Below are positions 1 to 64,000 of a stretch of 64,000 bases of DNA, piece by piece; position 1 is the first letter of the stretch, and the number at the start of each line of letters is the position of its first letter. Source of the stretch: an uncultured Spirochaetota bacterium (lineage in GTDB: Bacteria; Spirochaetota; UBA4802; UBA5550); NCBI GenBank assembly GCA_937872225.1, contig CALMRZ010000015.1, positions 1 to 64,000 on the forward strand. Direction: 5' to 3'. Position numbers and translations under genes: made by a program. Under the pieces are notes generated by a model, which saw nothing but the letters and a program-made list of their open reading frames with translations, was not told the DNA's origin and made no database searches.

Positions 1-39
1 TTCTCCCGTGTCAGTCCAGCACTCTCTTGAAAAACACTC

Positions 40-795
40 TTATACGTTTTCATAATCTCTCTCTTTCACTTTAAAATAATTATATTTCAAAACAGTCTTG
101 ATAATACCCCTGTTCTCCCAGCGGTATTTACCTGTCCTGTTTTCTTCCAACAACCGGGTCACTCGAAGGAGTACTTCCCTTTCAGTCTCATCGAGATATT
201 CTGTTTCATTCGACTCAGGATTGAAATATACTTTCTTCCCAGTCTTTTTATTTATTATGTATCCATCCTTAAATTCAGCATCCTGCATTTTCTCATCAAA
301 GAATGGAATGATGAATTTTCTTCCCTTCGTTTGAGTATAGAAGTCATCTGCACTGTCCTTACGATGAAACACTTTCCGCACGGACACGACTTTATAATCA
401 GTATCCTTCAACGATTCAATATTCTCATTAGCCGTTTCCAGATAATAGAATGTTGAGAGGCCATATCTCTCACACTTGCCCCATATAACGGATTTCTGTT
501 CATACTTCGCTGCCAGCGCACATATCTCATTCTTAGTAATATTCACTATGAATACAGGGTGTTCAATATTACCCTCAAATTTTCCACGCTCAGGTTTAAT
601 AAATCCGTGATGTGAATTTCGTAAATCTTTGAGCAGAGTATTATTACGTTCCTTATTTTCCTCATTGGAAAATTTACGCCCCATTGGATTTTCGGCCGTC
701 ATTATACCAAATGTCTTTACCGTTGGCACAAGACCCAACATAATTTGGGCCAAGCGTGAATATCCAGATTCAAATAATGATTTGTAGGGTTTCAT
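40..795 (-). CDS. Accessory protein with DUF3293-like region
   Basis: A 251-residue protein of unknown function. Residues about 30-110 carry a pattern resembling DUF3293 proteins: an NP motif, EEN followed by RNN, then a hydrophobic stretch ending in EQKSVIWG. The C-terminal half is charged and has no motif I recognise. There is no signal peptide or membrane segment, so it is probably cytoplasmic. Codon use is AT-rich, unlike the genes beyond 5535. It lies 37 bp downstream of another leftward gene that has a similar region, and both belong to the accessory block at the left edge. The 39 bases to its left hold no recognisable feature. The family link rests on pattern memory and is tentative. 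Confidence 0.65.
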   Translation of the reverse strand: MKPYKSLFESGYSRLAQIMLGLVPTVKTFGIMTAENPMGRKFSNEENKERNNTLLKDLRNSHHGFIKPERGKFEGNIEHPVFIVNITKNEICALAAKYEQKSVIWGKCERYGLSTFYYLETANENIESLKDTDYKVVSVRKVFHRKDSADDFYTQTKGRKFIIPFFDEKMQDAEFKDGYIINKKTGKKVYFNPESNETEYLDETEREVLLRVTRLLEENRTGKYRWENRGIIKTVLKYNYFKVKERDYENV

Positions 796-832
796 CTTTT
801 AAGCTCCTTCACGAGCCTCAGTCATTCACAGT

Positions 833-1978
833 TTACCAAAGATAACCTTCACGCCTCATCAACTCAGACCCCCAACCACTACTGGGTATCTGTATTCCTT
901 CAAAGTAAAACGTCTTACCTTTATCCTTCCCCCCCTTAAAACGTGAGTATATATCCTGTATTTGGTTCTTATTCATTTTCCCCTTCAGAGTCTTGGTCGA
1001 GCCATCTTTATTTAGTATAAAAAGTTTCCCGTAGGCCGGGTCAGGGTCTTTGACCAGTACAGCATCTTGATTATACATCACTGCCCATTTCTGAGCAAAT
1101 TCAAGATACTCATCAAAGGTCATTATCCAATATTTATAAGGAACAAGAACGGAAAGTTCGGGGTACTCCATGTTAGTTTTACTATCACGCCATATCCCAT
1201 CCAGCACAAAGAACTCTAACTTTTTGCTACGAATCCACTTTACAAGCTCTCTATGCTTCAGAATATTTTCCTCATCCGTCCTTTCCTCTTTGGGCCTAAA
1301 GGCAGAACCTAAAATGAATCCCCCTTCACGAAGGTATTCTTCAACCTTATCAAGATAGCTTTCGTTGAATAATAGACCGTGCCGTGAATAAGCAGTTTTA
1401 AACAGTGGAAAATCCTCACGTTGTTTTAATTGCTCCGGTGATAACGAATTTTTATATCTTTTCTTCATACGGAACTCCTTTACCGGCCTTAATTTCACCC
1501 TCACCCTGCCCGGCTTCTTCCTTTCCATCATGTACAGCTTATCCCCCGCCACTTCATCCACGCTCAGACTCATTTGACCAGTGGGCAAATCCAGTCGTAC
1601 CATGTCATACTTCGATGAACCATTCTTTATCATCTGGCTGGCCCAGTACTGAAGCATATCCATCGTCTTCTTATTGAGTCTGTTGATGTTGACTGACCAC
1701 ATGCCTTGCCGTGTATAGTGCCGAATCCGTATCCAACCCCGAGCTATCAAATTGATGATAATTTCCCTCCGGGCCTCCCCTTCAATACCAAGTTCCTCAT
1801 ACTTATCAGTATAAACAGCCTTGATTGCGTCCAGCGACAGGCTAAATGATTCAGGATTCTTTATTACTTCGTCAATATGGGTAGTATTTACCGCCAGTAT
1901 ATCTCCACATGGAGATACCCAATATCCTTGTGCAGGTCGAATAATTGAATCCCCAAATTCATTATGACAATCCAACAT
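833..1978 (-). CDS. Two-part phage-like accessory protein
   Basis: About 381 residues, function unknown. The N-terminal half (to about residue 140) contains YWVSPCGDILAV, EARREIIINLIARGWIRIR and a following W-rich segment, a pattern I associate with uncharacterised phage or mobile-element proteins. The C-terminal half (about 210-330) has FRPKEERTDEEN, PELSVLVP and YNQDAVLV, spaced like the DUF3293-like region of the next gene downstream. I chose the ATG at 1978 because GAAGGAGA stands about 5 bases before it; an upstream ATG at 2023 would run through a terminator hairpin and lacks such a site. No signal peptide or membrane segment is seen. The base composition matches the AT-rich island. Confidence 0.65.
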   Translation of the reverse strand: MLDCHNEFGDSIIRPAQGYWVSPCGDILAVNTTHIDEVIKNPESFSLSLDAIKAVYTDKYEELGIEGEARREIIINLIARGWIRIRHYTRQGMWSVNINRLNKKTMDMLQYWASQMIKNGSSKYDMVRLDLPTGQMSLSVDEVAGDKLYMMERKKPGRVRVKLRPVKEFRMKKRYKNSLSPEQLKQREDFPLFKTAYSRHGLLFNESYLDKVEEYLREGGFILGSAFRPKEERTDEENILKHRELVKWIRSKKLEFFVLDGIWRDSKTNMEYPELSVLVPYKYWIMTFDEYLEFAQKWAVMYNQDAVLVKDPDPAYGKLFILNKDGSTKTLKGKMNKNQIQDIYSRFKGGKDKGKTFYFEGIQIPSSGWGSELMRREGYLW

Positions 1979-2004
1979 AATATCTCCTTCTTCATGATTC
2001 ACCG

Positions 2005-2034
2005 GGGATGGGTGTGAGCCCATCCCTTTTTTTT
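2005..2034 (+). terminator. Rho-independent terminator facing rightward
   Basis: The + strand has an 8-bp perfect stem, GGGATGGG and CCCATCCC, around a 6-base loop, followed at once by eight T. This is a textbook intrinsic terminator for rightward transcription. Both flanking genes are transcribed leftward, and in that direction the T run is replaced by an A run upstream of the hairpin. The T run overlaps the last bases of the lipoprotein gene that ends at 2033. Confidence 0.7.
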
Positions 2035-2524
2035 AGTTGTTCGCAGTGACTCGAATCGGTGTAATAATCGCTATCCTGCCATCTGTGGATTTTATGGAGC
2101 CGCATAATATATACGACTCGCCTACTATCCACGGCGATGATTGCGGCTTAAACTGAACAGTGTTGCCGTTCCCTGTTACGGTTAAGGTCAAATTATTAAA
2201 AATCGACCCGAACACATAGCCAACGAATATCTGCGAGTTAGCTACATCCACAGTTCCATCAACTGTTAAGAACATGTTGTATGTGGTAAAAATCCCTCCC
2301 CCGTTGACCAGGAGGGCCGCATAGGGGTCTGACCCTCCATTCACGGCCAGATGGCTCCCTGTCCAGTCATCGGCTACCGAGCTGAACATCGACGTTATGG
2401 ACAGACTTCCAGCATCCCCCCCGCCTACAGGCAAAGGAACGATTTCCCTGCTGCCAGAATCATCACAGGCAACGGCAAAGATGAACAGTGCGATAACCCC
2501 TGCCAGACGCATAAACTTTTTCAT
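2033..2524 (-). CDS. Small lipoprotein of the accessory island
   Basis: A 163-residue predicted lipoprotein. The N-terminus MKKFMRLAGVIALFIFAVAC is a signal peptide ending in a good lipobox (AVAC), so Cys20 would be lipidated. The mature part is rich in Gly, Ser, Thr and Val, with alternating hydrophobic residues that suggest a beta-rich fold. No family is recognised. GGAGAG lies 6 bases before the ATG. It sits between phage-like genes on the same strand and may be cargo carried by the element; it is not needed for any phage function I can name. Confidence 0.7.
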   Translation of the reverse strand: MKKFMRLAGVIALFIFAVACDDSGSREIVPLPVGGGDAGSLSITSMFSSVADDWTGSHLAVNGGSDPYAALLVNGGGIFTTYNMFLTVDGTVDVANSQIFVGYVFGSIFNNLTLTVTGNGNTVQFKPQSSPWIVGESYILCGSIKSTDGRIAIITPIRVTANN

Positions 2525-2588
2525 ATAGACTCTCCTTATTTAAAATTTTGAATCACCGAAGGGCTGGCAGGGTAGCCCTGATGAATAG

Positions 2589-2723
2589 TTAATGCCACGG
2601 TACGAGCCTATCATCTTTCAAGATGAACCATCCGTGCACGGGACAAGACCAGAAAGCGGGTCGTGAAATAGGCTTATGAAAGACAAGCAATTCGCCGCAA
2701 ACGGGACAGGTAACATCGCTCAT
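2589..2723 (-). CDS. 44-residue zinc-ribbon microprotein
   Basis: A short reading frame from ATG at 2723 to TAA at 2589. Its product has CPVC near residues 6-9 and CPVH near residues 27-30, a spacing expected of a small zinc ribbon, and ends VPWH. AAGGGG stands about 8 bases before the ATG. It starts 12 bases after the stop of the upstream leftward gene, so the two are probably co-transcribed. Small zinc ribbons of this size are common in phages and mobile elements, where they often bind nucleic acid or act as adaptors; the role here is unknown. Confidence 0.6.
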   Translation of the reverse strand: MSDVTCPVCGELLVFHKPISRPAFWSCPVHGWFILKDDRLVPWH

Positions 2724-2735
2724 TGATATACCCCT

Positions 2736-3239
2736 TCAATCTACTTCGATAAATATTATATTGCCCGGTATACTGTTACTACTGAGGAAATCTGAAAATT
2801 CCTCCAAAGTCATTATTTCCTTATCATCAACAGCTTGATACTCATCCCCTTCTTGTAGTGATGAGACCTTTAACAAGTCCTCTTCCATCAACCCACGGAT
2901 GAAGGGCAAATATTTTTCTGTCTCAAATGAAAATATCAGATAGGCACAGCCATCTTCATAAATCTCTATCATGACATCGTTCCCGTAATCATGCTCAGAT
3001 TTTTTAAAGATGAACATATAGTATTCCGGTTCGGCAACAGGTTCAGTGGTTATCTGGAATGATGTCTGTGTAATGTTGCTAAGAAACTGAAAATCAACAA
3101 ATTGACCATCAAGAAGACGCTGAATCAATGCTCGGTCGTCACTTAGAGGCATCAGGCATGATGTAATCTTATTGAGCTTAAAATGCTCGAACATCAGTGA
3201 AATCGACTCAGGCAGCAGATATATATCTCTCAATCTCAT
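2736..3239 (-). CDS. Unknown acidic protein of the island
   Basis: A 167-residue acidic protein with no recognised family. It begins MRLRDIYLLPESISL, and the middle (about 55-110) alternates hydrophobic and charged residues as in a mixed alpha/beta fold (YYMFIFKKSEHD, VMIEIYEDGCAYLIFSF). The C-terminus EEFSDFLSSNSIPGN may be helical. No signal peptide or membrane segment is seen. It precedes the 44-residue zinc ribbon on the same strand by 12 bp. A leftward terminator lies just upstream of its start, so it needs its own promoter between about 3240 and 3271, or depends on read-through. Confidence 0.6.
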   Translation of the reverse strand: MRLRDIYLLPESISLMFEHFKLNKITSCLMPLSDDRALIQRLLDGQFVDFQFLSNITQTSFQITTEPVAEPEYYMFIFKKSEHDYGNDVMIEIYEDGCAYLIFSFETEKYLPFIRGLMEEDLLKVSSLQEGDEYQAVDDKEIMTLEEFSDFLSSNSIPGNIIFIEVD

Positions 3240-3271
3240 GTATGAACCTCAAAATGTTGACATCAGGGCAT

Positions 3272-3306
3272 AAAAAAACCCGTCCAGCTAAAAAGCATGA
3301 CGGGTT
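3272..3306 (-). terminator. Leftward intrinsic terminator
   Basis: On the - strand AACCCGTC and GACGGGTT form an 8-bp stem around a loop of about 14 bases, followed by a run of seven T. It would stop leftward transcripts coming from the 486-residue gene at 3615-5075 and separates them from the genes to its left. Confidence 0.65.
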
Positions 3307-3614
3307 GTTCCGGCCAATAAAAGGCCATGCGTCATCTCGCTTTAGCTGTTTTTCACCATTGTTACCGATGCGGTCGCAAGCTGAGAAATTCAAATCACCG
3401 CATCTTTACTACCCGAACTTAATAATATAAATAAACTTATGGGAAACGTCAACATCGGGGGTTCATCTTTATTAAAATAATAAAAAAAATTTCACTGGGA
3501 GTCTTAATTGGAAAATTGAAAAATTTCCGATAATTACTACTTGGCGGGTACCAGAACTTATCATTGTACAATTTAACAGATATGTTCATGCCAATACCCG
3601 GCAACATATCAGCA
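3307..3614. other. Gene-poor AT-rich intergenic stretch
   Basis: Together with the terminator at 3272-3306 this leaves about 375 bp without a convincing gene. Two short leftward frames exist, but one runs through the terminator and the other overlaps the 3' end of the 486-residue gene out of frame. Around 3476-3495 there is a strongly AT-rich run. I see no clear repeat or attachment site. Confidence 0.4.
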
Positions 3615-5075
3615 TCATGAATCCGTATATTTGAATAACCGAAGTAATTCAATACTATCATTGAAAATTTCCTGATATGATAAATTTTGGGCATAATATG
3701 AACGGATGCGGTTTTTCATTTTTTCTTTATCGTAAACTACGGGGTCAAACATGTCAAAGATGTAGTATCTCATTCGATAATTGTGCCTGTGCCTTTTTTG
3801 TATCGATTGAATCTGGTTTGAGATTTTCAGTTTACGCTCTGCCTTAGTCACTTCCATTCGTGTCTGTTGTTTCAACATCTTGACATCTTTCATCCCAAGT
3901 CCTGTCGTGCTAATTGGAGAATACTGAGTCTTATACTGACGCAAAGCCTCTCGCGCTCTTTCTGTCTGGGTAAATACCGGAAATTCAATCTCGAAATCAA
4001 TAAACGCCAGCACGAAGGAAAGGTCGCCAGAGTAAAAAAAATTGTCCAATTCTTCGTGAAATATACGACCGTATAGTTCCGGGTCGGTCTCCATCAGCCA
4101 GTCTTTAATTTTCAAATCAGTGAGGCGAAATCTTTTTATAGCACGACAGATATTTGAGTCTCTGGCTTCGTCTATTAGGTCTGAAAATAATGAACCGAGC
4201 CCTTCGTCACCGCCGGTGTTTTGCAGTAAAGACGGCTTTTCACGGTGAGCATAGTCTATATCTTTAAGACAGTCTAAAAGTCCTTCCAGGTTCAAGTATT
4301 CATTACCGTTATGAGGTATATTCAGAAGCCTGGTCAGCTTCTTTATCGAGTCCGTAGGTTTATGTGAACGTTTCGAAGCCGACTTTATATTCAAAGCGGT
4401 CAACATTTTATCCACATGAACATTCAAGTATCGTATTAAGCTTTCAACATCAAGCTGGCGCCAGTGGTTATTGCAGAGAAGGTCGGAATCATGTATGTTA
4501 AAGGCAGGACATAGATTTTTCGGGTGGGAAATCCTCAATTCCAGCTTCAAACAGTCAAGGTTCCTTTTTTCCTTCTCATCATAAATTATAATGGTTTTAC
4601 CGTTCTTCAGGTTGATGTACACCGAATTTTCATTGCTCACATTAACATGACTGCAATGAGGGATTATCATCTCAAAAGCCGAAACATTTGATTTGAAGGT
4701 CTGGAACATGGCCATAAGGGAATCATTTTTCTCCAACCTTTTATAGATGTGAACTTCAATAATCCGAACCCTTCCCTTAGTAAGAGCATCCAATAAATTT
4801 TTGCTGTCATAGGCATCCGGAATATTCGAGAATATCTTCCTGAGATAATCTGACAATTCCATAAGAGAATGAATGTTACTTGTTTCAAGAGATGGCAATA
4901 TAACCCTGAGATGAGACCGTTTCACCCCGCTATCCATTGCATATTCTTTATTCTCAAATCTGATATAGCGGTTATCTTTATAATAATCGATAGTCAGCCC
5001 ACTTAAATAATGATGCGGTACGCTCAATTCAATAGAATGGACAATTGACGACAAATCTCTTGTAATGGAGCCCAT
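3615..5075 (-). CDS. Possible phage replication initiator (Rep/gpII-like)
   Basis: A 486-residue, AT-rich gene, the largest of the island. The region around residues 60-190 (HLRVILPSLE, VRIIEVHIYKRLEKN, LDCLKLELRI) resembles N-terminal parts of filamentous-phage replication proteins of the G2P/CRI type, where a basic beta-strand ending LELRL precedes a helical region. The C-terminal 90 residues are very basic, with an RHRHNYRMRYY segment that could bind nucleic acid. No catalytic tyrosine pair can be assigned from the sequence alone. There is no signal peptide. The ribosome-binding site before the ATG at 5075 is weak, so the start is uncertain. It is the island gene nearest the tRNA. An unrelated unknown protein is equally possible. 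Confidence 0.6.
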   Translation of the reverse strand: MGSITRDLSSIVHSIELSVPHHYLSGLTIDYYKDNRYIRFENKEYAMDSGVKRSHLRVILPSLETSNIHSLMELSDYLRKIFSNIPDAYDSKNLLDALTKGRVRIIEVHIYKRLEKNDSLMAMFQTFKSNVSAFEMIIPHCSHVNVSNENSVYINLKNGKTIIIYDEKEKRNLDCLKLELRISHPKNLCPAFNIHDSDLLCNNHWRQLDVESLIRYLNVHVDKMLTALNIKSASKRSHKPTDSIKKLTRLLNIPHNGNEYLNLEGLLDCLKDIDYAHREKPSLLQNTGGDEGLGSLFSDLIDEARDSNICRAIKRFRLTDLKIKDWLMETDPELYGRIFHEELDNFFYSGDLSFVLAFIDFEIEFPVFTQTERAREALRQYKTQYSPISTTGLGMKDVKMLKQQTRMEVTKAERKLKISNQIQSIQKRHRHNYRMRYYIFDMFDPVVYDKEKMKNRIRSYYAQNLSYQEIFNDSIELLRLFKYTDS

Positions 5076-5258
5076 GAAGTGATAGACCTGTATATCCCGT
5101 TGACCATATTTTGACTATTCATGAATACAAAAATAAACAAATCGCAACATACGCCACAGCCAATGCCTCAATTTTTAATTTTTAATCTAAATTTAAGTTT
5201 TTTTATTGATATTTATAGCAACACATTTGATTTTATGCCAATAAGTATCAACAAACAC

Positions 5259-5332
<74 letters not shown>

Positions 5333-5534
5333 CATCTCCCGCCTTTTATCATCCCTGTTGAGCGGTTCATCCCGTGCCTTCAGGGTGCCCGATGCTCCAT
5401 GAAACGGGGAAAGAGCATGTCCCCGGCAAGACCTCTTTTTATTATTATAAAATTAAGCTTGAAAAGAAACAAGGAACGGGTTATTTCATTGCAGGATAGA
5501 ACGCCGCCCTTCCCGGGCACACCGGAGGACCATC

Positions 5535-7166
5535 ATGACACGCGCCACAGCTTCAAACAAACGGTTGTTGCTGCAAAACGGGCTCATCGTTGACGGCACG
5601 GGGGCGCCCGGGAAAAAAGGGTCAGTACTGCTCAAGGGTGGCGTCATAGAGAAGGTCTTCTACGGCACGGCCGACGTGAAGTGCCCCACGGTAAACTGCG
5701 CCGGCATGGTCATCGCGCCGGGCTTCATCGACCTGCACAGCCACAATGACTGGTTCCTCGCCTCTCCGGGGAGGATGGAATTCAAGGCCCCGTTTACGCG
5801 CCAGGGCATAACCACCATGGTGGGCGGCAACTGCGGTTTCAGCGCCGCGAACATAAAGAAGAACATCAGGCCCGAGCACCTTGCCCTCATATCCGACAAC
5901 CTCTTCAAGGCGGGCTTCGACGCCCTGACCTGGCGTTCGCTGAAGGAATACACTGCCGTGTGCAGAAAAAACGGCCTCACCCACAACCTGGCCATGCTGG
6001 CGGGACACGGAACGGCCCGGGCCTCCATCCGGGGCTTCGACGCTTCGCCGCTGTCGAAGGAAGAGTCGGCCGAAATGCTGAAACTCCTGGAACAGGCGAT
6101 GGACGAGGGGGCCCGCGGCGTTTCCCTGGGACTCCAGTACGAGCCGGGCATCTTCGCCGGCTTCAACGAACTCGCCGACGTCGCGCGGCTGGTCAGCAGG
6201 AAGAACAAGATACTGACGGTACACTCCCGGGCCTACTCGGCCCTGTCCCCGGGATACCCGATCAAGCCCTTCGGCAGGCCCCATAATCTCATTGCCCTGG
6301 AGGAGATGATAGAAGTGGCCCGCCGCACCGGCGTGAAGCTCCAGCTCTCGCACCTTATCTTCGTGGGCACAAAGACATGGCCGTCCTGCGACCGGGCCCT
6401 GGAAATCATCGACCGGGCCATCGACGAAGGGATAGACGTGAAGTTCGACACCTACGCCTACTCCTGCGGCGCTTCGGTCATCAACGTGGTTCTGCCGGCC
6501 TGGTTCCTGGCGGACATCCCCGCCAATTACGAGAAACCGGCGGCGCTGCGGCGCCTGCGCCTGGAGATATTCGCCATGACCGTCCTGCTCGGCTTCGGCT
6601 ACGGCGACGTGCAGGTGACCTATGGCAACCACGGGGAGTTGAATCCTCTCAACGGCCTGTTCGCCGACGAAATCGCTAAGGCCCGGGGCACGTCCAAGTT
6701 CAGGGCCCTGATCGACGTTTCCCGTATGAGCAAAGGGACTGCCCGGGTCCTCAATCACCGCTACAGCAACCCCGCCATCATCGACAAGCTCATGAAGCAC
6801 CGCGCCTCCCTCTTCATGACGGACGCATGGGTGGAGTCATCGGGATTTCAGAACCCCGCCTCCTTCGGCTGCTTCCCGCGTTTTCTCCAGATGTCTCGGG
6901 AGAGGGGCGTCCTCTCCCTGGAGGAATGCGTGCGCAAGATGACCGGCGCCAACGCGGAGCGCATGGGCCTGAAAGACAGGGGCATTATCAGGGAAAAAAT
7001 GGCCGCCGACATAACCGTCTTCGACTATGCCGCCGTCCGGGACAACACCACGGTGACACTGACCGACGCGCAGCCGGATGGGATCGAGGCCGTGTTTATC
7101 AACGGCGTCCCCGTCTACGCCGGGGGCAAACTCGACGCAAAGGCCCGCCCGGGACTGATGCTGTAG
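5535..7166 (+). CDS. D-aminoacylase family amidohydrolase
   Basis: A 543-residue cytoplasmic amidohydrolase of the N-acyl-D-amino-acid deacylase group, which releases D-amino acids from N-acyl derivatives using a zinc centre in a TIM barrel. Seen here: APGFIDLHSHND (His68, His70), VGGNCGFS with the metal-bridging Cys100, later VHSRAY and LQLSHL histidines, and MTDAW, which fits the position of the catalytic Asp. The C-terminus (LKDRGIIREKMAADITVFD) is the usual closing motif of the family. Length fits the family. GGAGG lies 7 bases before the ATG. The exact substrate is not predictable; D-glutamate or D-aspartate deacylases and urease-superfamily relatives look alike. It stands alone after the tRNA gene. 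Confidence 0.88.
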   Translation: MTRATASNKRLLLQNGLIVDGTGAPGKKGSVLLKGGVIEKVFYGTADVKCPTVNCAGMVIAPGFIDLHSHNDWFLASPGRMEFKAPFTRQGITTMVGGNCGFSAANIKKNIRPEHLALISDNLFKAGFDALTWRSLKEYTAVCRKNGLTHNLAMLAGHGTARASIRGFDASPLSKEESAEMLKLLEQAMDEGARGVSLGLQYEPGIFAGFNELADVARLVSRKNKILTVHSRAYSALSPGYPIKPFGRPHNLIALEEMIEVARRTGVKLQLSHLIFVGTKTWPSCDRALEIIDRAIDEGIDVKFDTYAYSCGASVINVVLPAWFLADIPANYEKPAALRRLRLEIFAMTVLLGFGYGDVQVTYGNHGELNPLNGLFADEIAKARGTSKFRALIDVSRMSKGTARVLNHRYSNPAIIDKLMKHRASLFMTDAWVESSGFQNPASFGCFPRFLQMSRERGVLSLEECVRKMTGANAERMGLKDRGIIREKMAADITVFDYAAVRDNTTVTLTDAQPDGIEAVFINGVPVYAGGKLDAKARPGLML

Positions 7167-7398
7167 GACAGCACGGCCCCTTCCGTGAAAAAATTCTTGC
7201 CTATTTTACATATGAATATATTTCTTTACCTAACGAAGCGCCGACGCGTGCCGTGCGGGCCGCGCCGGTTTCAGCTCTCCATGATGTATTTCCATGCCGT
7301 ATCCGTACAGGGACCAGGAAGCAATTTCACGCGAAGAAAGACAGCGTCACCGGGAACAGTTCATGTGACGCGGTACGGACGGCAATCAGGGTGTTTGC

Positions 7399-8619
7399 AT
7401 GAAAAAAATTACGGTCATTCTGGCCCTGGCAACGGCAATCAGCGCCTGCTTCCGCTGCAGCTCAATCCAGGATACCCATGAAGCCTACAGCGATATCACC
7501 GCTGCTGTTGTCAACAACGATACCGAGGAAGTGCGCAACTTCCTCTCCCGCGGTTTCAACACGAACCACCGGTTTATGGACGGATGGACCCTTCTGCACA
7601 TTGCGGCGCGTTGGGACACCTACCGCGTCGTGACCCGCTGCTTTGACGACAGCAACGGCAAGCGGACCGGCATCTTCACCGTCACGCAGAAAACCGAGGA
7701 CGAATCACTACGGGCCCGGGAAATGGTTTCCCTTTTACTGGACCGGGGCGGCGATGCAAACATGAAAGCCGACGACGGCAGCACCCCGCTTCACATCGTC
7801 CTGGCGTCCCTCCAGTACACGTCGCCGGACATACCTTCCATACCGCCGGTGGAGGGAAGGGTCTCTTCGCGCTTCGGATGGCGCGGATCGCCCTTTGACA
7901 ACAACAGCGATTATCACCGCGCCCTCGACATCGCGGCCAAAAACGGGACCCCCGTTCGCGCCACGGCCAACGGTGTTGTCGCAATGACCGGCGTCAGCAG
8001 CACCCTGGGCAATTACATAATCATACAGCACCGGAACGGGTACCAGTCGATATACGGCCACTGCCATCTCTTCGCGGTCAAGAAGAACTCCCCGGTCAGG
8101 CGTGGCGCCATCATCGGCTATGTCGGCATGACCGGCTCCGCCAGCGGCGACCACTGCCACTACGAGGTCCGCCTGAACGGGGCCCCGGTCAATCCGATCG
8201 AATTCGTCAACGGCAAGATAATAGGGGAGACCCAGCACGCCATAGCCATGGGTGTCGTTGAGCAACTCCTCTCGAAAAAGATACAGGTCGACGCCCGCAC
8301 CAACGACGGGCGTACGCCCCTCATCGAGGCAGCTGCAAAAAGCTCCGCCCTATCCCGGCTCCTGATCGACCAAGGCGCCGACATCAACGCCGCTGACGAA
8401 AACGGCATCACCCCCCTCCACATGGCGGCCGCTGGTGATGCCGAACTGGTCCGCGTTCTGCTTCGGAAGGGGGCCCGGGTCAATCCCCGCACCAGGTCGT
8501 CCGTCTGCGCCATAGCCGGCACGCTCTTCGCCCAGGGGACAACGCCCCTCGCGGTGGCATTAAAATACGGGAACAGCGCTACAGCCGAACTATTAAAGGG
8601 CAGCGGTGCCGTGGAATGA
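7399..8619 (+). CDS. Lipoprotein: M23 peptidase inside ankyrin repeats
   Basis: A 406-residue predicted lipoprotein with an unusual domain order. Residues 1-17 form a signal peptide with lipobox ISAC (Cys17). Residues about 30-137 are ankyrin-type repeats (DGWTLLHIAA, DGSTPLHIV). Residues about 150-267 are a LytM/M23 zinc endopeptidase domain with the ligands and catalytic histidines in place: His173 and Asp177 (HRALD), His221, and HCH at 252-254. Residues about 285-400 return to ankyrin repeats (DGRTPLIEAA, NGITPLHMAA). M23 enzymes cut peptidoglycan cross-links or related peptides; ankyrin repeats bind proteins. The protein is therefore probably a periplasmic, membrane-anchored murein hydrolase whose activity or partner is set by the repeats. 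The substrate is inferred. Confidence 0.88.
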   Translation: MKKITVILALATAISACFRCSSIQDTHEAYSDITAAVVNNDTEEVRNFLSRGFNTNHRFMDGWTLLHIAARWDTYRVVTRCFDDSNGKRTGIFTVTQKTEDESLRAREMVSLLLDRGGDANMKADDGSTPLHIVLASLQYTSPDIPSIPPVEGRVSSRFGWRGSPFDNNSDYHRALDIAAKNGTPVRATANGVVAMTGVSSTLGNYIIIQHRNGYQSIYGHCHLFAVKKNSPVRRGAIIGYVGMTGSASGDHCHYEVRLNGAPVNPIEFVNGKIIGETQHAIAMGVVEQLLSKKIQVDARTNDGRTPLIEAAAKSSALSRLLIDQGADINAADENGITPLHMAAAGDAELVRVLLRKGARVNPRTRSSVCAIAGTLFAQGTTPLAVALKYGNSATAELLKGSGAVE

Positions 8620-8706
8620 AGCTCAGCGGGTCCCTTCCCGCAGCCGCGCAATGCTGAAAGATCCGCCGGGCAGGCATCAAGAACGCCCCGTTGACTGGAA
8701 CGATCA

Positions 8707-10371
8707 ATGAAAAAAATTATCCTCGCGGGCATTAACGCGCGCTATACCCATTCTTGCCTTGCCCTCTACTGCCTTAAATCCGCCCTGAGCGGTATAGACG
8801 CTGAGGCGGTCGTCCGCGAGTTTTCCATAAACCAGCCTGTTGAAGATATCGCGTCGCGTCTCGCCGCCGAAGGCGCCGATGTCATGGCCCTTTCAGTGTA
8901 CATCTGGAATTCGGAGCCGGTACGGAAGCTGCTTCATCTCCTCCATGAGCGGTGCGCCGGCTCCCTGCTGGTCCTGGGCGGTCCTGAAGTGAGCTACAAT
9001 CCCGGGTCATGGCTGGAGGCCTTTCCCTTCATAGATTTTATTGTCACCGGCCACGGGGAGGAGGGCTTCAGGACCCTGGCGGAAAAAGGATTCAGGGGCG
9101 GTGAAAAAGTCATCGCCATTCCCAACCCCCCCTTTGCCGAAATGCCGGCTCCCTACAGCGAAGAAGACCTGGTGGGCCTTAAGCATAAATACATCTACTA
9201 TGAATCGAGCAGGGGGTGCCCTTACCGGTGCACCTACTGCCTTTCATCCCGCTCTGACCAGAACATAGACCTCAAGGGCCCTGACACCGTGAAAAGGGAG
9301 CTGGATTTCATCCTACGGGGGGGGCCTTCCCTGGTCAAGTTCGTCGACCGGACCTTCAACGCGTCCCGCGGACATGGCCGCGCCATCTGGCGTCACCTTC
9401 TGAAAAACTACCGGAACGGCCCGACAACCTTTCACTTCGAGATACATCCCCTCTGCCTTGACGAGGAGGATTTCGAAATCCTGTCACTCTGCCCGAAGGG
9501 GCTGTTCCAGTTCGAGATCGGGATCCAGTCCACCAACAGGGAGACCCTGGCGGCGGTAAAGCGCTCGGGCGACTGGGAAAAAGAACGGGCCGTCCTGGAG
9601 CGACTCATCGCCCTCGGGACCATCCGGATACATCTTGACCTGATTGCCGGTCTTCCCCATGAGGACATGGTCTCCTTCAGGCGTTCTTTTAACGATCTCT
9701 ACGGTCTCCGGCCGGACCACCTCCAGGTGGGATTTCTCAAGATATTGCCCGGCACCGAAATGATGGATGCCGCCGGCCGATTCGGGATGTCCTATTCACG
9801 GCGGGCGCCGTACCAGGTCAGCGAAACCCAATGGCTCAACGGGAAAGAGCTGGGACTCCTTGAACGGATCTCGCGTCTCGTTGACCGCCTGCACAACACC
9901 CGGCGTTTCGGCACGACCCTGGCAGCCCTTGCCGGGCGCCACGGATCCTCCTTTGACCTGTATCGCGAGCTGGCCTTATACGCTGATGATTCAAACGCGC
10001 AGACAACCAGAAGCTGGGAATCCTGCGCCCTCTTTCTCATGGCTTACACAGCGTCGCGGTTTCCCGGCGAGAAAAGTTTTTTTCTGGACGCGATGCGGTG
10101 GGACTGGTGTGCTGTCACGAGGACGCCCTATTATCCGGATATCATCAGGCCGGAAAGCTCCGCGGAAACGAAGAAGAAGGGCACGGCTTTTTTCATGAAC
10201 CATGAAGAAGGCGGCGGCATTTTGTACCGGGGCTTCCGTTTCGGTATTTCAGACCTGAAGAGATCACTCTTCTTTGAGGCGGAATCAGACGCATTCAGGA
10301 TGGACCATATGGCTGGGAATACCCGCGCCATTTTTCTGCCCGATAAAAAGGTAATCATGTATACCGGATAG
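8707..10371 (+). CDS. B12-binding radical SAM protein, DUF4080 type
   Basis: A 554-residue protein. Residues 1-130 look like a cobalamin-binding Rossmann domain, with VLGGPEVSYNP typical of these enzymes. The radical SAM core starts at CPYRCTYC (Cys171, Cys175, Cys178), which would bind a 4Fe-4S cluster and cleave S-adenosylmethionine; FQFEIGIQSTN and HLDLIAGLPHED are further core motifs. The C-terminal region (about 400-554) matches my memory of DUF4080 proteins. Most members have no known substrate; methylation or ring rearrangement is typical of the wider class. It follows the peptidase-ankyrin gene by 87 bp and has only a weak ribosome-binding site. Reaction unknown. Confidence 0.87.
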   Translation: MKKIILAGINARYTHSCLALYCLKSALSGIDAEAVVREFSINQPVEDIASRLAAEGADVMALSVYIWNSEPVRKLLHLLHERCAGSLLVLGGPEVSYNPGSWLEAFPFIDFIVTGHGEEGFRTLAEKGFRGGEKVIAIPNPPFAEMPAPYSEEDLVGLKHKYIYYESSRGCPYRCTYCLSSRSDQNIDLKGPDTVKRELDFILRGGPSLVKFVDRTFNASRGHGRAIWRHLLKNYRNGPTTFHFEIHPLCLDEEDFEILSLCPKGLFQFEIGIQSTNRETLAAVKRSGDWEKERAVLERLIALGTIRIHLDLIAGLPHEDMVSFRRSFNDLYGLRPDHLQVGFLKILPGTEMMDAAGRFGMSYSRRAPYQVSETQWLNGKELGLLERISRLVDRLHNTRRFGTTLAALAGRHGSSFDLYRELALYADDSNAQTTRSWESCALFLMAYTASRFPGEKSFFLDAMRWDWCAVTRTPYYPDIIRPESSAETKKKGTAFFMNHEEGGGILYRGFRFGISDLKRSLFFEAESDAFRMDHMAGNTRAIFLPDKKVIMYTG

Positions 10372-10381
10372 TAATTATTTG

Positions 10382-10456
10382 CCCCCTAAATCCCCCGGTG
10401 GGGGACTTTGCCACGATTGACAGCAAAAGGCCCTTTCCGGCGGTTTGGGGGGGTGC
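10382..10456. repeat. MITE-like inverted repeat, copy 1
   Basis: An element of about 75 bp whose left arm (CCCCCTAAATCCCCCGG then GGGGGACTTT) is inversely repeated in its right arm (AAAGGCCC ... CCGGCGG ... GGGGGG). It closely matches a second copy at 14735-14805. It sits between the radical SAM gene and the methyltransferase gene and overlaps any start of the latter upstream of 10456. Confidence 0.7.
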
Positions 10457-10479
10457 CGCAGGACACCATAGCACGGTTG

Positions 10480-11640
10480 ATGCGATTGAAAAAAAAAGAA
10501 CGTCAGCAGATAAACAGCCTTATTGAACAATTCCGCGGCGAAGGAACAGCCCCGGCCTGCCCCCACTTCGGCAGCTGCGGCGGCTGTCTCTTCCAGGACA
10601 TGGCCTATGACGACCAGCTATCGCTGAAAAAACGGATGGTCAACGACACCCTCCGGGGCATTGCCGCCGTTGATTCCGTCCACCCCTCGACCCCGTACCG
10701 CTACCGGAGCCGGATGGACATGGTGACCGCCTTCGGCTGCATTGGCCTGCGCCGGCGCGGCAGCTTCCGCTCCGTTGTGGACGTGACGGGCTGCAGCATC
10801 ATGCAGGAGAAATCCGACAGCCTGTACCGGACTGTCCGCCCTCTTCTGGAAGCGGTGGAGGGATACGATTATCTCCGCCACCAGGGATATCTCCGGTACG
10901 CGGTACTCAGGGAGTCCCGCTTCACCGGCCAGGTGATGCTCAACTTCGTCGTCGCGGAAAAGGAAAACAGGCTATCGGCCGTGATTGACCGGGTGATCGC
11001 CATGGCCGATTCGGTGTCCATTCTCCACTACGGCGGCCTTGCCGACCTGAGCTACGGCGACATCATGGAAACGGTAAAGGGGGGTCACATCGAGGAGGAC
11101 TTCGACGGCATCCGGTACCGCATCACTCCCAATTCATTTTTTCAGTCCAATGCCGAAATCGCGGTGCTGATGTATGAAAAGATCCGCGGCCACGCCCGGG
11201 GCAGCGTCCTGGACCTCTGCGCCGGGGTGGGGAGCATTTCCCTGTTCGTCGCCGGCGCTGCCGACCGGGTGACCGGCGTCGAGCTTAATTCCGAGGCCGT
11301 GGAAACGGCCCGCGTCAACAGGGAGATCAACGGCATCACCAACGTGGAGTTCGTCTGCACTGACGCGGCCGCGTTCCTGATGACTGCCGGGGATTATGAA
11401 ACCATTATCATGGACCCTCCGCGGGCCGGAATGCAGAAGGGCGTGATGGAGACCATCGACCGCATGACTGCGGGCACCATCGTGTACATGTCATGCAACC
11501 CGAAGACATTCCGGGACGATGTTGCGGTTCTTCGCAATTACACGGTGGAATCGGTGGAGGCCTTTGACATGTTCCCGCAGACGCCCCACGTGGAACTGCT
11601 CGCCGTGCTGAAGCCCCGTCGGGGGCAGGTCAGATCTTGA
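10480..11640 (+). CDS. RNA m5-uridine methyltransferase, TrmA/RlmD family
   Basis: A SAM-dependent RNA uracil-5-methyltransferase. From the chosen start it has about 386 residues. The Fe-S cluster ligands CPHFGSCGGC and a later VTGC are present. The SAM-binding motif is DLCAGVGS, the DPPR motif follows, and MSCNPKTF holds the catalytic cysteine. Most family members act on 23S rRNA. The usual N-terminal TRAM domain is missing, which recalls RlmC-like short forms, so the exact target uridine is uncertain. An ATG at 10408 is in frame but would translate the inverted repeat at 10382-10456, hence the later ATG. The 3' end overlaps the convergent M28 peptidase gene by 11 bp. Confidence 0.88.
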   Translation: MRLKKKERQQINSLIEQFRGEGTAPACPHFGSCGGCLFQDMAYDDQLSLKKRMVNDTLRGIAAVDSVHPSTPYRYRSRMDMVTAFGCIGLRRRGSFRSVVDVTGCSIMQEKSDSLYRTVRPLLEAVEGYDYLRHQGYLRYAVLRESRFTGQVMLNFVVAEKENRLSAVIDRVIAMADSVSILHYGGLADLSYGDIMETVKGGHIEEDFDGIRYRITPNSFFQSNAEIAVLMYEKIRGHARGSVLDLCAGVGSISLFVAGAADRVTGVELNSEAVETARVNREINGITNVEFVCTDAAAFLMTAGDYETIIMDPPRAGMQKGVMETIDRMTAGTIVYMSCNPKTFRDDVAVLRNYTVESVEAFDMFPQTPHVELLAVLKPRRGQVRS

Positions 11641-12541
11641 TCTCCATGTCGAGGAGGTCTTTCATCGTCACGTATGAATCGAAAACGGTGTTGGCCAGCA
11701 GCTTGAAATTGATCGTGTCGATGGTATCGTCCGATGAGTGATAGTTTTTATTGCGGTAAAATCCCGTGTCCGAAATCATGATGGCCCGGTAGCCGGACCT
11801 GATGAAGGACATGTGGTCGGAAAGGTCCATGCCGGGGATCGACGCCGGGCCTATGTATTCGAATATCTTCGACCGGGTCCGGGAGTTATATATCTTTTTC
11901 CAGAGATACACGAAGGGGGCGTTTGACGGAAGGGATATGACGCTTATGTAATTCCCGTATGTCGGGAACTCCTTTCTGTTATGGTTCAGGGGATAATCCT
12001 GGTGACAGGTTCTCCACCCGTACCCGAGCATTTCAAAACAGACCATCAATTCAATGTTCTCTTTGCGCTTCCTGCAGTTTCTGGCGTTAACCATGCTTCC
12101 CATCAGCTCCGTGGAAAAGAAGGGTGGCTCCTCGAGGGTAAAAGCGACAAAGCGCACGGTTTTTTTGAATGTGTGTCGGGACAGCAGGCGGAACAGTTCC
12201 AGGAGCCCGGCTATCCCCGAGGCATTGTCATCGGCGCCGGGCGTGTCCTCGATGGTGTCATAGTGGGCGCCGACAAGTATGATCGATTCGGGGGCCTCCG
12301 TTCCCCGTATCTCCGCGATGATGTTGGCCACGGTGTGATTGTCCGCCTCGTAAGTTTCCTCCCGGGGAACTGCGCCGTACCGCATGAAGTAATCGATGAT
12401 ATAGGCGCGCGTCCGCTCAAGGTTTTCGTATCTGCGTATGGTCCGCTCGCCGATATCAACCGACAGATGATGGATTATTTCCCTGGTATTTTTGAGAACG
12501 ACTTTTTTCTCACGGGAATCAGCGGATAATAGTGGTATCAT
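11630..12541 (-). CDS. M28 family zinc aminopeptidase
   Basis: A 303-residue metallopeptidase of family M28. The metal ligands and catalytic residues can be placed: His93 and Asp95 (AHYD), Asp104/Asp105 in ADDNASG, Glu137-Glu138 (TLEE), a DLSDH segment, and His268 in NYHSSDDT. Members remove N-terminal amino acids or act on related amides with two zinc ions. No signal peptide is visible, so it is probably cytoplasmic, whereas many M28 enzymes are secreted. It is convergent with the RNA methyltransferase gene and overlaps it by 11 bp. Substrate unknown; glutaminyl cyclase-like activity cannot be excluded. Confidence 0.85.
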   Translation of the reverse strand: MIPLLSADSREKKVVLKNTREIIHHLSVDIGERTIRRYENLERTRAYIIDYFMRYGAVPREETYEADNHTVANIIAEIRGTEAPESIILVGAHYDTIEDTPGADDNASGIAGLLELFRLLSRHTFKKTVRFVAFTLEEPPFFSTELMGSMVNARNCRKRKENIELMVCFEMLGYGWRTCHQDYPLNHNRKEFPTYGNYISVISLPSNAPFVYLWKKIYNSRTRSKIFEYIGPASIPGMDLSDHMSFIRSGYRAIMISDTGFYRNKNYHSSDDTIDTINFKLLANTVFDSYVTMKDLLDMEIKI

Positions 12542-12715
12542 TCAAAGGGAATCCTTGCATGCGATTAACGACAATAAACCGTCCGGACGATTATTTTTCA
12601 AGGATTTTTCATAGTTATTTCTTGACTTAATTGATCGATGGTCCATACTTCCGAAAAGGCGGCCGCCGTCTGGTTGCGGATTCGACGCCACACTACAGTT
12701 ATCGAGAGGCGCCAC

Positions 12716-13120
12716 ATGGAAGTTTTTGACGGTTTCATATCAGCCATAGCCAGCGAGTTCAAGATTCGGTTCCACAAGGACGCGCAGGGGAGCTACACGA
12801 CCAATATAGAATTCGACAACGGCCGCTCCCAGGAAGTCCTCATAACCCTGGCCAAGGACGAGTCCGGCGACCGGATTATCAATTATTATTCGATCATCGG
12901 CAAGCTCAAGAAGGACCTGTGCGAGCTCTACAAGTACTGCCTGCAACTCAACACGACCCTTGACTACGGCTCCATCGCCCTTCTGAACGATACCATGATT
13001 TTAAGAAACAGCATTCTTCTCAAAGACTGCGACCCCCTCCGGTTCATGAAATCCCTGTCGTTCATAGCGGCCAAGGCGGATGAGCTGGAAGAGATCCTTA
13101 TAAAGGACAATATTTATTGA
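12716..13120 (+). CDS. YbjN-like small protein
   Basis: About 134 residues from ATG 12716, which follows GAGAGGCG; an upstream in-frame ATG at 12638 has no such site. The sequence (MEVFDGFISAIASEFKIRF, then DNGRSQEVLITLAKDES, then LCELYKYCLQLNTTLDYGSIAL) resembles YbjN/type III chaperone-like folds, in which an N-terminal helix is followed by a sheet and two helices. These act as small binding or chaperone proteins, but function is unknown for most. It is followed 88 bp later by a membrane protein gene on the same strand. The family placement is from pattern memory. Confidence 0.7.
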   Translation: MEVFDGFISAIASEFKIRFHKDAQGSYTTNIEFDNGRSQEVLITLAKDESGDRIINYYSIIGKLKKDLCELYKYCLQLNTTLDYGSIALLNDTMILRNSILLKDCDPLRFMKSLSFIAAKADELEEILIKDNIY

Positions 13121-13208
13121 TCTCCTGACATCTGCCTAAAATCCGGGGCCTGGTATGTATGCCGGGCCTTTCTGTTATTTTTTCACCCCATTGTTCCGAA
13201 AATATACC

Positions 13209-14699
13209 ATGACCATATCACCGCAGCCATGCGCCATGATCAAGGAAACGATCAAGATCCACGACAATTACCAGTTTGAGATAAAACAGTCCTACAACCT
13301 TTCCCTGGACAACAAAACGTCCAACTCTTATTTCGTTCAGACCTATTTTTTCATCCCCAACAATCTCAACATCAACCGGGAAACCTATTCCCGGACGGAT
13401 TTTTACAAGGACCTGCGGGCCACCATACGCCTCAAGACGCCGGCGATGCTGCTGAAGAATCTCGCGGCTGACACCGAAAGCATTCCCCGCATGAGAAGGA
13501 GCGTCGAAGACCTTCTGGCTTCGAAGACCCGCCAGAGCGTCTCGAACTATGAATACCATGTTAAAATGTTCTGCCTGGTTTATAAAAAAGCCATCGGCAC
13601 GCAACTGCGCTTTCTCAAAAAAACCGATAAATCGAAGGATTGCGACAGCCTCGTTACGGAATTCATTGCCTGCGTCGACGACGTCAAAGCCCGATTCAGA
13701 CAGCTGAAACCGATCATCATCACCGACCGCCTTTCCCGGAAGCTGCAGACCGTGTACCTCTTCGCCGATGAATATATCAGCCTGAAGACCGAAACCCACG
13801 CCTGCCGCCTCCTCGAGATCCTGAAGGAGAAACAACCGCGCCTGTATAACAAACATTACCGCCGCCTCATGGACATGGTCCACGGGGAGACCGCGTACCG
13901 GATACAGAGCGGATACCCGTCAGTGCCCTCCCCCGGGGGCGACAATGAAAAATTCGTGTTCCGCCAAGGCGCGCTCAAAAAATTCCTGAGCAACATTCTC
14001 TACCTGGAGACCCGCGTCGAGCACGGGGGGAAGTTTCTTGAACAAGCGGTCTACAGCATCGCCGCCGGCGTCGCCATGATCTTCGCCACCATGGTCGCCT
14101 TCATAGGCCAGAGCTGGTACGGGAGCCTTTCCCTTCCCTTCTTCATAGCCCTGGTCATCAGCTACATGTTCAAGGACCGCATGAAGGAACTGCTCCGCCT
14201 CTACCTGAGCGTGACCCTGCGCAAATGGCTCTACGACCGGCAGCGCACCATCTACCACAGCTTTGACCAGAAGATCGGGACCTGCAAGGAAAGCTTCAAC
14301 ATCATCACCGACAGCGGCGTACCGGCAAAGATCATCGAGTACCGATCGCGGGACAGCATCACCGACATAAACAACAGCATGACCGGGGAAACCGTCATAC
14401 TTTACCGGAAATATATCCGTCTGAGCGCGAAAAACTTCAACAAGATACGGCACCGTCATTCGACCAACGACGTCATTGACATCATGCGGTTCAACATCCA
14501 GCACTTTCTGAGGAGCATGGACAACCCGGAGAAAAAGATTTTCATACCCCTCAAATCCGGCTACCGGAAAGCCTTCGGCATGCGGGTCTACCACATCAAC
14601 ATGATCACCCATTTCATCATCGACAGGCAGGAATACCTGCGGCGCTTCAGGATAGTTCTCAACAGAAACGGCATCCGGAGGATTGAAGAAGTGGTGTAA
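13209..14699 (+). CDS. Unknown protein with central membrane hairpin
   Basis: About 496 residues. A hydrophobic hairpin of two likely membrane helices lies near the middle (around residues 280-330: SIAAGVAMIFATMVAFIG and YGSLSLPFFIALVISYMF). Long hydrophilic, basic, helical domains lie on both sides, probably in the cytoplasm. No family is recognised. The C-terminus contains a Tyr/Arg-rich stretch ending IRRIEEVV. ATG 13209 is preferred to 13155 because the upstream codons encode an odd, aromatic-rich tail; another ATG at 13236 is possible. It may form a pair with the YbjN-like gene before it. A MITE-like repeat follows its stop. Confidence 0.7.
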   Translation: MTISPQPCAMIKETIKIHDNYQFEIKQSYNLSLDNKTSNSYFVQTYFFIPNNLNINRETYSRTDFYKDLRATIRLKTPAMLLKNLAADTESIPRMRRSVEDLLASKTRQSVSNYEYHVKMFCLVYKKAIGTQLRFLKKTDKSKDCDSLVTEFIACVDDVKARFRQLKPIIITDRLSRKLQTVYLFADEYISLKTETHACRLLEILKEKQPRLYNKHYRRLMDMVHGETAYRIQSGYPSVPSPGGDNEKFVFRQGALKKFLSNILYLETRVEHGGKFLEQAVYSIAAGVAMIFATMVAFIGQSWYGSLSLPFFIALVISYMFKDRMKELLRLYLSVTLRKWLYDRQRTIYHSFDQKIGTCKESFNIITDSGVPAKIIEYRSRDSITDINNSMTGETVILYRKYIRLSAKNFNKIRHRHSTNDVIDIMRFNIQHFLRSMDNPEKKIFIPLKSGYRKAFGMRVYHINMITHFIIDRQEYLRRFRIVLNRNGIRRIEEVV

Positions 14700-14734
14700 C
14701 GGGAACTGATCTGCAGATGAAAAAGGCTGTCCGA

Positions 14735-14805
14735 TAACCCCCAAATCCCCGGAGGGGGACTTTTATAACCATCACGAAAGCCCCCCACCGGGGGGTTGGG
14801 GGGTG
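14735..14805. repeat. MITE-like inverted repeat, copy 2
   Basis: About 71 bp with arms CCCCCAAATCCCCGGAGG and CCGGGGGGTTGGGGGG that pair as an inverted repeat, plus internal GGACTTTT and CGAAAGCC. It matches the copy at 10382-10456. It lies between two convergent genes (stops at 14699 and 14833) and could serve as a bidirectional transcription stop. Confidence 0.75.
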
Positions 14806-14832
14806 TTCCTGCCAGTCTTAATTGCGTGCTTC

Positions 14833-15711
14833 TTAATCGCGCACCATGTAGCTTTCCTGGTACTTCTCGTTATCCTGGACGTCCTTGAGCAGGTCAAGGG
14901 CTTTCTTCTTGGAAGCGATCGGCCCGATCCTGACCCTGAAATACTGTTTCCCCTTCACCAGCGATTCATCGAGATAGGCGTCATAATTGAGGTCCTTCAG
15001 CGCCCTGACCTCCGACTGGGCCTTCGCCTTTTTGTCAAAGGACCCGACCTGGATGGCGTAATTGCCCGGATGACGGGTTTTCCCCTCTTCTGCCTTATCA
15101 ATGGAAACGGCGACAACCTTTGACTTGCCGCGTTTTCTTTTCTTGGCATCGTTCTTTACCGTGGCTTTCTTAACCGGCTTATCCACCAGGTCACTGTCGG
15201 ATGACCGCGAGATTTTCTTCCCTTCATCCAGATCACGGCTCCTTTTCTTCTTAATGTCCCTGGCCCTGGAGGGGGGCTCACTGAAGTTATCGCCCGTTAG
15301 CATATCCAACGATTCATTTTTCGATGAGGCCGAGAGGTCTTCTTTCTTATCCTTGTCAACGGCGCGGTTTTCATGGTAGCCCTTCTCTTTTTCCAGGGCT
15401 TTTTCGTCCTTTCCGGAGGCGACAAGCTTTTCGTCCATCGGCTTGGTCAGGTCATCCTCATCTGCAGGGTCCGGAATGTTGTTCTTTAACAGATCGAGCT
15501 CTTTCTGGCTGTCAAATATATCGTTCTTTGTCACCAGGGCCTTGTTGCCGTCCCCGCCCTTGATGAAATTCATTCCCAGAAGAAATGAAACTATGATAAT
15601 GCCGATGACCGCGGCCGAAATCAGTATGATCCGCGCGGCATCCAGGTGGAGCATATACACGCTCTTTTCCTTTACCTTCTGGTGAGGGATATTGAATTGA
15701 TCCATGTCCAT
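14833..15711 (-). CDS. SPOR-domain inner-membrane protein
   Basis: A 292-residue bitopic protein. A short cytoplasmic tail is followed by a membrane helix at about 26-48 (IILISAAVIGIIIVSFLLG). Next comes a long charged, Lys/Asp/Ser-rich periplasmic linker (about 55-210), and then a C-terminal SPOR domain (about 215-292: NYAIQVGSFDKKAKAQ, YFRVRIGPIASKKKA). SPOR domains bind denuded glycan strands of peptidoglycan, mostly at division sites, and the layout is that of FtsN-like proteins. A role in cell division or envelope maintenance is inferred. It is convergent with the preceding rightward gene, separated by the inverted repeat. Confidence 0.85.
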   Translation of the reverse strand: MDMDQFNIPHQKVKEKSVYMLHLDAARIILISAAVIGIIIVSFLLGMNFIKGGDGNKALVTKNDIFDSQKELDLLKNNIPDPADEDDLTKPMDEKLVASGKDEKALEKEKGYHENRAVDKDKKEDLSASSKNESLDMLTGDNFSEPPSRARDIKKKRSRDLDEGKKISRSSDSDLVDKPVKKATVKNDAKKRKRGKSKVVAVSIDKAEEGKTRHPGNYAIQVGSFDKKAKAQSEVRALKDLNYDAYLDESLVKGKQYFRVRIGPIASKKKALDLLKDVQDNEKYQESYMVRD

Positions 15712-15826
15712 AATACGACCTGCCTTTCAGAATTGATGAACAGCTGTTTGTACACTACCATGATCGGCCAAAACAGTTCGGCCGTTTACATAAATTTTAT
15801 CGCAATCGTCAGGTGCAACGGACCGT

Positions 15827-17368
15827 TCAGCGGGTGAACCCGAGGGCCATGGTCTCGTAACGCTTCCTCGCACCGGCATCGACCCGTTTCCCCAGGGACG
15901 CCTCCAGAAGATCCCCGAAAAATGCACTGTGAACGATCCGGCCGACTGCCTCGACCAGGGGGGCGCCGTCAATTTTTCGCGAGGCGCCGTGGACGGCACC
16001 GATCATTTCCTTCTTGCCGATCCTTTCCGGGCAGAACCGTCCGAGAAAATCATTCAAGGGCATGGACGCCACCCCGGCAAGGCCGATCCCCCGGTCATTC
16101 AGGGTGACCAGCTGCGTCAGGTCATTGTCCCTGATATAATCGCCCAGGGCCCGGTTATAGTGGAGAAAGGATTTTCTGGTAAATTTTCCCCCTTCCCTGA
16201 TGCCGCCGCTGGATTTCAGTATATAGTTCAGGTTAAGGGTTTCAACGGTGGAACAGCGGTCCTGGAAGAAGGTTCCATACCGCTTCTGATACGCCGTTCC
16301 CCTGGCATAGATCGCAAAGGCGGAAAAGGAAAAATCGAGCCCGGTCAGGGCGATGCGGGAAAATCCGCACTTTACGGCCAGGCTCACCGCGTCGCCGGCA
16401 ACGCTCCCGGTGCCGGAGTCAATGGATCCGACGCGGTCGCCGTAAACTTCCGTCGCAAGCTGTGAAAAGGGGTGCGAATTGAAAGAAAGGTATCCCTGGA
16501 GCCTTTCAACGAGGGACGGGTACGAGGTTATCGAATGCACCGCCAGGGACGAGCCGCAATCGCATCCCTGGAAATGCTCCTGCACATAGGGCTGCGGGTC
16601 AATGGATATGACCATGTCCGGGAGGACCCCCCTTCCCGTCAGGGACGGCAGGGCTGAATCAACGGCTATGATGAAAAACCGGTCCTGGTTCATGGCAATC
16701 CCGTCAATGTTGTCATCCAGGGAAGGCCCTGATCCGGCAATGACGGCCGGATAATCCCGGAAGGCGTTAAACAGGTGCCGCACCGGCCGGGTATTCTTCA
16801 CCATGGCCAGGTTAACGAGGGCGTTCCGGAGATAACGCGCGCCCAAGGCCTGCCGCGTGGCCTTGTTGCCGGCCTTGATGCTGATTACTTTATCAATCGA
16901 TTTCTTTACGGCGTTGTAGTAATCGTTGAATATCCTCACTGACGCTGGATGCTCAAGGACCGAAATCCCCCTGACGGCGTCCATGTCCAGAAGCTCCGTC
17001 ACGGTCATCTCCACCTCGTCCGTTGTCCTGCCCGCAACCAGAATAACGCGGGGGTCATCGAGGAGAAAAGATGTCAGCCGGTTCCGCGCCATGAACCGCT
17101 CGATGCCGTCAAGAATATCCACGAGAACGACCCGGGTATACCTGTTGAGGCTGTCTTTTATCGGAAGGCAATGGTAACCGAGGCCGACTCCCAGTATAAT
17201 GAGAAAATCATACCGGGACGGATCAAGCCTGTCCCGCAGCAGGGCGGAATCGCGCTCGGGATTCACCCTGCTGTGGAGCGGCATCTCCCTGCCGCCGGAC
17301 TTCACCACAATGGTTTCCAGGTCCTGCCCGGCCTGTACTACTTCATATGTAATTTTTTCCGGGATCAT
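15827..17368 (-). CDS. DUF115 / MAF-type protein (MptE-like fold)
   Basis: A 513-residue protein of the DUF115 group, annotated elsewhere as motility accessory factor or 6-hydroxymethylpterin diphosphokinase MptE-like. The signature lies near the middle: PAVIAGSGPSLDDNI, followed by FIIAVDSALPSL and DMVISIDPQPY, and later ALTGLDFSF. MAF proteins are linked to glycosylation of flagellins with nonulosonic acids, and many spirochaetes encode copies. No flagellar or sugar gene adjoins it in this window, so its acceptor is unknown. It has no signal peptide. The intergenic region to its right, up to feoB, is AT-rich and probably carries both divergent promoters. Confidence 0.82.
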   Translation of the reverse strand: MIPEKITYEVVQAGQDLETIVVKSGGREMPLHSRVNPERDSALLRDRLDPSRYDFLIILGVGLGYHCLPIKDSLNRYTRVVLVDILDGIERFMARNRLTSFLLDDPRVILVAGRTTDEVEMTVTELLDMDAVRGISVLEHPASVRIFNDYYNAVKKSIDKVISIKAGNKATRQALGARYLRNALVNLAMVKNTRPVRHLFNAFRDYPAVIAGSGPSLDDNIDGIAMNQDRFFIIAVDSALPSLTGRGVLPDMVISIDPQPYVQEHFQGCDCGSSLAVHSITSYPSLVERLQGYLSFNSHPFSQLATEVYGDRVGSIDSGTGSVAGDAVSLAVKCGFSRIALTGLDFSFSAFAIYARGTAYQKRYGTFFQDRCSTVETLNLNYILKSSGGIREGGKFTRKSFLHYNRALGDYIRDNDLTQLVTLNDRGIGLAGVASMPLNDFLGRFCPERIGKKEMIGAVHGASRKIDGAPLVEAVGRIVHSAFFGDLLEASLGKRVDAGARKRYETMALGFTR

Positions 17369-17518
17369 GTATGGTACTATTATCGACCTTTCATTATTTT
17401 TACCCCTTCGGAATTACCCGTACTGTGATATTGAAATATAATTAGGGATTCTTCGCTGAGCCGATCAATTCATCACCAGGATCACCATGGTGAAAATATT
17501 TAGATGATACTATTATTA

Positions 17519-17551
17519 TTAGTTGACTCTAACATTATTCCTCATTACATT
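17519..17551 (+). promoter_or_regulatory. Candidate feoAB promoter with metal-repressor dyad
   Basis: A -35 box TTGACT (17523-17528) and a -10 box TACATT (17546-17551) are 17 bp apart. TTAG (17519-17522) and CTAA (17529-17532) form a dyad exactly around the -35 box. DtxR/MntR-type repressors bind TTAGG-like half-sites, so iron- or manganese-dependent repression of the iron transporter is plausible. The dyad arms are only 4 bp, so this is a suggestion. Confidence 0.35.
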
Positions 17552-17609
17552 AATAATCAAGGGCCAAAATATCCCGGGAGGCATGCAGGAATAGTTAATC
17601 TGAATTTTT

Positions 17610-20195
17610 ATGAGGCTTTCTGAATTAAATAAGGGTCAGCAGGGCATAATAACCCGGGTGCGGGGACGGGGTCCCTTTCGCAAAAGAATCACGGAAATGG
17701 GATTCATAAAGGGAAAATCCGTCACCGTTATCAAAAACGCCCCTATGAAAGACCCGGTCGAATACCGCCTGATGGATTCCAATATTTCCCTCCGGCATTC
17801 TGAAGCGCGCCTCATCGAGGTTGAGTTTCCCTATAACCAGGCTGTCATGCCTCCCGTTCCTTTATCAGGAAAAGGCCATTGTTATGACACGGATCATTCC
17901 GCCAGGATGTACGGGAACGGCACCGTCACTGCCCGAAGCCCGCTGACATCCGGCAGGCCGGAAAAGCAATCCCGAACCATTCATGTCGCCCTGGTGGGAA
18001 ACCCCAACAGCGGGAAAACCACCATTTTCAATCACGCCTCCGGTTCCCGGGAGCGTGTCGGCAATTACAGCGGCGTTACCGTTGAATCCCGTGATGCCCG
18101 GTTCAACCACAGGGGCGTCGCCTTCCTCATCACCGACCTTCCCGGCACCTATTCAATCTCCGCGTACTCGCCGGAAGAGCTTTTCGTGAGAAATCATATC
18201 ATTGAAAACAGGCCCGACGTGGTCATCAATGTCATAGACGCGTCCAATATTGAGCGAAATCTGTACCTGACCTCTCAGCTGCTCGAAATGGGCGTCAAGG
18301 TGGTGGTGGCCCTTAACATGTACGATGAATTTCAAAAGAAGGGTGATATCCTGGACCATGATGCCCTGGGCACATTGATGGGCATTCCCTTTGTCCCGAC
18401 CACGGGACCCACCGGCAAGGGGATGGGCGACCTCTTCGACGCCGTCATGGCGGTTCATGAAAACCGTGAAAAAACAGCGCGCACGGTCTCTATCAATTAC
18501 GGACCGGATATCGAAAAAGCCATACTGTCGCTCCAGACTGCGATGGACGAAGCCGGCATGGGAGCAGCGCCGGTCCCGTCGCGCTACGCCGCAATCAAGC
18601 TCCTTGAAAAGGACCCGGAGGCGGAGCGGCACCTTTCCTGCATGAACGGGGGAGCAGCCGCCGTTATCCAGCAGGCCGCCAGGGAACTGCGCGCCTTCGA
18701 ATCCGAGCTGAAAGAGGACACCGAGACCCTGATAGCCGACGCCCGCTACGGCTTCATTGCCGGAGCGCTCCGTGAAACGTACCGGCCTGCCCCGCGGCCG
18801 GAGGTCACCGCCAGCGAAAGGATAGACCGGATCCTGACACACCAGGTTCTGGGCTTTCCCATTTTTCTCCTCTTCATGTGGCTCACGTTCCAGATCACCT
18901 TCACCGTCGGGAAATATCCGATGGGCTGGATAGGGACGGGGACTTCCTATCTTTCCCGTATGATCACCGCCGCCATGGAGCCCGGCCTTCTGCGGGAGCT
19001 CCTGACGGACGGCATCATCGCCGGCATCGGCGGCGTCATCGTCTTCATCCCGAGCATACTGATACTCTTTTTCACGATCTCCCTCATGGAGGACACGGGG
19101 TACATGGCGCGGGCCGCATTCATCATGGACCGGCTGATGCACGCCCTGGGCCTCCACGGAAAGTCCTTCATTCCCCTCATCATGGGCTTCGGATGCAACG
19201 TGCCGGCGATAATGGCCACGCGCACCCTGGAAAGCAGGAAAGACCGGGTCCTGACCATGCTCATCGTGCCGTTCATGTCATGCAGCGCCCGCCTTCCCGT
19301 GTACGTTCTGTTCATCAGCGCCTTCTTCCCGGGCCACCCCGGCACCGTCCTGTTCGGCATGTATCTTCTGGGGATCATCACGGCCGTCCTGAGCGCCGTG
19401 GTGCTGAAAAACACCTTTTTCCGCAAAGTTGAAGCGCCGTTCGTCATGGAGCTGCCCCCCTACCGCCTTCCCCGCCTGAAAAACACCACGCGCCACATGT
19501 GGGACCGGGGAAAGGAATACATGAAAAAAATCGGCGGTATTGTCCTCGCAGCCGCCATAATTATCTGGGCCCTGGGGCGTTTCCCGGAGCAGCGGGAGAT
19601 CGCTGAACGATATGATGACAGGATAATCGCTGCGCAGAAACATTATCAGGCAGAAATAGACAGAACCGCACAGGGCGACAGAGCTGCGGTCATCTCCTTC
19701 AACGAAAAGATGGAATCCGATGTACAGGCAATCGAACACGCGAAGGCCGAAGAGCGCCTCGAACACTCCTACATCGGCATGCTGGGCAGGCTGATAGAAC
19801 CCGCGCTGGCGCCCCTTGGCTTTGACTGGAGGATGAGCGTAAGCATCATAACCGGTCTCGCTGCAAAAGAAATCGCCGTGAGCACCATGGGAATCCTGTA
19901 CCACGCTGATACGAATTCAGCGGGAGGGAGCGGTTCGCTGATCGCCAGGATAAAGGAGCAGAAGTACCTTTCCGGGCCTCTGGCCGGGCGCCCCGTATTC
20001 GACCCCCTGACCGCGCTGGGCTATATGGCCTTCATGCTCCTCTATATTCCCTGCGTGGCTACCCTGGCGACAATGAAACGGGAATCCGGATCATGGAAGT
20101 GGCCGCTCTTTTCGGCCTTCCTGACCATAACCCTGGCATGGACGACGGCCTTTCTGATACGCCATATCGGCCTCCTGGCGGGGTGGATCCAATGA
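17610..20195 (+). CDS. feoB: Fused FeoA-FeoB ferrous iron transporter
   Basis: An 861-residue GTPase-linked Fe(II) permease of the inner membrane. Residues 1-73 form a FeoA SH3-like domain (MRLSELNKGQQG, ITEMGFIKG), which is usually a separate protein. A linker leads to the G domain: G1 at 130-138 (GNPNSGKTT), then VGNYSGVTVE, DLPGTYSI and NVIDASN. After a spacer domain, the membrane part starts near residue 410 and contains MTRAAF-like and FGCNVPAIMATR motifs conserved in FeoB gates. No good ribosome-binding site stands directly before the ATG; AGGAAT is about 17 bases away. A small Cys-rich partner gene overlaps its stop. It feeds iron to Fe-S enzymes such as the radical SAM protein in this window. 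Confidence 0.95.
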   Translation: MRLSELNKGQQGIITRVRGRGPFRKRITEMGFIKGKSVTVIKNAPMKDPVEYRLMDSNISLRHSEARLIEVEFPYNQAVMPPVPLSGKGHCYDTDHSARMYGNGTVTARSPLTSGRPEKQSRTIHVALVGNPNSGKTTIFNHASGSRERVGNYSGVTVESRDARFNHRGVAFLITDLPGTYSISAYSPEELFVRNHIIENRPDVVINVIDASNIERNLYLTSQLLEMGVKVVVALNMYDEFQKKGDILDHDALGTLMGIPFVPTTGPTGKGMGDLFDAVMAVHENREKTARTVSINYGPDIEKAILSLQTAMDEAGMGAAPVPSRYAAIKLLEKDPEAERHLSCMNGGAAAVIQQAARELRAFESELKEDTETLIADARYGFIAGALRETYRPAPRPEVTASERIDRILTHQVLGFPIFLLFMWLTFQITFTVGKYPMGWIGTGTSYLSRMITAAMEPGLLRELLTDGIIAGIGGVIVFIPSILILFFTISLMEDTGYMARAAFIMDRLMHALGLHGKSFIPLIMGFGCNVPAIMATRTLESRKDRVLTMLIVPFMSCSARLPVYVLFISAFFPGHPGTVLFGMYLLGIITAVLSAVVLKNTFFRKVEAPFVMELPPYRLPRLKNTTRHMWDRGKEYMKKIGGIVLAAAIIIWALGRFPEQREIAERYDDRIIAAQKHYQAEIDRTAQGDRAAVISFNEKMESDVQAIEHAKAEERLEHSYIGMLGRLIEPALAPLGFDWRMSVSIITGLAAKEIAVSTMGILYHADTNSAGGSGSLIARIKEQKYLSGPLAGRPVFDPLTALGYMAFMLLYIPCVATLATMKRESGSWKWPLFSAFLTITLAWTTAFLIRHIGLLAGWIQ

Positions 20196-20395
20196 TACAG
20201 ACGGTACTGGTCATTATAATAGTATCCCTGAGCGTTGCCGCAGCGGCGGTGAAACTGTACCGGTTCCTGAATCCATCGCCCACGATGAACACCTGTTCAC
20301 CTGACGCGTGCGCCGCCTGTCCTTACCGCCGGGACATGACCTGTTCAGAAAAAATAAAAAAAAAATTAAAAAAATTCATATTTTCACTTGACTGA
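20192..20395 (+). CDS. FeoB-associated Cys-rich membrane protein
   Basis: A 67-residue protein whose ATG overlaps the feoB stop (ATGA), implying translational coupling. One N-terminal membrane helix (VLVIIIVSLSVAAAAV) is followed by a cysteine cluster (CSPDACAACPYRRDMTC) and a basic tail. This is the layout of the FeoB-associated Cys-rich family. Its role in iron transport is not settled; the cysteines may bind iron or another metal. The stop overlaps the probable -35 region of the trp operon. Confidence 0.85.
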   Translation: MIQTVLVIIIVSLSVAAAAVKLYRFLNPSPTMNTCSPDACAACPYRRDMTCSEKIKKKLKKFIFSLD

Positions 20396-20444
20396 AAAAA
20401 GGTGTTTCTATACATAGTAACTATGTTTCTATTTATAGAAACAT
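20388..20444 (+). promoter_or_regulatory. trp operon promoter and operator dyads
   Basis: TTGACT (20388-20393) is a good -35 box with a weak -10 (TACATA, 20411-20416) 17 bp on. Over and after the -10 lie CATAGT-A-ACTATG (20413-20425) and a perfect 10-bp inverted repeat, ATGTTTCTAT and ATAGAAACAT (20423-20432 and 20435-20444). The half-site TGTTTCTAT also occurs at 20403-20411, giving three copies. This looks like an operator for a dimeric repressor. The core TAGTAACTA faintly resembles the TrpR core TAGTTAACTA. Confidence 0.55.
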
Positions 20445-20468
20445 AACGGCTACACAGAGAAAAGAACA

Positions 20469-20531
20469 ATGAGCAGGATAACGACTTCATATCAAACCAT
20501 ATGGTGGTGGCGCCCGAAAACCTTCCGATAG
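20469..20531 (+). CDS. trpL: trp leader peptide
   Basis: A 20-residue open frame starting ATGAGC and ending in TAG. Its product contains IWWWRPKTFR: three consecutive tryptophan codons placed shortly before the stop. This is the hallmark of a transcription-attenuation leader. If charged tRNA-Trp is scarce, the ribosome stalls at these codons and favours an antiterminator in the RNA; if it is plentiful, the ribosome completes the peptide and the terminator at 20565 forms. GAGAAAAGAA provides a modest ribosome-binding site. It lies 89 bp upstream of trpE. Confidence 0.85.
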   Translation: MSRITTSYQTIWWWRPKTFR

Positions 20532-20564
20532 GCAGGCGGCATGTCATATGTGGTTATTATGAAA

Positions 20565-20594
20565 AAGTGCGGCAGCTGCCGCACTTTTTTTTTA
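20565..20594 (+). terminator. trp attenuator terminator
   Basis: A perfect GC-rich palindrome (AAGTGCGGCAG and CTGCCGCACTT) is followed by nine T. It stands between the Trp-rich leader peptide and trpE. CCATATG within the Trp-codon region and CATATGTGG at about 20546-20554 could pair as the competing upstream stem, and GGCAGGCGGC near 20531 could pair with CTGCCGC to disrupt the terminator. The exact alternative fold is not resolved by eye. Confidence 0.85.
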
Positions 20595-20619
20595 TTTTTT
20601 GAATATCAATGGTGAAACA

Positions 20620-22104
20620 ATGCTATATCCGACATTAGAACAGTTTACAGATCTTTCCCGGCAGCACCGGCGCGTTGTCGTGTACCGCGAGGTTGCGGGC
20701 GACATGATAACGCCGATCAGCCTCCTCTTCAATTTTTCCGACGCCGATCATCTCTTCCTCCTGGAAAGCGCAAACCTTGATAAGAGCTTTTCCCGGTATA
20801 CCTTTTTCGGCATCCGCCCGCGGCGGGTCCTGACATTCCAGGACGGGACGCTTACCGTTGAATCCCGCGAATCGGGGATCGAGCGGCTGAATACAAACCC
20901 GATAGATTACCTGGTGCGGGAGCTGGAAAGCGAGGACTCCACAAAGAATGCCGGCATGGGCAACTTCTGCGGCGGGTACGTGGGATACATGGGATATGAC
21001 ATGGTCAATTACATGGACATACTCCGGGAACGGGTGCGCGAAGACGCCGATAACCCCGCCATGGTCTTTTTCCAGGTTGACGAGTTTTACGTCTTCGACA
21101 ACCACATGGGCAAGCTCTACGCCGCCCATTCGGCACTCATAACCCCCGGTGCGGAACCGGGCGTTATATACGCCGCGGCCGACCGTCGCACCCTGGAAAT
21201 GGCTGCCGAAATACTCCACAGTCATAAAAAGTTCTTTATCCCCGGCGGGGAGCCGGAGCAGTCCCAGGAATTCGACCGTGATTCATACACGGAAGCGGTG
21301 CGGCGCCTCAAGGATGACATAGTGAGCGGCGAATGCATACAGACGGTGCTCTCGAACAAGTATGAAATAGCCTGCGCCATCAATCCCATCAACCTGTACC
21401 GCCTTTTAAGAAACATAAACCCGTCTCCCTACATGTTCTACATAAAGTCCGGGAACCAGGTACTCTGCGGAACCTCGCCGGAGGTGCACCTGAAGATCCA
21501 GGACCGGACGGCCACCCTGAAGCCGATAGCCGGCACCTACCGCATCGACGGCGGCTCCATCGACGAGATATCGGCGAAGCTCCTGGCCGACGAAAAGGAG
21601 CGCGCCGAGCACCTCATGCTCCTGGACCTGGCGCGCAACGACCTCTACACCGGCTGCGACCCTGACAGCGTCAGGGTGGTCAGCTCCTTCGAGCCGGAGG
21701 TCTACTCGCACCTGGTCCACATCGTGTCGGAGGTACAGGGGAGGATGCGCGACGACATGTCGCCCCTGCGGCTCTTCTGCAACAGCTTCCCCGCCGGCAC
21801 CGTGTCCGGAGCCCCCAAGGTCCGGGCCATTGAGCTCATCGACCGGTATGAAAGGTCCCCCCGCGGCTTTTACGCCGGGTGCGCCGGATACTTCTCCTAC
21901 AGCCAGGACATAGATACCTGCATCATAATCCGGAGCGCTTTTGTCAAGAGCGACCGCGTCATTCTCAGGGCCGGCGCCGGCATCGTGTACGACAGCGAAC
22001 CCGATAAGGAATACCTTGAGGTCGGCAACAAGCTGGGCGCCCTGTTCCAGGCCATAAAAAAAATCAACACGCTGGAGAAACGAAATGTATTTAATGATCG
22101 ATAA
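20620..22104 (+). CDS. trpE: Anthranilate synthase component I
   Basis: A 494-residue chorismate-using subunit that makes anthranilate with ammonia from TrpG, the first step of tryptophan synthesis. LLES near residue 46 is the tryptophan feedback site. The C-terminal catalytic motifs are GTSPEVHLKI, GTYRID, DEKERAEHLMLLDLARND, FPAGTVSGAPKVRAIELID and RAGAGIVYDSEPDKE. I chose ATG 20620; an in-frame TTG at 20599 lies within the T run of the attenuator. The 3' end overlaps trpG by 20 bp. Expression is probably set by repressor and attenuator upstream. Confidence 0.96.
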   Translation: MLYPTLEQFTDLSRQHRRVVVYREVAGDMITPISLLFNFSDADHLFLLESANLDKSFSRYTFFGIRPRRVLTFQDGTLTVESRESGIERLNTNPIDYLVRELESEDSTKNAGMGNFCGGYVGYMGYDMVNYMDILRERVREDADNPAMVFFQVDEFYVFDNHMGKLYAAHSALITPGAEPGVIYAAADRRTLEMAAEILHSHKKFFIPGGEPEQSQEFDRDSYTEAVRRLKDDIVSGECIQTVLSNKYEIACAINPINLYRLLRNINPSPYMFYIKSGNQVLCGTSPEVHLKIQDRTATLKPIAGTYRIDGGSIDEISAKLLADEKERAEHLMLLDLARNDLYTGCDPDSVRVVSSFEPEVYSHLVHIVSEVQGRMRDDMSPLRLFCNSFPAGTVSGAPKVRAIELIDRYERSPRGFYAGCAGYFSYSQDIDTCIIIRSAFVKSDRVILRAGAGIVYDSEPDKEYLEVGNKLGALFQAIKKINTLEKRNVFNDR

Positions 22105-22678
22105 TTACGACTCCTTCACCTACAACCTGCAGGCCCTTTTCAGGGAATGCGGCGCTGAAATCGCCATTGTGAAGAACGACCGGTATGTTCCGGCGGACCG
22201 GTACGACGGCATCATCATCTCCCCGGGCCCGTCGTCGCCGAAAAACTCGGGGACAACGCTCCGCTATCTCAGCGAATACCTCGGCAGGAAGCCGGTCTTC
22301 GGGGTGTGCCTCGGCATGCAGGCCATAGCCTATTCCCTGGGATACCCCGTCGTCCGGGCCGCCACCGTGAAGCACGGCAAGCTCGACGAGATCGACGTGA
22401 CGGGCCCGTCGGTCCTCTTCGGCAACATGCCCGGGAGCTTCTCCGCGGTGCGGTACCATTCCCTGGCCGTTGACATGGGCGACGGCCGCGTCACCTCCCG
22501 GTCGCGGAATGACGGCACCGTTATGTCCATCGAAGACACCGGACAGAAATTTTTCGGCGTGCAGTTCCACCCGGAATCGATCCTGAGCGAATTCGGGGGA
22601 CAGATCGTCGCCAATTTTCTGGATTTCGCCGCCTCCGGCGCGGCTTCCGGGATCGATCACTGCAGGGTGGGGGCATGA
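22085..22678 (+). CDS. trpG: Anthranilate synthase glutaminase subunit
   Basis: A 197-residue class I glutamine amidotransferase that supplies ammonia to TrpE. MIDNYDSFTYNLQ is the usual N-terminus. The nucleophile Cys is in GVCLGMQAI, and the His-Glu pair is in QFHPESIL. PGPSSPKNSG is the oxyanion-forming glycine region. In many bacteria this subunit also serves PabB; no pab gene adjoins it here. Its start lies 20 bp inside trpE, and trpD begins 1 bp after its stop, so the genes are translated in a coupled way. Confidence 0.95.
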   Translation: MYLMIDNYDSFTYNLQALFRECGAEIAIVKNDRYVPADRYDGIIISPGPSSPKNSGTTLRYLSEYLGRKPVFGVCLGMQAIAYSLGYPVVRAATVKHGKLDEIDVTGPSVLFGNMPGSFSAVRYHSLAVDMGDGRVTSRSRNDGTVMSIEDTGQKFFGVQFHPESILSEFGGQIVANFLDFAASGAASGIDHCRVGA

Positions 22679-22679
22679 C

Positions 22680-23696
22680 ATGGAAAAACTGGTAAAAAAA
22701 GTAAACTCGGGCGAGCGCCTCAGCTTCGATGACGCCCGGACCCTTTTCGAAGGCATGGTCCAGGGCATGCTGACCGATTCCCAGATCGCCTCGGCCCTCA
22801 TCGCGATGAAGTTCCGCCGCGAGACCGTCGATGAAGTGGCGGCGCTGGCCGCGACCCTCGACTGCCACAAGCGGAAGTTCGAGACCGCGTCCTCCGGGAC
22901 CATCGACACCTGCGGGACCGGCGGCGACGGAAAGTCCACGGTCAACATCTCCACGGCGGTGAGCATCATCCTCTCCTCCCTGGGCTGCGGCGTGGTCAAG
23001 CACGGCAACACGGCGCAGAGCGGCGTTGTCGGCTCCGCCGACATCCTGTCGGAGCTGGGGATGGACCTTGCCTACGGGGGGACCTCCCCCGAGGAATTCT
23101 TCAGCCGCCACAACTACGTGTTCATGCTGGCGCCCCACTACCATCCGGCGCTGAAAGGGATCGGGAAAGTGAGGCGGGAGCTGAAGGTGCCCACCATCTT
23201 CAATTTCGTGGGCCCCCTCGTCAATCCCGCCGACCCGGACTACCAGGTCATCGGCATCAGCAGGCGGGACCGCCTTGATTTCATAGCCCAGGTGATACGG
23301 AAAATCGGCAAGAGCAACATAACCGTATATTCGTCCCGCGACGGGTACGACGAGGTATCCTCCCGGGACACCACCGAATGCATCCATATCGGCGAGGGGA
23401 ACGACCGCCGCTTCTCCATCGATCCCTCCGATTTTTTCGAGCCCTTCCCCATGCCGGTGGTCAGGGACCGGAACGAAGCGAAGCAGCTCTTCGTGGAGGG
23501 CCTTTCCGGTACCAATGAACGGATGTCGGACATCTTCTCCCTTAACGCGGCCCTGGCCCTGCGCACCATGAACAGTCACGGCATGCGCGACGGGTTCCAC
23601 CTGGTAAAAGAGCACATCGCCGCAGGCGGCGCCGTGCAGAAGCTCAACGAACTGGTCGGAAGCAGCACCGCCCTTAAACAGGCAATGCAGGGATAA
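22680..23696 (+). CDS. trpD: Anthranilate phosphoribosyltransferase, divergent
   Basis: A 338-residue enzyme joining anthranilate to PRPP. DTCGTGGDGKSTVNIS is the PRPP-binding loop, and the length and C-terminus (HIAAGGAVQKLNELV) fit TrpD. Two normally conserved stretches differ: the usual KHGNR reads KHGNT and is followed by AQSGVVGSADIL rather than VSS, and the usual VRRELGxRTIFN reads VRRELKVPTIFN, losing the second Arg. Activity is still expected because the operon is otherwise complete, but substrate binding may differ. It is tightly packed between trpG and trpC. Confidence 0.92.
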   Translation: MEKLVKKVNSGERLSFDDARTLFEGMVQGMLTDSQIASALIAMKFRRETVDEVAALAATLDCHKRKFETASSGTIDTCGTGGDGKSTVNISTAVSIILSSLGCGVVKHGNTAQSGVVGSADILSELGMDLAYGGTSPEEFFSRHNYVFMLAPHYHPALKGIGKVRRELKVPTIFNFVGPLVNPADPDYQVIGISRRDRLDFIAQVIRKIGKSNITVYSSRDGYDEVSSRDTTECIHIGEGNDRRFSIDPSDFFEPFPMPVVRDRNEAKQLFVEGLSGTNERMSDIFSLNAALALRTMNSHGMRDGFHLVKEHIAAGGAVQKLNELVGSSTALKQAMQG

Positions 23697-23700
23697 CGAC

Positions 23701-24462
23701 ATGTACCTTAATGAAATAATCGAACACAAGCGGAACGAGATACGGAGCCTTATTCCGGCGGAGCGGAAGCGCCCGAGGCCGGTGACCGATCCCCTGCCGC
23801 ATCTCAGGGAAAAGCCCTTCATCACCGAGATAAAAAAAGCCTCCCCGTCGCGAGGTTCCATCAACCGAGATGTTGACATAACGCATCAGGCTGAATCATA
23901 CGAGCGTGGCGGGGCCGGGGCCGTGAGCATACTCACCGACAGCCGCTACTTCCAGGGGAATTACGAATACCTGACCGAGGCATCAAAGGCGGTGAAGATT
24001 CCCCTCCTGTGCAAGGATTTCATCATGAGTGAAGTGCAGATAGACAACGCTTTCGCCCACGGGGCGGATTTCATCCTCCTCATCGCGTCGATATTGAATA
24101 TCAGGGAACTCTACTTCCTCACCCAGCGGGCGCGCCGCTATTCCATGAAGGTCCTCTACGAGATCCATGATGGGGAAGAGTTCAAAAAGATCAAGGCCCT
24201 TGACCCGGAAATGGTCGGGGTGAACTCTCGGGACCTCACCACCTTCAAAATAAACAAGGAAAAAGCCGTTGACACCATCGCTTCTCTCAAGGGTGATTTC
24301 ATGATAGTAGCCGAAAGCGGCATCGAGACCGCCGATGATATAACAAACTTCAGGAAGGCGGGCGCCGACGCCTTCCTGATCGGGACGGCCCTCATGACCG
24401 CCGATGACCCGGCGGGCAAATTAAAAGAGTTCTACGGCGCCCTGGTGGGGCCATGTTCATAA
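23701..24462 (+). CDS. trpC: Indole-3-glycerol-phosphate synthase
   Basis: A 253-residue TIM-barrel enzyme that closes the indole ring. ITEIKKASPSRG carries the catalytic lysine and phosphate-binding residues. PLLCKDFIM has the second lysine, EIHDGEE and GVNSRDLTTF follow, and VAESGIETADD and FLIGTALM complete the phosphate site. It is unfused, unlike the TrpC-TrpF fusions of enterobacteria. It starts 4 bp after trpD and overlaps trpF by 10 bp. Confidence 0.95.
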   Translation: MYLNEIIEHKRNEIRSLIPAERKRPRPVTDPLPHLREKPFITEIKKASPSRGSINRDVDITHQAESYERGGAGAVSILTDSRYFQGNYEYLTEASKAVKIPLLCKDFIMSEVQIDNAFAHGADFILLIASILNIRELYFLTQRARRYSMKVLYEIHDGEEFKKIKALDPEMVGVNSRDLTTFKINKEKAVDTIASLKGDFMIVAESGIETADDITNFRKAGADAFLIGTALMTADDPAGKLKEFYGALVGPCS

Positions 24463-24995
24463 AAGTCTGCGGCATTACGGCATTTGAACAGGTTGACTGG
24501 GCGATCGATCTCGGCTATTCGGCCATCGGGGTCGTGCTGCACAGCCGGAGCGTCCGGTACCGGCCGGCTGATTACGCGAGGAAGCTGGCGCAGTACGCCC
24601 GGGGAAAAATATCAGCAGTTGCCGTCGGCGTCACCTTTGACGAGGTGGCCGAATGCTATCAAGACTTTGACTTCGCCCAGGTGTACGAACCCTGCGGCTA
24701 CGACCGGGTGATTCTGGCTGGCGACCTGGAGGAACGGTCACGCGACGGTGTCCTTTTCCTGTACGATTCGAGCCGCGGCAGCGGCGAGACGGCGGCCTTC
24801 CCTTCCTGGCTCCATGACGTACGGGAGCGGCTCATCATCTCCGGCGGGCTCAACGCGGATTCCGTTGCCGGGGTCATCCGGGAGTACCGCCCCTTCGGCG
24901 TGGACGTGTCAAGCGGCGTCGAGGCCGTGCGGGGAACAAAGGATTACCGACTCATGAAACAATTCATTACCGAGGTGCGCAATGCTGTCAGATAG
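24453..24995 (+). CDS. trpF: Phosphoribosylanthranilate isomerase, short form
   Basis: A 180-residue TIM-barrel isomerase, about 20 residues shorter than most. MFIKVCGIT holds the catalytic cysteine, LYDSS the catalytic Asp, and [26 protein letters not shown] the phosphate-binding loops. The normally near-invariant QLHG segment in the middle is replaced by QVYEPCG, and the region after it is shortened. Position in the operon and the intact catalytic pair support the assignment. It overlaps trpC by 10 bp and trpB by 14 bp. Confidence 0.9.
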
Positions 24996-26157
24996 AGGAT
25001 TTTACGGCCCCTACGGAGGGCAGTTCGTTCCGGAACTGCTGATACCGGCCCTTGACCGGCTGGAGCGGGCATACCGGGAATTCTCCGGCAGCGACGCGTC
25101 GATGACGGAATTCAACCGCTACCTGGAGGACTACGCGGGCAGGCCCACGCCGGTGTACCACGCCAGAAACGTCTCTGAAAAATACGGCTTCACGCTCTAT
25201 CTCAAGCGGGAGGACCTGCTCCATACCGGCGCCCACAAGATCAACAATACCATCGGGCAGGCGCTTCTGACCAGGCACATGGGGAAGAAGCGCGTCATAG
25301 CGGAAACCGGGGCCGGCCAGCACGGCGTCGCCACGGCCACCGCCGCCGCCCTCTTCGGCCTCACGTGCCGCATCTACATGGGGAGCCTGGACGTTGAGCG
25401 CCAGATGCCGAACGTGAAAAAGATGAAGCTCCTGGGGGCGGAGGTGGTGCCGGTCGATGAGGGGCTCCGCACCCTGAAGGACGCCATCAGCGCGTCCCTC
25501 AAGGACTGGGTCACCAACGTAACCGACACCCATTATCTCCTGGGCACGGTCGCGGGGCCCCACCCGTTCCCGGAAATGGTGGCCTTCTTCCACGCCGTGA
25601 CCGGCAGGGAGGCCCTGGAACACTTCCGGGGCAGGGGGTTTCTTCCCGACTTCGTCATAGCCTGCGTCGGCGGCGGGAGCAACGCCATGGGTATATACCA
25701 GGGTTTTCTCGACTTTCCGGAAGTGGCGCTGATCGGCGTCGAGGCCGGCGGCAGGTCCCTCGGCCCCGGCGACAACGCCGCGACCCTTTCCCTGGGTACC
25801 CGGGGCATCTTTCAGGGCGCCCTCTCCTATCTTCTCCAGGACAAGAACTGCCAGGTGCAGGATGTGCATTCCGTTTCCGCGGGACTTGATTACGCCGGCA
25901 TCGGCCCCCAGCATTCATATCTAAAAGATTCCGGCAGGGTGCGGTATGAAAGCGTCAACGACAACGAGGCCCTTCAGGCCTTCCACGAGCTGACCCGGCT
26001 TGAAGGCATCATCCCCGCCCTTGAGTCGTCCCACGCCCTGGCCTGGGCCCTCACCCATGCCGACGAGCTGCGGGGCAAACAGGTCCTGGTAAACCTCTCG
26101 GGGAGGGGGGATAAGGACCTGGGCATCATCGAGCAGCAGAACAGGGAGGAGTTATGA
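24982..26157 (+). CDS. trpB: Tryptophan synthase beta chain
   Basis: A 391-residue PLP enzyme of the TrpB1 type that condenses indole with serine. [12 protein letters not shown] at the N-terminus, [15 protein letters not shown] with the PLP-binding lysine, [26 protein letters not shown] and the C-terminal [10 protein letters not shown] are all present. Its length fits the family. It works as a complex with TrpA, whose gene starts inside its stop codon (ATGA overlap). Confidence 0.97.
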
Positions 26158-26861
26158 GAGGAATATATCTGGCCGGCGGATATCCGGATGCCGGCACGTT
26201 TAAAAAATGCTTCAATGCGGTTGTGAAAAATGGTTTCGATTTTATTGAGATCGGGATTCCCTTTAACGATCCGACTGCCGACGGCCCGGTCATCGCCCGG
26301 GCCATTCAGACCACCCTGGAAAGCGGCATAACGCCGGCGAACGTCATGGAAGAGATACTGTCCCAGCGCGGCACTACGATAAAAAAGTACGTCATGACCT
26401 ACGCCAATATCATCTACTCTTACGGCATGCGGGAATTCTCGGAACGCATGGCAGGCTGCATCGACGGCGTGATCATCCCGGACCTCCCCAACCGGATGGC
26501 GCCCCTCTTTTACGACAGCGGCTTCGATATACCCATCGTTCCCTTCGCCACCCTCGAGTCCCGGGAATCGGACATCGAGGTCATGAACAGGTCTACAAGC
26601 GAGATCATCTATTTCATAGGGGTGAGGGGGATCACCGGGTCGAAGTCAGACTTCACGTCGCCGGAGCTGCTGGACAAGATCCGCATGATACGGGAGAATA
26701 CCTATAAAAAAGTCATCATCGGTTTCGGCGTCAAAACGGCTGACGACGCCAGGCAGGCCCTTGCAATCGGCGACGGCTACGTGGTCGGCACGGAGGCGGT
26801 GCTTCGCCAGCAGGACCCGGCGGCGCTGGACAGGTATCTGCAATCACTGAACCACCGATAA
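26154..26861 (+). CDS. trpA: Tryptophan synthase alpha chain, short form
   Basis: A 235-residue TIM-barrel lyase that releases indole from indoleglycerol phosphate and channels it to Trp[19 protein letters not shown] contains both catalytic acidic residues (the Glu of EIG and the Asp of ADGP). [10 protein letters not shown] and PDLPNR follow, and GITGSKSDF and [11 protein letters not shown] form the phosphate site. It is about 30 residues shorter than most TrpA, mainly at the N-terminus, which starts directly at the first strand ([12 protein letters not shown]). It is the last gene of the operon. Confidence 0.92.
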
Positions 26862-26909
26862 GCCCCAATCCTGTTTCGCGGTAAAGAATAATTTCAATTC
26901 GAAGCTGCT

Positions 26910-27515
26910 TTAATTGCACCGTTTGAAGGCGACGTCCCCTTTGGCGGTTCCCCCGCCGGGGAACACGCAGTCAACATTCACCCGCCCGTTTATCATGACA
27001 ATATTGTTGACCATGACGCCGGTCTTGTCAATGGACACGTCATAGCGGGAACAGTATTTCGGATCGATAATGACTTCCTTGCATTTCTCGTAATCGGGGG
27101 GCTCGCATGAGCCCGGGACCTCGACTTTGACGATTTTTCCTTTGACGGGGTCAATGATGGCGACCACGGCGCCGTCCTGGGGGCCCTCACCCAGCAGGAC
27201 TGACCCGAAAAAGCTCATGTGCTGGCCTGACCGGCACTGTTTCGGGACAAAGGTGAAGTTCCCCAGGGGCTCACCTGTTGCGGTAAACGCCCCGAACACG
27301 CTGGAACAGCCCTTGACCATAAAAAAAGCCCCGGCCATGATGGCGATATTCAGCGGCAGGGCGATGAGCCAGATTTTTTTTCTTTTCCTGGCGGCTCCGG
27401 CCGTTGAAGCCGATGGCGGTCCGGCCGGTATATCCATCAGGCGCGTCCCGCATGTGCTGCAGTACAGGGCCTTATCATCATCGATCTGCCTGCGGCAATT
27501 GTGGCATTGTCTCAT
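26910..27515 (-). CDS. Membrane-anchored zinc-ribbon protein
   Basis: About 201 residues from ATG 27515, which follows GGGGGG by 6 bases. The N-terminus is a zinc ribbon with CHNC and CSTCG. A basic linker (AARKRKK) precedes a membrane helix (WLIALPLNIAIMAGAFFMV). The remaining C-terminal part (about 80-201) should be extracytoplasmic, has several cysteines (PGSCEPPDYEKCKEV, VNVDCVFPGG) and is probably beta-rich. Zinc ribbon plus helix plus outer domain recalls bacterial envelope-sensor proteins of unknown role. It is convergent with the trp operon. Confidence 0.75.
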   Translation of the reverse strand: MRQCHNCRRQIDDDKALYCSTCGTRLMDIPAGPPSASTAGAARKRKKIWLIALPLNIAIMAGAFFMVKGCSSVFGAFTATGEPLGNFTFVPKQCRSGQHMSFFGSVLLGEGPQDGAVVAIIDPVKGKIVKVEVPGSCEPPDYEKCKEVIIDPKYCSRYDVSIDKTGVMVNNIVMINGRVNVDCVFPGGGTAKGDVAFKRCN

Positions 27516-27704
27516 TTGAATCCCCCCGTTATGGTTCTTTGACATATAGCGTAAGCCGCTTACGATACCCGGCTTATCAGGCAGAATAAAAGAAATCAAG
27601 ACATATTAACAGTGCTGCATTCTTATCCTTCCTGATTTTTCCGTACAGGAAATCCTTGACATCGCCGCTATAAGGCTCATACCTGTAAAGAACAGAGACC
27701 TTTC

Positions 27705-29093
27705 ATGAAAACCCATAAAGAAATAGCAGGAGAATTATCACGGATTCTCGGCGCTGAAAACGTCATTAGTGACCGCGAAATCCTTGAAAGCTATTCCCGG
27801 GACGAAACATCGGACCTTTCGGCCATGCCGGACATACTGGTACGGGCAGGCTCTGTCGAAGACGTGAGCGCGACCCTCAGGCTGTGCAATGAACTGGACG
27901 TGCCGGTAATCCCCCGCGGCGCCGGCACCGGTGTTACCGGCGGCGCCGTGCCGGTCAGGGGGGGCGTGATCCTCTCCCTTGAAAAGATGAACCGCATCAT
28001 CGAGATTGATCGGGAGAACATGGTGGCGGTTGTTGAGCCGGGAGCGATCACCAGGGCCATACAGGACGCGGCCCTGGCGGAGGGCCTCCTGTACCCCCCT
28101 GACCCGGCCAGCCTTGAATCCTGCTCCATCGGCGGGAACGTGGCGGAGAATGCCGGCGGTCCCCGGGCCGTGAAATACGGCGTTACCAAGGACTACATCC
28201 TGGGGCTGGAATTCGTTCTTGCCGACGGCAGCGTGATAACCACCGGCGGTAAAATCGTGAAAAATGTCACCGGCTACAATCTGGCCGGCATCCTAATCGG
28301 CTCCGAGGGGACCCTGGCGGTCATCACGAAGATTTTTTTGAGACTGATACCGGCGCCCCGCCACGTGATCGACATGCTGATACCCTTCCCGTCGCTCAAG
28401 GACGCCGTAGAAGCGGTCCATGCCATCCTGGTTAACCGGATCGTTCCGTGCGCCATCGAATTCATGGAGCACGACGCCATCATGCTGGTCGCCAGGTTCC
28501 TGAACCGGGACATGCACTTCCCGGACGCCGGCGCGCACCTTCTCATTCAGATTAACGGCAATTCCGAGCAGGCCGTCCTCGATGACGCGGAAACGGTCGG
28601 GGCGGCCGTCAGGGTGGACCAGGAATCGATCATACTGGCCCAGTCTCCCCTCCAGCGGGAGCGGCTCTGGAAGGCCCGCCGTTCCATACGCGAGGCCATC
28701 CACGCCGAAAGCCCGGTCTTCCTGGCCGAGGACTGCGTGGTGCCGCGCTCAACAATACCGGAATTCCTGACGGAACTGAAATCATATTTCAAGGAGACGT
28801 CGCTCCGGTCCGTCATGTTCGGCCATGCCGGCGACGGCAACGTGCACATAGACGTGCTGAAGGGGGACCTCGACTACGAGCGGTGGAAGATGATGCTGCC
28901 GGAGCTGAAGCGCGAAATTTACCGGCGGGCCATCGGTCTTGGCGGCACCATCACGGGCGAACATGGCGTGGGATATATCCGCAGGGACTACCTGGGCCTC
29001 GCCCTTTCCGCGGACGAGATCGAGCTCCTCAAGCGCATTAAAAAGGCCTTTGACCCGAAGGGGATACTCAATCCGGACAAAATATTTCTTTGA
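27705..29093 (+). CDS. FAD-linked oxidase, GlcD/D-lactate dehydrogenase type
   Basis: A 462-residue flavoprotein. VIPRGAGTGVTGGAVP is the FAD pyrophosphate loop, PPDPASLESCSIGGNVAENAGG follows with the covalently or tightly held FAD environment, and HAGDGNVHIDVL and GTITGEHGVGYIRR are the C-terminal substrate-domain motifs of this family. Members oxidise glycolate, D-lactate or other D-2-hydroxy acids and pass electrons to quinones, ETF or Fe-S partners. No GlcE/GlcF gene or lactate permease adjoins it, so the substrate cannot be named. It stands alone, between convergent and unrelated genes. Confidence 0.9.
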   Translation: MKTHKEIAGELSRILGAENVISDREILESYSRDETSDLSAMPDILVRAGSVEDVSATLRLCNELDVPVIPRGAGTGVTGGAVPVRGGVILSLEKMNRIIEIDRENMVAVVEPGAITRAIQDAALAEGLLYPPDPASLESCSIGGNVAENAGGPRAVKYGVTKDYILGLEFVLADGSVITTGGKIVKNVTGYNLAGILIGSEGTLAVITKIFLRLIPAPRHVIDMLIPFPSLKDAVEAVHAILVNRIVPCAIEFMEHDAIMLVARFLNRDMHFPDAGAHLLIQINGNSEQAVLDDAETVGAAVRVDQESIILAQSPLQRERLWKARRSIREAIHAESPVFLAEDCVVPRSTIPEFLTELKSYFKETSLRSVMFGHAGDGNVHIDVLKGDLDYERWKMMLPELKREIYRRAIGLGGTITGEHGVGYIRRDYLGLALSADEIELLKRIKKAFDPKGILNPDKIFL

Positions 29094-29164
29094 CAGGGCG
29101 CTCAACGGCACAGTCCGTTTGGGATATACCATTTTTTTACATTACAACAAAGGAGTGTTGAGAC

Positions 29165-29728
29165 ATGAAACAGCACAGACCCGCACCAGTACTGTCAATT
29201 ATCTTGCCTGGATTAATCTTCGCTTCAATCTTTGTCCTTTCCCAGGCCGGCTTTTCCGCCCAGCAGGCAAAGAAGAAAACACCCTATGAAGTAACGAAGT
29301 CGATGGACTGGAAGCTCACGGCGGAACGAAGGGCCGCCATCGAACAGGGACTGCCCGAGACAAAAGGCTTTATCGACGGCACTGAAATAATGGAAGAGAT
29401 CAAGAGCAAGAACATCAGGAACAGGGAGGAGCGGGTAACGCTCTTCAAGAAAAAAGCCATGGGCAAGTATATATTCTTCGCCGCGCAGGTAAACCCGAAT
29501 CCCTTCAATAACAACGCGAGCCTAAACCTCATCTTCGGCGAAGGGGGACTCATGCCCGATTTCATGATGGTCCAGCTTCGGGCGCCGAAAAATTTCGACC
29601 GGGCCGCGTACCTTGCCAGATACGGCGGCACCGGCTACGTATCGGCCTTCGTGGGAAAGGTCGTCGATGCGCCGGACCTTACCCTCGACCCGGTGTATGA
29701 CGTGTACCTGCCGGGATACTGGAAATAA
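29165..29728 (+). CDS. Secreted protein of unknown function
   Basis: A 187-residue protein with an N-terminal signal peptide (hydrophobic core LSIILPGLIFASIFVLS, cleavage likely after FSA). The mature part begins basic (KKKTPYEVTKSMDWKL), then has a helical segment and a beta-rich end with NPNPFNNNASLNLIF and DPVYDVYLPGYWK. No family is recognised. AAAGGAG lies 9 bases before the ATG. The gene to its right encodes another small secreted protein on the opposite strand. A periplasmic or outer-membrane location is inferred. Confidence 0.7.
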   Translation: MKQHRPAPVLSIILPGLIFASIFVLSQAGFSAQQAKKKTPYEVTKSMDWKLTAERRAAIEQGLPETKGFIDGTEIMEEIKSKNIRNREERVTLFKKKAMGKYIFFAAQVNPNPFNNNASLNLIFGEGGLMPDFMMVQLRAPKNFDRAAYLARYGGTGYVSAFVGKVVDAPDLTLDPVYDVYLPGYWK

Positions 29729-29787
29729 ATCCACCGAGGGGGAGCGCCCGCATTCACCGCGCCGGGCGATGGATGCGGGCATGGCGA

Positions 29788-30273
29788 CTACAGACTTCCG
29801 ATAGTGGTGACGATTTTCGGCGTTCCGTTTTTCGGTTTTATTATCGGGATGGGAGCGGGAAGCCCGGCGACGCCGTCTTTCTTCGCGATCCATATTTTGT
29901 ACCGCGCACCCTGGATCAGGGTAGGGCCGTACCCGTCGTAATCATCCTCGACAAAAACCACCCTGGTTATGACCGCCGGCACCTTGTAGAATTTCACGTT
30001 TTCATAGTCTTTTTTCAGGCTGTAGGGCAGCACGTCCCGGGAGATGGAACCTGACTGCGACAGCATGTGCCCCCCGGATATTTTCGCCACTTCCGCCGCG
30101 CAGGCCTCGAGGGAAGGGCTGGTGGACAATATCTTCAGATATTTGTTCAAAACTTCAATGACGTCCCCGGGGACCTGTTCCTTGGGTATATCCGTCTGTT
30201 TTGCATTGGTCGACCCGGCCCAGAGCAGCGCCAGGGCCACCAGGAATATGGATGCTGTTTTTGCGATTTTCAT
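29788..30273 (-). CDS. Secreted protein of unknown function
   Basis: A 161-residue protein with a signal peptide (IFLVALALLWAGSTNA, cleavage likely after TNA). The mature chain has a helical part with SPSLEACAAEVAKISGGHML and then a beta-rich part with KVPAVITRVVFVEDDYDGYGP and ARYKIWIAKKDG. No family is recognised. It resembles the preceding gene only in being small and exported. Convergent with it; the 59 bp between the stops hold no strong terminator. Confidence 0.7.
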   Translation of the reverse strand: MKIAKTASIFLVALALLWAGSTNAKQTDIPKEQVPGDVIEVLNKYLKILSTSPSLEACAAEVAKISGGHMLSQSGSISRDVLPYSLKKDYENVKFYKVPAVITRVVFVEDDYDGYGPTLIQGARYKIWIAKKDGVAGLPAPIPIIKPKNGTPKIVTTIGSL

Positions 30274-30511
30274 AGTACCTCCCTTTGTTCTGTTTCAGTA
30301 TATGATAATCAAAACATCAGGATTGGCAATAATTTTTTCATGATCCGCCCCGGGCGTCGATGCGCCATGTATGCAGCAGGCCGTTCCTTCGGTTCCGCTT
30401 TTTTTCTTGCGATAAAAAGCCCCATGCCGCTACATCGTACTAGGCGCGTAAACCACAAACCGGGGCGCCATTCCGGCAAATCCCCGGCCTGCAAACAAAG
30501 AGAGGTAGCTC

Positions 30512-31372
30512 ATGGACAAGGCAACAATCGGCGTAATCGGCGGCTCGGGGCTGTATGAAATTGACGGTGCCAGAACGATAGAAGAATTATCCGTTGATAC
30601 GCCCTGGGGGAAACCCTCGGATTCGATCATGATCTCAGAAATCGAGGGCCACCGCGCCGCCTTTCTGCCCCGCCACGGACGGGGCCATGTCTTCCTGCCC
30701 CACGAGGTAAACTACCGCGCCAATATCGCGGCATTAAAAATGATAGGAGTGAAGGAGATCATAGCCTTCTCGGCCGTGGGGAGCCTCAAGGAGGAGATCA
30801 GGCCCCTGGATTTCGTCCTGCCCGACCAGATCATCGACCGGACCAGGTCGCGGCCGAATTCATTCTTCGGAAACGGCGTCGCGGCCCATGCGGCCTTCGG
30901 ACATCCCTTCTGCGAGAGGCTGCGGGGCATCGTCAAGAAGGCCGCCCGCGAGATGGACCTGACGATGCACACCAGCGAGACGCTTATCTGCATGGAAGGC
31001 CCCGCCTTTTCCACCAAGGCCGAGAGCAACCTCTACCGCTCCTGGGGCGCCGGCGTCATCAACATGAGCACCCTTCCCGAGGCAAAGCTGGCCCGCGAGG
31101 CGGAAATCTGCTACACCGTCATCTGCATGAGCACCGATTATGACTGCTGGCACGAGACCGAGGAACACGTCACCATCGACATGGTCATCCGCAATCTCAC
31201 GACAAACGCCGGGAACGCAAAAAAACTGCTGAAGCTCATACTGGAGCGCATCGGCAGCAAACGGGAGTGCGGCTGTCCGGAGTCCATGAAGAACGCCATA
31301 ATCACCGCCGAGGACAGGCGGGACAGGGAGCAGTCGAGGAAACTGAAGGCGGTCCTTCCGGATTATTTCTGA
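30512..31372 (+). CDS. mtnP: S-methyl-5'-thioadenosine phosphorylase family
   Basis: A 286-residue MTAP/PNP-type phosphorylase. TIGVIGGSGLYEIDG is the family N-terminus. FLPRHGRGH, CMEGPAFSTKAESNLYRSWG and VINMSTLPEAKLAREAEICY are the phosphate- and base-binding motifs, and STDYDCWHE is the adenine-specifying segment. It cleaves methylthioadenosine to adenine and methylthioribose-1-phosphate, the salvage route for the sulphur by-product of polyamine and SAM metabolism. 6-oxopurine-type relatives are close, so substrate range is not certain. AGAGAGG lies 6 bases before the ATG. It is unlinked to other salvage genes in the window. Confidence 0.88.
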   Translation: MDKATIGVIGGSGLYEIDGARTIEELSVDTPWGKPSDSIMISEIEGHRAAFLPRHGRGHVFLPHEVNYRANIAALKMIGVKEIIAFSAVGSLKEEIRPLDFVLPDQIIDRTRSRPNSFFGNGVAAHAAFGHPFCERLRGIVKKAAREMDLTMHTSETLICMEGPAFSTKAESNLYRSWGAGVINMSTLPEAKLAREAEICYTVICMSTDYDCWHETEEHVTIDMVIRNLTTNAGNAKKLLKLILERIGSKRECGCPESMKNAIITAEDRRDREQSRKLKAVLPDYF

Positions 31373-31376
31373 TCTG

Positions 31377-32483
31377 TCAGAGGTGTTCGTACACGTATTT
31401 TTTAAGAACGCCCTGTGAGCTGGGCGACATTTCGTCGAATTTCACCGTATAATATATGGTGCTGCCTTCCTCCACGGTTTTCGTGGCGATGATCCGGACG
31501 TAGATTCGGAAGTTGAAATCCATCGCCTGGAAATCGAGGATATAACGGTAATTGAAATCAAGTTTCTGCGGCAGCCTTACAACGGCCTCGTAGTCGTTCA
31601 GCTTGTAGATCGTGCAGGGAAGCTTCTCCTCTGCCGACTCATCCACGATCATGCCTTCATCTTCTGAAAGCTTCGTTTTAGCCTCGCCTTTTTCAATGAT
31701 TTCGTCAATCTCCCGGAGCTCCTTCTCTTTCGGTATGTTCTTTTCCCGGGAGATAAGAGCGGGGAGTATCACATCGATATAGGGATGCCGCGATTCCTCG
31801 CGCTTCACGACCTCTTCCGGCAGTCCGACCTTGAGAGCGGTCCCTTCCCGGCCGTGCACGGGAGAGGTGAAGTCATACTCCGCGTCGCCGACCCGGAAAA
31901 TGTGGAAGGTGACCGGCTGCTTCTCGGGAACGGCCGCCAGGTCTGCGGCATTGCCGAAGATCCTTATCTGCATGGTCGCGGCATTGCGCGATACGATTTT
32001 CCCCAGAAAAACCTTGCCGGCGACCGGCGTAAAATAGATCAGCTGTTCCCCGTCAACGTCCTGGATGCCCTTGAGGGGCTTCTTGGCCTTCATGTGAAAA
32101 TAGATTTTATCGTAGATGGTGGTAAGGTCCCGGCATATCAACAACTGGGAGTCCTCCGATTCGCCGGTACCCCGCGTGTGGGTGAGAAACCGGCCCACGG
32201 CCTTTTCGAACATTTCAGGGTTTTCAATGAACTGCATCGGCCTGGGAAAGCCAAGCATTTCAATCAGATTGTTTACGATCCTGATCTGGAAGTTGGAGAG
32301 GCCCAGGCGCTTGAGTCTGAAGAGGAAGAGCTGTTCTTCATGCACCTTTCTGTTTTTGAGAGTCTGGATTATTTTCAGCAGAATGAAAAGGCTGACGGGG
32401 ATCATGATGATCGTGAACACGATTATCAGATCTTCCATGGAAGCCTTCCGCCACGTGATGCCGAGCACTGTTACAATGTCCAC
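31377..32483 (-). CDS. Membrane-anchored divergent PilZ protein
   Basis: About 368 residues. The chosen GTG start at 32483 follows GGGGTG; the next ATG (32438) is also possible. An N-terminal membrane helix (IIVFTIIMIPVSLFILLKII) leads to a cytoplasmic helical part, then a region (about 150-250) ending FHIFRVGDAEYDFTSPV followed by KREESRH. This order, including an RxxxR motif, matches YcgR/PilZ-N plus PilZ proteins that bind cyclic di-GMP. The usual DxSxxG motif is not evident. A second beta-rich part (about 290-368) may be another PilZ-like fold. Binding is inferred. It is encoded 40 bp after an outer-membrane protein gene on the same strand. Confidence 0.7.
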   Translation of the reverse strand: MDIVTVLGITWRKASMEDLIIVFTIIMIPVSLFILLKIIQTLKNRKVHEEQLFLFRLKRLGLSNFQIRIVNNLIEMLGFPRPMQFIENPEMFEKAVGRFLTHTRGTGESEDSQLLICRDLTTIYDKIYFHMKAKKPLKGIQDVDGEQLIYFTPVAGKVFLGKIVSRNAATMQIRIFGNAADLAAVPEKQPVTFHIFRVGDAEYDFTSPVHGREGTALKVGLPEEVVKREESRHPYIDVILPALISREKNIPKEKELREIDEIIEKGEAKTKLSEDEGMIVDESAEEKLPCTIYKLNDYEAVVRLPQKLDFNYRYILDFQAMDFNFRIYVRIIATKTVEEGSTIYYTVKFDEMSPSSQGVLKKYVYEHL

Positions 32484-32523
32484 ACTGTCACCCCCCTTCC
32501 TGACAGGACCTGCCTGTCGTGAT

Positions 32524-33837
32524 CTAAAATCCGCCGGACATTCCGAGAAACAGATCGACCGCCAATGTGCGGGTGAGGCCGTCAATGGACACGGACCCTA
32601 AGTATTCCTGATTTAAAACGGTCACCGTACGCTGATGCGTGTAGGACAGCCGGGAGCCCACCATGATCAGCAGGGAATCAACCGCCTTGATGTCAAGGCC
32701 GAGGGTGCCCCCGTAGGTATCGGTGTTGATTGACTCATATCTGTTTTTTGATCTTCCCCGCTCCCGGGTGGTGCTCACCCGGCCTCCCATGCTCACCGTG
32801 ACGGGACCCGCGGGGAGTATCTCAAAACCGGCGCGGACGGCGTAGAGTCCGGCCCTGCGGACGGTTATATTATTCGAAAGGCCGAACATGGCCGTTGTCT
32901 CATCGTACCGGACGGCCTTGTAATTGTAATGGATCGGCATTTCGTATTCCCCTTCAAGGGCGACGGCGATGAAGGGCGCAAGTTTATGATATCCTCCCGC
33001 AAGGACGCTGAAGCCGCGGTCATAGGCGAGATAGAAGGGCTCCGACACGCTGCCGGGGAAAAATACGTTATTGAAGAAATCGTTATGGCCGAAATTGATT
33101 TTCGTCCGTTCCCAGTTGAACCTCCCGGACCGCACCATCAGTCCAGCCTGTGACGTCTCGGTCCGGTACGAATAGCCCAGGGACATTTCCGCCGCGACAT
33201 CCTCCATGGTTTTTGTCGCCCAGTGATAGCCGTTGATAACGGCATTTACCATGTATGAGACAGTAGATTTTTCCCTGGTCCGGGAGTAACCCAGGGTCCA
33301 CTGGAGCCCCAGGGAATGGCTCCCTGACACCACAATGCCGTATGAAACAACCAGTCTCGGTGAAACGGCAAGGGATGTGCCGCTGATATCCATGTTTTCA
33401 AAATTAATTGTTCCGTCGTAACTCATGCCGAAGTAGTTCCGCCGGTGCCTTGTGTACATGGCCTGATAGGGATTATCCGTGTCCATGGCGACGCCCACCG
33501 TCCCGCGGGGCGTTCTGCCGCTGTAGGCAAGGTACAGGCTCCCTGCCAGGCGCTTTGTCTCATGGATATCGGGAACGGAAATCGTGGAACCCAGCGTGGC
33601 GCCATAGGAATAGCGCCGGTTCGTGTAGGGAGGCGCAATGAACATGAACCCTATCGCATTGTTCTGAACCTGTGCCGTGAGAAGCGACGGGTTTCTGAGA
33701 ACATCGAGGGAACCGTCTGAAGCGATGGTCTGGAACTGCCCCATGGTGAAAGCGCCGGCATATGCCTGTCCCCCGGCGACACTGCCGATCACCATGCTTG
33801 CGAGAAAAAAAAATATGACTCTGATCTTCATTGGCAT
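32524..33837 (-). CDS. Outer-membrane beta-barrel protein, FadL/UPF-like
   Basis: A 437-residue exported protein. The signal peptide is VIFFFLASMVIGSVAGGQAYA. The mature chain alternates polar and hydrophobic residues in strands with many Tyr and Gly (SYGATLGSTISV, GSLYLAYSGRTP, GLQWTLGYSRTRE) and ends in GMSGGF, a terminal Phe as in beta-barrels assembled by BamA. I do not recognise the exact family; conserved spirochaetal or FadL-like barrels look similar. Probably an outer-membrane channel or surface protein. The PilZ-type gene follows closely. Confidence 0.75.
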   Translation of the reverse strand: MPMKIRVIFFFLASMVIGSVAGGQAYAGAFTMGQFQTIASDGSLDVLRNPSLLTAQVQNNAIGFMFIAPPYTNRRYSYGATLGSTISVPDIHETKRLAGSLYLAYSGRTPRGTVGVAMDTDNPYQAMYTRHRRNYFGMSYDGTINFENMDISGTSLAVSPRLVVSYGIVVSGSHSLGLQWTLGYSRTREKSTVSYMVNAVINGYHWATKTMEDVAAEMSLGYSYRTETSQAGLMVRSGRFNWERTKINFGHNDFFNNVFFPGSVSEPFYLAYDRGFSVLAGGYHKLAPFIAVALEGEYEMPIHYNYKAVRYDETTAMFGLSNNITVRRAGLYAVRAGFEILPAGPVTVSMGGRVSTTRERGRSKNRYESINTDTYGGTLGLDIKAVDSLLIMVGSRLSYTHQRTVTVLNQEYLGSVSIDGLTRTLAVDLFLGMSGGF

Positions 33838-33940
33838 GCCATGTTTACCGCCGGTACGTGGGTAAGGTAAATCAATTATTTCACAAAGTCAAATAAAAAT
33901 TTATTGCTGGAATTCCGCTCCTTCGATAGGATAACGGGCA

Positions 33941-34780
33941 ATGATCATTGATTTTCACACACACCTATTCAGCAGCGACCTCTGCAGGGACCGAACCCGC
34001 GGCCTCGAAGACGACCAGTTCCGCTCCATCTACGCAGCTGAAAAATCAAAATTGATAGACCATCATGACCTCTTGGCCGCCATGAAGGATTACGGCGTCG
34101 ACTTCGCCGTTGCCATGGGCTTCCCCTGGGACGACGAGGAGCTCTGCGCGTCCCAGAACGACTACTTCCGGAGCGTCATCGAGCTCTCCGGCGGCACGAT
34201 CATTCCCTTCGGATCAGTGCCGCATAATTCCGCCCGGCCTGTTGAAGAATGGGTGCGCGAGATCAGGGACATGGGGTTGCGGGGAGTGGGGGAAGTCGGT
34301 TTTTACAGCCGGGGACTGAATGAAGAGAGCCTGGATTTTCTGGAGAATCTTCTCGCCGCCGCAAAGAAACACTCGCTCCCTCTCTGCATCCACGTCAACG
34401 AGCCGGTCGGGCACCGGTACCGGGGTAAATACGACCCCAACCTGCGGGTCCTCTACGGTATCCTTTCAAAAAACCAGGACGTTCAGATCATACTTTCCCA
34501 CTGGGGCGGCGGGCTGATCTTTTACGAGCTCATGCCGGAAGTCTCGGAGTCCCTGGCCCACTGCTTCTATGACACGGCCGCTTCGCCGTTCATCTATTCT
34601 GACGCGATCTACCGCATCGCGCCCCTCATGGTCAGCCCGGGGAAAATCCTTTACGGCAGCGACTTTCCGCTGATCAGCTTCCGGAGATATTTTGACGCGA
34701 TCAACAGGGAATGCGGCGACGAAGAATGGAAGGCGGGCGTCCTTGGAAAGAACGCCGCCCGGCTTCTGAAGATTATCTGA
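33941..34780 (+). CDS. Amidohydrolase-2 family metal hydrolase
   Basis: A 279-residue TIM-barrel protein of the amidohydrolase-related family. MIIDFHTHLF gives the HxH metal ligands, CIHVNEP a further His, ILSHWGGG the next, and YGSDFPLISF the catalytic Asp. Relatives decarboxylate or hydrolyse aromatic or lactone substrates, and many have no known substrate. No pathway gene adjoins it. It is transcribed away from the outer-membrane protein gene, and the 100 bp between them probably hold both promoters. Confidence 0.83.
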   Translation: MIIDFHTHLFSSDLCRDRTRGLEDDQFRSIYAAEKSKLIDHHDLLAAMKDYGVDFAVAMGFPWDDEELCASQNDYFRSVIELSGGTIIPFGSVPHNSARPVEEWVREIRDMGLRGVGEVGFYSRGLNEESLDFLENLLAAAKKHSLPLCIHVNEPVGHRYRGKYDPNLRVLYGILSKNQDVQIILSHWGGGLIFYELMPEVSESLAHCFYDTAASPFIYSDAIYRIAPLMVSPGKILYGSDFPLISFRRYFDAINRECGDEEWKAGVLGKNAARLLKII

Positions 34781-34806
34781 TGCCCGCCCACACAGACTGC
34801 ATAATG

Positions 34807-35091
34807 CTATTCTTTCTTTTCTTTCTGGTCCTGTAGCCTCATTTCTCCGAGCTTTTCTTTAAGCTTCGTGTCCTTTTCCACCTTGTCGAACATGTCCCTG
34901 TACTGCTGGTAGGTATAACCGTATTTTTTGGCCACTTCCTCAACTTTCGCCTTGTCAAGCTCGGGATCGGGCAGGTTTATCTCAAGCTCCATCCTGGCAT
35001 AGTCTTCCAGGGTCATCTCCTTTTTCGTTTTGCATGATACCGCGAGGACCGAAGCCAGCATGATGATAAGCATTATTTTGAAAAGCCGCAT
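34807..35091 (-). CDS. Small helical lipoprotein
   Basis: A 94-residue predicted lipoprotein. The signal sequence MRLFKIMLIIMLASVLAVSC ends in lipobox AVSC. The mature part is highly charged and probably helical (LDKAKVEEVAKKYGYTYQQY, DTKLKEKLGEM). AGGAGG lies 5 bases before ATG 35091; an upstream frame to 35157 would add an implausible Arg-rich tail. No family is recognised. Small helical lipoproteins of this type are common in spirochaetes. Confidence 0.7.
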   Translation of the reverse strand: MRLFKIMLIIMLASVLAVSCKTKKEMTLEDYARMELEINLPDPELDKAKVEEVAKKYGYTYQQYRDMFDKVEKDTKLKEKLGEMRLQDQKEKKE

Positions 35092-35223
35092 ATAACCTCC
35101 TCGATGAACTGAAATGATATCCCGTGCGGGATTGTACCGACGCCGCACATGAGACAATAACTATGGGTATTCTTTTTTTTATGTCAAGGATAAATCCGCA
35201 TAACTGCCGGCATCGCGGTCCCG

Positions 35224-36501
35224 TCATTTGTTCGAGTACACGACGTTGCCGTTGCAGATGGTATACTCCACCGACCCCGAGAGCTCTTTCCCCATAAAGG
35301 GCGAGTTCTTGCACCGGGAGAGCATGAAAGACTCGTCGATCCTGACCTTCTTTTCGGGATCGATGATGGTCACGTCGGCAATACCGCCGATTTTCAGTTC
35401 GCCGCGTTCGATTTTAAGCACCCGGGCCGGATTGACGGTCACCTTCTCGAAGGCCTCGAAATACGAGAACCCGTTCTCTTTCACCAGCACCGTGATGATC
35501 AGCGGCACCGTTGTTTCCAGCCCGACAATGCCGAAGGGGGCGTATTCGAGCTCCTGCATCTTTTCATTGGGCGAATGGGGCGCATGGTCCGAGGCGATGA
35601 CGTCGATGATCCCCCTTTTAAGCCCCTCTATGATCGCCTTCCGGTCTTCCTCCGTCCTGAGGGGCGGCTTCATCTTCGCCATGGACAGGTATTCCGCCAC
35701 GGCGTCATCGGTCAGGGAAAAATAATGGGGAGCCGTCTCGCAGGTGACCCGTATGCCGTCGCTCTTGGCGCGCCGTATTATCTCGACCGAACCGCCCGAT
35801 GAGACATGGGCGACATGGAGACGGCCGCCGGTCAGGCGGGTCAGGATCACGTCACGGGCGATCATGACCTCCTCCGCCTCCCGGGGGATGCCCTTGAGGC
35901 CCAGGAGCATGGAGTTTTTACCTTCGTTCATGATGCCGTCATCGGTCAGCTCGAGGTCCTCAGAATGGGTCATGACGGGAACGTCGAACATCCGCGAATA
36001 TTCAAGGGCCCGGCGCATGAGGATCGAGCTCATGACCGGCAGTCCGTCATCGGTGAACCCCACGGCGCCGGCGCCGATCAGCTCGCCCATCTCGGAAATT
36101 TCCTCGCCCTTCATGCCCTTCGTGATGGTTGCCGCCGGGAACACGTTGATGGGCCCCTTTTCGGCTTCCAGCTTGATGAAGCGCACCAGGGCCTGGTTGT
36201 CTATGACCGGATCGGTGTTGGGCATGGTGCACACGGAGGTGAACCCGCCCTTGGCCGCGACCCTGGAGCCGCTGATGATGGTCTCAACATCCTCGCGCCC
36301 CGGCTCGCGGAAGTGCACGTGCATGTCGATGAGGCCCGGCAGGACCAGGCACCCGCCGGCGTCAATGACGCCGTAGCCGTCCCGCACCGATATGCCGCGT
36401 GAAATGTCCGCTATTGAATCATCCTCGACGAGTATGTCCAGCGTGTCGTCGGTCCGTGACGCCGGGTCTATGACCCGGCCGTTTTTAATTACTATTTTCA
36501 A
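35224..36501 (-). CDS. pyrC: Dihydroorotase
   Basis: A 425-residue type I dihydroorotase, third enzyme of pyrimidine synthesis. PGLIDMHVHFREPG has the zinc ligands His61 and His63 and the substrate-binding FRExG. CTMPNTDPV, HVSSGGSVEIIR and ASDHAPHSP carry the remaining metal and catalytic residues. Its length fits the family. Its 5' end overlaps the 3' end of pyrB by 17 bp, so the two are co-transcribed and coupled. Together they turn carbamoyl phosphate and aspartate into dihydroorotate. Confidence 0.95.
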   Translation of the reverse strand: MKIVIKNGRVIDPASRTDDTLDILVEDDSIADISRGISVRDGYGVIDAGGCLVLPGLIDMHVHFREPGREDVETIISGSRVAAKGGFTSVCTMPNTDPVIDNQALVRFIKLEAEKGPINVFPAATITKGMKGEEISEMGELIGAGAVGFTDDGLPVMSSILMRRALEYSRMFDVPVMTHSEDLELTDDGIMNEGKNSMLLGLKGIPREAEEVMIARDVILTRLTGGRLHVAHVSSGGSVEIIRRAKSDGIRVTCETAPHYFSLTDDAVAEYLSMAKMKPPLRTEEDRKAIIEGLKRGIIDVIASDHAPHSPNEKMQELEYAPFGIVGLETTVPLIITVLVKENGFSYFEAFEKVTVNPARVLKIERGELKIGGIADVTIIDPEKKVRIDESFMLSRCKNSPFMGKELSGSVEYTICNGNVVYSNK

Positions 36502-37471
36502 GGGAACCTCGTTCCTCGCTCACCTCTTCAAGGGGCGCCCCTCCCGCCAGAAGATAAAATATCGCCATCCGGACAGCCACCCCGTTGGTGACCTGCTCGT
36601 TGATGATGGTTTTCGGGCTGCTCATGACTGCATCGTCAATTTCTATGCCGCGGTTCACCGGTCCCGGGTGCATGATGATAACATCGCCCCTGCAGCGGCG
36701 GTACCGCTCGTCGGTCAGGGCAAACTGGCGGTGATATTCCCTCAGCGACGGGAAGAGCGAGCCTTTCTGACGCTCTTTCTGGATCCGGAGAAGGTTGATC
36801 ACATCCAGCTGGGGCAGCAGGGCGTCCAAGTTATAGGAGATTTCCACGCCGTAGTGCTCGAACGCATCCGGTACCAAGGTGGGCGGCCCGCAGAGCGTCA
36901 CCCGGGCGCCCAGCTTTTTAAAGGCCTCGATGTCGGAGCGGGCCACGCGTGAGTGCTTGATGTCGCCGATGATGCCGATATGGAGCCCCTCCATGCTGCC
37001 CCGCTCCAGGGTCCCCCGCCGCTCCATGATGGAATAGGAGTCAAGCAGGCCCTGGGTCGGGTGGGCATGGAACCCGTCGCCGGCGTTTATGACCGATGCC
37101 TTGATGTTACGGGATAAAAAATGCGGCGCCATTGACGCCGCATGTCTCATTACAATGTAGTCCACCTTCATGGCTTCCAAGGTGTGGACCGTATCGATGA
37201 GGGATTCCCCCTTCACGACGCTTGACGTCGACACCGAGAAATTGATCAGGTCAGCCGACAGTCTCTTGGCGGCAAGGTCGAAGCTCAGCTTCGTCCTTGT
37301 CGACGGTTCATAAAAAAGGGTGCATACGGATTTTCCCCTTAAAATGGGGACGCTTTTCACTGAACGGGTAAAAATATCTTTAAAATACTTGGCGGATCTG
37401 CAGATAAGAAGAATCTCCTCTACAGATAATGATTGGATATCAAGGAGATCTTTTCGTTTGAGGGAACTCAT
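36485..37471 (-). CDS. pyrB: Aspartate carbamoyltransferase, catalytic chain
   Basis: A 328-residue enzyme joining carbamoyl phosphate to L-aspartate. FYEPSTRTKLSF with STRT at 57-60 is the carbamoyl-phosphate loop. SVVKGESL matches the flexible 80s loop, ALTDERYRR the region near the active-site Arg, and MHPGPVNRG the HPxxR motif of the C-terminal domain. No pyrI regulatory chain is present nearby, so it is likely an unregulated or PyrC-associated form. No attenuator or PyrR site could be identified upstream. Confidence 0.95.
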   Translation of the reverse strand: MSSLKRKDLLDIQSLSVEEILLICRSAKYFKDIFTRSVKSVPILRGKSVCTLFYEPSTRTKLSFDLAAKRLSADLINFSVSTSSVVKGESLIDTVHTLEAMKVDYIVMRHAASMAPHFLSRNIKASVINAGDGFHAHPTQGLLDSYSIMERRGTLERGSMEGLHIGIIGDIKHSRVARSDIEAFKKLGARVTLCGPPTLVPDAFEHYGVEISYNLDALLPQLDVINLLRIQKERQKGSLFPSLREYHRQFALTDERYRRCRGDVIIMHPGPVNRGIEIDDAVMSSPKTIINEQVTNGVAVRMAIFYLLAGGAPLEEVSEERGSLENSN

Positions 37472-37569
37472 ATTAAAATCTGATAATCAATGTACACCGG
37501 TAAATTGTCAAATTAATTATCATAATAATAATGAATATTTTTGATGGACGGGAGGCATGAACCGGGGTT

Positions 37570-38220
37570 TCACAACCTGCCCTGGCTCACGGTAATGGAG
37601 TCTGTCAATTCAACCAGGGAATATCTTCCCTTTTTAAATGATCCGCAGTTGGCAACCTGGCAGCCCATCAGCTGTTCAACGCCGTAGGCCTCATGGATAT
37701 GCCCGGCCAGGCACAGGCCGATGCCGTTATTTTCTATAAAAGTCCTGACCGCCCTGCTGCCGCCCCTTATGCCGATGAACGTCCGGTCCCGGACCCGGTG
37801 CGGCGGAGAATGGGAGATCAGGACCGATACGGCGGCGCCCGCGATCTGTTTGAATCCTGCCGACAGGAAATCGGCGAATTCCTCCTCGCTGTACTCGCTC
37901 GCGGTGTTCATCGGGGTCTGGGTCGAACCTCCCACCCCGAAAAAACCGACACCGTCAATAATGGTTCCCCTGCCGTGAAGACTGTAGCCCCTTCGTTCGA
38001 GGATAGCGCACACCTCGCTCCGGTCCCAGTTCCCGTGCACCCCGACAATCCTGTCCGTGTAACGCTCAATGCAGGAAAGGACATCTTCCGCCGACTTCCA
38101 GTCCCCGTCCCTGGCAATATCTCCACACAGGGCCACGAGGTCCACTGACTTGATCAGATCAGCGGCAGCGTTAAAATATTTTTTTTCACCGTGGATGTCG
38201 CCGATGGCCAGGATTTTCAT
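37570..38220 (-). CDS. Calcineurin-like metallophosphoesterase
   Basis: A 216-residue cytoplasmic phosphoesterase with a complete di-metal site: GDIHGE (residues 7-12), CGDIARDGD (about 32-40), GVHGNWD (about 58-64), SHSPPH and GHIHEAYG. The family includes phosphodiesterases acting on cyclic nucleotides and protein phosphatases. Since the window also encodes an adenylate cyclase, cAMP turnover is conceivable but unsupported. The gene is monocistronic on the - strand, facing away from tatD. Confidence 0.83.
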   Translation of the reverse strand: MKILAIGDIHGEKKYFNAAADLIKSVDLVALCGDIARDGDWKSAEDVLSCIERYTDRIVGVHGNWDRSEVCAILERRGYSLHGRGTIIDGVGFFGVGGSTQTPMNTASEYSEEEFADFLSAGFKQIAGAAVSVLISHSPPHRVRDRTFIGIRGGSRAVRTFIENNGIGLCLAGHIHEAYGVEQLMGCQVANCGSFKKGRYSLVELTDSITVSQGRL

Positions 38221-38455
38221 CTGTTTTTCCCCGGCCCATTATGTCGAAAATATTAAATAATTCAACCATTAATTGCAATAGGCGCACAAAGTCGCTGCCG
38301 AGATCCGAGCGGGGGGCCGCGCTGTTGTTGTCCAGGCCCCGGCCAGGTTGACTGAAACTTGATCCTGTGATCTCCAGGGCCCCGGACATTTTATACTTGC
38401 ATTTATGGCCCTGATGCAGGTACAACGACTCAAGAACGTTTCCCCGGATGCCGCC

Positions 38456-39250
38456 ATGTATATCGATTCCCACGCACATTTTGACCTGATCCTGGAAGAC
38501 ACAAGCGACTCGGAAGATACCCTCGTCGCGAATCTGCGCGCGAACAACCTCTCCAGGGCCGTGCAGGCCTCTATAGACGTGGCCAGTTCCCGGTGGTCCC
38601 GTGATTTCGCAAAGCGATGGGACGGCATCTTTTTCTCGGCGGGCATTCATCCTTCCTCCCCGGCCCCCGACACTGAGCTCCGGGCCCTGCAGAGCTTCAC
38701 GGAGGAAATTCACTGCGGCCCCGATTCGGGGCTCTTGTTCGGCATCGGCGAGTGCGGTCTCGATTTTTACCGCATGCGCCAGCCCAGGGAGATGCAGGAA
38801 CAATCCTTCCGGTTCCAGATCGCACTGGCAAACCGGCTCGGCAGGCCTCTCATCGTCCATTCGCGGGACGCCATGGACGAGACCCTTGCCATACTCGGGG
38901 AAATAAGCGGGACCGGCGGCATCATTCACTGCTTTTCAGGCGACCGGCGCGCTGCGCAGCGGGCCCTTGACCTGGGATTTCACATATCATTCGCGGGCAA
39001 CGTCACGTACCGCAATGCCGCGGACCTTCACGACTCGGCGGCCTATGTGCCCCTTGACCGGCTGCTGGTCGAGACCGACGCGCCATTCCTTGCCCCCGTG
39101 CCCCTGCGGGGCAGGCAGAACAGGCCGGAGCATGTCATCCATGTCTACCGGTTCATTGCCGACCTTCGCGGAGAGCCCATCGACCGCATCACGGAGAGCG
39201 TGCTGAATAATTTTTTGGAGCTGGTAAACCATGAGGCCAAAAAAGTTTAA
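38456..39250 (+). CDS. tatD: TatD family metal-dependent hydrolase
   Basis: About 264 residues from ATG 38456, where the protein begins with the family signature MYIDSHAHFD. An upstream ATG at 38405 is in frame but would add a non-family tail. GIGECGLDFYR, QIALANRLGRPLIVHSRDA, IIHCFSGD and ETDAPFLAP are the conserved metal-binding motifs. TatD proteins are 3'-5' DNases or D-Tyr-tRNA-like hydrolases in quality control. The stop lies 20 bp inside nadB, so they are co-translated. Confidence 0.9.
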   Translation: MYIDSHAHFDLILEDTSDSEDTLVANLRANNLSRAVQASIDVASSRWSRDFAKRWDGIFFSAGIHPSSPAPDTELRALQSFTEEIHCGPDSGLLFGIGECGLDFYRMRQPREMQEQSFRFQIALANRLGRPLIVHSRDAMDETLAILGEISGTGGIIHCFSGDRRAAQRALDLGFHISFAGNVTYRNAADLHDSAAYVPLDRLLVETDAPFLAPVPLRGRQNRPEHVIHVYRFIADLRGEPIDRITESVLNNFLELVNHEAKKV

Positions 39251-40892
39251 ATCTGATTTTCTGGTGATCGGCAGCGGCATCGCGGGCCTTGCCTTCGCCA
39301 TCAAGGCCTCGCGCCTGGGGACGGTAAACATCGTCACCAAAAAGAAGGATTTCGACTCCAACACCAACTATGCCCAGGGAGGCATCGCCTCCGTCCTTTC
39401 CCCGGAGGACTCCTTCGAAAAGCACATAGAAGACACGATAAAAGCCGGGGCGGGACTCGGCGACCGGACGACCATTGAATTGCTGGTGCGGTCCGGGCCC
39501 GAGCGCATACGGGAGCTGATGGAGTGGGGGACCCAATTTTCCGAAAAAGAGGGTCCCGGCGGCAGGATCCTCGACCTGGGAAGGGAGGGGGGCCATTCTA
39601 AGAACCGCATCGTCCATGCCCGGGACCTCACCGGCCAGGAGGTGGAACGGGCCCTTCTGCAGAAAGTATCGGAGATTAAGAACATCCAGCTCTTCGAGGA
39701 CCACACCGGGGTCGATCTCCTTACCGAACACCAGCTCAAGAAAAAAGGGAAAAAACGGAACGCCATACACTGCTACGGCGCCTATATCCTCGACAACACC
39801 ACCGGCATGGTGAACACCTTCAACGCCAAGATGACCCTCCTGGCCACCGGCGGCGTGGGCCAGGTCTATCTCCATACCACCAACCCGGAGATCGCCACGG
39901 GCGACGGCATCGCCATGGCGTACCGCGCCGGCGCGCTCATCGCCGACATGGAATTCATCCAGTTCCATCCCACGGCCCTCTACAGCCCCAAGCAGACCGG
40001 GCCCTGTTTTCTCATCAGCGAGGCGGTCCGCGGCGAAGGGGCCGTGCTCGTCAACAAGCGGGGGGAACGCTTCATGGAGAACATCCATCCCCTCAAGGAC
40101 CTTGCCCCGCGGGACATCGTCGCCCGCACCATCGACATGGAGCTTAAAAAACACGGCGTCACCAACGTCTACCTTGACATCACCGGCAAGAGCAAGAAAT
40201 TCCTCATGCAGCGGTTCCCCCACATTTACGCCCAGTGCCTTGAAGAGGGTATCGACATGTCGAAGGAACCGGTGCCGGTCGTCCCGGCCGCCCACTATCT
40301 CTGCGGCGGCGTGGTGAGCGATCGCGACGCCAAGACATCGATCGAAAACCTCTATGTCTCCGGCGAAGCGTCCTGCACTGGGGTGCACGGCGCCAACCGT
40401 CTGGCCAGCAACTCGCTCCTTGAGGGTATCGTATTTTCCCACCGCGCCTATCTGCAGGCGGAAGAGCACCTGAAAAAATTCAACAAAATGCATGTCATCC
40501 CCGAGTTCCCCAACTGGAACAAGGCGGGAACCTTCGACCTCGAGGAATGGGTCCTGGTGCAGCACGACATCGAGGACGTGAAGCGCCTCATGTGGGACTA
40601 CGTGGGGATCGTCCGCTCCGACAAGCGGCTGCAGAAGGCACACAAAAGGATACTGATGCTCGCCGAGGACATCCATGATTACTACAAAAAGAGCACCATC
40701 TCCTCCCGCATCGTCGAGCTTCGGAACCTGGCCACCGTGGCCAAGCTCATCATCAGAAGCGCCCTGGCCCGCAGGGACAGCATCGGCCTTCATTACAACT
40801 CTGACCATCCGACGCCGGGGACAAAAAAGGTGAACGTGGTGCTCCAGACTGATCATGAGCCGCGGCTTATGAAGCTGGATCGTTCTAGATGA
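39231..40892 (+). CDS. nadB: L-aspartate oxidase
   Basis: A 553-residue flavoprotein that oxidises L-aspartate to iminoaspartate, the first step of NAD synthesis with NadA. LVIGSGIAGLAFAIKAS is the FAD-binding Rossmann motif. NYAQGGIASVL, LATGGVGQVYLHTTNP, EFIQFHPTALY, YLCGGVVSD and GEASCTGVHGANRLASNSLLEG are conserved in the succinate dehydrogenase/fumarate reductase/NadB superfamily, and the last is NadB-like. No nadA or nadC adjoins it. It overlaps tatD by 20 bp and the GNAT gene by 4 bp. Confidence 0.94.
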   Translation: MRPKKFKSDFLVIGSGIAGLAFAIKASRLGTVNIVTKKKDFDSNTNYAQGGIASVLSPEDSFEKHIEDTIKAGAGLGDRTTIELLVRSGPERIRELMEWGTQFSEKEGPGGRILDLGREGGHSKNRIVHARDLTGQEVERALLQKVSEIKNIQLFEDHTGVDLLTEHQLKKKGKKRNAIHCYGAYILDNTTGMVNTFNAKMTLLATGGVGQVYLHTTNPEIATGDGIAMAYRAGALIADMEFIQFHPTALYSPKQTGPCFLISEAVRGEGAVLVNKRGERFMENIHPLKDLAPRDIVARTIDMELKKHGVTNVYLDITGKSKKFLMQRFPHIYAQCLEEGIDMSKEPVPVVPAAHYLCGGVVSDRDAKTSIENLYVSGEASCTGVHGANRLASNSLLEGIVFSHRAYLQAEEHLKKFNKMHVIPEFPNWNKAGTFDLEEWVLVQHDIEDVKRLMWDYVGIVRSDKRLQKAHKRILMLAEDIHDYYKKSTISSRIVELRNLATVAKLIIRSALARRDSIGLHYNSDHPTPGTKKVNVVLQTDHEPRLMKLDRSR

Positions 40893-41344
40893 AGGGCCGG
40901 ATTGAGATACGGCCCGTACGGCTTGATGACCTCAGGGAGATTTACCTCCTGGGCCGTGAGGTCTTCGGGAACCGGGCCTTACCCTTCCAGCCGGTCTGGA
41001 ACGAGGCCAATCTTGCCGATGCCATCGCCGGAGACCCCGGTCTTTGCCTTGTCGCGGTTTCAAAAAAAAGCATAGCCGGCTTTATCATAGTATCCCTTGA
41101 CGAATCAGGAGGGCCCTCTTGCGCGGTCATCCGGTGGCTCTGCGTCAGGGAAAACAGTCCGGACAACTTACTGACCGATATGCTGAACAGACTGCAATCT
41201 TCACTTGCGGAACAAAAGATAGAAAAAATTATGGTCGCCCTACCCGAAGGAAATTCCGAATTAATTGAATATTATCGGAATTTTGGCTTTACTGAATCAA
41301 ACCGATTTATAATTATGGAGAACTTTTCACCGGAAAAATCGTGA
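40889..41344 (+). CDS. GNAT acetyltransferase
   Basis: A 151-residue protein with a GNAT fold: IEIRPVRLDDLREIY at the start, IAGFIIVS in the centre, an unusual acetyl-CoA loop around CVRENSPDN instead of the common RxxGxG, and EYYRNFGFTESNR at the end. It probably acetylates an amine on a small molecule or protein. The atypical loop lowers certainty about activity. Its ATG overlaps the nadB stop, so expression is linked to it. Confidence 0.75.
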   Translation: MKGRIEIRPVRLDDLREIYLLGREVFGNRALPFQPVWNEANLADAIAGDPGLCLVAVSKKSIAGFIIVSLDESGGPSCAVIRWLCVRENSPDNLLTDMLNRLQSSLAEQKIEKIMVALPEGNSELIEYYRNFGFTESNRFIIMENFSPEKS

Positions 41345-41442
41345 TCGTCCCGGCGTTCTCCAAGATGAGAGGATGATCCCGTATTACCGGAAATTAACAA
41401 CAGGGCGGCATCCGGCCGGTCGCCGGCGCCGCGGGTACAGCC

Positions 41443-42633
41443 ATGAAACTCAAACTGGTGGAAAAAAACAGTCCCGAATCCCTGGTCTCCAGGGTCGGCA
41501 GCAGTATTCCCCCCTCGGGGATCCGGGAATTCTTCGATATCGTGTATTCAACGCCCGACTGCATTTCCCTGGGCGTCGGGGAGCCCGATTTCGTCACTCC
41601 CTGGCGGATATCGGACAGCGGCATCTTCGCCATCAAGGACGGCAATACCCATTACACGCCCAACCGCGGCCTGCCGGAACTGCGGGAACTGATCGCGGAA
41701 TACGTTGCGTCGAAATACAGCATCCGGTACAATCCCGACACGGAACTCGTCGTCACCATGGGCGTCAGCCAGGGCCTTGACCTGGCCCTCCGCAGCATCC
41801 TGAACCCCGGGGACGAAGTAATCATCTTCGAGCCCTGCTACGTCTCGTACACGGCCAACGTCGAACTGCTCCACGGAAAGCCGGTCATCATCCCGACCCA
41901 TCAGAAGGACCGTTTCAGGATCGACATAGACGTTTTAAAGAAATCCATCACCGCCAGGACCAAGGCGGTCATGCTCAATTACCCGTCGAACCCGACCGGC
42001 AACACCATCGACGAAGAGACCCTCGGGAAAGTGGCTGAGCTCGCCATACGGCACAACCTGATCGTGCTCAGCGACGAGATATACTGCGCCCTCTCCTACG
42101 AACGCAAGCATTTCTCCATCGCCTCCATACCGGAGATGAAATCGCGCACCATCTACCTGAACGGCTTCTCCAAGTCCCATGCCATGACGGGATGGCGCCT
42201 CGGCTATGTGGGGGGGCCTAAATTTCTCATCGATATCATGATGAAGATCCACCAGTACACCGCCCTGTGCGCGTCCTCCATGGCGCAGTACGCCGCGATC
42301 GAGGCGCTCCACAAGGGCGAGAAGGACGTCATCGCCATGAGAAAGGAGTACCTGAAGCGGAGAAATTTCATAGCCGGAAGGTTCAACGAGATCGGCCTGG
42401 ACTGCCTGGTCCCGGAGGGGGCCTTCTACGTGTTCCCCGACGTCTCCGGCACGGGTCTCTCCGGCAGGGACTTCGCCCTCCAGCTCCTGAACGCGGAAAA
42501 GGTCGCCGTGGTGCCGGGCCGGGCCTTCGGCGAGTGCGGCAACAGCCACATCCGCTGCTCCTACGCCACGTCCATGGAAAACCTGAAGGAAGCGATGATA
42601 CGGATCGAGCGGTTCGTAAAGGGCCTGAAATGA
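41443..42633 (+). CDS. Class I/II PLP aminotransferase
   Basis: A 396-residue fold-type I aminotransferase. Lys244 in GFSKSHAMTGWRLGY is the PLP Schiff-base lysine, with Asn183 and Asp211 at the cofactor ring and Arg residues near the C-terminus (HIRCSYATS) for the substrate carboxylate. Family members act on aspartate, aromatic or alanine-type substrates; the specificity is not clear. The first 20 residues before IPPSGIREF look like the PatA/aspartate subgroup. It stands 6 bp before the NYN gene on the same strand. Confidence 0.88.
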   Translation: MKLKLVEKNSPESLVSRVGSSIPPSGIREFFDIVYSTPDCISLGVGEPDFVTPWRISDSGIFAIKDGNTHYTPNRGLPELRELIAEYVASKYSIRYNPDTELVVTMGVSQGLDLALRSILNPGDEVIIFEPCYVSYTANVELLHGKPVIIPTHQKDRFRIDIDVLKKSITARTKAVMLNYPSNPTGNTIDEETLGKVAELAIRHNLIVLSDEIYCALSYERKHFSIASIPEMKSRTIYLNGFSKSHAMTGWRLGYVGGPKFLIDIMMKIHQYTALCASSMAQYAAIEALHKGEKDVIAMRKEYLKRRNFIAGRFNEIGLDCLVPEGAFYVFPDVSGTGLSGRDFALQLLNAEKVAVVPGRAFGECGNSHIRCSYATSMENLKEAMIRIERFVKGLK

Positions 42634-42639
42634 CGCCCC

Positions 42640-43137
42640 ATGGTACTGCTGATTGACGGATTCAACCTGATGTACAAGTTCCCCGACCTGGAGGAGAAGA
42701 TGCTCCGCGGGGAGCTCAACGAGGCCCGGGCCGGGCTCCTTGACAGGCTGAAGAAATTCCAGAAGATTAAAAAATCGCAGATTCGGGTCGTCTTCGACGG
42801 CAAGAAAAACCCGTCCCACAATGTCCGCACCGAGAAGGTCGGTACGATCGACGTCTACTATTCCCTTGATTATTCGGCCGACTTCCTCATCAAGGAGTTC
42901 ATCAAGAAGGACCCGAACCCGAAGATGAGCACCGTGGTCACCTCTGACAAGGACATCCTCTTTTACGTGAACCGCTTCAAGGCCAAGACCATGACGAGCG
43001 AAAAGTTCGCTGACTTCGTCACCAGGACCATAGAGGAGCAATACATCGAGAAGTTGCCCGAAAAGGAGGACAACCCCGATGTGTCGGATGAGGAGATTTC
43101 CTTCTGGGAGAGGCTTTTTACAAGGAAGAAATCATAA
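42640..43137 (+). CDS. YacP-type NYN-domain ribonuclease
   Basis: A 165-residue protein. VLLIDGFNLMY carries the first catalytic Asp of the NYN/PIN-like nuclease fold, followed by RVVFDGKK, VDVYYSLDYSADFLIKEFI and VVTSDKDILFYV, which hold the remaining acidic residues. Relatives (YacP/Rae1) are Mg-dependent ribonucleases that act on ribosome-bound mRNA. It starts 6 bp after the aminotransferase gene, which suggests joint transcription. Downstream there is a GGGGTTAACCCC palindrome without a T run. Confidence 0.85.
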   Translation: MVLLIDGFNLMYKFPDLEEKMLRGELNEARAGLLDRLKKFQKIKKSQIRVVFDGKKNPSHNVRTEKVGTIDVYYSLDYSADFLIKEFIKKDPNPKMSTVVTSDKDILFYVNRFKAKTMTSEKFADFVTRTIEEQYIEKLPEKEDNPDVSDEEISFWERLFTRKKS

Positions 43138-43179
43138 AGGGTGCACCGCACAGGGCGGGGTTAACCCCTGCATGAAAAT

Positions 43180-44076
43180 TCATTTCTTCAGCCGTTTGTC
43201 GAAAAAGGCGAACACTTCCGGCACCAGGCTTCCCCAGTAGTTCCAGTCGTGGCCGGCGCCGGTGCTTTTATCACTATCTACAACGAGTTCGTATCCTCCC
43301 TTGTCGGCGGCAAGCTGTGCCAGGCGGTCTGCCAGCATCTTTGTCTGGTGAGGCGGCACCACGCCGTCGCGCGTGCCGTGGCCGAGAAAGACCGGCGTTT
43401 TTTTCAGGTTCTCCGCCAGCCTGATTATGTTCACTTCCTCCTCCCAGCGCTCCCGGTTGGTTTCATAGTGTCCGTATACCGAGACGAGGAGCCTGTCGTT
43501 TGAAAGGGATTCCGAATCGTAGTCGCCGGAAAGGCCGGCGGCCGCGCCAAAGAGATTCCGGTGCCGTGCCGCGAGGAGGAGCGCGCCGCGGGCCCCGGTG
43601 GAGATGCCGAATATGCCAGTGTTTTCCCGGTCCTTTGCAATGCCGAAATTCTTGCGGAGGAATTCTATCAGGGTCTTCGAGATGAACACGCCGCCCGGCT
43701 GCGGCGCCCATTTATTCACGGTCTCGGGAAAATACTTCGACTCGTACAGGGTTGTGGACATGGCGGGGCAGACCAGGACAAAGCCGTAACGGTCGGCGTA
43801 ATCGGCCGCGGGGGTGCTGTTTTCCCAGTCGCTCGGCTGCTGCCGGAAGCCGTGAAGCACGATCAGGGTGCGCGTCGAAGAGCTGCCGGCGTAACTTTTC
43901 GGGAAATAGATCTGGACCAGGCCCCGGGAAGGTCCCTTGTCTTCGTTATAATCGACCCTGACATTCCGGAGCCATTTTCCCGGTCTTATATCGTATGCCG
44001 GTTTTTCCTCCGTGGCGGCGGATACGCATGAAAATGACACAAGGAAAATCAGCGGCAGATAATTTATTATTTTCAA
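43180..44076 (-). CDS. Secreted esterase, alpha/beta hydrolase
   Basis: About 298 residues. A hydrophobic N-terminus (IINYLPLIFLVSFSCVSAA) is a signal peptide; cleavage after SAA is likely. The catalytic triad is visible: the Ser in GISTGARG, the Asp in HGTRDGVV and the His in GAGHDWNYW. The overall pattern matches esterase D/PHB-depolymerase-like enzymes with an oxyanion HGF. The substrate is unknown, possibly acetylated sugars or esters. TTG 44076 is chosen because GAGGTG stands 6 bases before it; a GTG at 44085 overlaps that site. Confidence 0.82.
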   Translation of the reverse strand: MKIINYLPLIFLVSFSCVSAATEEKPAYDIRPGKWLRNVRVDYNEDKGPSRGLVQIYFPKSYAGSSSTRTLIVLHGFRQQPSDWENSTPAADYADRYGFVLVCPAMSTTLYESKYFPETVNKWAPQPGGVFISKTLIEFLRKNFGIAKDRENTGIFGISTGARGALLLAARHRNLFGAAAGLSGDYDSESLSNDRLLVSVYGHYETNRERWEEEVNIIRLAENLKKTPVFLGHGTRDGVVPPHQTKMLADRLAQLAADKGGYELVVDSDKSTGAGHDWNYWGSLVPEVFAFFDKRLKK

Positions 44077-44085
44077 AATCGGCAC

Positions 44086-44369
44086 CTCAATATTCGGTAT
44101 GACATCTTATCCTGACAAGCAACCCTGTTGATAACGGTCATTTTTTTCAAGAAGTATTTACGCCTGTCCCTCGCTTTCAACCATCGTCAGTCGTATTAAT
44201 CCCACCCCCTGCTCTCCCACTCCAGAATCCCATTAAAAAATCTCTCCAGCAATCCGCGAGCCGTCCTGTCCCGGGCTGTGTCGAGGGGAGGCGGAAAGAG
44301 AATCGAAAAGAGCAACACCACGGACATTATCCGGCTTTTAAAAATAAAATTTGAAAATAATAAAAAATA
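44086..44369. other. Intergenic region between esterase and met operon
   Basis: About 470 bp separate the esterase start and the met operon start. The left part shows nothing but AT-rich stretches suitable for the leftward promoter of the esterase gene. I looked for a cobalamin or SAM riboswitch and found no recognisable core. The right part holds the promoter and inverted repeat listed separately, followed by an untranslated leader of about 125 bases. Confidence 0.45.
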
Positions 44370-44431
44370 TTGACGGGACCCATCTATTATATTACTATAT
44401 CAATATATCTTGATATAGTAATATAATAGAT
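44370..44431 (+). promoter_or_regulatory. met operon promoter with perfect 22-bp inverted repeat
   Basis: TTGACG (44370-44375) and TACTAT (44393-44398), 17 bp apart, make a fair sigma-70-type promoter. A perfect 22-bp inverted repeat spans 44382-44403 and 44410-44431 with a 6-base loop, so it covers the -10 box and start site. Inside it, ATATC-TT-GATAT (44405-44416) is a shorter dyad of the sort bound by ArsR-family repressors, such as the S-adenosylhomocysteine sensor SahR that controls methionine genes in some Proteobacteria. The match to that regulator is inference. Confidence 0.55.
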
Positions 44432-44558
44432 ATAAGTAACGTTTAATTATTATGCCAGGAAGTACAGGGTTGTGATTGTCCAACTCTGCTATGAATTGAC
44501 TGCAGCACTATTTTTTATTATTGTTGAAACATAACGTATAAGCAGGCGGTACTAGACC

Positions 44559-46382
44559 ATGAATTCTTTTTTATCCATGCTTGGACAGGGCAGGGCGATC
44601 CTCTTCGACGGCGCCATGGGCACCATGATCTACGACAAGGGGATCTATATCAACCAGTGCTTTGACAACCTGAACCTGACCCAGCCACGCCTGATAGAGG
44701 AGATCCATGCAGAATACGTCAAGGCCGGCTGTGACGTGCTGGAGACCAACACCTTCGGTGCCAACCGAGTGAACCTTGCCAAGTATGCCCTGGCGGACAA
44801 GGTCCGCGAAATCAATGTCGCCGGGGCCGCACTCGCCCGCTCCGCCGGCGGAACCGGGATCCTGGTGGCCGGTTCCATGGGGCCCCTTTCGACCAATGTC
44901 GAGCCCCTGGGCGCCGTACGCTGTGAAGAAGCGGAAGAGGCGTACCGTGAACAGGCGGAGGCCCTTGTCGAAGGAGGCGTCGATCTTCTCATCCTGGAGA
45001 CCTTTGACCAGATCGACATGCTTGAAGCGGCCCTCGACGCGGTGCTCGCCCCGAAGAAGGTGCCCGTCATAGCCCAGGTGTCGGTCAACGAGGACGGCCG
45101 CACCACCTACGGCACGTCATTGAAACAGGCGGTCCAGTTCCTGAACGGGACCGGCGCCGACGTCATCGGCCTGAACTGCACCGTCGGCCCCGGGCCCATG
45201 CTCGAGCTCCTGAAAAAAATGACCCGCATGACGAAAAAGCCCATATCGGTCCAGCCCAACGCCGGCTATCCCCGCCACGTGGGGGGACGGAACATCTACA
45301 TGACCACGCCGGAGTACCTGTCCGAATACGCGGTGCAGTTCCTGGGCAACGGCGCGAGCATTATCGGCGGCTGCTGCGGAACCACGCCGAAGCACATCCG
45401 GGCGATGAAGCAGGCCATCAAGTCGCGCTTCCCGGAGAAGCGGGAGATCATCGTCGAGGAGGCCGCGGCCCGGGACACGGTCGACGCGGTACCCCTTGAA
45501 AAAAAATCCGCCATGGCGGCCAAGCTTGCCCGGGGCGAATTCGTCGTTTCCGTGGAGATAACCCCGCCGCGGGGCTGCGACGCCGGCGCCGTCATTGAAT
45601 CGTCCAAGCTGTTAAAGCAGAACGGCATCGACGCGGTGAACATCCCGGACGGCCCCCGCGCATCGGCGCGCCTGGCCCCCATGCCCCTGGCCATCCTCCT
45701 CGAACGCGAGGCGGGGATTGAGACGGTCCTCCATTACACCTGCCGGGACCGGAACATCATCGGCATGCAGTCGGATTTCCTCGGCGCCTACGCCGCCGGT
45801 CTACGCAATGTCCTGATCATCACCGGAGACCCGCCGAAGCTGGGAGACTATCCCGACGCCACGGCCGTGTTCGACCTTGACTCCATAGGGCTTGTCCGGG
45901 TCGTCCACGGATTAAACCATGGCCATGACATCGGCCGTCATCCCATCGGGAAGCCCACCGGCTTCCTTATCGGCGTCGGCGCCAATCCCGGCTTCGAGGA
46001 CCAGGAGCGGGAGATCGACCGGCTCTTCCAGAAGAAGGAGGCCGGCGCCGAGTTCGTGATCACCCAGCCGGTCTTTGACATCCGCCAGTTCGAGACCTTC
46101 ATGAAACGTATCGACGGCCTCGGCATACCGGTGATAGCCGGCCTCTGGCCCCTGGTGTCCCACCGGAACGCTGAATTCATGAACAACGAGGTGCCCGGGG
46201 TCATCGTGCCGCCGGACATCCTTGAACGGATGCGCAGGGCCGGCACCGGGCCTGAGGCGGTTAGGGAAGGTATAGACATTGCCCGCGAACTGCTGGCCGA
46301 CATGAAAGGCATGATACAGGGGGTGCAGATTTCCGCACCCTTCGGCCGCGTGCAGTATGCCCTGGATGTCCTGAAGGGGTAA
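44559..46382 (+). CDS. Homocysteine S-methyltransferase / MTHFR fusion
   Basis: A 607-residue bifunctional enzyme like YitJ. Residues about 1-300 form a homocysteine methyltransferase barrel: LFDGAMGTMIYDKG, ETNTFGANR, VIGLNCTVGPGP and GGCCGTTPKHIRAMKQ with zinc-binding cysteines. Residues about 320-607 form a methylenetetrahydrofolate reductase barrel: FVVSVEITPPRGCD, HYTCRDRN, LIITGDPPK and TQPVFDIRQFE. It reduces methylene-THF to methyl-THF, which MetH needs, and may itself transfer a methyl group from an S-methyl donor to homocysteine. MetH starts 4 bp later, so both are co-translated. Confidence 0.93.
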   Translation: MNSFLSMLGQGRAILFDGAMGTMIYDKGIYINQCFDNLNLTQPRLIEEIHAEYVKAGCDVLETNTFGANRVNLAKYALADKVREINVAGAALARSAGGTGILVAGSMGPLSTNVEPLGAVRCEEAEEAYREQAEALVEGGVDLLILETFDQIDMLEAALDAVLAPKKVPVIAQVSVNEDGRTTYGTSLKQAVQFLNGTGADVIGLNCTVGPGPMLELLKKMTRMTKKPISVQPNAGYPRHVGGRNIYMTTPEYLSEYAVQFLGNGASIIGGCCGTTPKHIRAMKQAIKSRFPEKREIIVEEAAARDTVDAVPLEKKSAMAAKLARGEFVVSVEITPPRGCDAGAVIESSKLLKQNGIDAVNIPDGPRASARLAPMPLAILLEREAGIETVLHYTCRDRNIIGMQSDFLGAYAAGLRNVLIITGDPPKLGDYPDATAVFDLDSIGLVRVVHGLNHGHDIGRHPIGKPTGFLIGVGANPGFEDQEREIDRLFQKKEAGAEFVITQPVFDIRQFETFMKRIDGLGIPVIAGLWPLVSHRNAEFMNNEVPGVIVPPDILERMRRAGTGPEAVREGIDIARELLADMKGMIQGVQISAPFGRVQYALDVLKG

Positions 46383-46386
46383 TGGG

Positions 46387-49300
46387 ATGAGCGGAGTTCA
46401 TGAAATTATCCGGCGGCTTGGTGAAGGGACCGTCCTCGTCTTCGACGGGGCCATGGGAACGGAAATCCAGAAGCTCTCCCTGTCTGACAAAGAATGGAAC
46501 GGCCATCACGGCTGCAACGAGGCCCTGAACCTCTTTGCGCCCGGTATCATCGGGAACATCCACCGCTCCTATCTGGCGGCCGGGGCCGATATCATCGAAA
46601 CCAATACCTTCGGTGCATCTGCGGCTGTTCTTTCCGAATACGGCCTGGGTGAGGAGTCGCGCTCCATTGCCCGCGCGGCCGCGGTCATCGCCCGCGAAGC
46701 GGCTGACGAAGTGAAAGACCGCCGATGCTTCGTTGCAGGCTCCCTGGGCCCCGGCACCAAGCTCCCTTCCCTGGGCCATACCGGCTTTGATGAAATCTAC
46801 GATTCCTATCTTCCGGCGATCCACGGCCTCCTGGACGGCGGCGTTGACCTGTTTCTTCTCGAGACCTGCCAGGACCCCCTGCAGATCAAGGCGTGCCTCT
46901 GCGCCATCAGGGACGCCATGGCCGGGCGTAACGTCCGCCTCCCCGTGGCGGCCAGCGTCACCGTTGAGACCACCGGCACCCTGCTGGTTGGTACTGAGGT
47001 GCAGGCCGCGGTCTCCATACTGGCCGGCATGGAGGTTGACATCATCGGCATCAACTGCGCCACCGGTCCGGGCCAGATGGCGCCCCACGTCCAGGAGCTG
47101 TGCCGGAGTTTCCCGGGCCCCGTTCTGGTCATGCCCAACGCCGGCCTTCCTCAGAACGTAAACGGAACCCTGGTCTATGCCATGAAGCCGGAGGACTTTG
47201 CCGGTGAACTGAAGAGATTCGTCGAGCAGTACGGCGTGAACATCGTCGGCGGCTGCTGCGGCACCTCGCCGGACCATATCAGGGCCCTGCGCACGGCCCT
47301 CGCCGGTATCCGCCCCCGGGACCGCGCCGTAACGCCGGTGCCCGGCGTCGCCAGCCTCTACCGCTTCCAGGAGCTCCGCCAGGAGCCGCCCCCCTTTTTC
47401 ATCGGGGAACGGGCCAACACCAACGGGAGCAAGCAGTTCCGGGAACACCTGCTGGCGGAAAACTGGGACGGCATGGTCGAAGTCGGGAAGAACCAGGCCC
47501 AGTCCGGGGCCCATGCCGTGGACCTCTGCGTCGCCTATGCGGGGCGTGACGAGGCCTCCGATATTATCCGCCTGGTCCCGCAGTTCGCTCTACAGGTAGC
47601 GCTCCCCCTGGTCATTGATTCCACCAGCCCCCGAACGATCGAGGCGGCCCTCAAGCGGTACGGCGGGCGCGCCATCATTAATTCCATAAATCTCGAAGAA
47701 GGGGAGGCCCGGGTCCGTGACGTCTGCAGGCTGGCCCGGCGCCACGGCGCCGCGGTCATTGCCCTCACCATAGACGAGGAGGGCATGGCCAGGACCGCTG
47801 AAAAGAAGCTCGCCGTCGCCCGGAGGCTGTACCGGATATCGGTGGAGGAGGAAGGTCTGAAACCCACGGACCTGGTCTTTGACCCCCTTACCTTCACCCT
47901 GGGGAGCGGCGACGAGACCCTCAGGACTGCGGCCATTGAGACCCTCCGCGGCATCGAGTTCATCAAGGAACACCTGCCCGGCGTATTCACCCTCCTGGGC
48001 CTGTCCAATATTTCCTTCGGCCTGAACCCCCGTTCCCGGCAGGTGCTGAATTCCGTGTTTCTCTACCGGGCGGTCCAGGCCGGCCTGGACCTGGCCATCG
48101 TCAACGTGGCCCAGATCGTGCCCGTCAGCCGCATAGACGGTGACGATTTAAAGATGGCGATGAACCTGATCGACAACACCGGATCTTCCAATCCCCTCCA
48201 TGAATTCATAAGGCATTTCGACCGGTACGCGGCGAACGCCGGTAAAGAGGACCGGACACCGGAAGAAACGCTCTCTCCGGAAGAGCGGCTCCGCCAGCGC
48301 CTGATTGACGGATCGCGCTCCGGCCTTGAAGAGATCCTGGAAACGCTTCTTGCCGGCACCGCCCCGGCAGGCATCATCAATACTATCCTGGTGCCGGCCA
48401 TGAAGCAGGTGGGCGAGCTTTTCGGAAGCGGCAGAATGCAGCTCCCCTTCGTGCTGCAGTCCGCCGAAGTAATGAAGCGGGCCGTGGACTACCTGAGCCC
48501 CCGCATGGACCGTGTTGAAGCGGCCCGAAAAAACAGCATTGTCCTGGCCACCGTGAAGGGAGACGTCCATGACATAGGGAAGAACCTGGTGGACATCATC
48601 CTGTCGAATAACGGGTTCCAGGTCTACAACCTGGGCATACGGGTCGACATAGAGGAAATAATAAGCAAGGCGCGTGAAACGGGGGCCGATGCCATCGGGA
48701 TGAGCGGGCTCCTGGTGAAATCGACCCAGGCCATGAAGGAAAACCTGGAGTTCATGAAGGCCCAGGGCCTGGACATACCGGTCCTCCTGGGGGGCGCGGC
48801 CCTCACCCGCGGCTTTGTCCTTGACGCGTGCGACCCGATCATCGATTCGCCGGTCATCTACTGCGAGGACGCCTTCCAGGGGCTCCGTGCCATGAATCTC
48901 CTGAAAGAAGGAAAGCTCGCGGAATACAGCGAGGCGGAAAAGGTCCGCTACGCGTCGCGCCCCATGCCGGCGCGTTCCTTCGCGACCGAAGATGTCGAGT
49001 CCGTGGGTCCCGCCCCGTCGATACCGGAGCCGCCCTTCTGGGGCAGCAGGGTCGCCGGCCCGATCCCGCCCGAATTGCTCTTCCCCTGTCTGAATGAAAG
49101 GGTCCTTTACAGGGCACGGTGGGGCTTCCGCCGCGGCGCCCTGACCCATGATGAATTCGAGTCCCTGATAAACAAGGAAGCGGGACCCGTGCTTCAGGCC
49201 ATGAAAGAGCGCCTCCTTCGTGAAGGCATCCTGACGCCGCGGGCCGTCCATGGCTACTGGCCCTGCGTTTCCGAAGGCGACACGGTCCTTATCCTGGACC

Positions 49301-49809
49301 CGGCCGACCGCTCCCGGGTAATCGGGCGGTTTCATTTTCCCCGGCAGAAAAAGGCGCCCCGCAGATCCATCGCTGATTTTTTCCTTCCCAGGGGAAGCGG
49401 CGCGGCTGACGTGATAGCCCTCCAGGCCGTCACCATCGGGCCGGGGCTGAATGACCTGGTGCACGACCTGTACGGGCAGGGGGAATACCGCGACTATCTT
49501 TTTTATCACGGCCTGGGAGTGGAACTGGCCGAGGCCCTGGCGGAGCTGTGGCACGGCACGGTCCGCGCGGAACTGGGAATCACGGCTCCCGGAGACGGCG
49601 CTCCGGAATCGCAGAAGGACCGGGGATTGCGCTACTCCTTCGGCTATCCTCCCTGCCCGAGCCTTGAGGACAACAGGAGCCTTCTCGACATTCTCGGCGC
49701 CGACCGCATCGGCATCGCCACCATGGAAAGCGGCGAAATGGTGCCGGAACAGTCGACCAGCGCCTTTATCGTCCACCATCCGAAGGCGCGGTATTTCACC
49801 ATCGAGTGA
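46387..49809 (+). CDS. metH: Cobalamin-dependent methionine synthase
   Basis: An 1140-residue full-length MetH. Residues about 1-310 bind homocysteine and zinc (FDGAMGTEIQ, GINCATGPGQ, GGCCGTSPDH). About 330-600 is the pterin-binding barrel (FIGERANTNGSKQF, VDLCVAYAGRDE, NISFGLNPRSRQ). About 640-880 is the B12 module with GDVHDIGKN, whose His is the lower axial ligand. About 900-1140 is the SAM-dependent activation domain (RARWGFRRGALTHDE, RYSFGYPPCPSLEDN). It needs the methyl-THF made by the upstream fusion enzyme. It is convergent with radC, with only 12 bp between stops. Confidence 0.96.
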   Translation: MSGVHEIIRRLGEGTVLVFDGAMGTEIQKLSLSDKEWNGHHGCNEALNLFAPGIIGNIHRSYLAAGADIIETNTFGASAAVLSEYGLGEESRSIARAAAVIAREAADEVKDRRCFVAGSLGPGTKLPSLGHTGFDEIYDSYLPAIHGLLDGGVDLFLLETCQDPLQIKACLCAIRDAMAGRNVRLPVAASVTVETTGTLLVGTEVQAAVSILAGMEVDIIGINCATGPGQMAPHVQELCRSFPGPVLVMPNAGLPQNVNGTLVYAMKPEDFAGELKRFVEQYGVNIVGGCCGTSPDHIRALRTALAGIRPRDRAVTPVPGVASLYRFQELRQEPPPFFIGERANTNGSKQFREHLLAENWDGMVEVGKNQAQSGAHAVDLCVAYAGRDEASDIIRLVPQFALQVALPLVIDSTSPRTIEAALKRYGGRAIINSINLEEGEARVRDVCRLARRHGAAVIALTIDEEGMARTAEKKLAVARRLYRISVEEEGLKPTDLVFDPLTFTLGSGDETLRTAAIETLRGIEFIKEHLPGVFTLLGLSNISFGLNPRSRQVLNSVFLYRAVQAGLDLAIVNVAQIVPVSRIDGDDLKMAMNLIDNTGSSNPLHEFIRHFDRYAANAGKEDRTPEETLSPEERLRQRLIDGSRSGLEEILETLLAGTAPAGIINTILVPAMKQVGELFGSGRMQLPFVLQSAEVMKRAVDYLSPRMDRVEAARKNSIVLATVKGDVHDIGKNLVDIILSNNGFQVYNLGIRVDIEEIISKARETGADAIGMSGLLVKSTQAMKENLEFMKAQGLDIPVLLGGAALTRGFVLDACDPIIDSPVIYCEDAFQGLRAMNLLKEGKLAEYSEAEKVRYASRPMPARSFATEDVESVGPAPSIPEPPFWGSRVAGPIPPELLFPCLNERVLYRARWGFRRGALTHDEFESLINKEAGPVLQAMKERLLREGILTPRAVHGYWPCVSEGDTVLILDPADRSRVIGRFHFPRQKKAPRRSIADFFLPRGSGAADVIALQAVTIGPGLNDLVHDLYGQGEYRDYLFYHGLGVELAEALAELWHGTVRAELGITAPGDGAPESQKDRGLRYSFGYPPCPSLEDNRSLLDILGADRIGIATMESGEMVPEQSTSAFIVHHPKARYFTIE

Positions 49810-49821
49810 CCTCCATCCCGT

Positions 49822-50514
49822 TCAGAGATACCCCCCTTCCTTGAAGCTGTAGTACGAGACATTGGTGATGATCACGTGGTCAAGGAGAGGGATCCCCACG
49901 ATGTTACCTGCTTCCGCCAGGCGTCGCGTCGTCTGAATGTCTTCCCGCGAGGGCGTGAGCTCCCCCGTGGGATGATTGTGGGCCACAATGACCGCTGCGC
50001 CGCCTTCGCGGATGGCGCCCCTGAATACCTCCCGGGGATGGACGATGGCCTCGGATACGGTGCCGGCGGAGACCATGGCATTTTTCAGCAGCCTGTTCTT
50101 GTTGTTCAGGACCAGGACCCGGAACTCCTCCCGGTCAAGGCAGGCCATCTGGGGCAAGAGGAGATTCCAGACCGCTCCCGGCGATTCAAGATGCCCCGCC
50201 AGGCCCGGCGCGGCAACGACGCGGCGGCCCATCTCAAAAGCGGCGTGTATCCGGACCGCCTTGGTGAAGCCGATGCCCTTGTTCCGGGCGAGTTCCCTGA
50301 TCCCGGCGGAGGCAATACCGCCCAGGCCTCCGAAACTCCGCAGCAGGGCGGTTGAAAGATCGACCACGTCAAGCTCCCGGGTCCCGGTCCCCACCATGAC
50401 GGCCAGGAGCTCCTGGTCTGACAGGGAACGAATCTCGGCGCCTTCCTGGCATTTCTGAACCGGCAGAAGATACCGGGACAGCATCGTCGGTGTGATGGTA
50501 ACGTCCGGCTGCAT
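49822..50514 (-). CDS. radC: RadC-family JAB-domain protein
   Basis: A 230-residue RadC/DUF2466 protein. The N-terminal half has helix-hairpin-helix-like repeats (SDQELLAVMVGTGTRE, ELARNKGIGFTKAVRIHAAFE). The C-terminal half is a JAB1/MPN metal domain with VVAHNHPTGELTPSREDI, a complete JAMM motif. The family was once linked to DNA repair, but its function remains unclear, and it often occurs near mobile DNA. Here it simply lies between metH (convergent) and the inverted repeat at 50608. Confidence 0.92.
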   Translation of the reverse strand: MQPDVTITPTMLSRYLLPVQKCQEGAEIRSLSDQELLAVMVGTGTRELDVVDLSTALLRSFGGLGGIASAGIRELARNKGIGFTKAVRIHAAFEMGRRVVAAPGLAGHLESPGAVWNLLLPQMACLDREEFRVLVLNNKNRLLKNAMVSAGTVSEAIVHPREVFRGAIREGGAAVIVAHNHPTGELTPSREDIQTTRRLAEAGNIVGIPLLDHVIITNVSYYSFKEGGYL

Positions 50515-50607
50515 ACCTGTGCTAACGAAGAAATACCATGCAAATTAAAAAATTTTGTTTGAAATAAAAAATCTCATCATGTAAAAACTGATGGTAGGCG
50601 ATACATT

Positions 50608-50708
50608 GTCCCTCCCTCTTGATGGGGGAGGGGCCGGTGGGGCTGGAAAAACACATGTCTCAATCAACAACAACACCCTCCCTTTGCCCCTTCCATCAAG
50701 GAAGGGGA
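50608..50708. repeat. MITE-like inverted repeat at a gene start
   Basis: About 100 bp with imperfect arms: the left arm has CCCTCCCTCTTGATGGGGGAG, shown here in part as CTTGATGGGGGAGGGG, and the right arm has CCCCTTCCATCAAGGAAGGG. They pair when one is reversed. It differs in sequence from the copies at 10382 and 14735 but has the same palindromic form. Its right end supplies AAGGAAGGGG, the likely ribosome-binding site of the next gene. Confidence 0.6.
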
Positions 50709-50711
50709 ACA

Positions 50712-52580
50712 GTGAAAACACGGTTTCGAGGAACAACTATCCGCGCCGTCCTTCTCTGCCTGACGATTCAGGCCGGACTGATGGTATCCGGTCCGATCCC
50801 TTCTGAAGCCCGGCCCCTTGATGAATTTCTCAAGGAAAAAAACGCGGGAAATTATACCGGCGCCCTTGATGCGCTGGGGAAAACCGACCCGGACCCGGCC
50901 GATCCGGCATCGATCGAGGTCGCCCTTTTCATGATCGGGGAGCTGATGCGCTACCCGGAACTGCACGACCGCGCCGGAAAGGTCCTCGACCGTATCGCGG
51001 CCGGAATTGCAAATATCCATCCGCATCTGACTGGTCGCATCGACCAGATGAGGACCGCATGGTGCCTCAGCAGGGGAGACATCAAGGGTGCTGAAGCCCT
51101 TCAGAAAAGTCTTTCCTTCCTTGATTTTCAGGCCATGGGTCCCTTTAAGAACGGCTGCGTGGAGGATTTTGACCGGTCCTACCGGCCGGAGCAGTCCTTT
51201 GAACATACGCAGACTTGCCCGGGAAAATTATCCGCTGTTACGTGGTTTTCCGTGCGCCCTGACAGGACCGGTTCGATCAGCTTCAACGAACTTTTCCCTG
51301 AAACCGGCCACTCCTTTTTTTACCTGGCCCGGACCATCATGGCGCCTCAGAAGGGTGAATATTACCTCATCCTGGGGAAAACCGGGTACACCGACCTCTG
51401 GCTTGACGGCACGAGGATTTTCTCCGACCGGACCGGGCACGGCTTCTGCCATGACCAGTACTTCATCCGGGTTTTGCTCCCGGCCGGACCGCACCGCCTC
51501 CTCATCAAGGCGGGCGATTCCGCCGGCGGTATCCAGGTATCGATGAGGGTGGCCGCGGTTGACGGCACCAGGGTCCCCGCCGGGATTTCCGATGCCGCAG
51601 GTCAGCCCGGCCAGGCATCCCTCCTCGGCATAACCTTCTTCCCCGCCCTGGCAGGGCTGCTGAACATCGGTGAGCCCGGCCCCGACGAGCTGTTCAATGC
51701 GGGATATCTTTTTCTCGCATCGCGCCTCGGGGACAGCGAGAACAACAGGGGCCTTCGCCTTCTTTCCGCCGTTCCGGAAGGCCACCCGCTCTATTCATCA
51801 GCGTGCCGCTCTATCGCCCTGGCCCACGGTGATATCGAGGCGCGGGACCGGTATCTGAACAGGTCCATCCGGGCAGACCCGGGTAATATTGAATCCCTGA
51901 GGGAGCTGGCCGTTTTGAAAATTTCCCATGGATTCGCATACGAAGCTTATTCGCTTATTGATTCCATAAAAAAAATTAGTCCCCATTCTCCCTGGCGCCA
52001 TGAATTGTTGGCGCGCCTTTTCATCAAACAACAATGGCATCCCGAGGCCATGCGCCACGCTGCCGCGCTCAAGCATACTCTTTATCGTTCAGTCGGTCTG
52101 TCGCTGGAAGCTTCCATGTTTAACTCAGAATCGGATTATTCCCGCTCAATCCCCGACCTTGAAGAGCTTATACGAATCGATTCGTTTAACCTTTCATGGC
52201 ACAGGGATCTCCTTGACTGCAATGATAAGATCGGCCGCTACGACCTTTCCGAACAGTTGCTCCTGCGCATGGTAGCCCTGTATCCAAACAACAGTACGCT
52301 GAAACTACGCCTTGCCCGGGTTGTAGAATTTGGACACGGACCGGTCCAGGCACTTCCCTTTCTCACGGCAGCCATCAAAACAGCCCCGGGCAACGGGGAT
52401 ATCCTCATGCATCTTGGCCTGATATACCATAAAATCGGGAAAAAGGAACTGGCTGTATATCACCTTGAACTCGCGTGCCGGCACAACCCCGGCAACCGAT
52501 GGCTCAGAGACTATCTGGATACCATCACGGGCAGCGGAAAAAAAATCCCGGACCGGACAATCCTCCCCCTGTCACCATAA
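50712..52580 (+). CDS. Secreted TPR-repeat protein
   Basis: About 622 residues from GTG 50712, which follows AAGGAAGGGG by 4 bases. The signal peptide is TTIRAVLLCLTIQAGLMVSG, with cleavage likely after SEA. The middle (about 160-310) contains a beta-rich segment (GEYYLILGKTGYTDLWLDG, GPHRLLIKAGDS) reminiscent of PA14-like carbohydrate-binding folds. The C-terminal half (about 400-615) holds TPR-like helix pairs (NIESLRELAVLKISHGFAYE, GDILMHLGLIYHKIGKKELA). A periplasmic scaffold or carbohydrate-linked role is inferred. The 3' end overlaps the convergent phospholipase D-like gene by 9 bp. Confidence 0.75.
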   Translation: MKTRFRGTTIRAVLLCLTIQAGLMVSGPIPSEARPLDEFLKEKNAGNYTGALDALGKTDPDPADPASIEVALFMIGELMRYPELHDRAGKVLDRIAAGIANIHPHLTGRIDQMRTAWCLSRGDIKGAEALQKSLSFLDFQAMGPFKNGCVEDFDRSYRPEQSFEHTQTCPGKLSAVTWFSVRPDRTGSISFNELFPETGHSFFYLARTIMAPQKGEYYLILGKTGYTDLWLDGTRIFSDRTGHGFCHDQYFIRVLLPAGPHRLLIKAGDSAGGIQVSMRVAAVDGTRVPAGISDAAGQPGQASLLGITFFPALAGLLNIGEPGPDELFNAGYLFLASRLGDSENNRGLRLLSAVPEGHPLYSSACRSIALAHGDIEARDRYLNRSIRADPGNIESLRELAVLKISHGFAYEAYSLIDSIKKISPHSPWRHELLARLFIKQQWHPEAMRHAAALKHTLYRSVGLSLEASMFNSESDYSRSIPDLEELIRIDSFNLSWHRDLLDCNDKIGRYDLSEQLLLRMVALYPNNSTLKLRLARVVEFGHGPVQALPFLTAAIKTAPGNGDILMHLGLIYHKIGKKELAVYHLELACRHNPGNRWLRDYLDTITGSGKKIPDRTILPLSP

Positions 52581-53615
52581 CCGCTTGAATTCAGACATGA
52601 ACGCGGAGGCTATTTCCCTGTTGTCGATGATGAGGATGTTTTCGTCATTGGACCTATTGGCGTTTCTTGAAAAATTATACGACCCCATGATTACCCGTTC
52701 CCCGTCAATGATGATCACCTTGTGGTGCATCGCTCCCCGGTTGTGGTCCAGCCGCACCGGCAGTCCTTCAAGTTTCATTTTGACGTACTGCGAGTGGCCG
52801 GTTTTAGCCCCCCGGCGCTCGAATATGCCCTGCACGGTGACGCCGGACTTGAATTTTTTAATCATCATTTCCCCGATCCCGGCGCTGGTAAAGGAAAAAG
52901 CCATGAAATAAATGGAGGATTTCGCCTTCTCCAGCCGCTTGAGTATGATCCGCTCAACATTGTCTTCGGGGGCGAAATAGGCGTTGATGTCGGTCCCCTC
53001 GATGTTCACGTGATAGTTCCTGCGCAGGTCGGCAAAGGGCCCCTCCTCCTTCCGGTTGCCGAAGATCTCCTCGTCGAACATTTCAAGGAACTCGTTTTTA
53101 TATATGTCGGCGAGGATCGGAGAATATATCAGGATGGCGTTATTGTTGTTTCTGACCGAATCGTTGACCGTGGGATTGTACGATCCGGTCCAGAGATATT
53201 TCCCGTCGATCACGGCGAATTTATTGTGCATGAGGCCCCGCCGACGCGGCGGATCAGAAACCATTTCAATGCCGGCGTCTTCCAGGCGCTTCAGGAAACG
53301 GGTCCCCTTCCCCTTTTTTGCCCTCATGGTGTCATGTTCCGTGACAAGCTTCACCGCCACGCCCCGTTTCCGCGCGTCCACCAGGGCATCAATTATAGCA
53401 GGGGACGATATCTCGTAAAATGCCCCGTAAATGCTTTCTTCCGCCCTGCCGAGTAGGGCCGTCAGGCCCGCTTCGGGATTGACCGTTTTAGAAAGCACGG
53501 CCCATTTTCCCGGCGACGTGAAATAGAGCTTCCACCACCCGGCCCCGTCACCTCCTGCGGGTATCGCCAGGGCCAGAAACGCGGCCAGGGCCACGGTTAT
53601 GATTCGATGGATCAA
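52572..53615 (-). CDS. Exported phospholipase D-like protein
   Basis: About 347 residues from TTG 53615, which follows GAGGTG by 7 bases and begins a signal peptide (RIITVALAAFLALAIPAGGDG). Two HxKxxxxD motifs are present: HNKFAVIDGKYLWTGSYN and HHKVIIIDGERVIMGSYNFS. Both active-site halves of the PLD superfamily are therefore complete. Members cleave phosphodiesters, as phospholipases, cardiolipin synthases or nucleases (Nuc-like). With export to the periplasm, nuclease or lipid hydrolysis are both possible. A longer frame to 53762 crosses the terminator of the upstream gene and is rejected. Confidence 0.83.
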   Translation of the reverse strand: MIHRIITVALAAFLALAIPAGGDGAGWWKLYFTSPGKWAVLSKTVNPEAGLTALLGRAEESIYGAFYEISSPAIIDALVDARKRGVAVKLVTEHDTMRAKKGKGTRFLKRLEDAGIEMVSDPPRRRGLMHNKFAVIDGKYLWTGSYNPTVNDSVRNNNNAILIYSPILADIYKNEFLEMFDEEIFGNRKEEGPFADLRRNYHVNIEGTDINAYFAPEDNVERIILKRLEKAKSSIYFMAFSFTSAGIGEMMIKKFKSGVTVQGIFERRGAKTGHSQYVKMKLEGLPVRLDHNRGAMHHKVIIIDGERVIMGSYNFSRNANRSNDENILIIDNREIASAFMSEFKRLW

Positions 53616-53699
53616 AGAAGGGCACCTCACTGTGGCATTCAGGGCCGTACCGGCCCCGGGATCATCTGCCTGGTATAACGAACAAATCATCCGATTAAT

Positions 53700-53725
53700 G
53701 AAAAAAAGCCGGAAAAAAACCGGCT
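53700..53725 (-). terminator. Leftward intrinsic terminator
   Basis: On the - strand AGCCGG and CCGGCT form a 6-bp stem around a T7 loop, followed by seven more T. It lies 34 bp after the stop of the 319-residue gene and just before the PLD-like gene, and so ends the upstream operon. Confidence 0.65.
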
Positions 53726-53758
53726 CCCTGGTGAAACGGGCACGATGCCGCGGCCATT

Positions 53759-54718
53759 TCAAGTGACCCGGATACCCGATTTCAGCTCTTCCAGCTTATC
53801 ATAGAGAATGTTCTCATACACGGTATAGAGCTTCTGTTCCTCGGCGCCCGGATACATTGCCTTTACCTTCGACACCAGCGTCCTGAAAGGCGTCAGCTTT
53901 TTGATGTCCCTGGTGGCTTCTATCATTTCCTTGATGCTTGCTTCGTCCTTCTGGAGGAGGCTGTGATAAAACTTGAAGGAATTAAGAAGGTCGAGGAGCA
54001 TCGTCTTGTTTTTCTGAACGACCGGGTCTCTTTCCTCCCTGCCCAGGAGGTCCTGGATGAAACTGAGGATGTATTCGGTGTCGAGGGCCGTTATCTCAAA
54101 GTCCAGGAGGAGCTGGTTGATCTTCGCCAGGTCCATGGACCGCAGATGAATCCGAGCAAGAAACACGGGGTTTGACGACATCATGTTTATGTTCATGACC
54201 CGGTCCGAATCCGGGATCTGGAGCCGTTCCGCCAGAAAATAGTTGTTCGCCAGCTCCACATAGACGATCTCGTTCACCTTGTAGCGGTTTTTTATTATTA
54301 TGACGTCGTTCGGCGTGACCGCGTCGTCCACCACCACGTAATCGGGCTGGATGCTCACGTCAATTTCGCGCACCATCTGGGCAACGTCGTGCACCAGCAT
54401 CATCCGCACCGGTATCGCGTCCATTTCCTTGTCGGTCGCAAGAAAAAAGAACTTCGTCTTTAAGTCCCGCACGTCGCGGTAGGGCACCACGATCTCGCCG
54501 TTTCGGATCTTCAGCAGGACGTAACCGCGGTCGTATTCCCTTTTAATATCGAAGGTCGATCCGACGAAGATGATGACCGGCACCGTGTGGAGGAGGCTCC
54601 GGCATTCCTTGTCAACATAGATCGATTTTCCCTTCTTGTCAAAGGCGAGGAACTGCCACTTGTCAAAGAAAATCTTCAGGAGGTATCCCTTCGGCGTTTT
54701 TTCTTCGATAAAATTCAT
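53759..54718 (-). CDS. Unknown 319-residue cytoplasmic protein
   Basis: No family recognised. The first half (residues 1-150) is beta-rich with IYVDKECRSLLHTVPVIIFV, YDRGYVLLKIRNGEIVVPY and RYKVNEIVYVELANNYFLA, which resembles small beta-barrel or RNA/nucleotide-binding domains. The second half (about 180-319) is helical with EYILSFIQDLLG, LLDLLNSFKFYHSLL and PFRTLVSKVKAMYP. No signal peptide or membrane segment is seen. GGGAGGG lies about 9 bases before the ATG. It begins 3 bp after the DUF2461 gene and is followed by a terminator. Confidence 0.7.
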   Translation of the reverse strand: MNFIEEKTPKGYLLKIFFDKWQFLAFDKKGKSIYVDKECRSLLHTVPVIIFVGSTFDIKREYDRGYVLLKIRNGEIVVPYRDVRDLKTKFFFLATDKEMDAIPVRMMLVHDVAQMVREIDVSIQPDYVVVDDAVTPNDVIIIKNRYKVNEIVYVELANNYFLAERLQIPDSDRVMNINMMSSNPVFLARIHLRSMDLAKINQLLLDFEITALDTEYILSFIQDLLGREERDPVVQKNKTMLLDLLNSFKFYHSLLQKDEASIKEMIEATRDIKKLTPFRTLVSKVKAMYPGAEEQKLYTVYENILYDKLEELKSGIRVT

Positions 54719-54721
54719 CTG

Positions 54722-55420
54722 TCAGGAAACCCTCCCGGTCAGGTTAAGGAGCCATTCATGAACGGGCGCCATGTTGCCGTAATGCCTGCGGCAGAATGGA
54801 ACCAGTTCCGGTGAAAAAAGCTCTTTCGGTACCGGCATCTCTATTCCCGCCCAGAGGCCATTGTAAAGAAGATACTCGGCATTGGCATGGTCGGCGGGAT
54901 ATCCCCGCGGGACCTTTTTGAAAAAGGCGCCCCCCAGGCCATAGGGCCCTTTCTCCAGCACCTTCTTCACCGCCCGGTCAAGCCCGGGGCCGTACGTGCG
55001 GTGCACCACTGAATCCCGGTACTCCTTGACCATGTGTTTAGGAAACATGTAAATCCCGGCCCCCAGCATGAGGGTCTTCGGCTCAAGGTGAAAGTAATAG
55101 CCCGAGCACTCCATCCGGGGCCCCCGCCCCTCCCAGAACCAGAGGGCGAGGTTGGTCTTGAAGGGCCGCTTGTCCCGGGAAAAGCGCACGTCCCTGTAGA
55201 TCCGGAATATTGATTTATCCGTCCTCGGGTCCGCATGTATTCCCGGCGACCGGCGGGACAGCGCCTCGCCCATGGCCGTCACGAACTGACGCGCCGGAAC
55301 CATGACGTTCTCCTCGTATTCATTGCGGTGCTGTTCAAACCACTGCTTGGCGTTGTTTTTCGCCAGGTCACGGTAGAAGGCAAGGCACTCCCTGGGAAAC
55401 CCGCTGAATTTCGATGTCAT
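54722..55420 (-). CDS. DUF2461 family protein
   Basis: About 232 residues. FLRDLAKNN-like LAFYRDLAKNNAKQWFEQHR at the start, DPRTDKSIFRIYRDVRFSRD, KRPFKTNLALWFW, GYYFHLEP and GAGIYMF are the family markers of DUF2461 (TIGR02453), whose function is unknown. ATG 55420 follows GGGGG by 8 bases; a TTG at 55450 overlaps the upstream stop region and looks worse. It lies between two unknown genes on the same strand, with 16 bp to one and 3 bp to the other, so the three probably form an operon. Confidence 0.87.
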   Translation of the reverse strand: MTSKFSGFPRECLAFYRDLAKNNAKQWFEQHRNEYEENVMVPARQFVTAMGEALSRRSPGIHADPRTDKSIFRIYRDVRFSRDKRPFKTNLALWFWEGRGPRMECSGYYFHLEPKTLMLGAGIYMFPKHMVKEYRDSVVHRTYGPGLDRAVKKVLEKGPYGLGGAFFKKVPRGYPADHANAEYLLYNGLWAGIEMPVPKELFSPELVPFCRRHYGNMAPVHEWLLNLTGRVS

Positions 55421-55436
55421 TCGGTCTACCCCCGAT

Positions 55437-56189
55437 TCATCCACGGGCAAAAATGGTGCGTTTCCGGTAGCGTTCCAGTTCCGTTTTGAACATTTCAGCG
55501 ATGCCGGTAATGTCCTTGAACTGTTTTACCATGAAGAGCGTCTTTACCACCTGTTTGATCTTGGTGTCGTCCTGGAGGTCGGCCATCTGCTTCTGGCTCG
55601 CCGTGAAAATCTCATCGGTATTGTGGAACGTTTCCCTGATGATATCTTCCACGTTTTTCGGCAGCTTGTTGAACGGCGCGCCGGTCCGGTAATGGATGTT
55701 CTTTATGATCAGCGCTATCAGGATCATCACCGTGCGCTTCCGGTCGGCTTCCCGGTCGCTCATCATTTTTTCAAAGGCGGCTATGATGGTCTCGTTCTTT
55801 TCCTTGATCGCGTCCATCAGCTCGAACCGTACGTCCTCGGGAAGCTTGTTGAAGGACGGCGCGTGGTGTGGGTAAAATACCTTCAGGTACTGGGGGGACA
55901 GCATTATTTTTCCCGCAAGCGAATCGGCGGTCGACGAACCCTGGACGTAGCTCCTGAGGTCATCGATCCTCATGTCAAAAAGGCTGGCGGCTGAGGAAAG
56001 AAACGGCGGCTTCTCGATAGTGCCCAGGAGGAGCTCAATGCCGCGGTTTTCGTTTTTTTCAGTAACGAAAAAATAATCCATCAGCATGGCGATGAACTGA
56101 TCGCCGGCGCTGCCCGCATGGCCTTGGTCCTCCACCATTTTCAGATATTCGTCGATAAGATTGTTGAAGCTTTCGCCCTTTTTTGCCAT
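55437..56189 (-). CDS. Unknown helical protein
   Basis: A 250-residue, mostly helical, charged protein with no recognised family. Notable segments are FNNLIDEYLKMVEDQG, MLMDYFFVTEKNENRGIELL, SPQYLKVFYPHHAPSFNKLP and a repeated FNKLPxxV motif (about residues 115 and 175), which hints at an internal duplication. No signal peptide or transmembrane helix. GAGGGGG lies 1-7 bases before the ATG. It heads a three-gene cluster with the DUF2461 gene and the 319-residue gene. Confidence 0.7.
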   Translation of the reverse strand: MAKKGESFNNLIDEYLKMVEDQGHAGSAGDQFIAMLMDYFFVTEKNENRGIELLLGTIEKPPFLSSAASLFDMRIDDLRSYVQGSSTADSLAGKIMLSPQYLKVFYPHHAPSFNKLPEDVRFELMDAIKEKNETIIAAFEKMMSDREADRKRTVMILIALIIKNIHYRTGAPFNKLPKNVEDIIRETFHNTDEIFTASQKQMADLQDDTKIKQVVKTLFMVKQFKDITGIAEMFKTELERYRKRTIFARG

Positions 56190-56282
56190 GCCCCCTCGGC
56201 CCCCGTGGAACGCGTCCCGGGCCGGAGATTCCGGCCTGGTTTTCCATATTCTAGCTGCTGCCGCTAATTAAATCAAGTAAAA

Positions 56283-57266
56283 TTACGCCCTCGCATGCAC
56301 ATCGGCGGCAGTGGTGTCAAAGCGCCCCGCTTCGAAATAACGGTAGCCGATACCCGCCACCATCGCGGCATTATCGGTGCAGAGGGGCGGCGAGGGGATG
56401 ATGATCTCCTCGACATCGCGTTTTTCTTCTTCAAGGAGCGTCCGTAGTCTCCCGTTGGCCGCGACACCGCCGGCCACCACGATGGTTCTGATACCGCGGG
56501 ACCGGGCCGCGTCAAAGGCCCGCCGCACCAGTATTTCCAGGACCCTCTCCTGGAAGCCGTAGGCCAGTTCAGCCCGGTCGGCCCCGGGATTCTGCTTTAC
56601 GTAATTTATAACCGCCGTCTTGATACCGCTGTAGGAAAAGCGCAGGTCCCCGGGCTCCGGCAGGATCTTCGGGAATATATTTTTTTTTCCCCCAGCGGTG
56701 CGCGCGAGCTTTTCAATAACCGGGCCTCCGGGGTATCCCAGGTCCAGGAATTTCGCCACCTTGTCATAGGCTTCCCCCACCGCGTCGTCCACCGTCCTCC
56801 CGATGACCTCCATCTCACCGATGCCGCGCACATGATAGAGAACGGTGTTGCCCCCCGAGACCAGCAGGCCGATATACGGGAATACAAGGTCCCGGCCCTC
56901 GAGAAAGGGCGCATACAGATGCGCCTCGAGGTGGTTTGCCGCGATGAGGGGTATCCCCAGGACGTACGAGATGACCTTTGCCGACTGGAGCGCTATAAGG
57001 AGCGATCCCACCAGGCCCGGCCGGTTTGTGGCAGCCACGTAGTCAAGGTCCCCGAAACCCAGGCCGGACTCCCTCAGGGCCTTTTCAATCAGGATATTGA
57101 TGGTTTCCAGGTGGGCCCGCGAGGCGATTTCCGGCACCACGCCGTAGTATTCCCGGTGGAGATCGATCTGGCTGGAGATGATGTTCGAGAGCACCAGCCT
57201 GCCGTTTTCCACAACGGCAGCCGCCGTTTCGTCGCAGGAACTCTCGAGTCCGAGTCCGATTGTCAT
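56283..57266 (-). CDS. tsaD: tRNA N6-adenosine threonylcarbamoyltransferase
   Basis: A 327-residue TsaD/Gcp protein of the ASKHA fold. It transfers the threonylcarbamoyl group to A37 of ANN-decoding tRNAs together with TsaB and TsaE. GLESSCDETAAAVV, VPEIASRAHLE (the metal-binding HxxxH region), NHLEAHLY, LLVSGGNT and GGVAANGRLR are all conserved. Its length fits. It starts 10 bp after ctpA's end on the same strand, suggesting joint transcription. Confidence 0.95.
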   Translation of the reverse strand: MTIGLGLESSCDETAAAVVENGRLVLSNIISSQIDLHREYYGVVPEIASRAHLETINILIEKALRESGLGFGDLDYVAATNRPGLVGSLLIALQSAKVISYVLGIPLIAANHLEAHLYAPFLEGRDLVFPYIGLLVSGGNTVLYHVRGIGEMEVIGRTVDDAVGEAYDKVAKFLDLGYPGGPVIEKLARTAGGKKNIFPKILPEPGDLRFSYSGIKTAVINYVKQNPGADRAELAYGFQERVLEILVRRAFDAARSRGIRTIVVAGGVAANGRLRTLLEEEKRDVEEIIIPSPPLCTDNAAMVAGIGYRYFEAGRFDTTAADVHARA

Positions 57267-57276
57267 GGATGGTGCT

Positions 57277-58647
57277 TCACTTCCCGCTGCTTATATGCCT
57301 GATGGCTTCATTAAGCTGCAGGTCAAATTCCATGTCATAGAGCGGCTTCTTCTTGAACCGGTACATCCAGTCCTTCAAAATATAGTTGGCCGTTTTATCG
57401 GGCAGGATCACGCCGTCCTTTGACAGAGCCGCGCGGAAGGAAGCCTTCGTTTCTTCCGTGTATTCGGTTTCCTTCCTGACAAACTGCTCCAGGATTTTCT
57501 TTTCCCGGACGATTTTCAGGTTTTTCATTTCGCTTTCCGAAAGCTTTTCAAGGGGCACCTCATAGTCGGGTTTGATCCCTTTTTTATGTATCAGTTCCCC
57601 TGAAGGGGTGTAATATTTGGCGACGGTGATGGCCACGCCGATATCGTCATCCAGGTTGAAGGATTTCTGGACCGATCCCTTGCCGAAGGTTTTCACGCCC
57701 AGGAGTTTTCCCCGGCCGTTGTCCCTGATTGCGCCGGCAAGAATTTCCGACGCCGACGCGGAACCGTTGTTCACCAGCATGACGAGGGCCCCCCGGTAGA
57801 TCGGCTCGCTCTGCGACTTGAACACCTGGACGCGGCCGCTGCCTTCTTTTCCCCTCGTTGACACGATGGTTTTACCGCGCTCCAACAAAAGCTCGGATAT
57901 TTCGATCGACGAGTTCAGGAGTCCGCCGGGATTGTTCCGCACGTCGATGACGATTTTCTTTATCCCCCTGGCGTTGAAAAACTTGAGCGCCTTGGTAACG
58001 TCCCTGGTCGTCTCGGACCCGAAATTCTTTATCCTTAGATAGCCGATGTTTTTTTCCTTGATGATGTCGTACTCGACGCTGGTTATCTTCACCGGCGCCC
58101 GTTCCAGCTCAAAATTCATCGCTTCATCAAAACCCTCGCGCCTGATCTGCAGCTTGACCGTGCTTTTCGGCAGGCCCCGTATCAGCTTCACTATCTTTTC
58201 AAGCTTCATCCCCTTGACGGCCTTGCCGTCGATGGTTGTGATGATATCGCCAGAGAGGATCCCCGCCTTCATGGCCGGGGAATCATCGATGGGCGTCACA
58301 ACAACAACCTGGCCGTCCTGAATGGTTATTTCAATGCCGACGCCCTGGAATTTTCCGGTGGTCATCTCCTTCAGTTCCTCGAATGATTTTTCGTCAAGGA
58401 AGCGGGTGAAGGGGTCGTTCAGAGAGTTAATCATTCCCCGAATTGCGCCGTAGAACATATCTTTCGGCGAGGCTTCATCGACATATTCGGTCAGTATGAG
58501 CTGATACACACGGTGAAAATAATCCAGATATTTGTGGGCAGGTTCAGTCGCCGACGACAGGAAGGAAACGTTGATACCGATAAAAAGCCCGGTTAAAAAT
58601 GCCAGTACCAGCAGGTGGAAGCGCCGCTCTTTTATTTTTTTAAACAT
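57277..58647 (-). CDS. ctpA: Carboxyl-terminal processing protease (S41)
   Basis: About 456 residues. An N-terminal signal anchor (FHLLVLAFLTGLFIGINVS) exports it to the periplasm. A PDZ domain spans about 95-175 (GVGIEITIQDG, MKAGILSGDIITTIDG, LIRGLPKSTV). The catalytic Ser is in NNGSASASEIL and the general-base Lys in GVKTFGKGSVQ, as in CtpA/Prc enzymes that trim C-termini of periplasmic proteins. GGAG lies before two adjacent ATGs (58650, 58647); the second fits spacing better. It precedes tsaD. Confidence 0.94.
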   Translation of the reverse strand: MFKKIKERRFHLLVLAFLTGLFIGINVSFLSSATEPAHKYLDYFHRVYQLILTEYVDEASPKDMFYGAIRGMINSLNDPFTRFLDEKSFEELKEMTTGKFQGVGIEITIQDGQVVVVTPIDDSPAMKAGILSGDIITTIDGKAVKGMKLEKIVKLIRGLPKSTVKLQIRREGFDEAMNFELERAPVKITSVEYDIIKEKNIGYLRIKNFGSETTRDVTKALKFFNARGIKKIVIDVRNNPGGLLNSSIEISELLLERGKTIVSTRGKEGSGRVQVFKSQSEPIYRGALVMLVNNGSASASEILAGAIRDNGRGKLLGVKTFGKGSVQKSFNLDDDIGVAITVAKYYTPSGELIHKKGIKPDYEVPLEKLSESEMKNLKIVREKKILEQFVRKETEYTEETKASFRAALSKDGVILPDKTANYILKDWMYRFKKKPLYDMEFDLQLNEAIRHISSGK

Positions 58648-58723
58648 CATGCACTCCGGTTGAATGAATAATAGGAAAGAAATATATAGGTAGTATGTAA
58701 TCTGTAAAGTAAAAAAGTTATAT

Positions 58724-58754
58724 AAAAAAGACCCCGCCGATGCGGCGGGGTCTT
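58724..58754 (-). terminator. Leftward intrinsic terminator of the cyclase gene
   Basis: On the - strand AAGACCCCGCCG and CGGCGGGGTCTT form a 12-bp GC-rich stem with a 3-base loop, and the transcript continues as a T-rich run. It lies 9 bp after the stop of the CHASE2 cyclase gene. Confidence 0.9.
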
Positions 58755-58762
58755 CGCCGGTT

Positions 58763-61519
58763 TTATTTTCCTTTCAGAACATACACCCCGTCCCAGCCGC
58801 GGGAAGGCGGGGTTTTGGCATAGGCGTCGCATCGCTCCACATAGACCCGGGAAGGGCCGTCGTCATCCACCACTTTCAGGGCCTGCTTGAACAGAAGCTT
58901 TGCCTGCTTCCAGTCCCGGTTCAGGAAGAACTCCCTGCCCTGGTTGTATTTCTCAAGCATTTCATAGATCCTGTCGGGGAGGGTCCCCTTCTTGCCCATG
59001 AGCTCGTAAATGGGGACCGCCTGGCTTTTGCCCACAACCCGTATCACATCGAGCTGGCGCGCTTCCACGATGTCCTTCACGCCCTCATAGGTGGTTCCGC
59101 TGATCATGACGCTGGTCTCATAGAACTTGTTGGCCCCTTCCAGGCGCGACGCAAGGTTGACGGCGTCGCCCATGGCGGTGTAATCCATCCTGGTCCGGGA
59201 CCCCATGTTTCCCACCGTGGCCTTCCCCGTATGGATCCCCATGCGGGCGTAAATAGGCTCCAGGCCGGCGTTCCTCCACTTCTCCTGCAGCTCCCGGAGC
59301 CGCTTTTTCATGTCTATGGCCGCCAGGCACGCCTTCGCCGCGTGGTCAGGCATGACGATCGGCGCCCCGTAAAAGGCCATGATCGAATCGCCGATATACT
59401 TGTCCACAGTGCCGTTATATTTCAGGATAATATCGGTCATTTCCGTGAGATACTCGTTCAGCCGCACGACCAGCTCCTTCGGCGACAGTTTTTCGGATAT
59501 GGTGGAGAAGGCCTTGATGTCCGAAAAGTATATCGTGATCTCACGGTCTTCGCCGCCCAGCTCGAGGGAATCGGGGTCCTTGATGATCTCGTCGATGACG
59601 GTCGGCGAGAGATAATAGGAGAAGGCGCCCTTGATGAAGCGCTTCTGGCTTTCCTCCTTCATGAACTTGATGGCCACGATCGCCAGTGACGGGAGGAACA
59701 GGGACAGGATGATGCCCAGCTGCTGGAACCACAGGTTGGCCAGGGCGAAGAGGAGTATCACCACCAGATTCAGCACGGTAAAGGTTCCCAGCATCGTGAC
59801 AAGGGATTTTTTCGCGTCCAGGCGCTGAATGATAAATCCCATGGCCACGGCAAGGGCAAGCATGATACCCAGGTTGATCGGCCAGTTCACCCTTTTAATG
59901 AACTGTTTCTGGATTATGGTGTTGATCGTGTTGTGGTAGGTGCCGACCCGGGCATAGACGTTATGGAGCGGTATTGACCCGATATCCTGCGTTCCCGCCG
60001 CCACAAGACCGGACAGCGCTATGGTATCGGACAAATTTTCAACCAGCAGGCCAAGATTCAAGGCCTTGTGCAGAAACTCCATCTTCTTCAATTCTTGCTT
60101 CTTCTCGTTGCCCGCTCCTTTTGCTATCTCGCTTTTGAGCTTTTTGATTTCCGCGGCATAATTATCCAGGTATTCAAGCTTGGCCCTGTTCATTTCATGC
60201 TTGATATCAGTTATCTCTTTCCATTTCTTCATGGTAGCCGCAGAGCTTCCCGGTACGGCGAGTTCGGCCCGGGCCTTCGCGAGCCGTTCGCTCAGTTCTC
60301 CCAGAAGCCTGTTCTTTTTCAAGGCCTCCAGCTGTTTTTTCAATTCGGCGATGCTGGCGGCCATGTTCTTTTTCATAGCATCATCGCCTTCTTTATATTG
60401 CTCGGTGAAACCCTCCAGCTGTTCTGTCATTCCGTTTATCTTCTCAGCCTTGATCTGGTCTTCCTCGTCATATATCTTTTTCACCATGCCGGCATACTTC
60501 GGGTATTCAAGCACGGCATAAAAAGGGATGTGCATAAAGGTTTTTTCAAAGCGGCCGCCCTTGTTCTGACCCGAACCGGCCCAGGCAACGTACATCATCC
60601 CCTTTAAATCGATGGGAATCGACAGGTCTTCGGTCTTCAGGGTGATGGGATGTATTGCTTTTTTCAGCACTATGTTTCTGCCAGGCGTTACCTCCACGCC
60701 GGTCAGCGGCACCCGGCACACGTCCATGAGCATTATCATGGCAAGGTTGAAATAGAGCCTTCCCTGAAACACCTTGACCAGCTGCACCTTGCGCACCGTG
60801 CCGTCAATGTCGGTATACCGGTTCACGAAACCGAAGCCGCGTCCCGTGCTCATGAATTCGGGTATGGGGTAGGAAATACTTTTGGTTTCAGGATCATCCA
60901 AGCTTTTCAGTTTTTTTATTTCGGCGGGGGAGAGCTTCACGGAAGAGCGCTCGAGGAATCTCTTCTGGGCCTTTTTGAAAGAATCTTTCTTCTGCCGTTC
61001 GAGAACATCGAAATTGGCCGGCTCGTCGGTGAAGGTGTATGATAGGACGACCCGGTTGGACGAGGCGATGCTGTCGGCGAAAATCTTGTCCTTGTTTAAG
61101 CCCGCCGATTCGAGGTCGGCGAGCGACAGGCGGTTCCCCTTCCGCACCAGGGCCTCAAAGGCCTTGTCATCAATGGTCTTCGGGGTCGCATCGAGGAACA
61201 TCATATCAAAGCTGACCTGCGACACGTCGAGGTCCTTCATCGTGTTAAGCCCCTCGGCGTAAAGGTTTCTCGGCCAGGGATACTGGCCGACGATGGTCAG
61301 GCTGTTCTCGTCGATGTCAAGAAAGGCCAGCCGCTCCCATTCCTTTATCGAGGGGCGCAGTTTGAACCTGAGGTCATAGAGGTTGAGCTCGAAGCGCTCG
61401 TACACGACGGTGAAGCAGAAGAGGACCACCAAAAGGTAAAACACCAGGGCCACGGCTATGCCAGAGAATTTGTTCTCCTCGATGAATTTGTTCGCGATGT
61501 CAAGATATTTCTTTATCAT
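58763..61519 (-). CDS. CHASE2-domain adenylate/guanylate cyclase
   Basis: A 918-residue membrane receptor cyclase. After a first membrane helix (VALVFYLLVVLFCFTVVY) comes a periplasmic CHASE2 sensor (DLRFKLRP, DENSLTIVGQYPWPR, VSFDMMFLD), interrupted by an extra Lys/Glu-rich coiled-coil region (about 370-480). Three membrane helices follow (about 555-635). The cytoplasmic class III cyclase is at about 660-835: YFSDIKAFST with the first metal Asp, VDKYIGDSIMAFYGAP with the purine Lys and second metal Asp, and MGDAVNLASRLEGAN with the transition-state Asn/Arg. A TPR-like tail follows. Signal: unknown ligand; product probably cAMP. Confidence 0.93.
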   Translation of the reverse strand: MIKKYLDIANKFIEENKFSGIAVALVFYLLVVLFCFTVVYERFELNLYDLRFKLRPSIKEWERLAFLDIDENSLTIVGQYPWPRNLYAEGLNTMKDLDVSQVSFDMMFLDATPKTIDDKAFEALVRKGNRLSLADLESAGLNKDKIFADSIASSNRVVLSYTFTDEPANFDVLERQKKDSFKKAQKRFLERSSVKLSPAEIKKLKSLDDPETKSISYPIPEFMSTGRGFGFVNRYTDIDGTVRKVQLVKVFQGRLYFNLAMIMLMDVCRVPLTGVEVTPGRNIVLKKAIHPITLKTEDLSIPIDLKGMMYVAWAGSGQNKGGRFEKTFMHIPFYAVLEYPKYAGMVKKIYDEEDQIKAEKINGMTEQLEGFTEQYKEGDDAMKKNMAASIAELKKQLEALKKNRLLGELSERLAKARAELAVPGSSAATMKKWKEITDIKHEMNRAKLEYLDNYAAEIKKLKSEIAKGAGNEKKQELKKMEFLHKALNLGLLVENLSDTIALSGLVAAGTQDIGSIPLHNVYARVGTYHNTINTIIQKQFIKRVNWPINLGIMLALAVAMGFIIQRLDAKKSLVTMLGTFTVLNLVVILLFALANLWFQQLGIILSLFLPSLAIVAIKFMKEESQKRFIKGAFSYYLSPTVIDEIIKDPDSLELGGEDREITIYFSDIKAFSTISEKLSPKELVVRLNEYLTEMTDIILKYNGTVDKYIGDSIMAFYGAPIVMPDHAAKACLAAIDMKKRLRELQEKWRNAGLEPIYARMGIHTGKATVGNMGSRTRMDYTAMGDAVNLASRLEGANKFYETSVMISGTTYEGVKDIVEARQLDVIRVVGKSQAVPIYELMGKKGTLPDRIYEMLEKYNQGREFFLNRDWKQAKLLFKQALKVVDDDGPSRVYVERCDAYAKTPPSRGWDGVYVLKGK

Positions 61520-61667
61520 GGCCGCACCTCGAATACACTACAACGGCCTGCCGACAGACGCGCAGGCCCCAAACCGTGCATAGTGGATATTCATCCCCCC
61601 GCCCCCTTCAGTGGGCGAAGGTTCTATGATTCCGGAGCAGACCATCCCCGGACGAATCACCATCAGC

Positions 61668-63134
61668 CTAGAAGCTGATGTTGAACCCGGCCATGACAAA
61701 ATGCCGGTACGACGTACTTGAAAAACTCGTCTTGTTGTACAGGTAATCATAATAATATCCGAAGGCCTTGCCCGGGATAAAGAATCCGTAATTCATGAAG
61801 AATGAAAAATCGGAGAAGATGAGCCATCTCAGCGATGCGTCCACCTCATGCCCTATTTCACGTGCCGGCTTCGTGGCGTCAAAGCCGTTGTTTATGGGAG
61901 ACCAGACGTGATGCTTCAGGTAATAGTAGTACTTGGCCGTTATGGTCATATTCTTGATAGAATAGATTTCCACCCAGCTGAATGGGGACAAGGCCACGGA
62001 GGCGCTGATCATGTGGATGTTTGCCAGGAGCGGCTTTAAGGCGTATCCTCCCACAAAGGTGCCGAAATAGAGGAAGCCAGCGTCTTTTCCCCACAGGTTG
62101 CCGTTGGGGGCCCGGTAGTCGCTCCTGTTAACATCCCCCGAGCCGAAGGCATACTGCGCTTCCAGCGCCGGTTTCGTGGTCACGTCGAAGTAATAGTTTA
62201 CTCTTACATTGGCGGCATAGGCATTAATACCCGTGCTAATCGGGTATCCTGATATGTAGCTCTTACCCTTCTCAATGATGAATTCGCCGAAATAGGAAAG
62301 GCCGCTCACAATGACCCCTTCCAGGCCCATGCCGTAATACTGGGACTGGTAACGGGTCCTGGTATTATAATACCTGACGCCAGGATCAAAGCCCGCCAGC
62401 ACCGAGGTGAGCAATCTGTTCTTGTTGTAGAATTCCTTGCCGAAATCAAACTGCGCGAGTCCGTAAAAGAAAATGGTCTGATTAAACCATGACGTAGATA
62501 CTTTACCGCCGGCAAAGACCCGCTTGGCGCCGGTGGCAAGGTCCGGATCGCTCAGTCCGTAGGGATTATCGTCCTTTACCAGCCATCCCGTCCAGGCCCC
62601 GAGCGCCTTAATATTGATATACTTCGAATAAAAATTGAACTCGGCACCATCGCCGCGGCCGTTCATGACAATGCCCGATCCAAGGAAGAAATATTTCCTG
62701 CCCGCGGTAAAATCCACGTTTCTGCGGAGCGTTGCCATGGCGATATAGCCGAGGTCAAGGTCAAGCACATTGCCGTTTTTCGCCGCCGCGGCACCCTTTT
62801 TGCTGATTACTGCGGTGTACGTATCCTTGCCGCGAATATACAGGTAACTGTTGTTCCAGAGATAGGTTTTGAACCAGGCGCGGAATGTCGTAACCTGTGT
62901 TGTCAGCTTGCTTCCGGGCGATTCCTGGTAAATGAATAACGGCGTTATCCATGCCCCGTAGGTGATCCCGCTGGAAATCATGTTTTTTTCCGATTGAATG
63001 ACCCGCATATCCTTGTCATTCTGCAGCTCCGGGAAATACTGGTCCTCTCCCGCATCTGTGGGAGCCGCCGATCCGGTCAGGGTGAACCCAACGATACATG
63101 CCAATACTGCCGTTATCACTGCCGCCTGTTTCAT
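61668..63134 (-). CDS. Outer-membrane beta-barrel, alginate-export-like
   Basis: A 488-residue exported protein with a signal peptide (VITAVLACIVGFTLTGSAA). The mature chain is rich in Tyr, Phe and Gly with alternating strands (YLYIRGKDTYTAVI, VDFTAGRKYFFLGSG, YGMGLEGVIVSGLSYFGEF, YFGTFVGGYALKP) and ends in GFNISF, the aromatic terminus of outer-membrane barrels. The pattern recalls alginate-export/AlgE-type porins, though that name is only a resemblance. Its ATG lies in the stop of the upstream gene (ATGA overlap), so both are co-translated and probably form one envelope complex. Confidence 0.78.
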   Translation of the reverse strand: MKQAAVITAVLACIVGFTLTGSAAPTDAGEDQYFPELQNDKDMRVIQSEKNMISSGITYGAWITPLFIYQESPGSKLTTQVTTFRAWFKTYLWNNSYLYIRGKDTYTAVISKKGAAAAKNGNVLDLDLGYIAMATLRRNVDFTAGRKYFFLGSGIVMNGRGDGAEFNFYSKYINIKALGAWTGWLVKDDNPYGLSDPDLATGAKRVFAGGKVSTSWFNQTIFFYGLAQFDFGKEFYNKNRLLTSVLAGFDPGVRYYNTRTRYQSQYYGMGLEGVIVSGLSYFGEFIIEKGKSYISGYPISTGINAYAANVRVNYYFDVTTKPALEAQYAFGSGDVNRSDYRAPNGNLWGKDAGFLYFGTFVGGYALKPLLANIHMISASVALSPFSWVEIYSIKNMTITAKYYYYLKHHVWSPINNGFDATKPAREIGHEVDASLRWLIFSDFSFFMNYGFFIPGKAFGYYYDYLYNKTSFSSTSYRHFVMAGFNISF

Positions 63135-63577
63135 TTTTTCTCCTCCATTCGTTCTGAAACCCGCGCGATTACTTCCAGGAGCTCATCGCCGCTCATGGTG
63201 TCCAGCTCGCTCGTATTGGCTGCCATTATCTTTTCCCCGACGCAGGCGCGGTGGGCATAGCGTTCGGTGTCAAAGATCAGGAAAAACAGGGAACTCTTCA
63301 GTTTCAAGTGACGGGCAACCATGAGGGCCAGCATGCCCCGCCTGAGAGGCTTGTCCTTATCATACCTGCTCGCCTTCAGGAGTTTGATGCTCTTGAGATA
63401 TGCCACGTCGGCATCAAAACCGGCAGGGAACTTTCCCAGGGTGTACATGTATATTTTTACGCCGTCCTCGAACGACACGGTCTTTTTTTCAGCAAGGGCA
63501 TTGATGAAATTAATTTCCTGGGCATTCCCGAATGAAAACAGTAAAATTAGTGCGACGACATATGCAAAACGTCTCAT
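63131..63577 (-). CDS. Small exported protein of the barrel locus
   Basis: A 148-residue protein with a signal peptide (VVALILLFSFGNA). The mature part is mostly helical: FEDGVKIYMYTLGKFPAG, LKLKSSLFFLIFDTERYA and GDELLEVIARVSERME. No family is recognised. AAGGGGGG stands just before the ATG. It is translationally coupled to the outer-membrane barrel gene downstream, which suggests a periplasmic accessory such as a cofactor or chaperone for it. Confidence 0.72.
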   Translation of the reverse strand: MRRFAYVVALILLFSFGNAQEINFINALAEKKTVSFEDGVKIYMYTLGKFPAGFDADVAYLKSIKLLKASRYDKDKPLRRGMLALMVARHLKLKSSLFFLIFDTERYAHRACVGEKIMAANTSELDTMSGDELLEVIARVSERMEEKK

Positions 63578-63701
63578 GGAGCCCCCCTTCAGGAGAAAAT
63601 AGTTTGTTCAGATCTATCCATTCATCTCGGAACGGAAAAGCGGTTAAGGTTTCCTAGATATAAACTGCCTGCGCGTTAAGTATGATCGGTAGACATACCC
63701 G

Positions 63702-64000
63702 CTATTGAGCTGGCCATATCAGGTGAATCGTGACCGGCACCGTCTGGGATTGCCCCCCCGCGCCCCTGCCGCCCGGCCCGTAAAACATGAAATCGTCGCC
63801 GAGAAATCCAAAGGCTTCAGCCTCATCCGCCGATATTATCAGGGGATGCGCCTGTACCAGCTCCTCTTTCATCCCCGTGATGGGGTTTTCGGAACCGCCC
63901 TTATCGCTCTTCTGCTCGAAATTGAGGTTCCCCGAGATTATCTGCGGCCCGCTGTTGAGACCCTCACCGAAGGCGCTGTTTTTCGGAACCAGGAAGCTGT
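63702..64000 (-). CDS. Partial CDS running off the right edge
   Basis: The C-terminal 99 codons of a leftward gene, open from the window edge to TAG at 63702. The visible protein has SFLVPKNSAFGEGL, HPLIISADEAEAFGFLGDD and a Gly-rich YGPGGRGAGGQS, and ends VTIHLIWPAQ. No family is recognised; the Gly-rich linker followed by a final strand resembles the end of an exported protein. The 5' end lies outside. It is 124 bp upstream of the small exported gene on the same strand. Confidence 0.65.
   Translation of the reverse strand, partial: SFLVPKNSAFGEGLNSGPQIISGNLNFEQKSDKGGSENPITGMKEELVQAHPLIISADEAEAFGFLGDDFMFYGPGGRGAGGQSQTVPVTIHLIWPAQ

Follow-up and report, generated by a model that had tools for sequence, protein, structure and literature searches.

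Introduction

Cell-wall hydrolases have to be restrained, and the means by which this is done in spirochaetes are little known. The M23/LytM endopeptidases ShyA, MepM, NMB0315, Csd1-Csd2 and DipM, which NCBIfam and PDB searches place among the top matches of the protein described here, share with it the M23 fold and an HxxxD...H...HxH zinc site. As accessory parts they carry LysM, a coiled coil or other domains, and their M23 domain is not known to lie inside a repeat. There is precedent for a periplasmic ankyrin protein that controls a peptidoglycan endopeptidase, and it is the closest parallel in the literature. In Bdellovibrio bacteriovorus, the periplasmic protein Bd3460 (a signal peptide and six ankyrin repeats) uses a helix-turn-helix face to block peptidoglycan endopeptidases sterically (PMC4686830). 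Since Bd3460 is a separate inhibitor of another enzyme class (serine endopeptidases) and has no enzyme domain of its own, this parallel shows feasibility only. Another point of comparison is found in DARPins and DARPin fusions (e.g. the designed repeat protein 6ndz and the LOV2-DARPin 7tbq), whose solenoid superposes on both ankyrin blocks of our protein as modelled but which, unlike it, are designed.

Here we analyse a gene in the window (the whole 64,000-nucleotide stretch of spirochaete DNA under study) whose product appears, from its sequence, to combine known domains in a new, nested order. The first-pass annotation of this DNA knew of no described protein with the ankyrin-M23-ankyrin order, and none was found in the largely open-access literature that we searched. 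The reading that we favour, with modest confidence, is that of an active, membrane-anchored endopeptidase whose ankyrin part serves as a platform for a partner. Sequence shows the architecture, ligand conservation, selection and domain origin, while a continuous solenoid and a helical junction are predicted by modelling; activity, membrane side, partner and control are what we infer.

Domain architecture and zinc site

The gene lies on the + strand, as do all features below, and runs from an ATG at 7399 to a stop codon ending at 8619 (406 aa), exactly where it had been annotated. From N- to C-terminus, its product consists of a signal peptide with a lipobox, an ankyrin block, a complete M23/LytM domain and another ankyrin block. 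Five full-length orthologues, 34-75% identical to the window protein, were found by genome searches: L002 (75%), L003 (55%, same locus as L031), L004 (39%, same locus as L032), L005 (38%) and L006 (34%), the L031 and L032 records being spirochaete metagenome assemblies. One alignment, which contained L056, was left out owing to a misplaced tail.

The signal peptide (7399..7458), delimited by the orthologue alignment and by the PROSITE lipobox rule applied by eye, contains a lipobox, ISAC, whose cysteine C17 (7447-7449) conforms to that rule. A second cysteine, C20 (7456-7458), is aligned in all orthologues and has, by eye, an acceptable lipobox in four of the five other proteins (VISC, SQGC, MTGC and FSGC); L002, with GIRC at this position, has none that is acceptable. 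The product had been called a lipoprotein, and a matching signal is seen by eye in five of the six proteins.

The two ankyrin blocks are unequally preserved. The N-terminal one (residues 24-127, 7468..7779) is degenerate in the window protein, where it is recognisable as ankyrin in the fold model, and plain in L006 (Ank_2 33-125, all 90 positions), so that its limits come from the alignment, the L006 Pfam match and AlphaFold. The C-terminal one (residues 292-406, 8272..8616, from Pfam and AlphaFold) is well conserved; Pfam Ank_2 covers residues 281-363 with 93.5 bits and other Ank families also pass their cut-offs. Each of the six full-length proteins passes the cut-off for ankyrin repeats (PF12796/PF00023). 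In the repeat before the cap, AlphaFold shows a long finger hairpin (residues 369-378, 8503-8532) in which I372 and G374 are invariant; the same genome encodes further ankyrin proteins with similar loops (L101 and L103).

Between these blocks lies the M23/LytM domain, which together with its entry linker SPDIPSIPPVEG occupies residues 142-272 (7822..8214). The Pfam Peptidase_M23 match spans residues 172-266 (102.5 bits against a cut-off of 28.7), and PF01551 is matched above its curated cut-off in 6/6 full-length proteins. The zinc ligands H173 and D177 (HRALD, 7915..7929), the catalytic H221 (YGHC, 8059..8061) and the HCH motif (8152..8160) with catalytic H252 and zinc ligand H254 are invariant in the alignment of all six. 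The zinc ligands had been described as intact, which is thus borne out in the window protein and its five relatives alike; the loss of ligands in relatives, against which the first-pass annotation had cautioned, is not seen in the genomes searched. The domain is most likely catalytically competent, i.e. a zinc peptidoglycan endopeptidase, as far as its sequence tells. Its NCBIfam scores all stay well under the curated cut-offs: among the named M23 equivalogs (ShyA, DipM, MepM, NlpD and EnvC) the best reaches 81.1 bits against 500, and EnvC 47.2 against 270. Cysteines 222 and 253, which sit beside the active-site histidines (in YGHC and HCH), are also invariant in 6/6 proteins.

The metal ligands and catalytic histidines bear on an alternative that we regard as unlikely, namely that the protein would not be catalytic itself but would activate or scaffold other hydrolases, like EnvC and NlpD. 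Binding is the usual service of ankyrin repeats and the LytM domain of EnvC (4bh5) is among the closest folds found by Foldseek (TM 0.86 in both models described below), which would suit such a role. However, EnvC-type activators are not known to keep the metal ligands, whereas here these and the catalytic histidines are all invariant, and selection constrains the M23 domain more strongly than the rest of the protein.

A peptidase domain predicted to nest in one ankyrin repeat

In every orthologue, helix 1 of an ankyrin repeat is found N-terminal of the M23 domain (TPLHxxLxSL in the window protein, TPLYSAIACL in L005), while C-terminal of it come a helix 2 and a finger as is usual for ankyrin repeats, and the insertion point is identical in the alignment of 6/6 proteins. 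In the window protein, helix 1 of the interrupted repeat is STPLHIVLASLQ (residues 128-139, 7780..7815). Structure prediction, which had been proposed as a check on the first-pass annotation, was carried out with AlphaFold for the window protein (pLDDT 85.6, pTM 0.79) and for the 39% identical L032 protein (pLDDT 83.2, pTM 0.76), two models that are partly dependent because most of their alignment rows are shared (three full-length proteins and five M23-only rows). Both give the same order of elements: helix 1 (130-136 in the window protein, 133-140 in L032), the M23 strands (154-264 and 157-267) and a continuous junction helix of about 20 residues (272-291, i.e. 8212..8271, and 275-295), which runs from the end of the M23 domain into helix 2 of the interrupted repeat. 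Both models place the M23 domain in the turn that links the two helices of a single ankyrin repeat.

Superpositions suggest the same. With Foldseek, the contiguous 190-residue DARPin 6ndz_B is matched across 376 (window) and 378 (L032) query columns, with TM 0.86 and 0.91 and rmsd 4.7 and 2.7, respectively. As 6ndz_B has only 190 residues, the other columns are gaps, so that both ankyrin blocks lie on one solenoid from which the peptidase is looped out, and the two blocks are predicted to form one continuous solenoid around the insert. Foldseek also matched StM23 9gy1, with TM 0.81 for the window protein and 0.85 for L032, and the LytM domain of EnvC. When the insert was excised and Pfam rescanned, the ankyrin score rose from 93.5 to 96.3 bits in the window protein and from 135.4 to 138.9 in L006, which weakly suggests a repeat spanning the junction; this gain being slight, it is the fold comparison that carries the claim. 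The ankyrin array had been said to be split by the peptidase, which is true in sequence (alignment and Pfam), while in space a single solenoid is predicted. The idea of a hydrolase placed in a protein-binding ring is not borne out: to judge by secondary structure and superpositions, the M23 domain loops away from the stack, which does not surround it.

How might such a protein work? In the mechanism that we propose, a periplasmic, membrane-anchored lipoprotein would carry a zinc M23 endopeptidase for peptidoglycan, the catalytic domain of a coiled-coil M23 protein (see below) having entered a single ankyrin repeat at its helix1-helix2 turn. The ends of the break are close together at this turn, so the solenoid could remain whole, and the junctions being a proline-rich linker and one continuous helix, the enzyme would be held semi-rigidly on it. 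The solenoid most likely binds an envelope partner, and would thereby place the enzyme or limit its action. A more daring variant, which we view as speculative, is a natural allosteric murein hydrolase, in which partner binding would bend the solenoid and the continuous helix would couple this to opening or closing of the cleft. An enzyme nested in an ankyrin helix-helix turn would be the natural counterpart of designs that protein engineers attempt, and would offer a compact system for asking whether solenoid bending gates an enzyme.

The solenoid could alternatively act in cis, covering the M23 cleft until a signal, proteolysis or a partner opens it, an explanation that we find possible but doubtful. 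M23 enzymes are often kept closed by their own N-terminal parts, both closed and open forms of ShyA are among the best structure matches of the two models, and the pTM values suggest that the domains are fairly fixed relative to each other. The helix-turn-helix face of Bd3460, an ankyrin surface that blocks a peptidoglycan endopeptidase, lends it some plausibility too. Against such self-inhibition, the DxPS linker is common to a paralogue without ankyrin repeats, i.e. it is no special plug.

Origin of the inserted domain

This paralogue is a coiled-coil M23 protein that is present in nearly every genome of the taxonomic order (here G000:C24, L084). Inspection by eye shows a single membrane helix and a coiled coil in it, ankyrin repeats being absent, with M23 at its C-terminus. 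It is about 48% identical over the whole insert, DxPS linker included. Homology spans residues 143-271 and stops at the C-terminus of the coiled-coil protein, and the insert therefore equals its whole C-terminal domain, which makes it the probable donor as judged from sequence. Trees unite five of the nested domains in one clade (100/100 when the tree was reduced). The long branch of L006 is placed with the coiled-coil paralogues instead, although monophyly of the six nested domains was not rejected (p-AU 0.276). The simplest reading of these trees would be a single insertion followed by losses, but there may instead have been two insertions or a later replacement.

The coiled-coil paralogue also has the two cysteines that flank the active-site histidines. 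The G000 genome has about 15 M23 genes. One of them (L092, G000:C79:5448-5732) encodes a second coiled-coil M23 protein with ICH instead of HxH, where the probable loss of one catalytic histidine makes it a candidate pseudoenzyme. Other M23 paralogues, L093 (G000:C17) and L095 (G000:C38), have altered or weak motifs, HxxxD being absent from L093.

Distribution, selection and gene neighbourhood

The ankyrin-M23-ankyrin layout is present in 6 of the 46 genomes of the order, and no further case came from 393 sampled genomes of the phylum (a sample that includes the order). The wide occurrence with a known role that the first-pass annotation had named as a caveat is thus not what is seen in the genomes searched, and occurrence in so few of them counts against a core cell-wall role. 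Other phyla were covered only by a contig scan that reaches close relatives and by plasmids, phages and viral contigs, and no record with the same layout was recognised among the latter three. M23 matches that align past the domain (G018, G019, G032, G068, G095 and a Sagittula plasmid) have other extensions, in which no ankyrin repeats were seen. In three phage records coverage exceeds 80%; these are Wolbachia ankyrin-type proteins, with an identity of 23-27%.

Between the window protein and L002, dN/dS is 0.089 for the M23 part, 0.18 for the N-terminal ankyrin block and 0.22 for the C-terminal one, values that are rough when L003 is used instead, its synonymous sites being nearly saturated. 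Constraint is strongest on the peptidase, which matches expectation for an enzyme, and these ratios indicate that both the M23 and the ankyrin parts are under purifying selection. Five orthologues at 34-75% identity, together with low dN/dS, argue that the layout is not due to chance. A neutral fusion whose parts would have no joint function is highly improbable in our opinion. It would sit well with a rare gene that has no conserved neighbourhood and an N-terminal ankyrin block that diverges fast, but not with one junction kept by all six proteins, at identities as low as 34%, with purifying selection on both parts, or with the absence of any ankyrin version without the M23 insert among 20 genomes of the family.

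The ankyrin-M23 gene is followed in G000 and G004, in conserved order, by genes for a B12-radical SAM protein, RlmD and an M28 peptidase (8707-12541 in the window). The radical SAM gene is elsewhere, or without the ankyrin-M23 gene, in G001, G002, G003 and G005, and the remaining orthologues sit among unrelated genes; elsewhere in the genus, the radical SAM gene has no ankyrin-M23 gene in front of it. With no conserved neighbour beyond G000/G004 in the loci examined, the gene is probably its own unit. Patchy occurrence, and ankyrin repeats being common among exported bacterial proteins, could also be read as signs of an exported lytic factor aimed at other bacteria rather than at the own wall, and the Bdellovibrio precedent does concern predation (PMC4686830). 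Yet a lipoprotein signal in 5/6 proteins, and the lack of any recognised secretion-system or immunity gene beside the ankyrin-M23 gene in the loci read, make this very unlikely.

As a separate observation, DUF3800-like and restriction-subunit-like genes lie just upstream of the G004 orthologue (L118, 9817-13105), and by eye these are a possible defence island.
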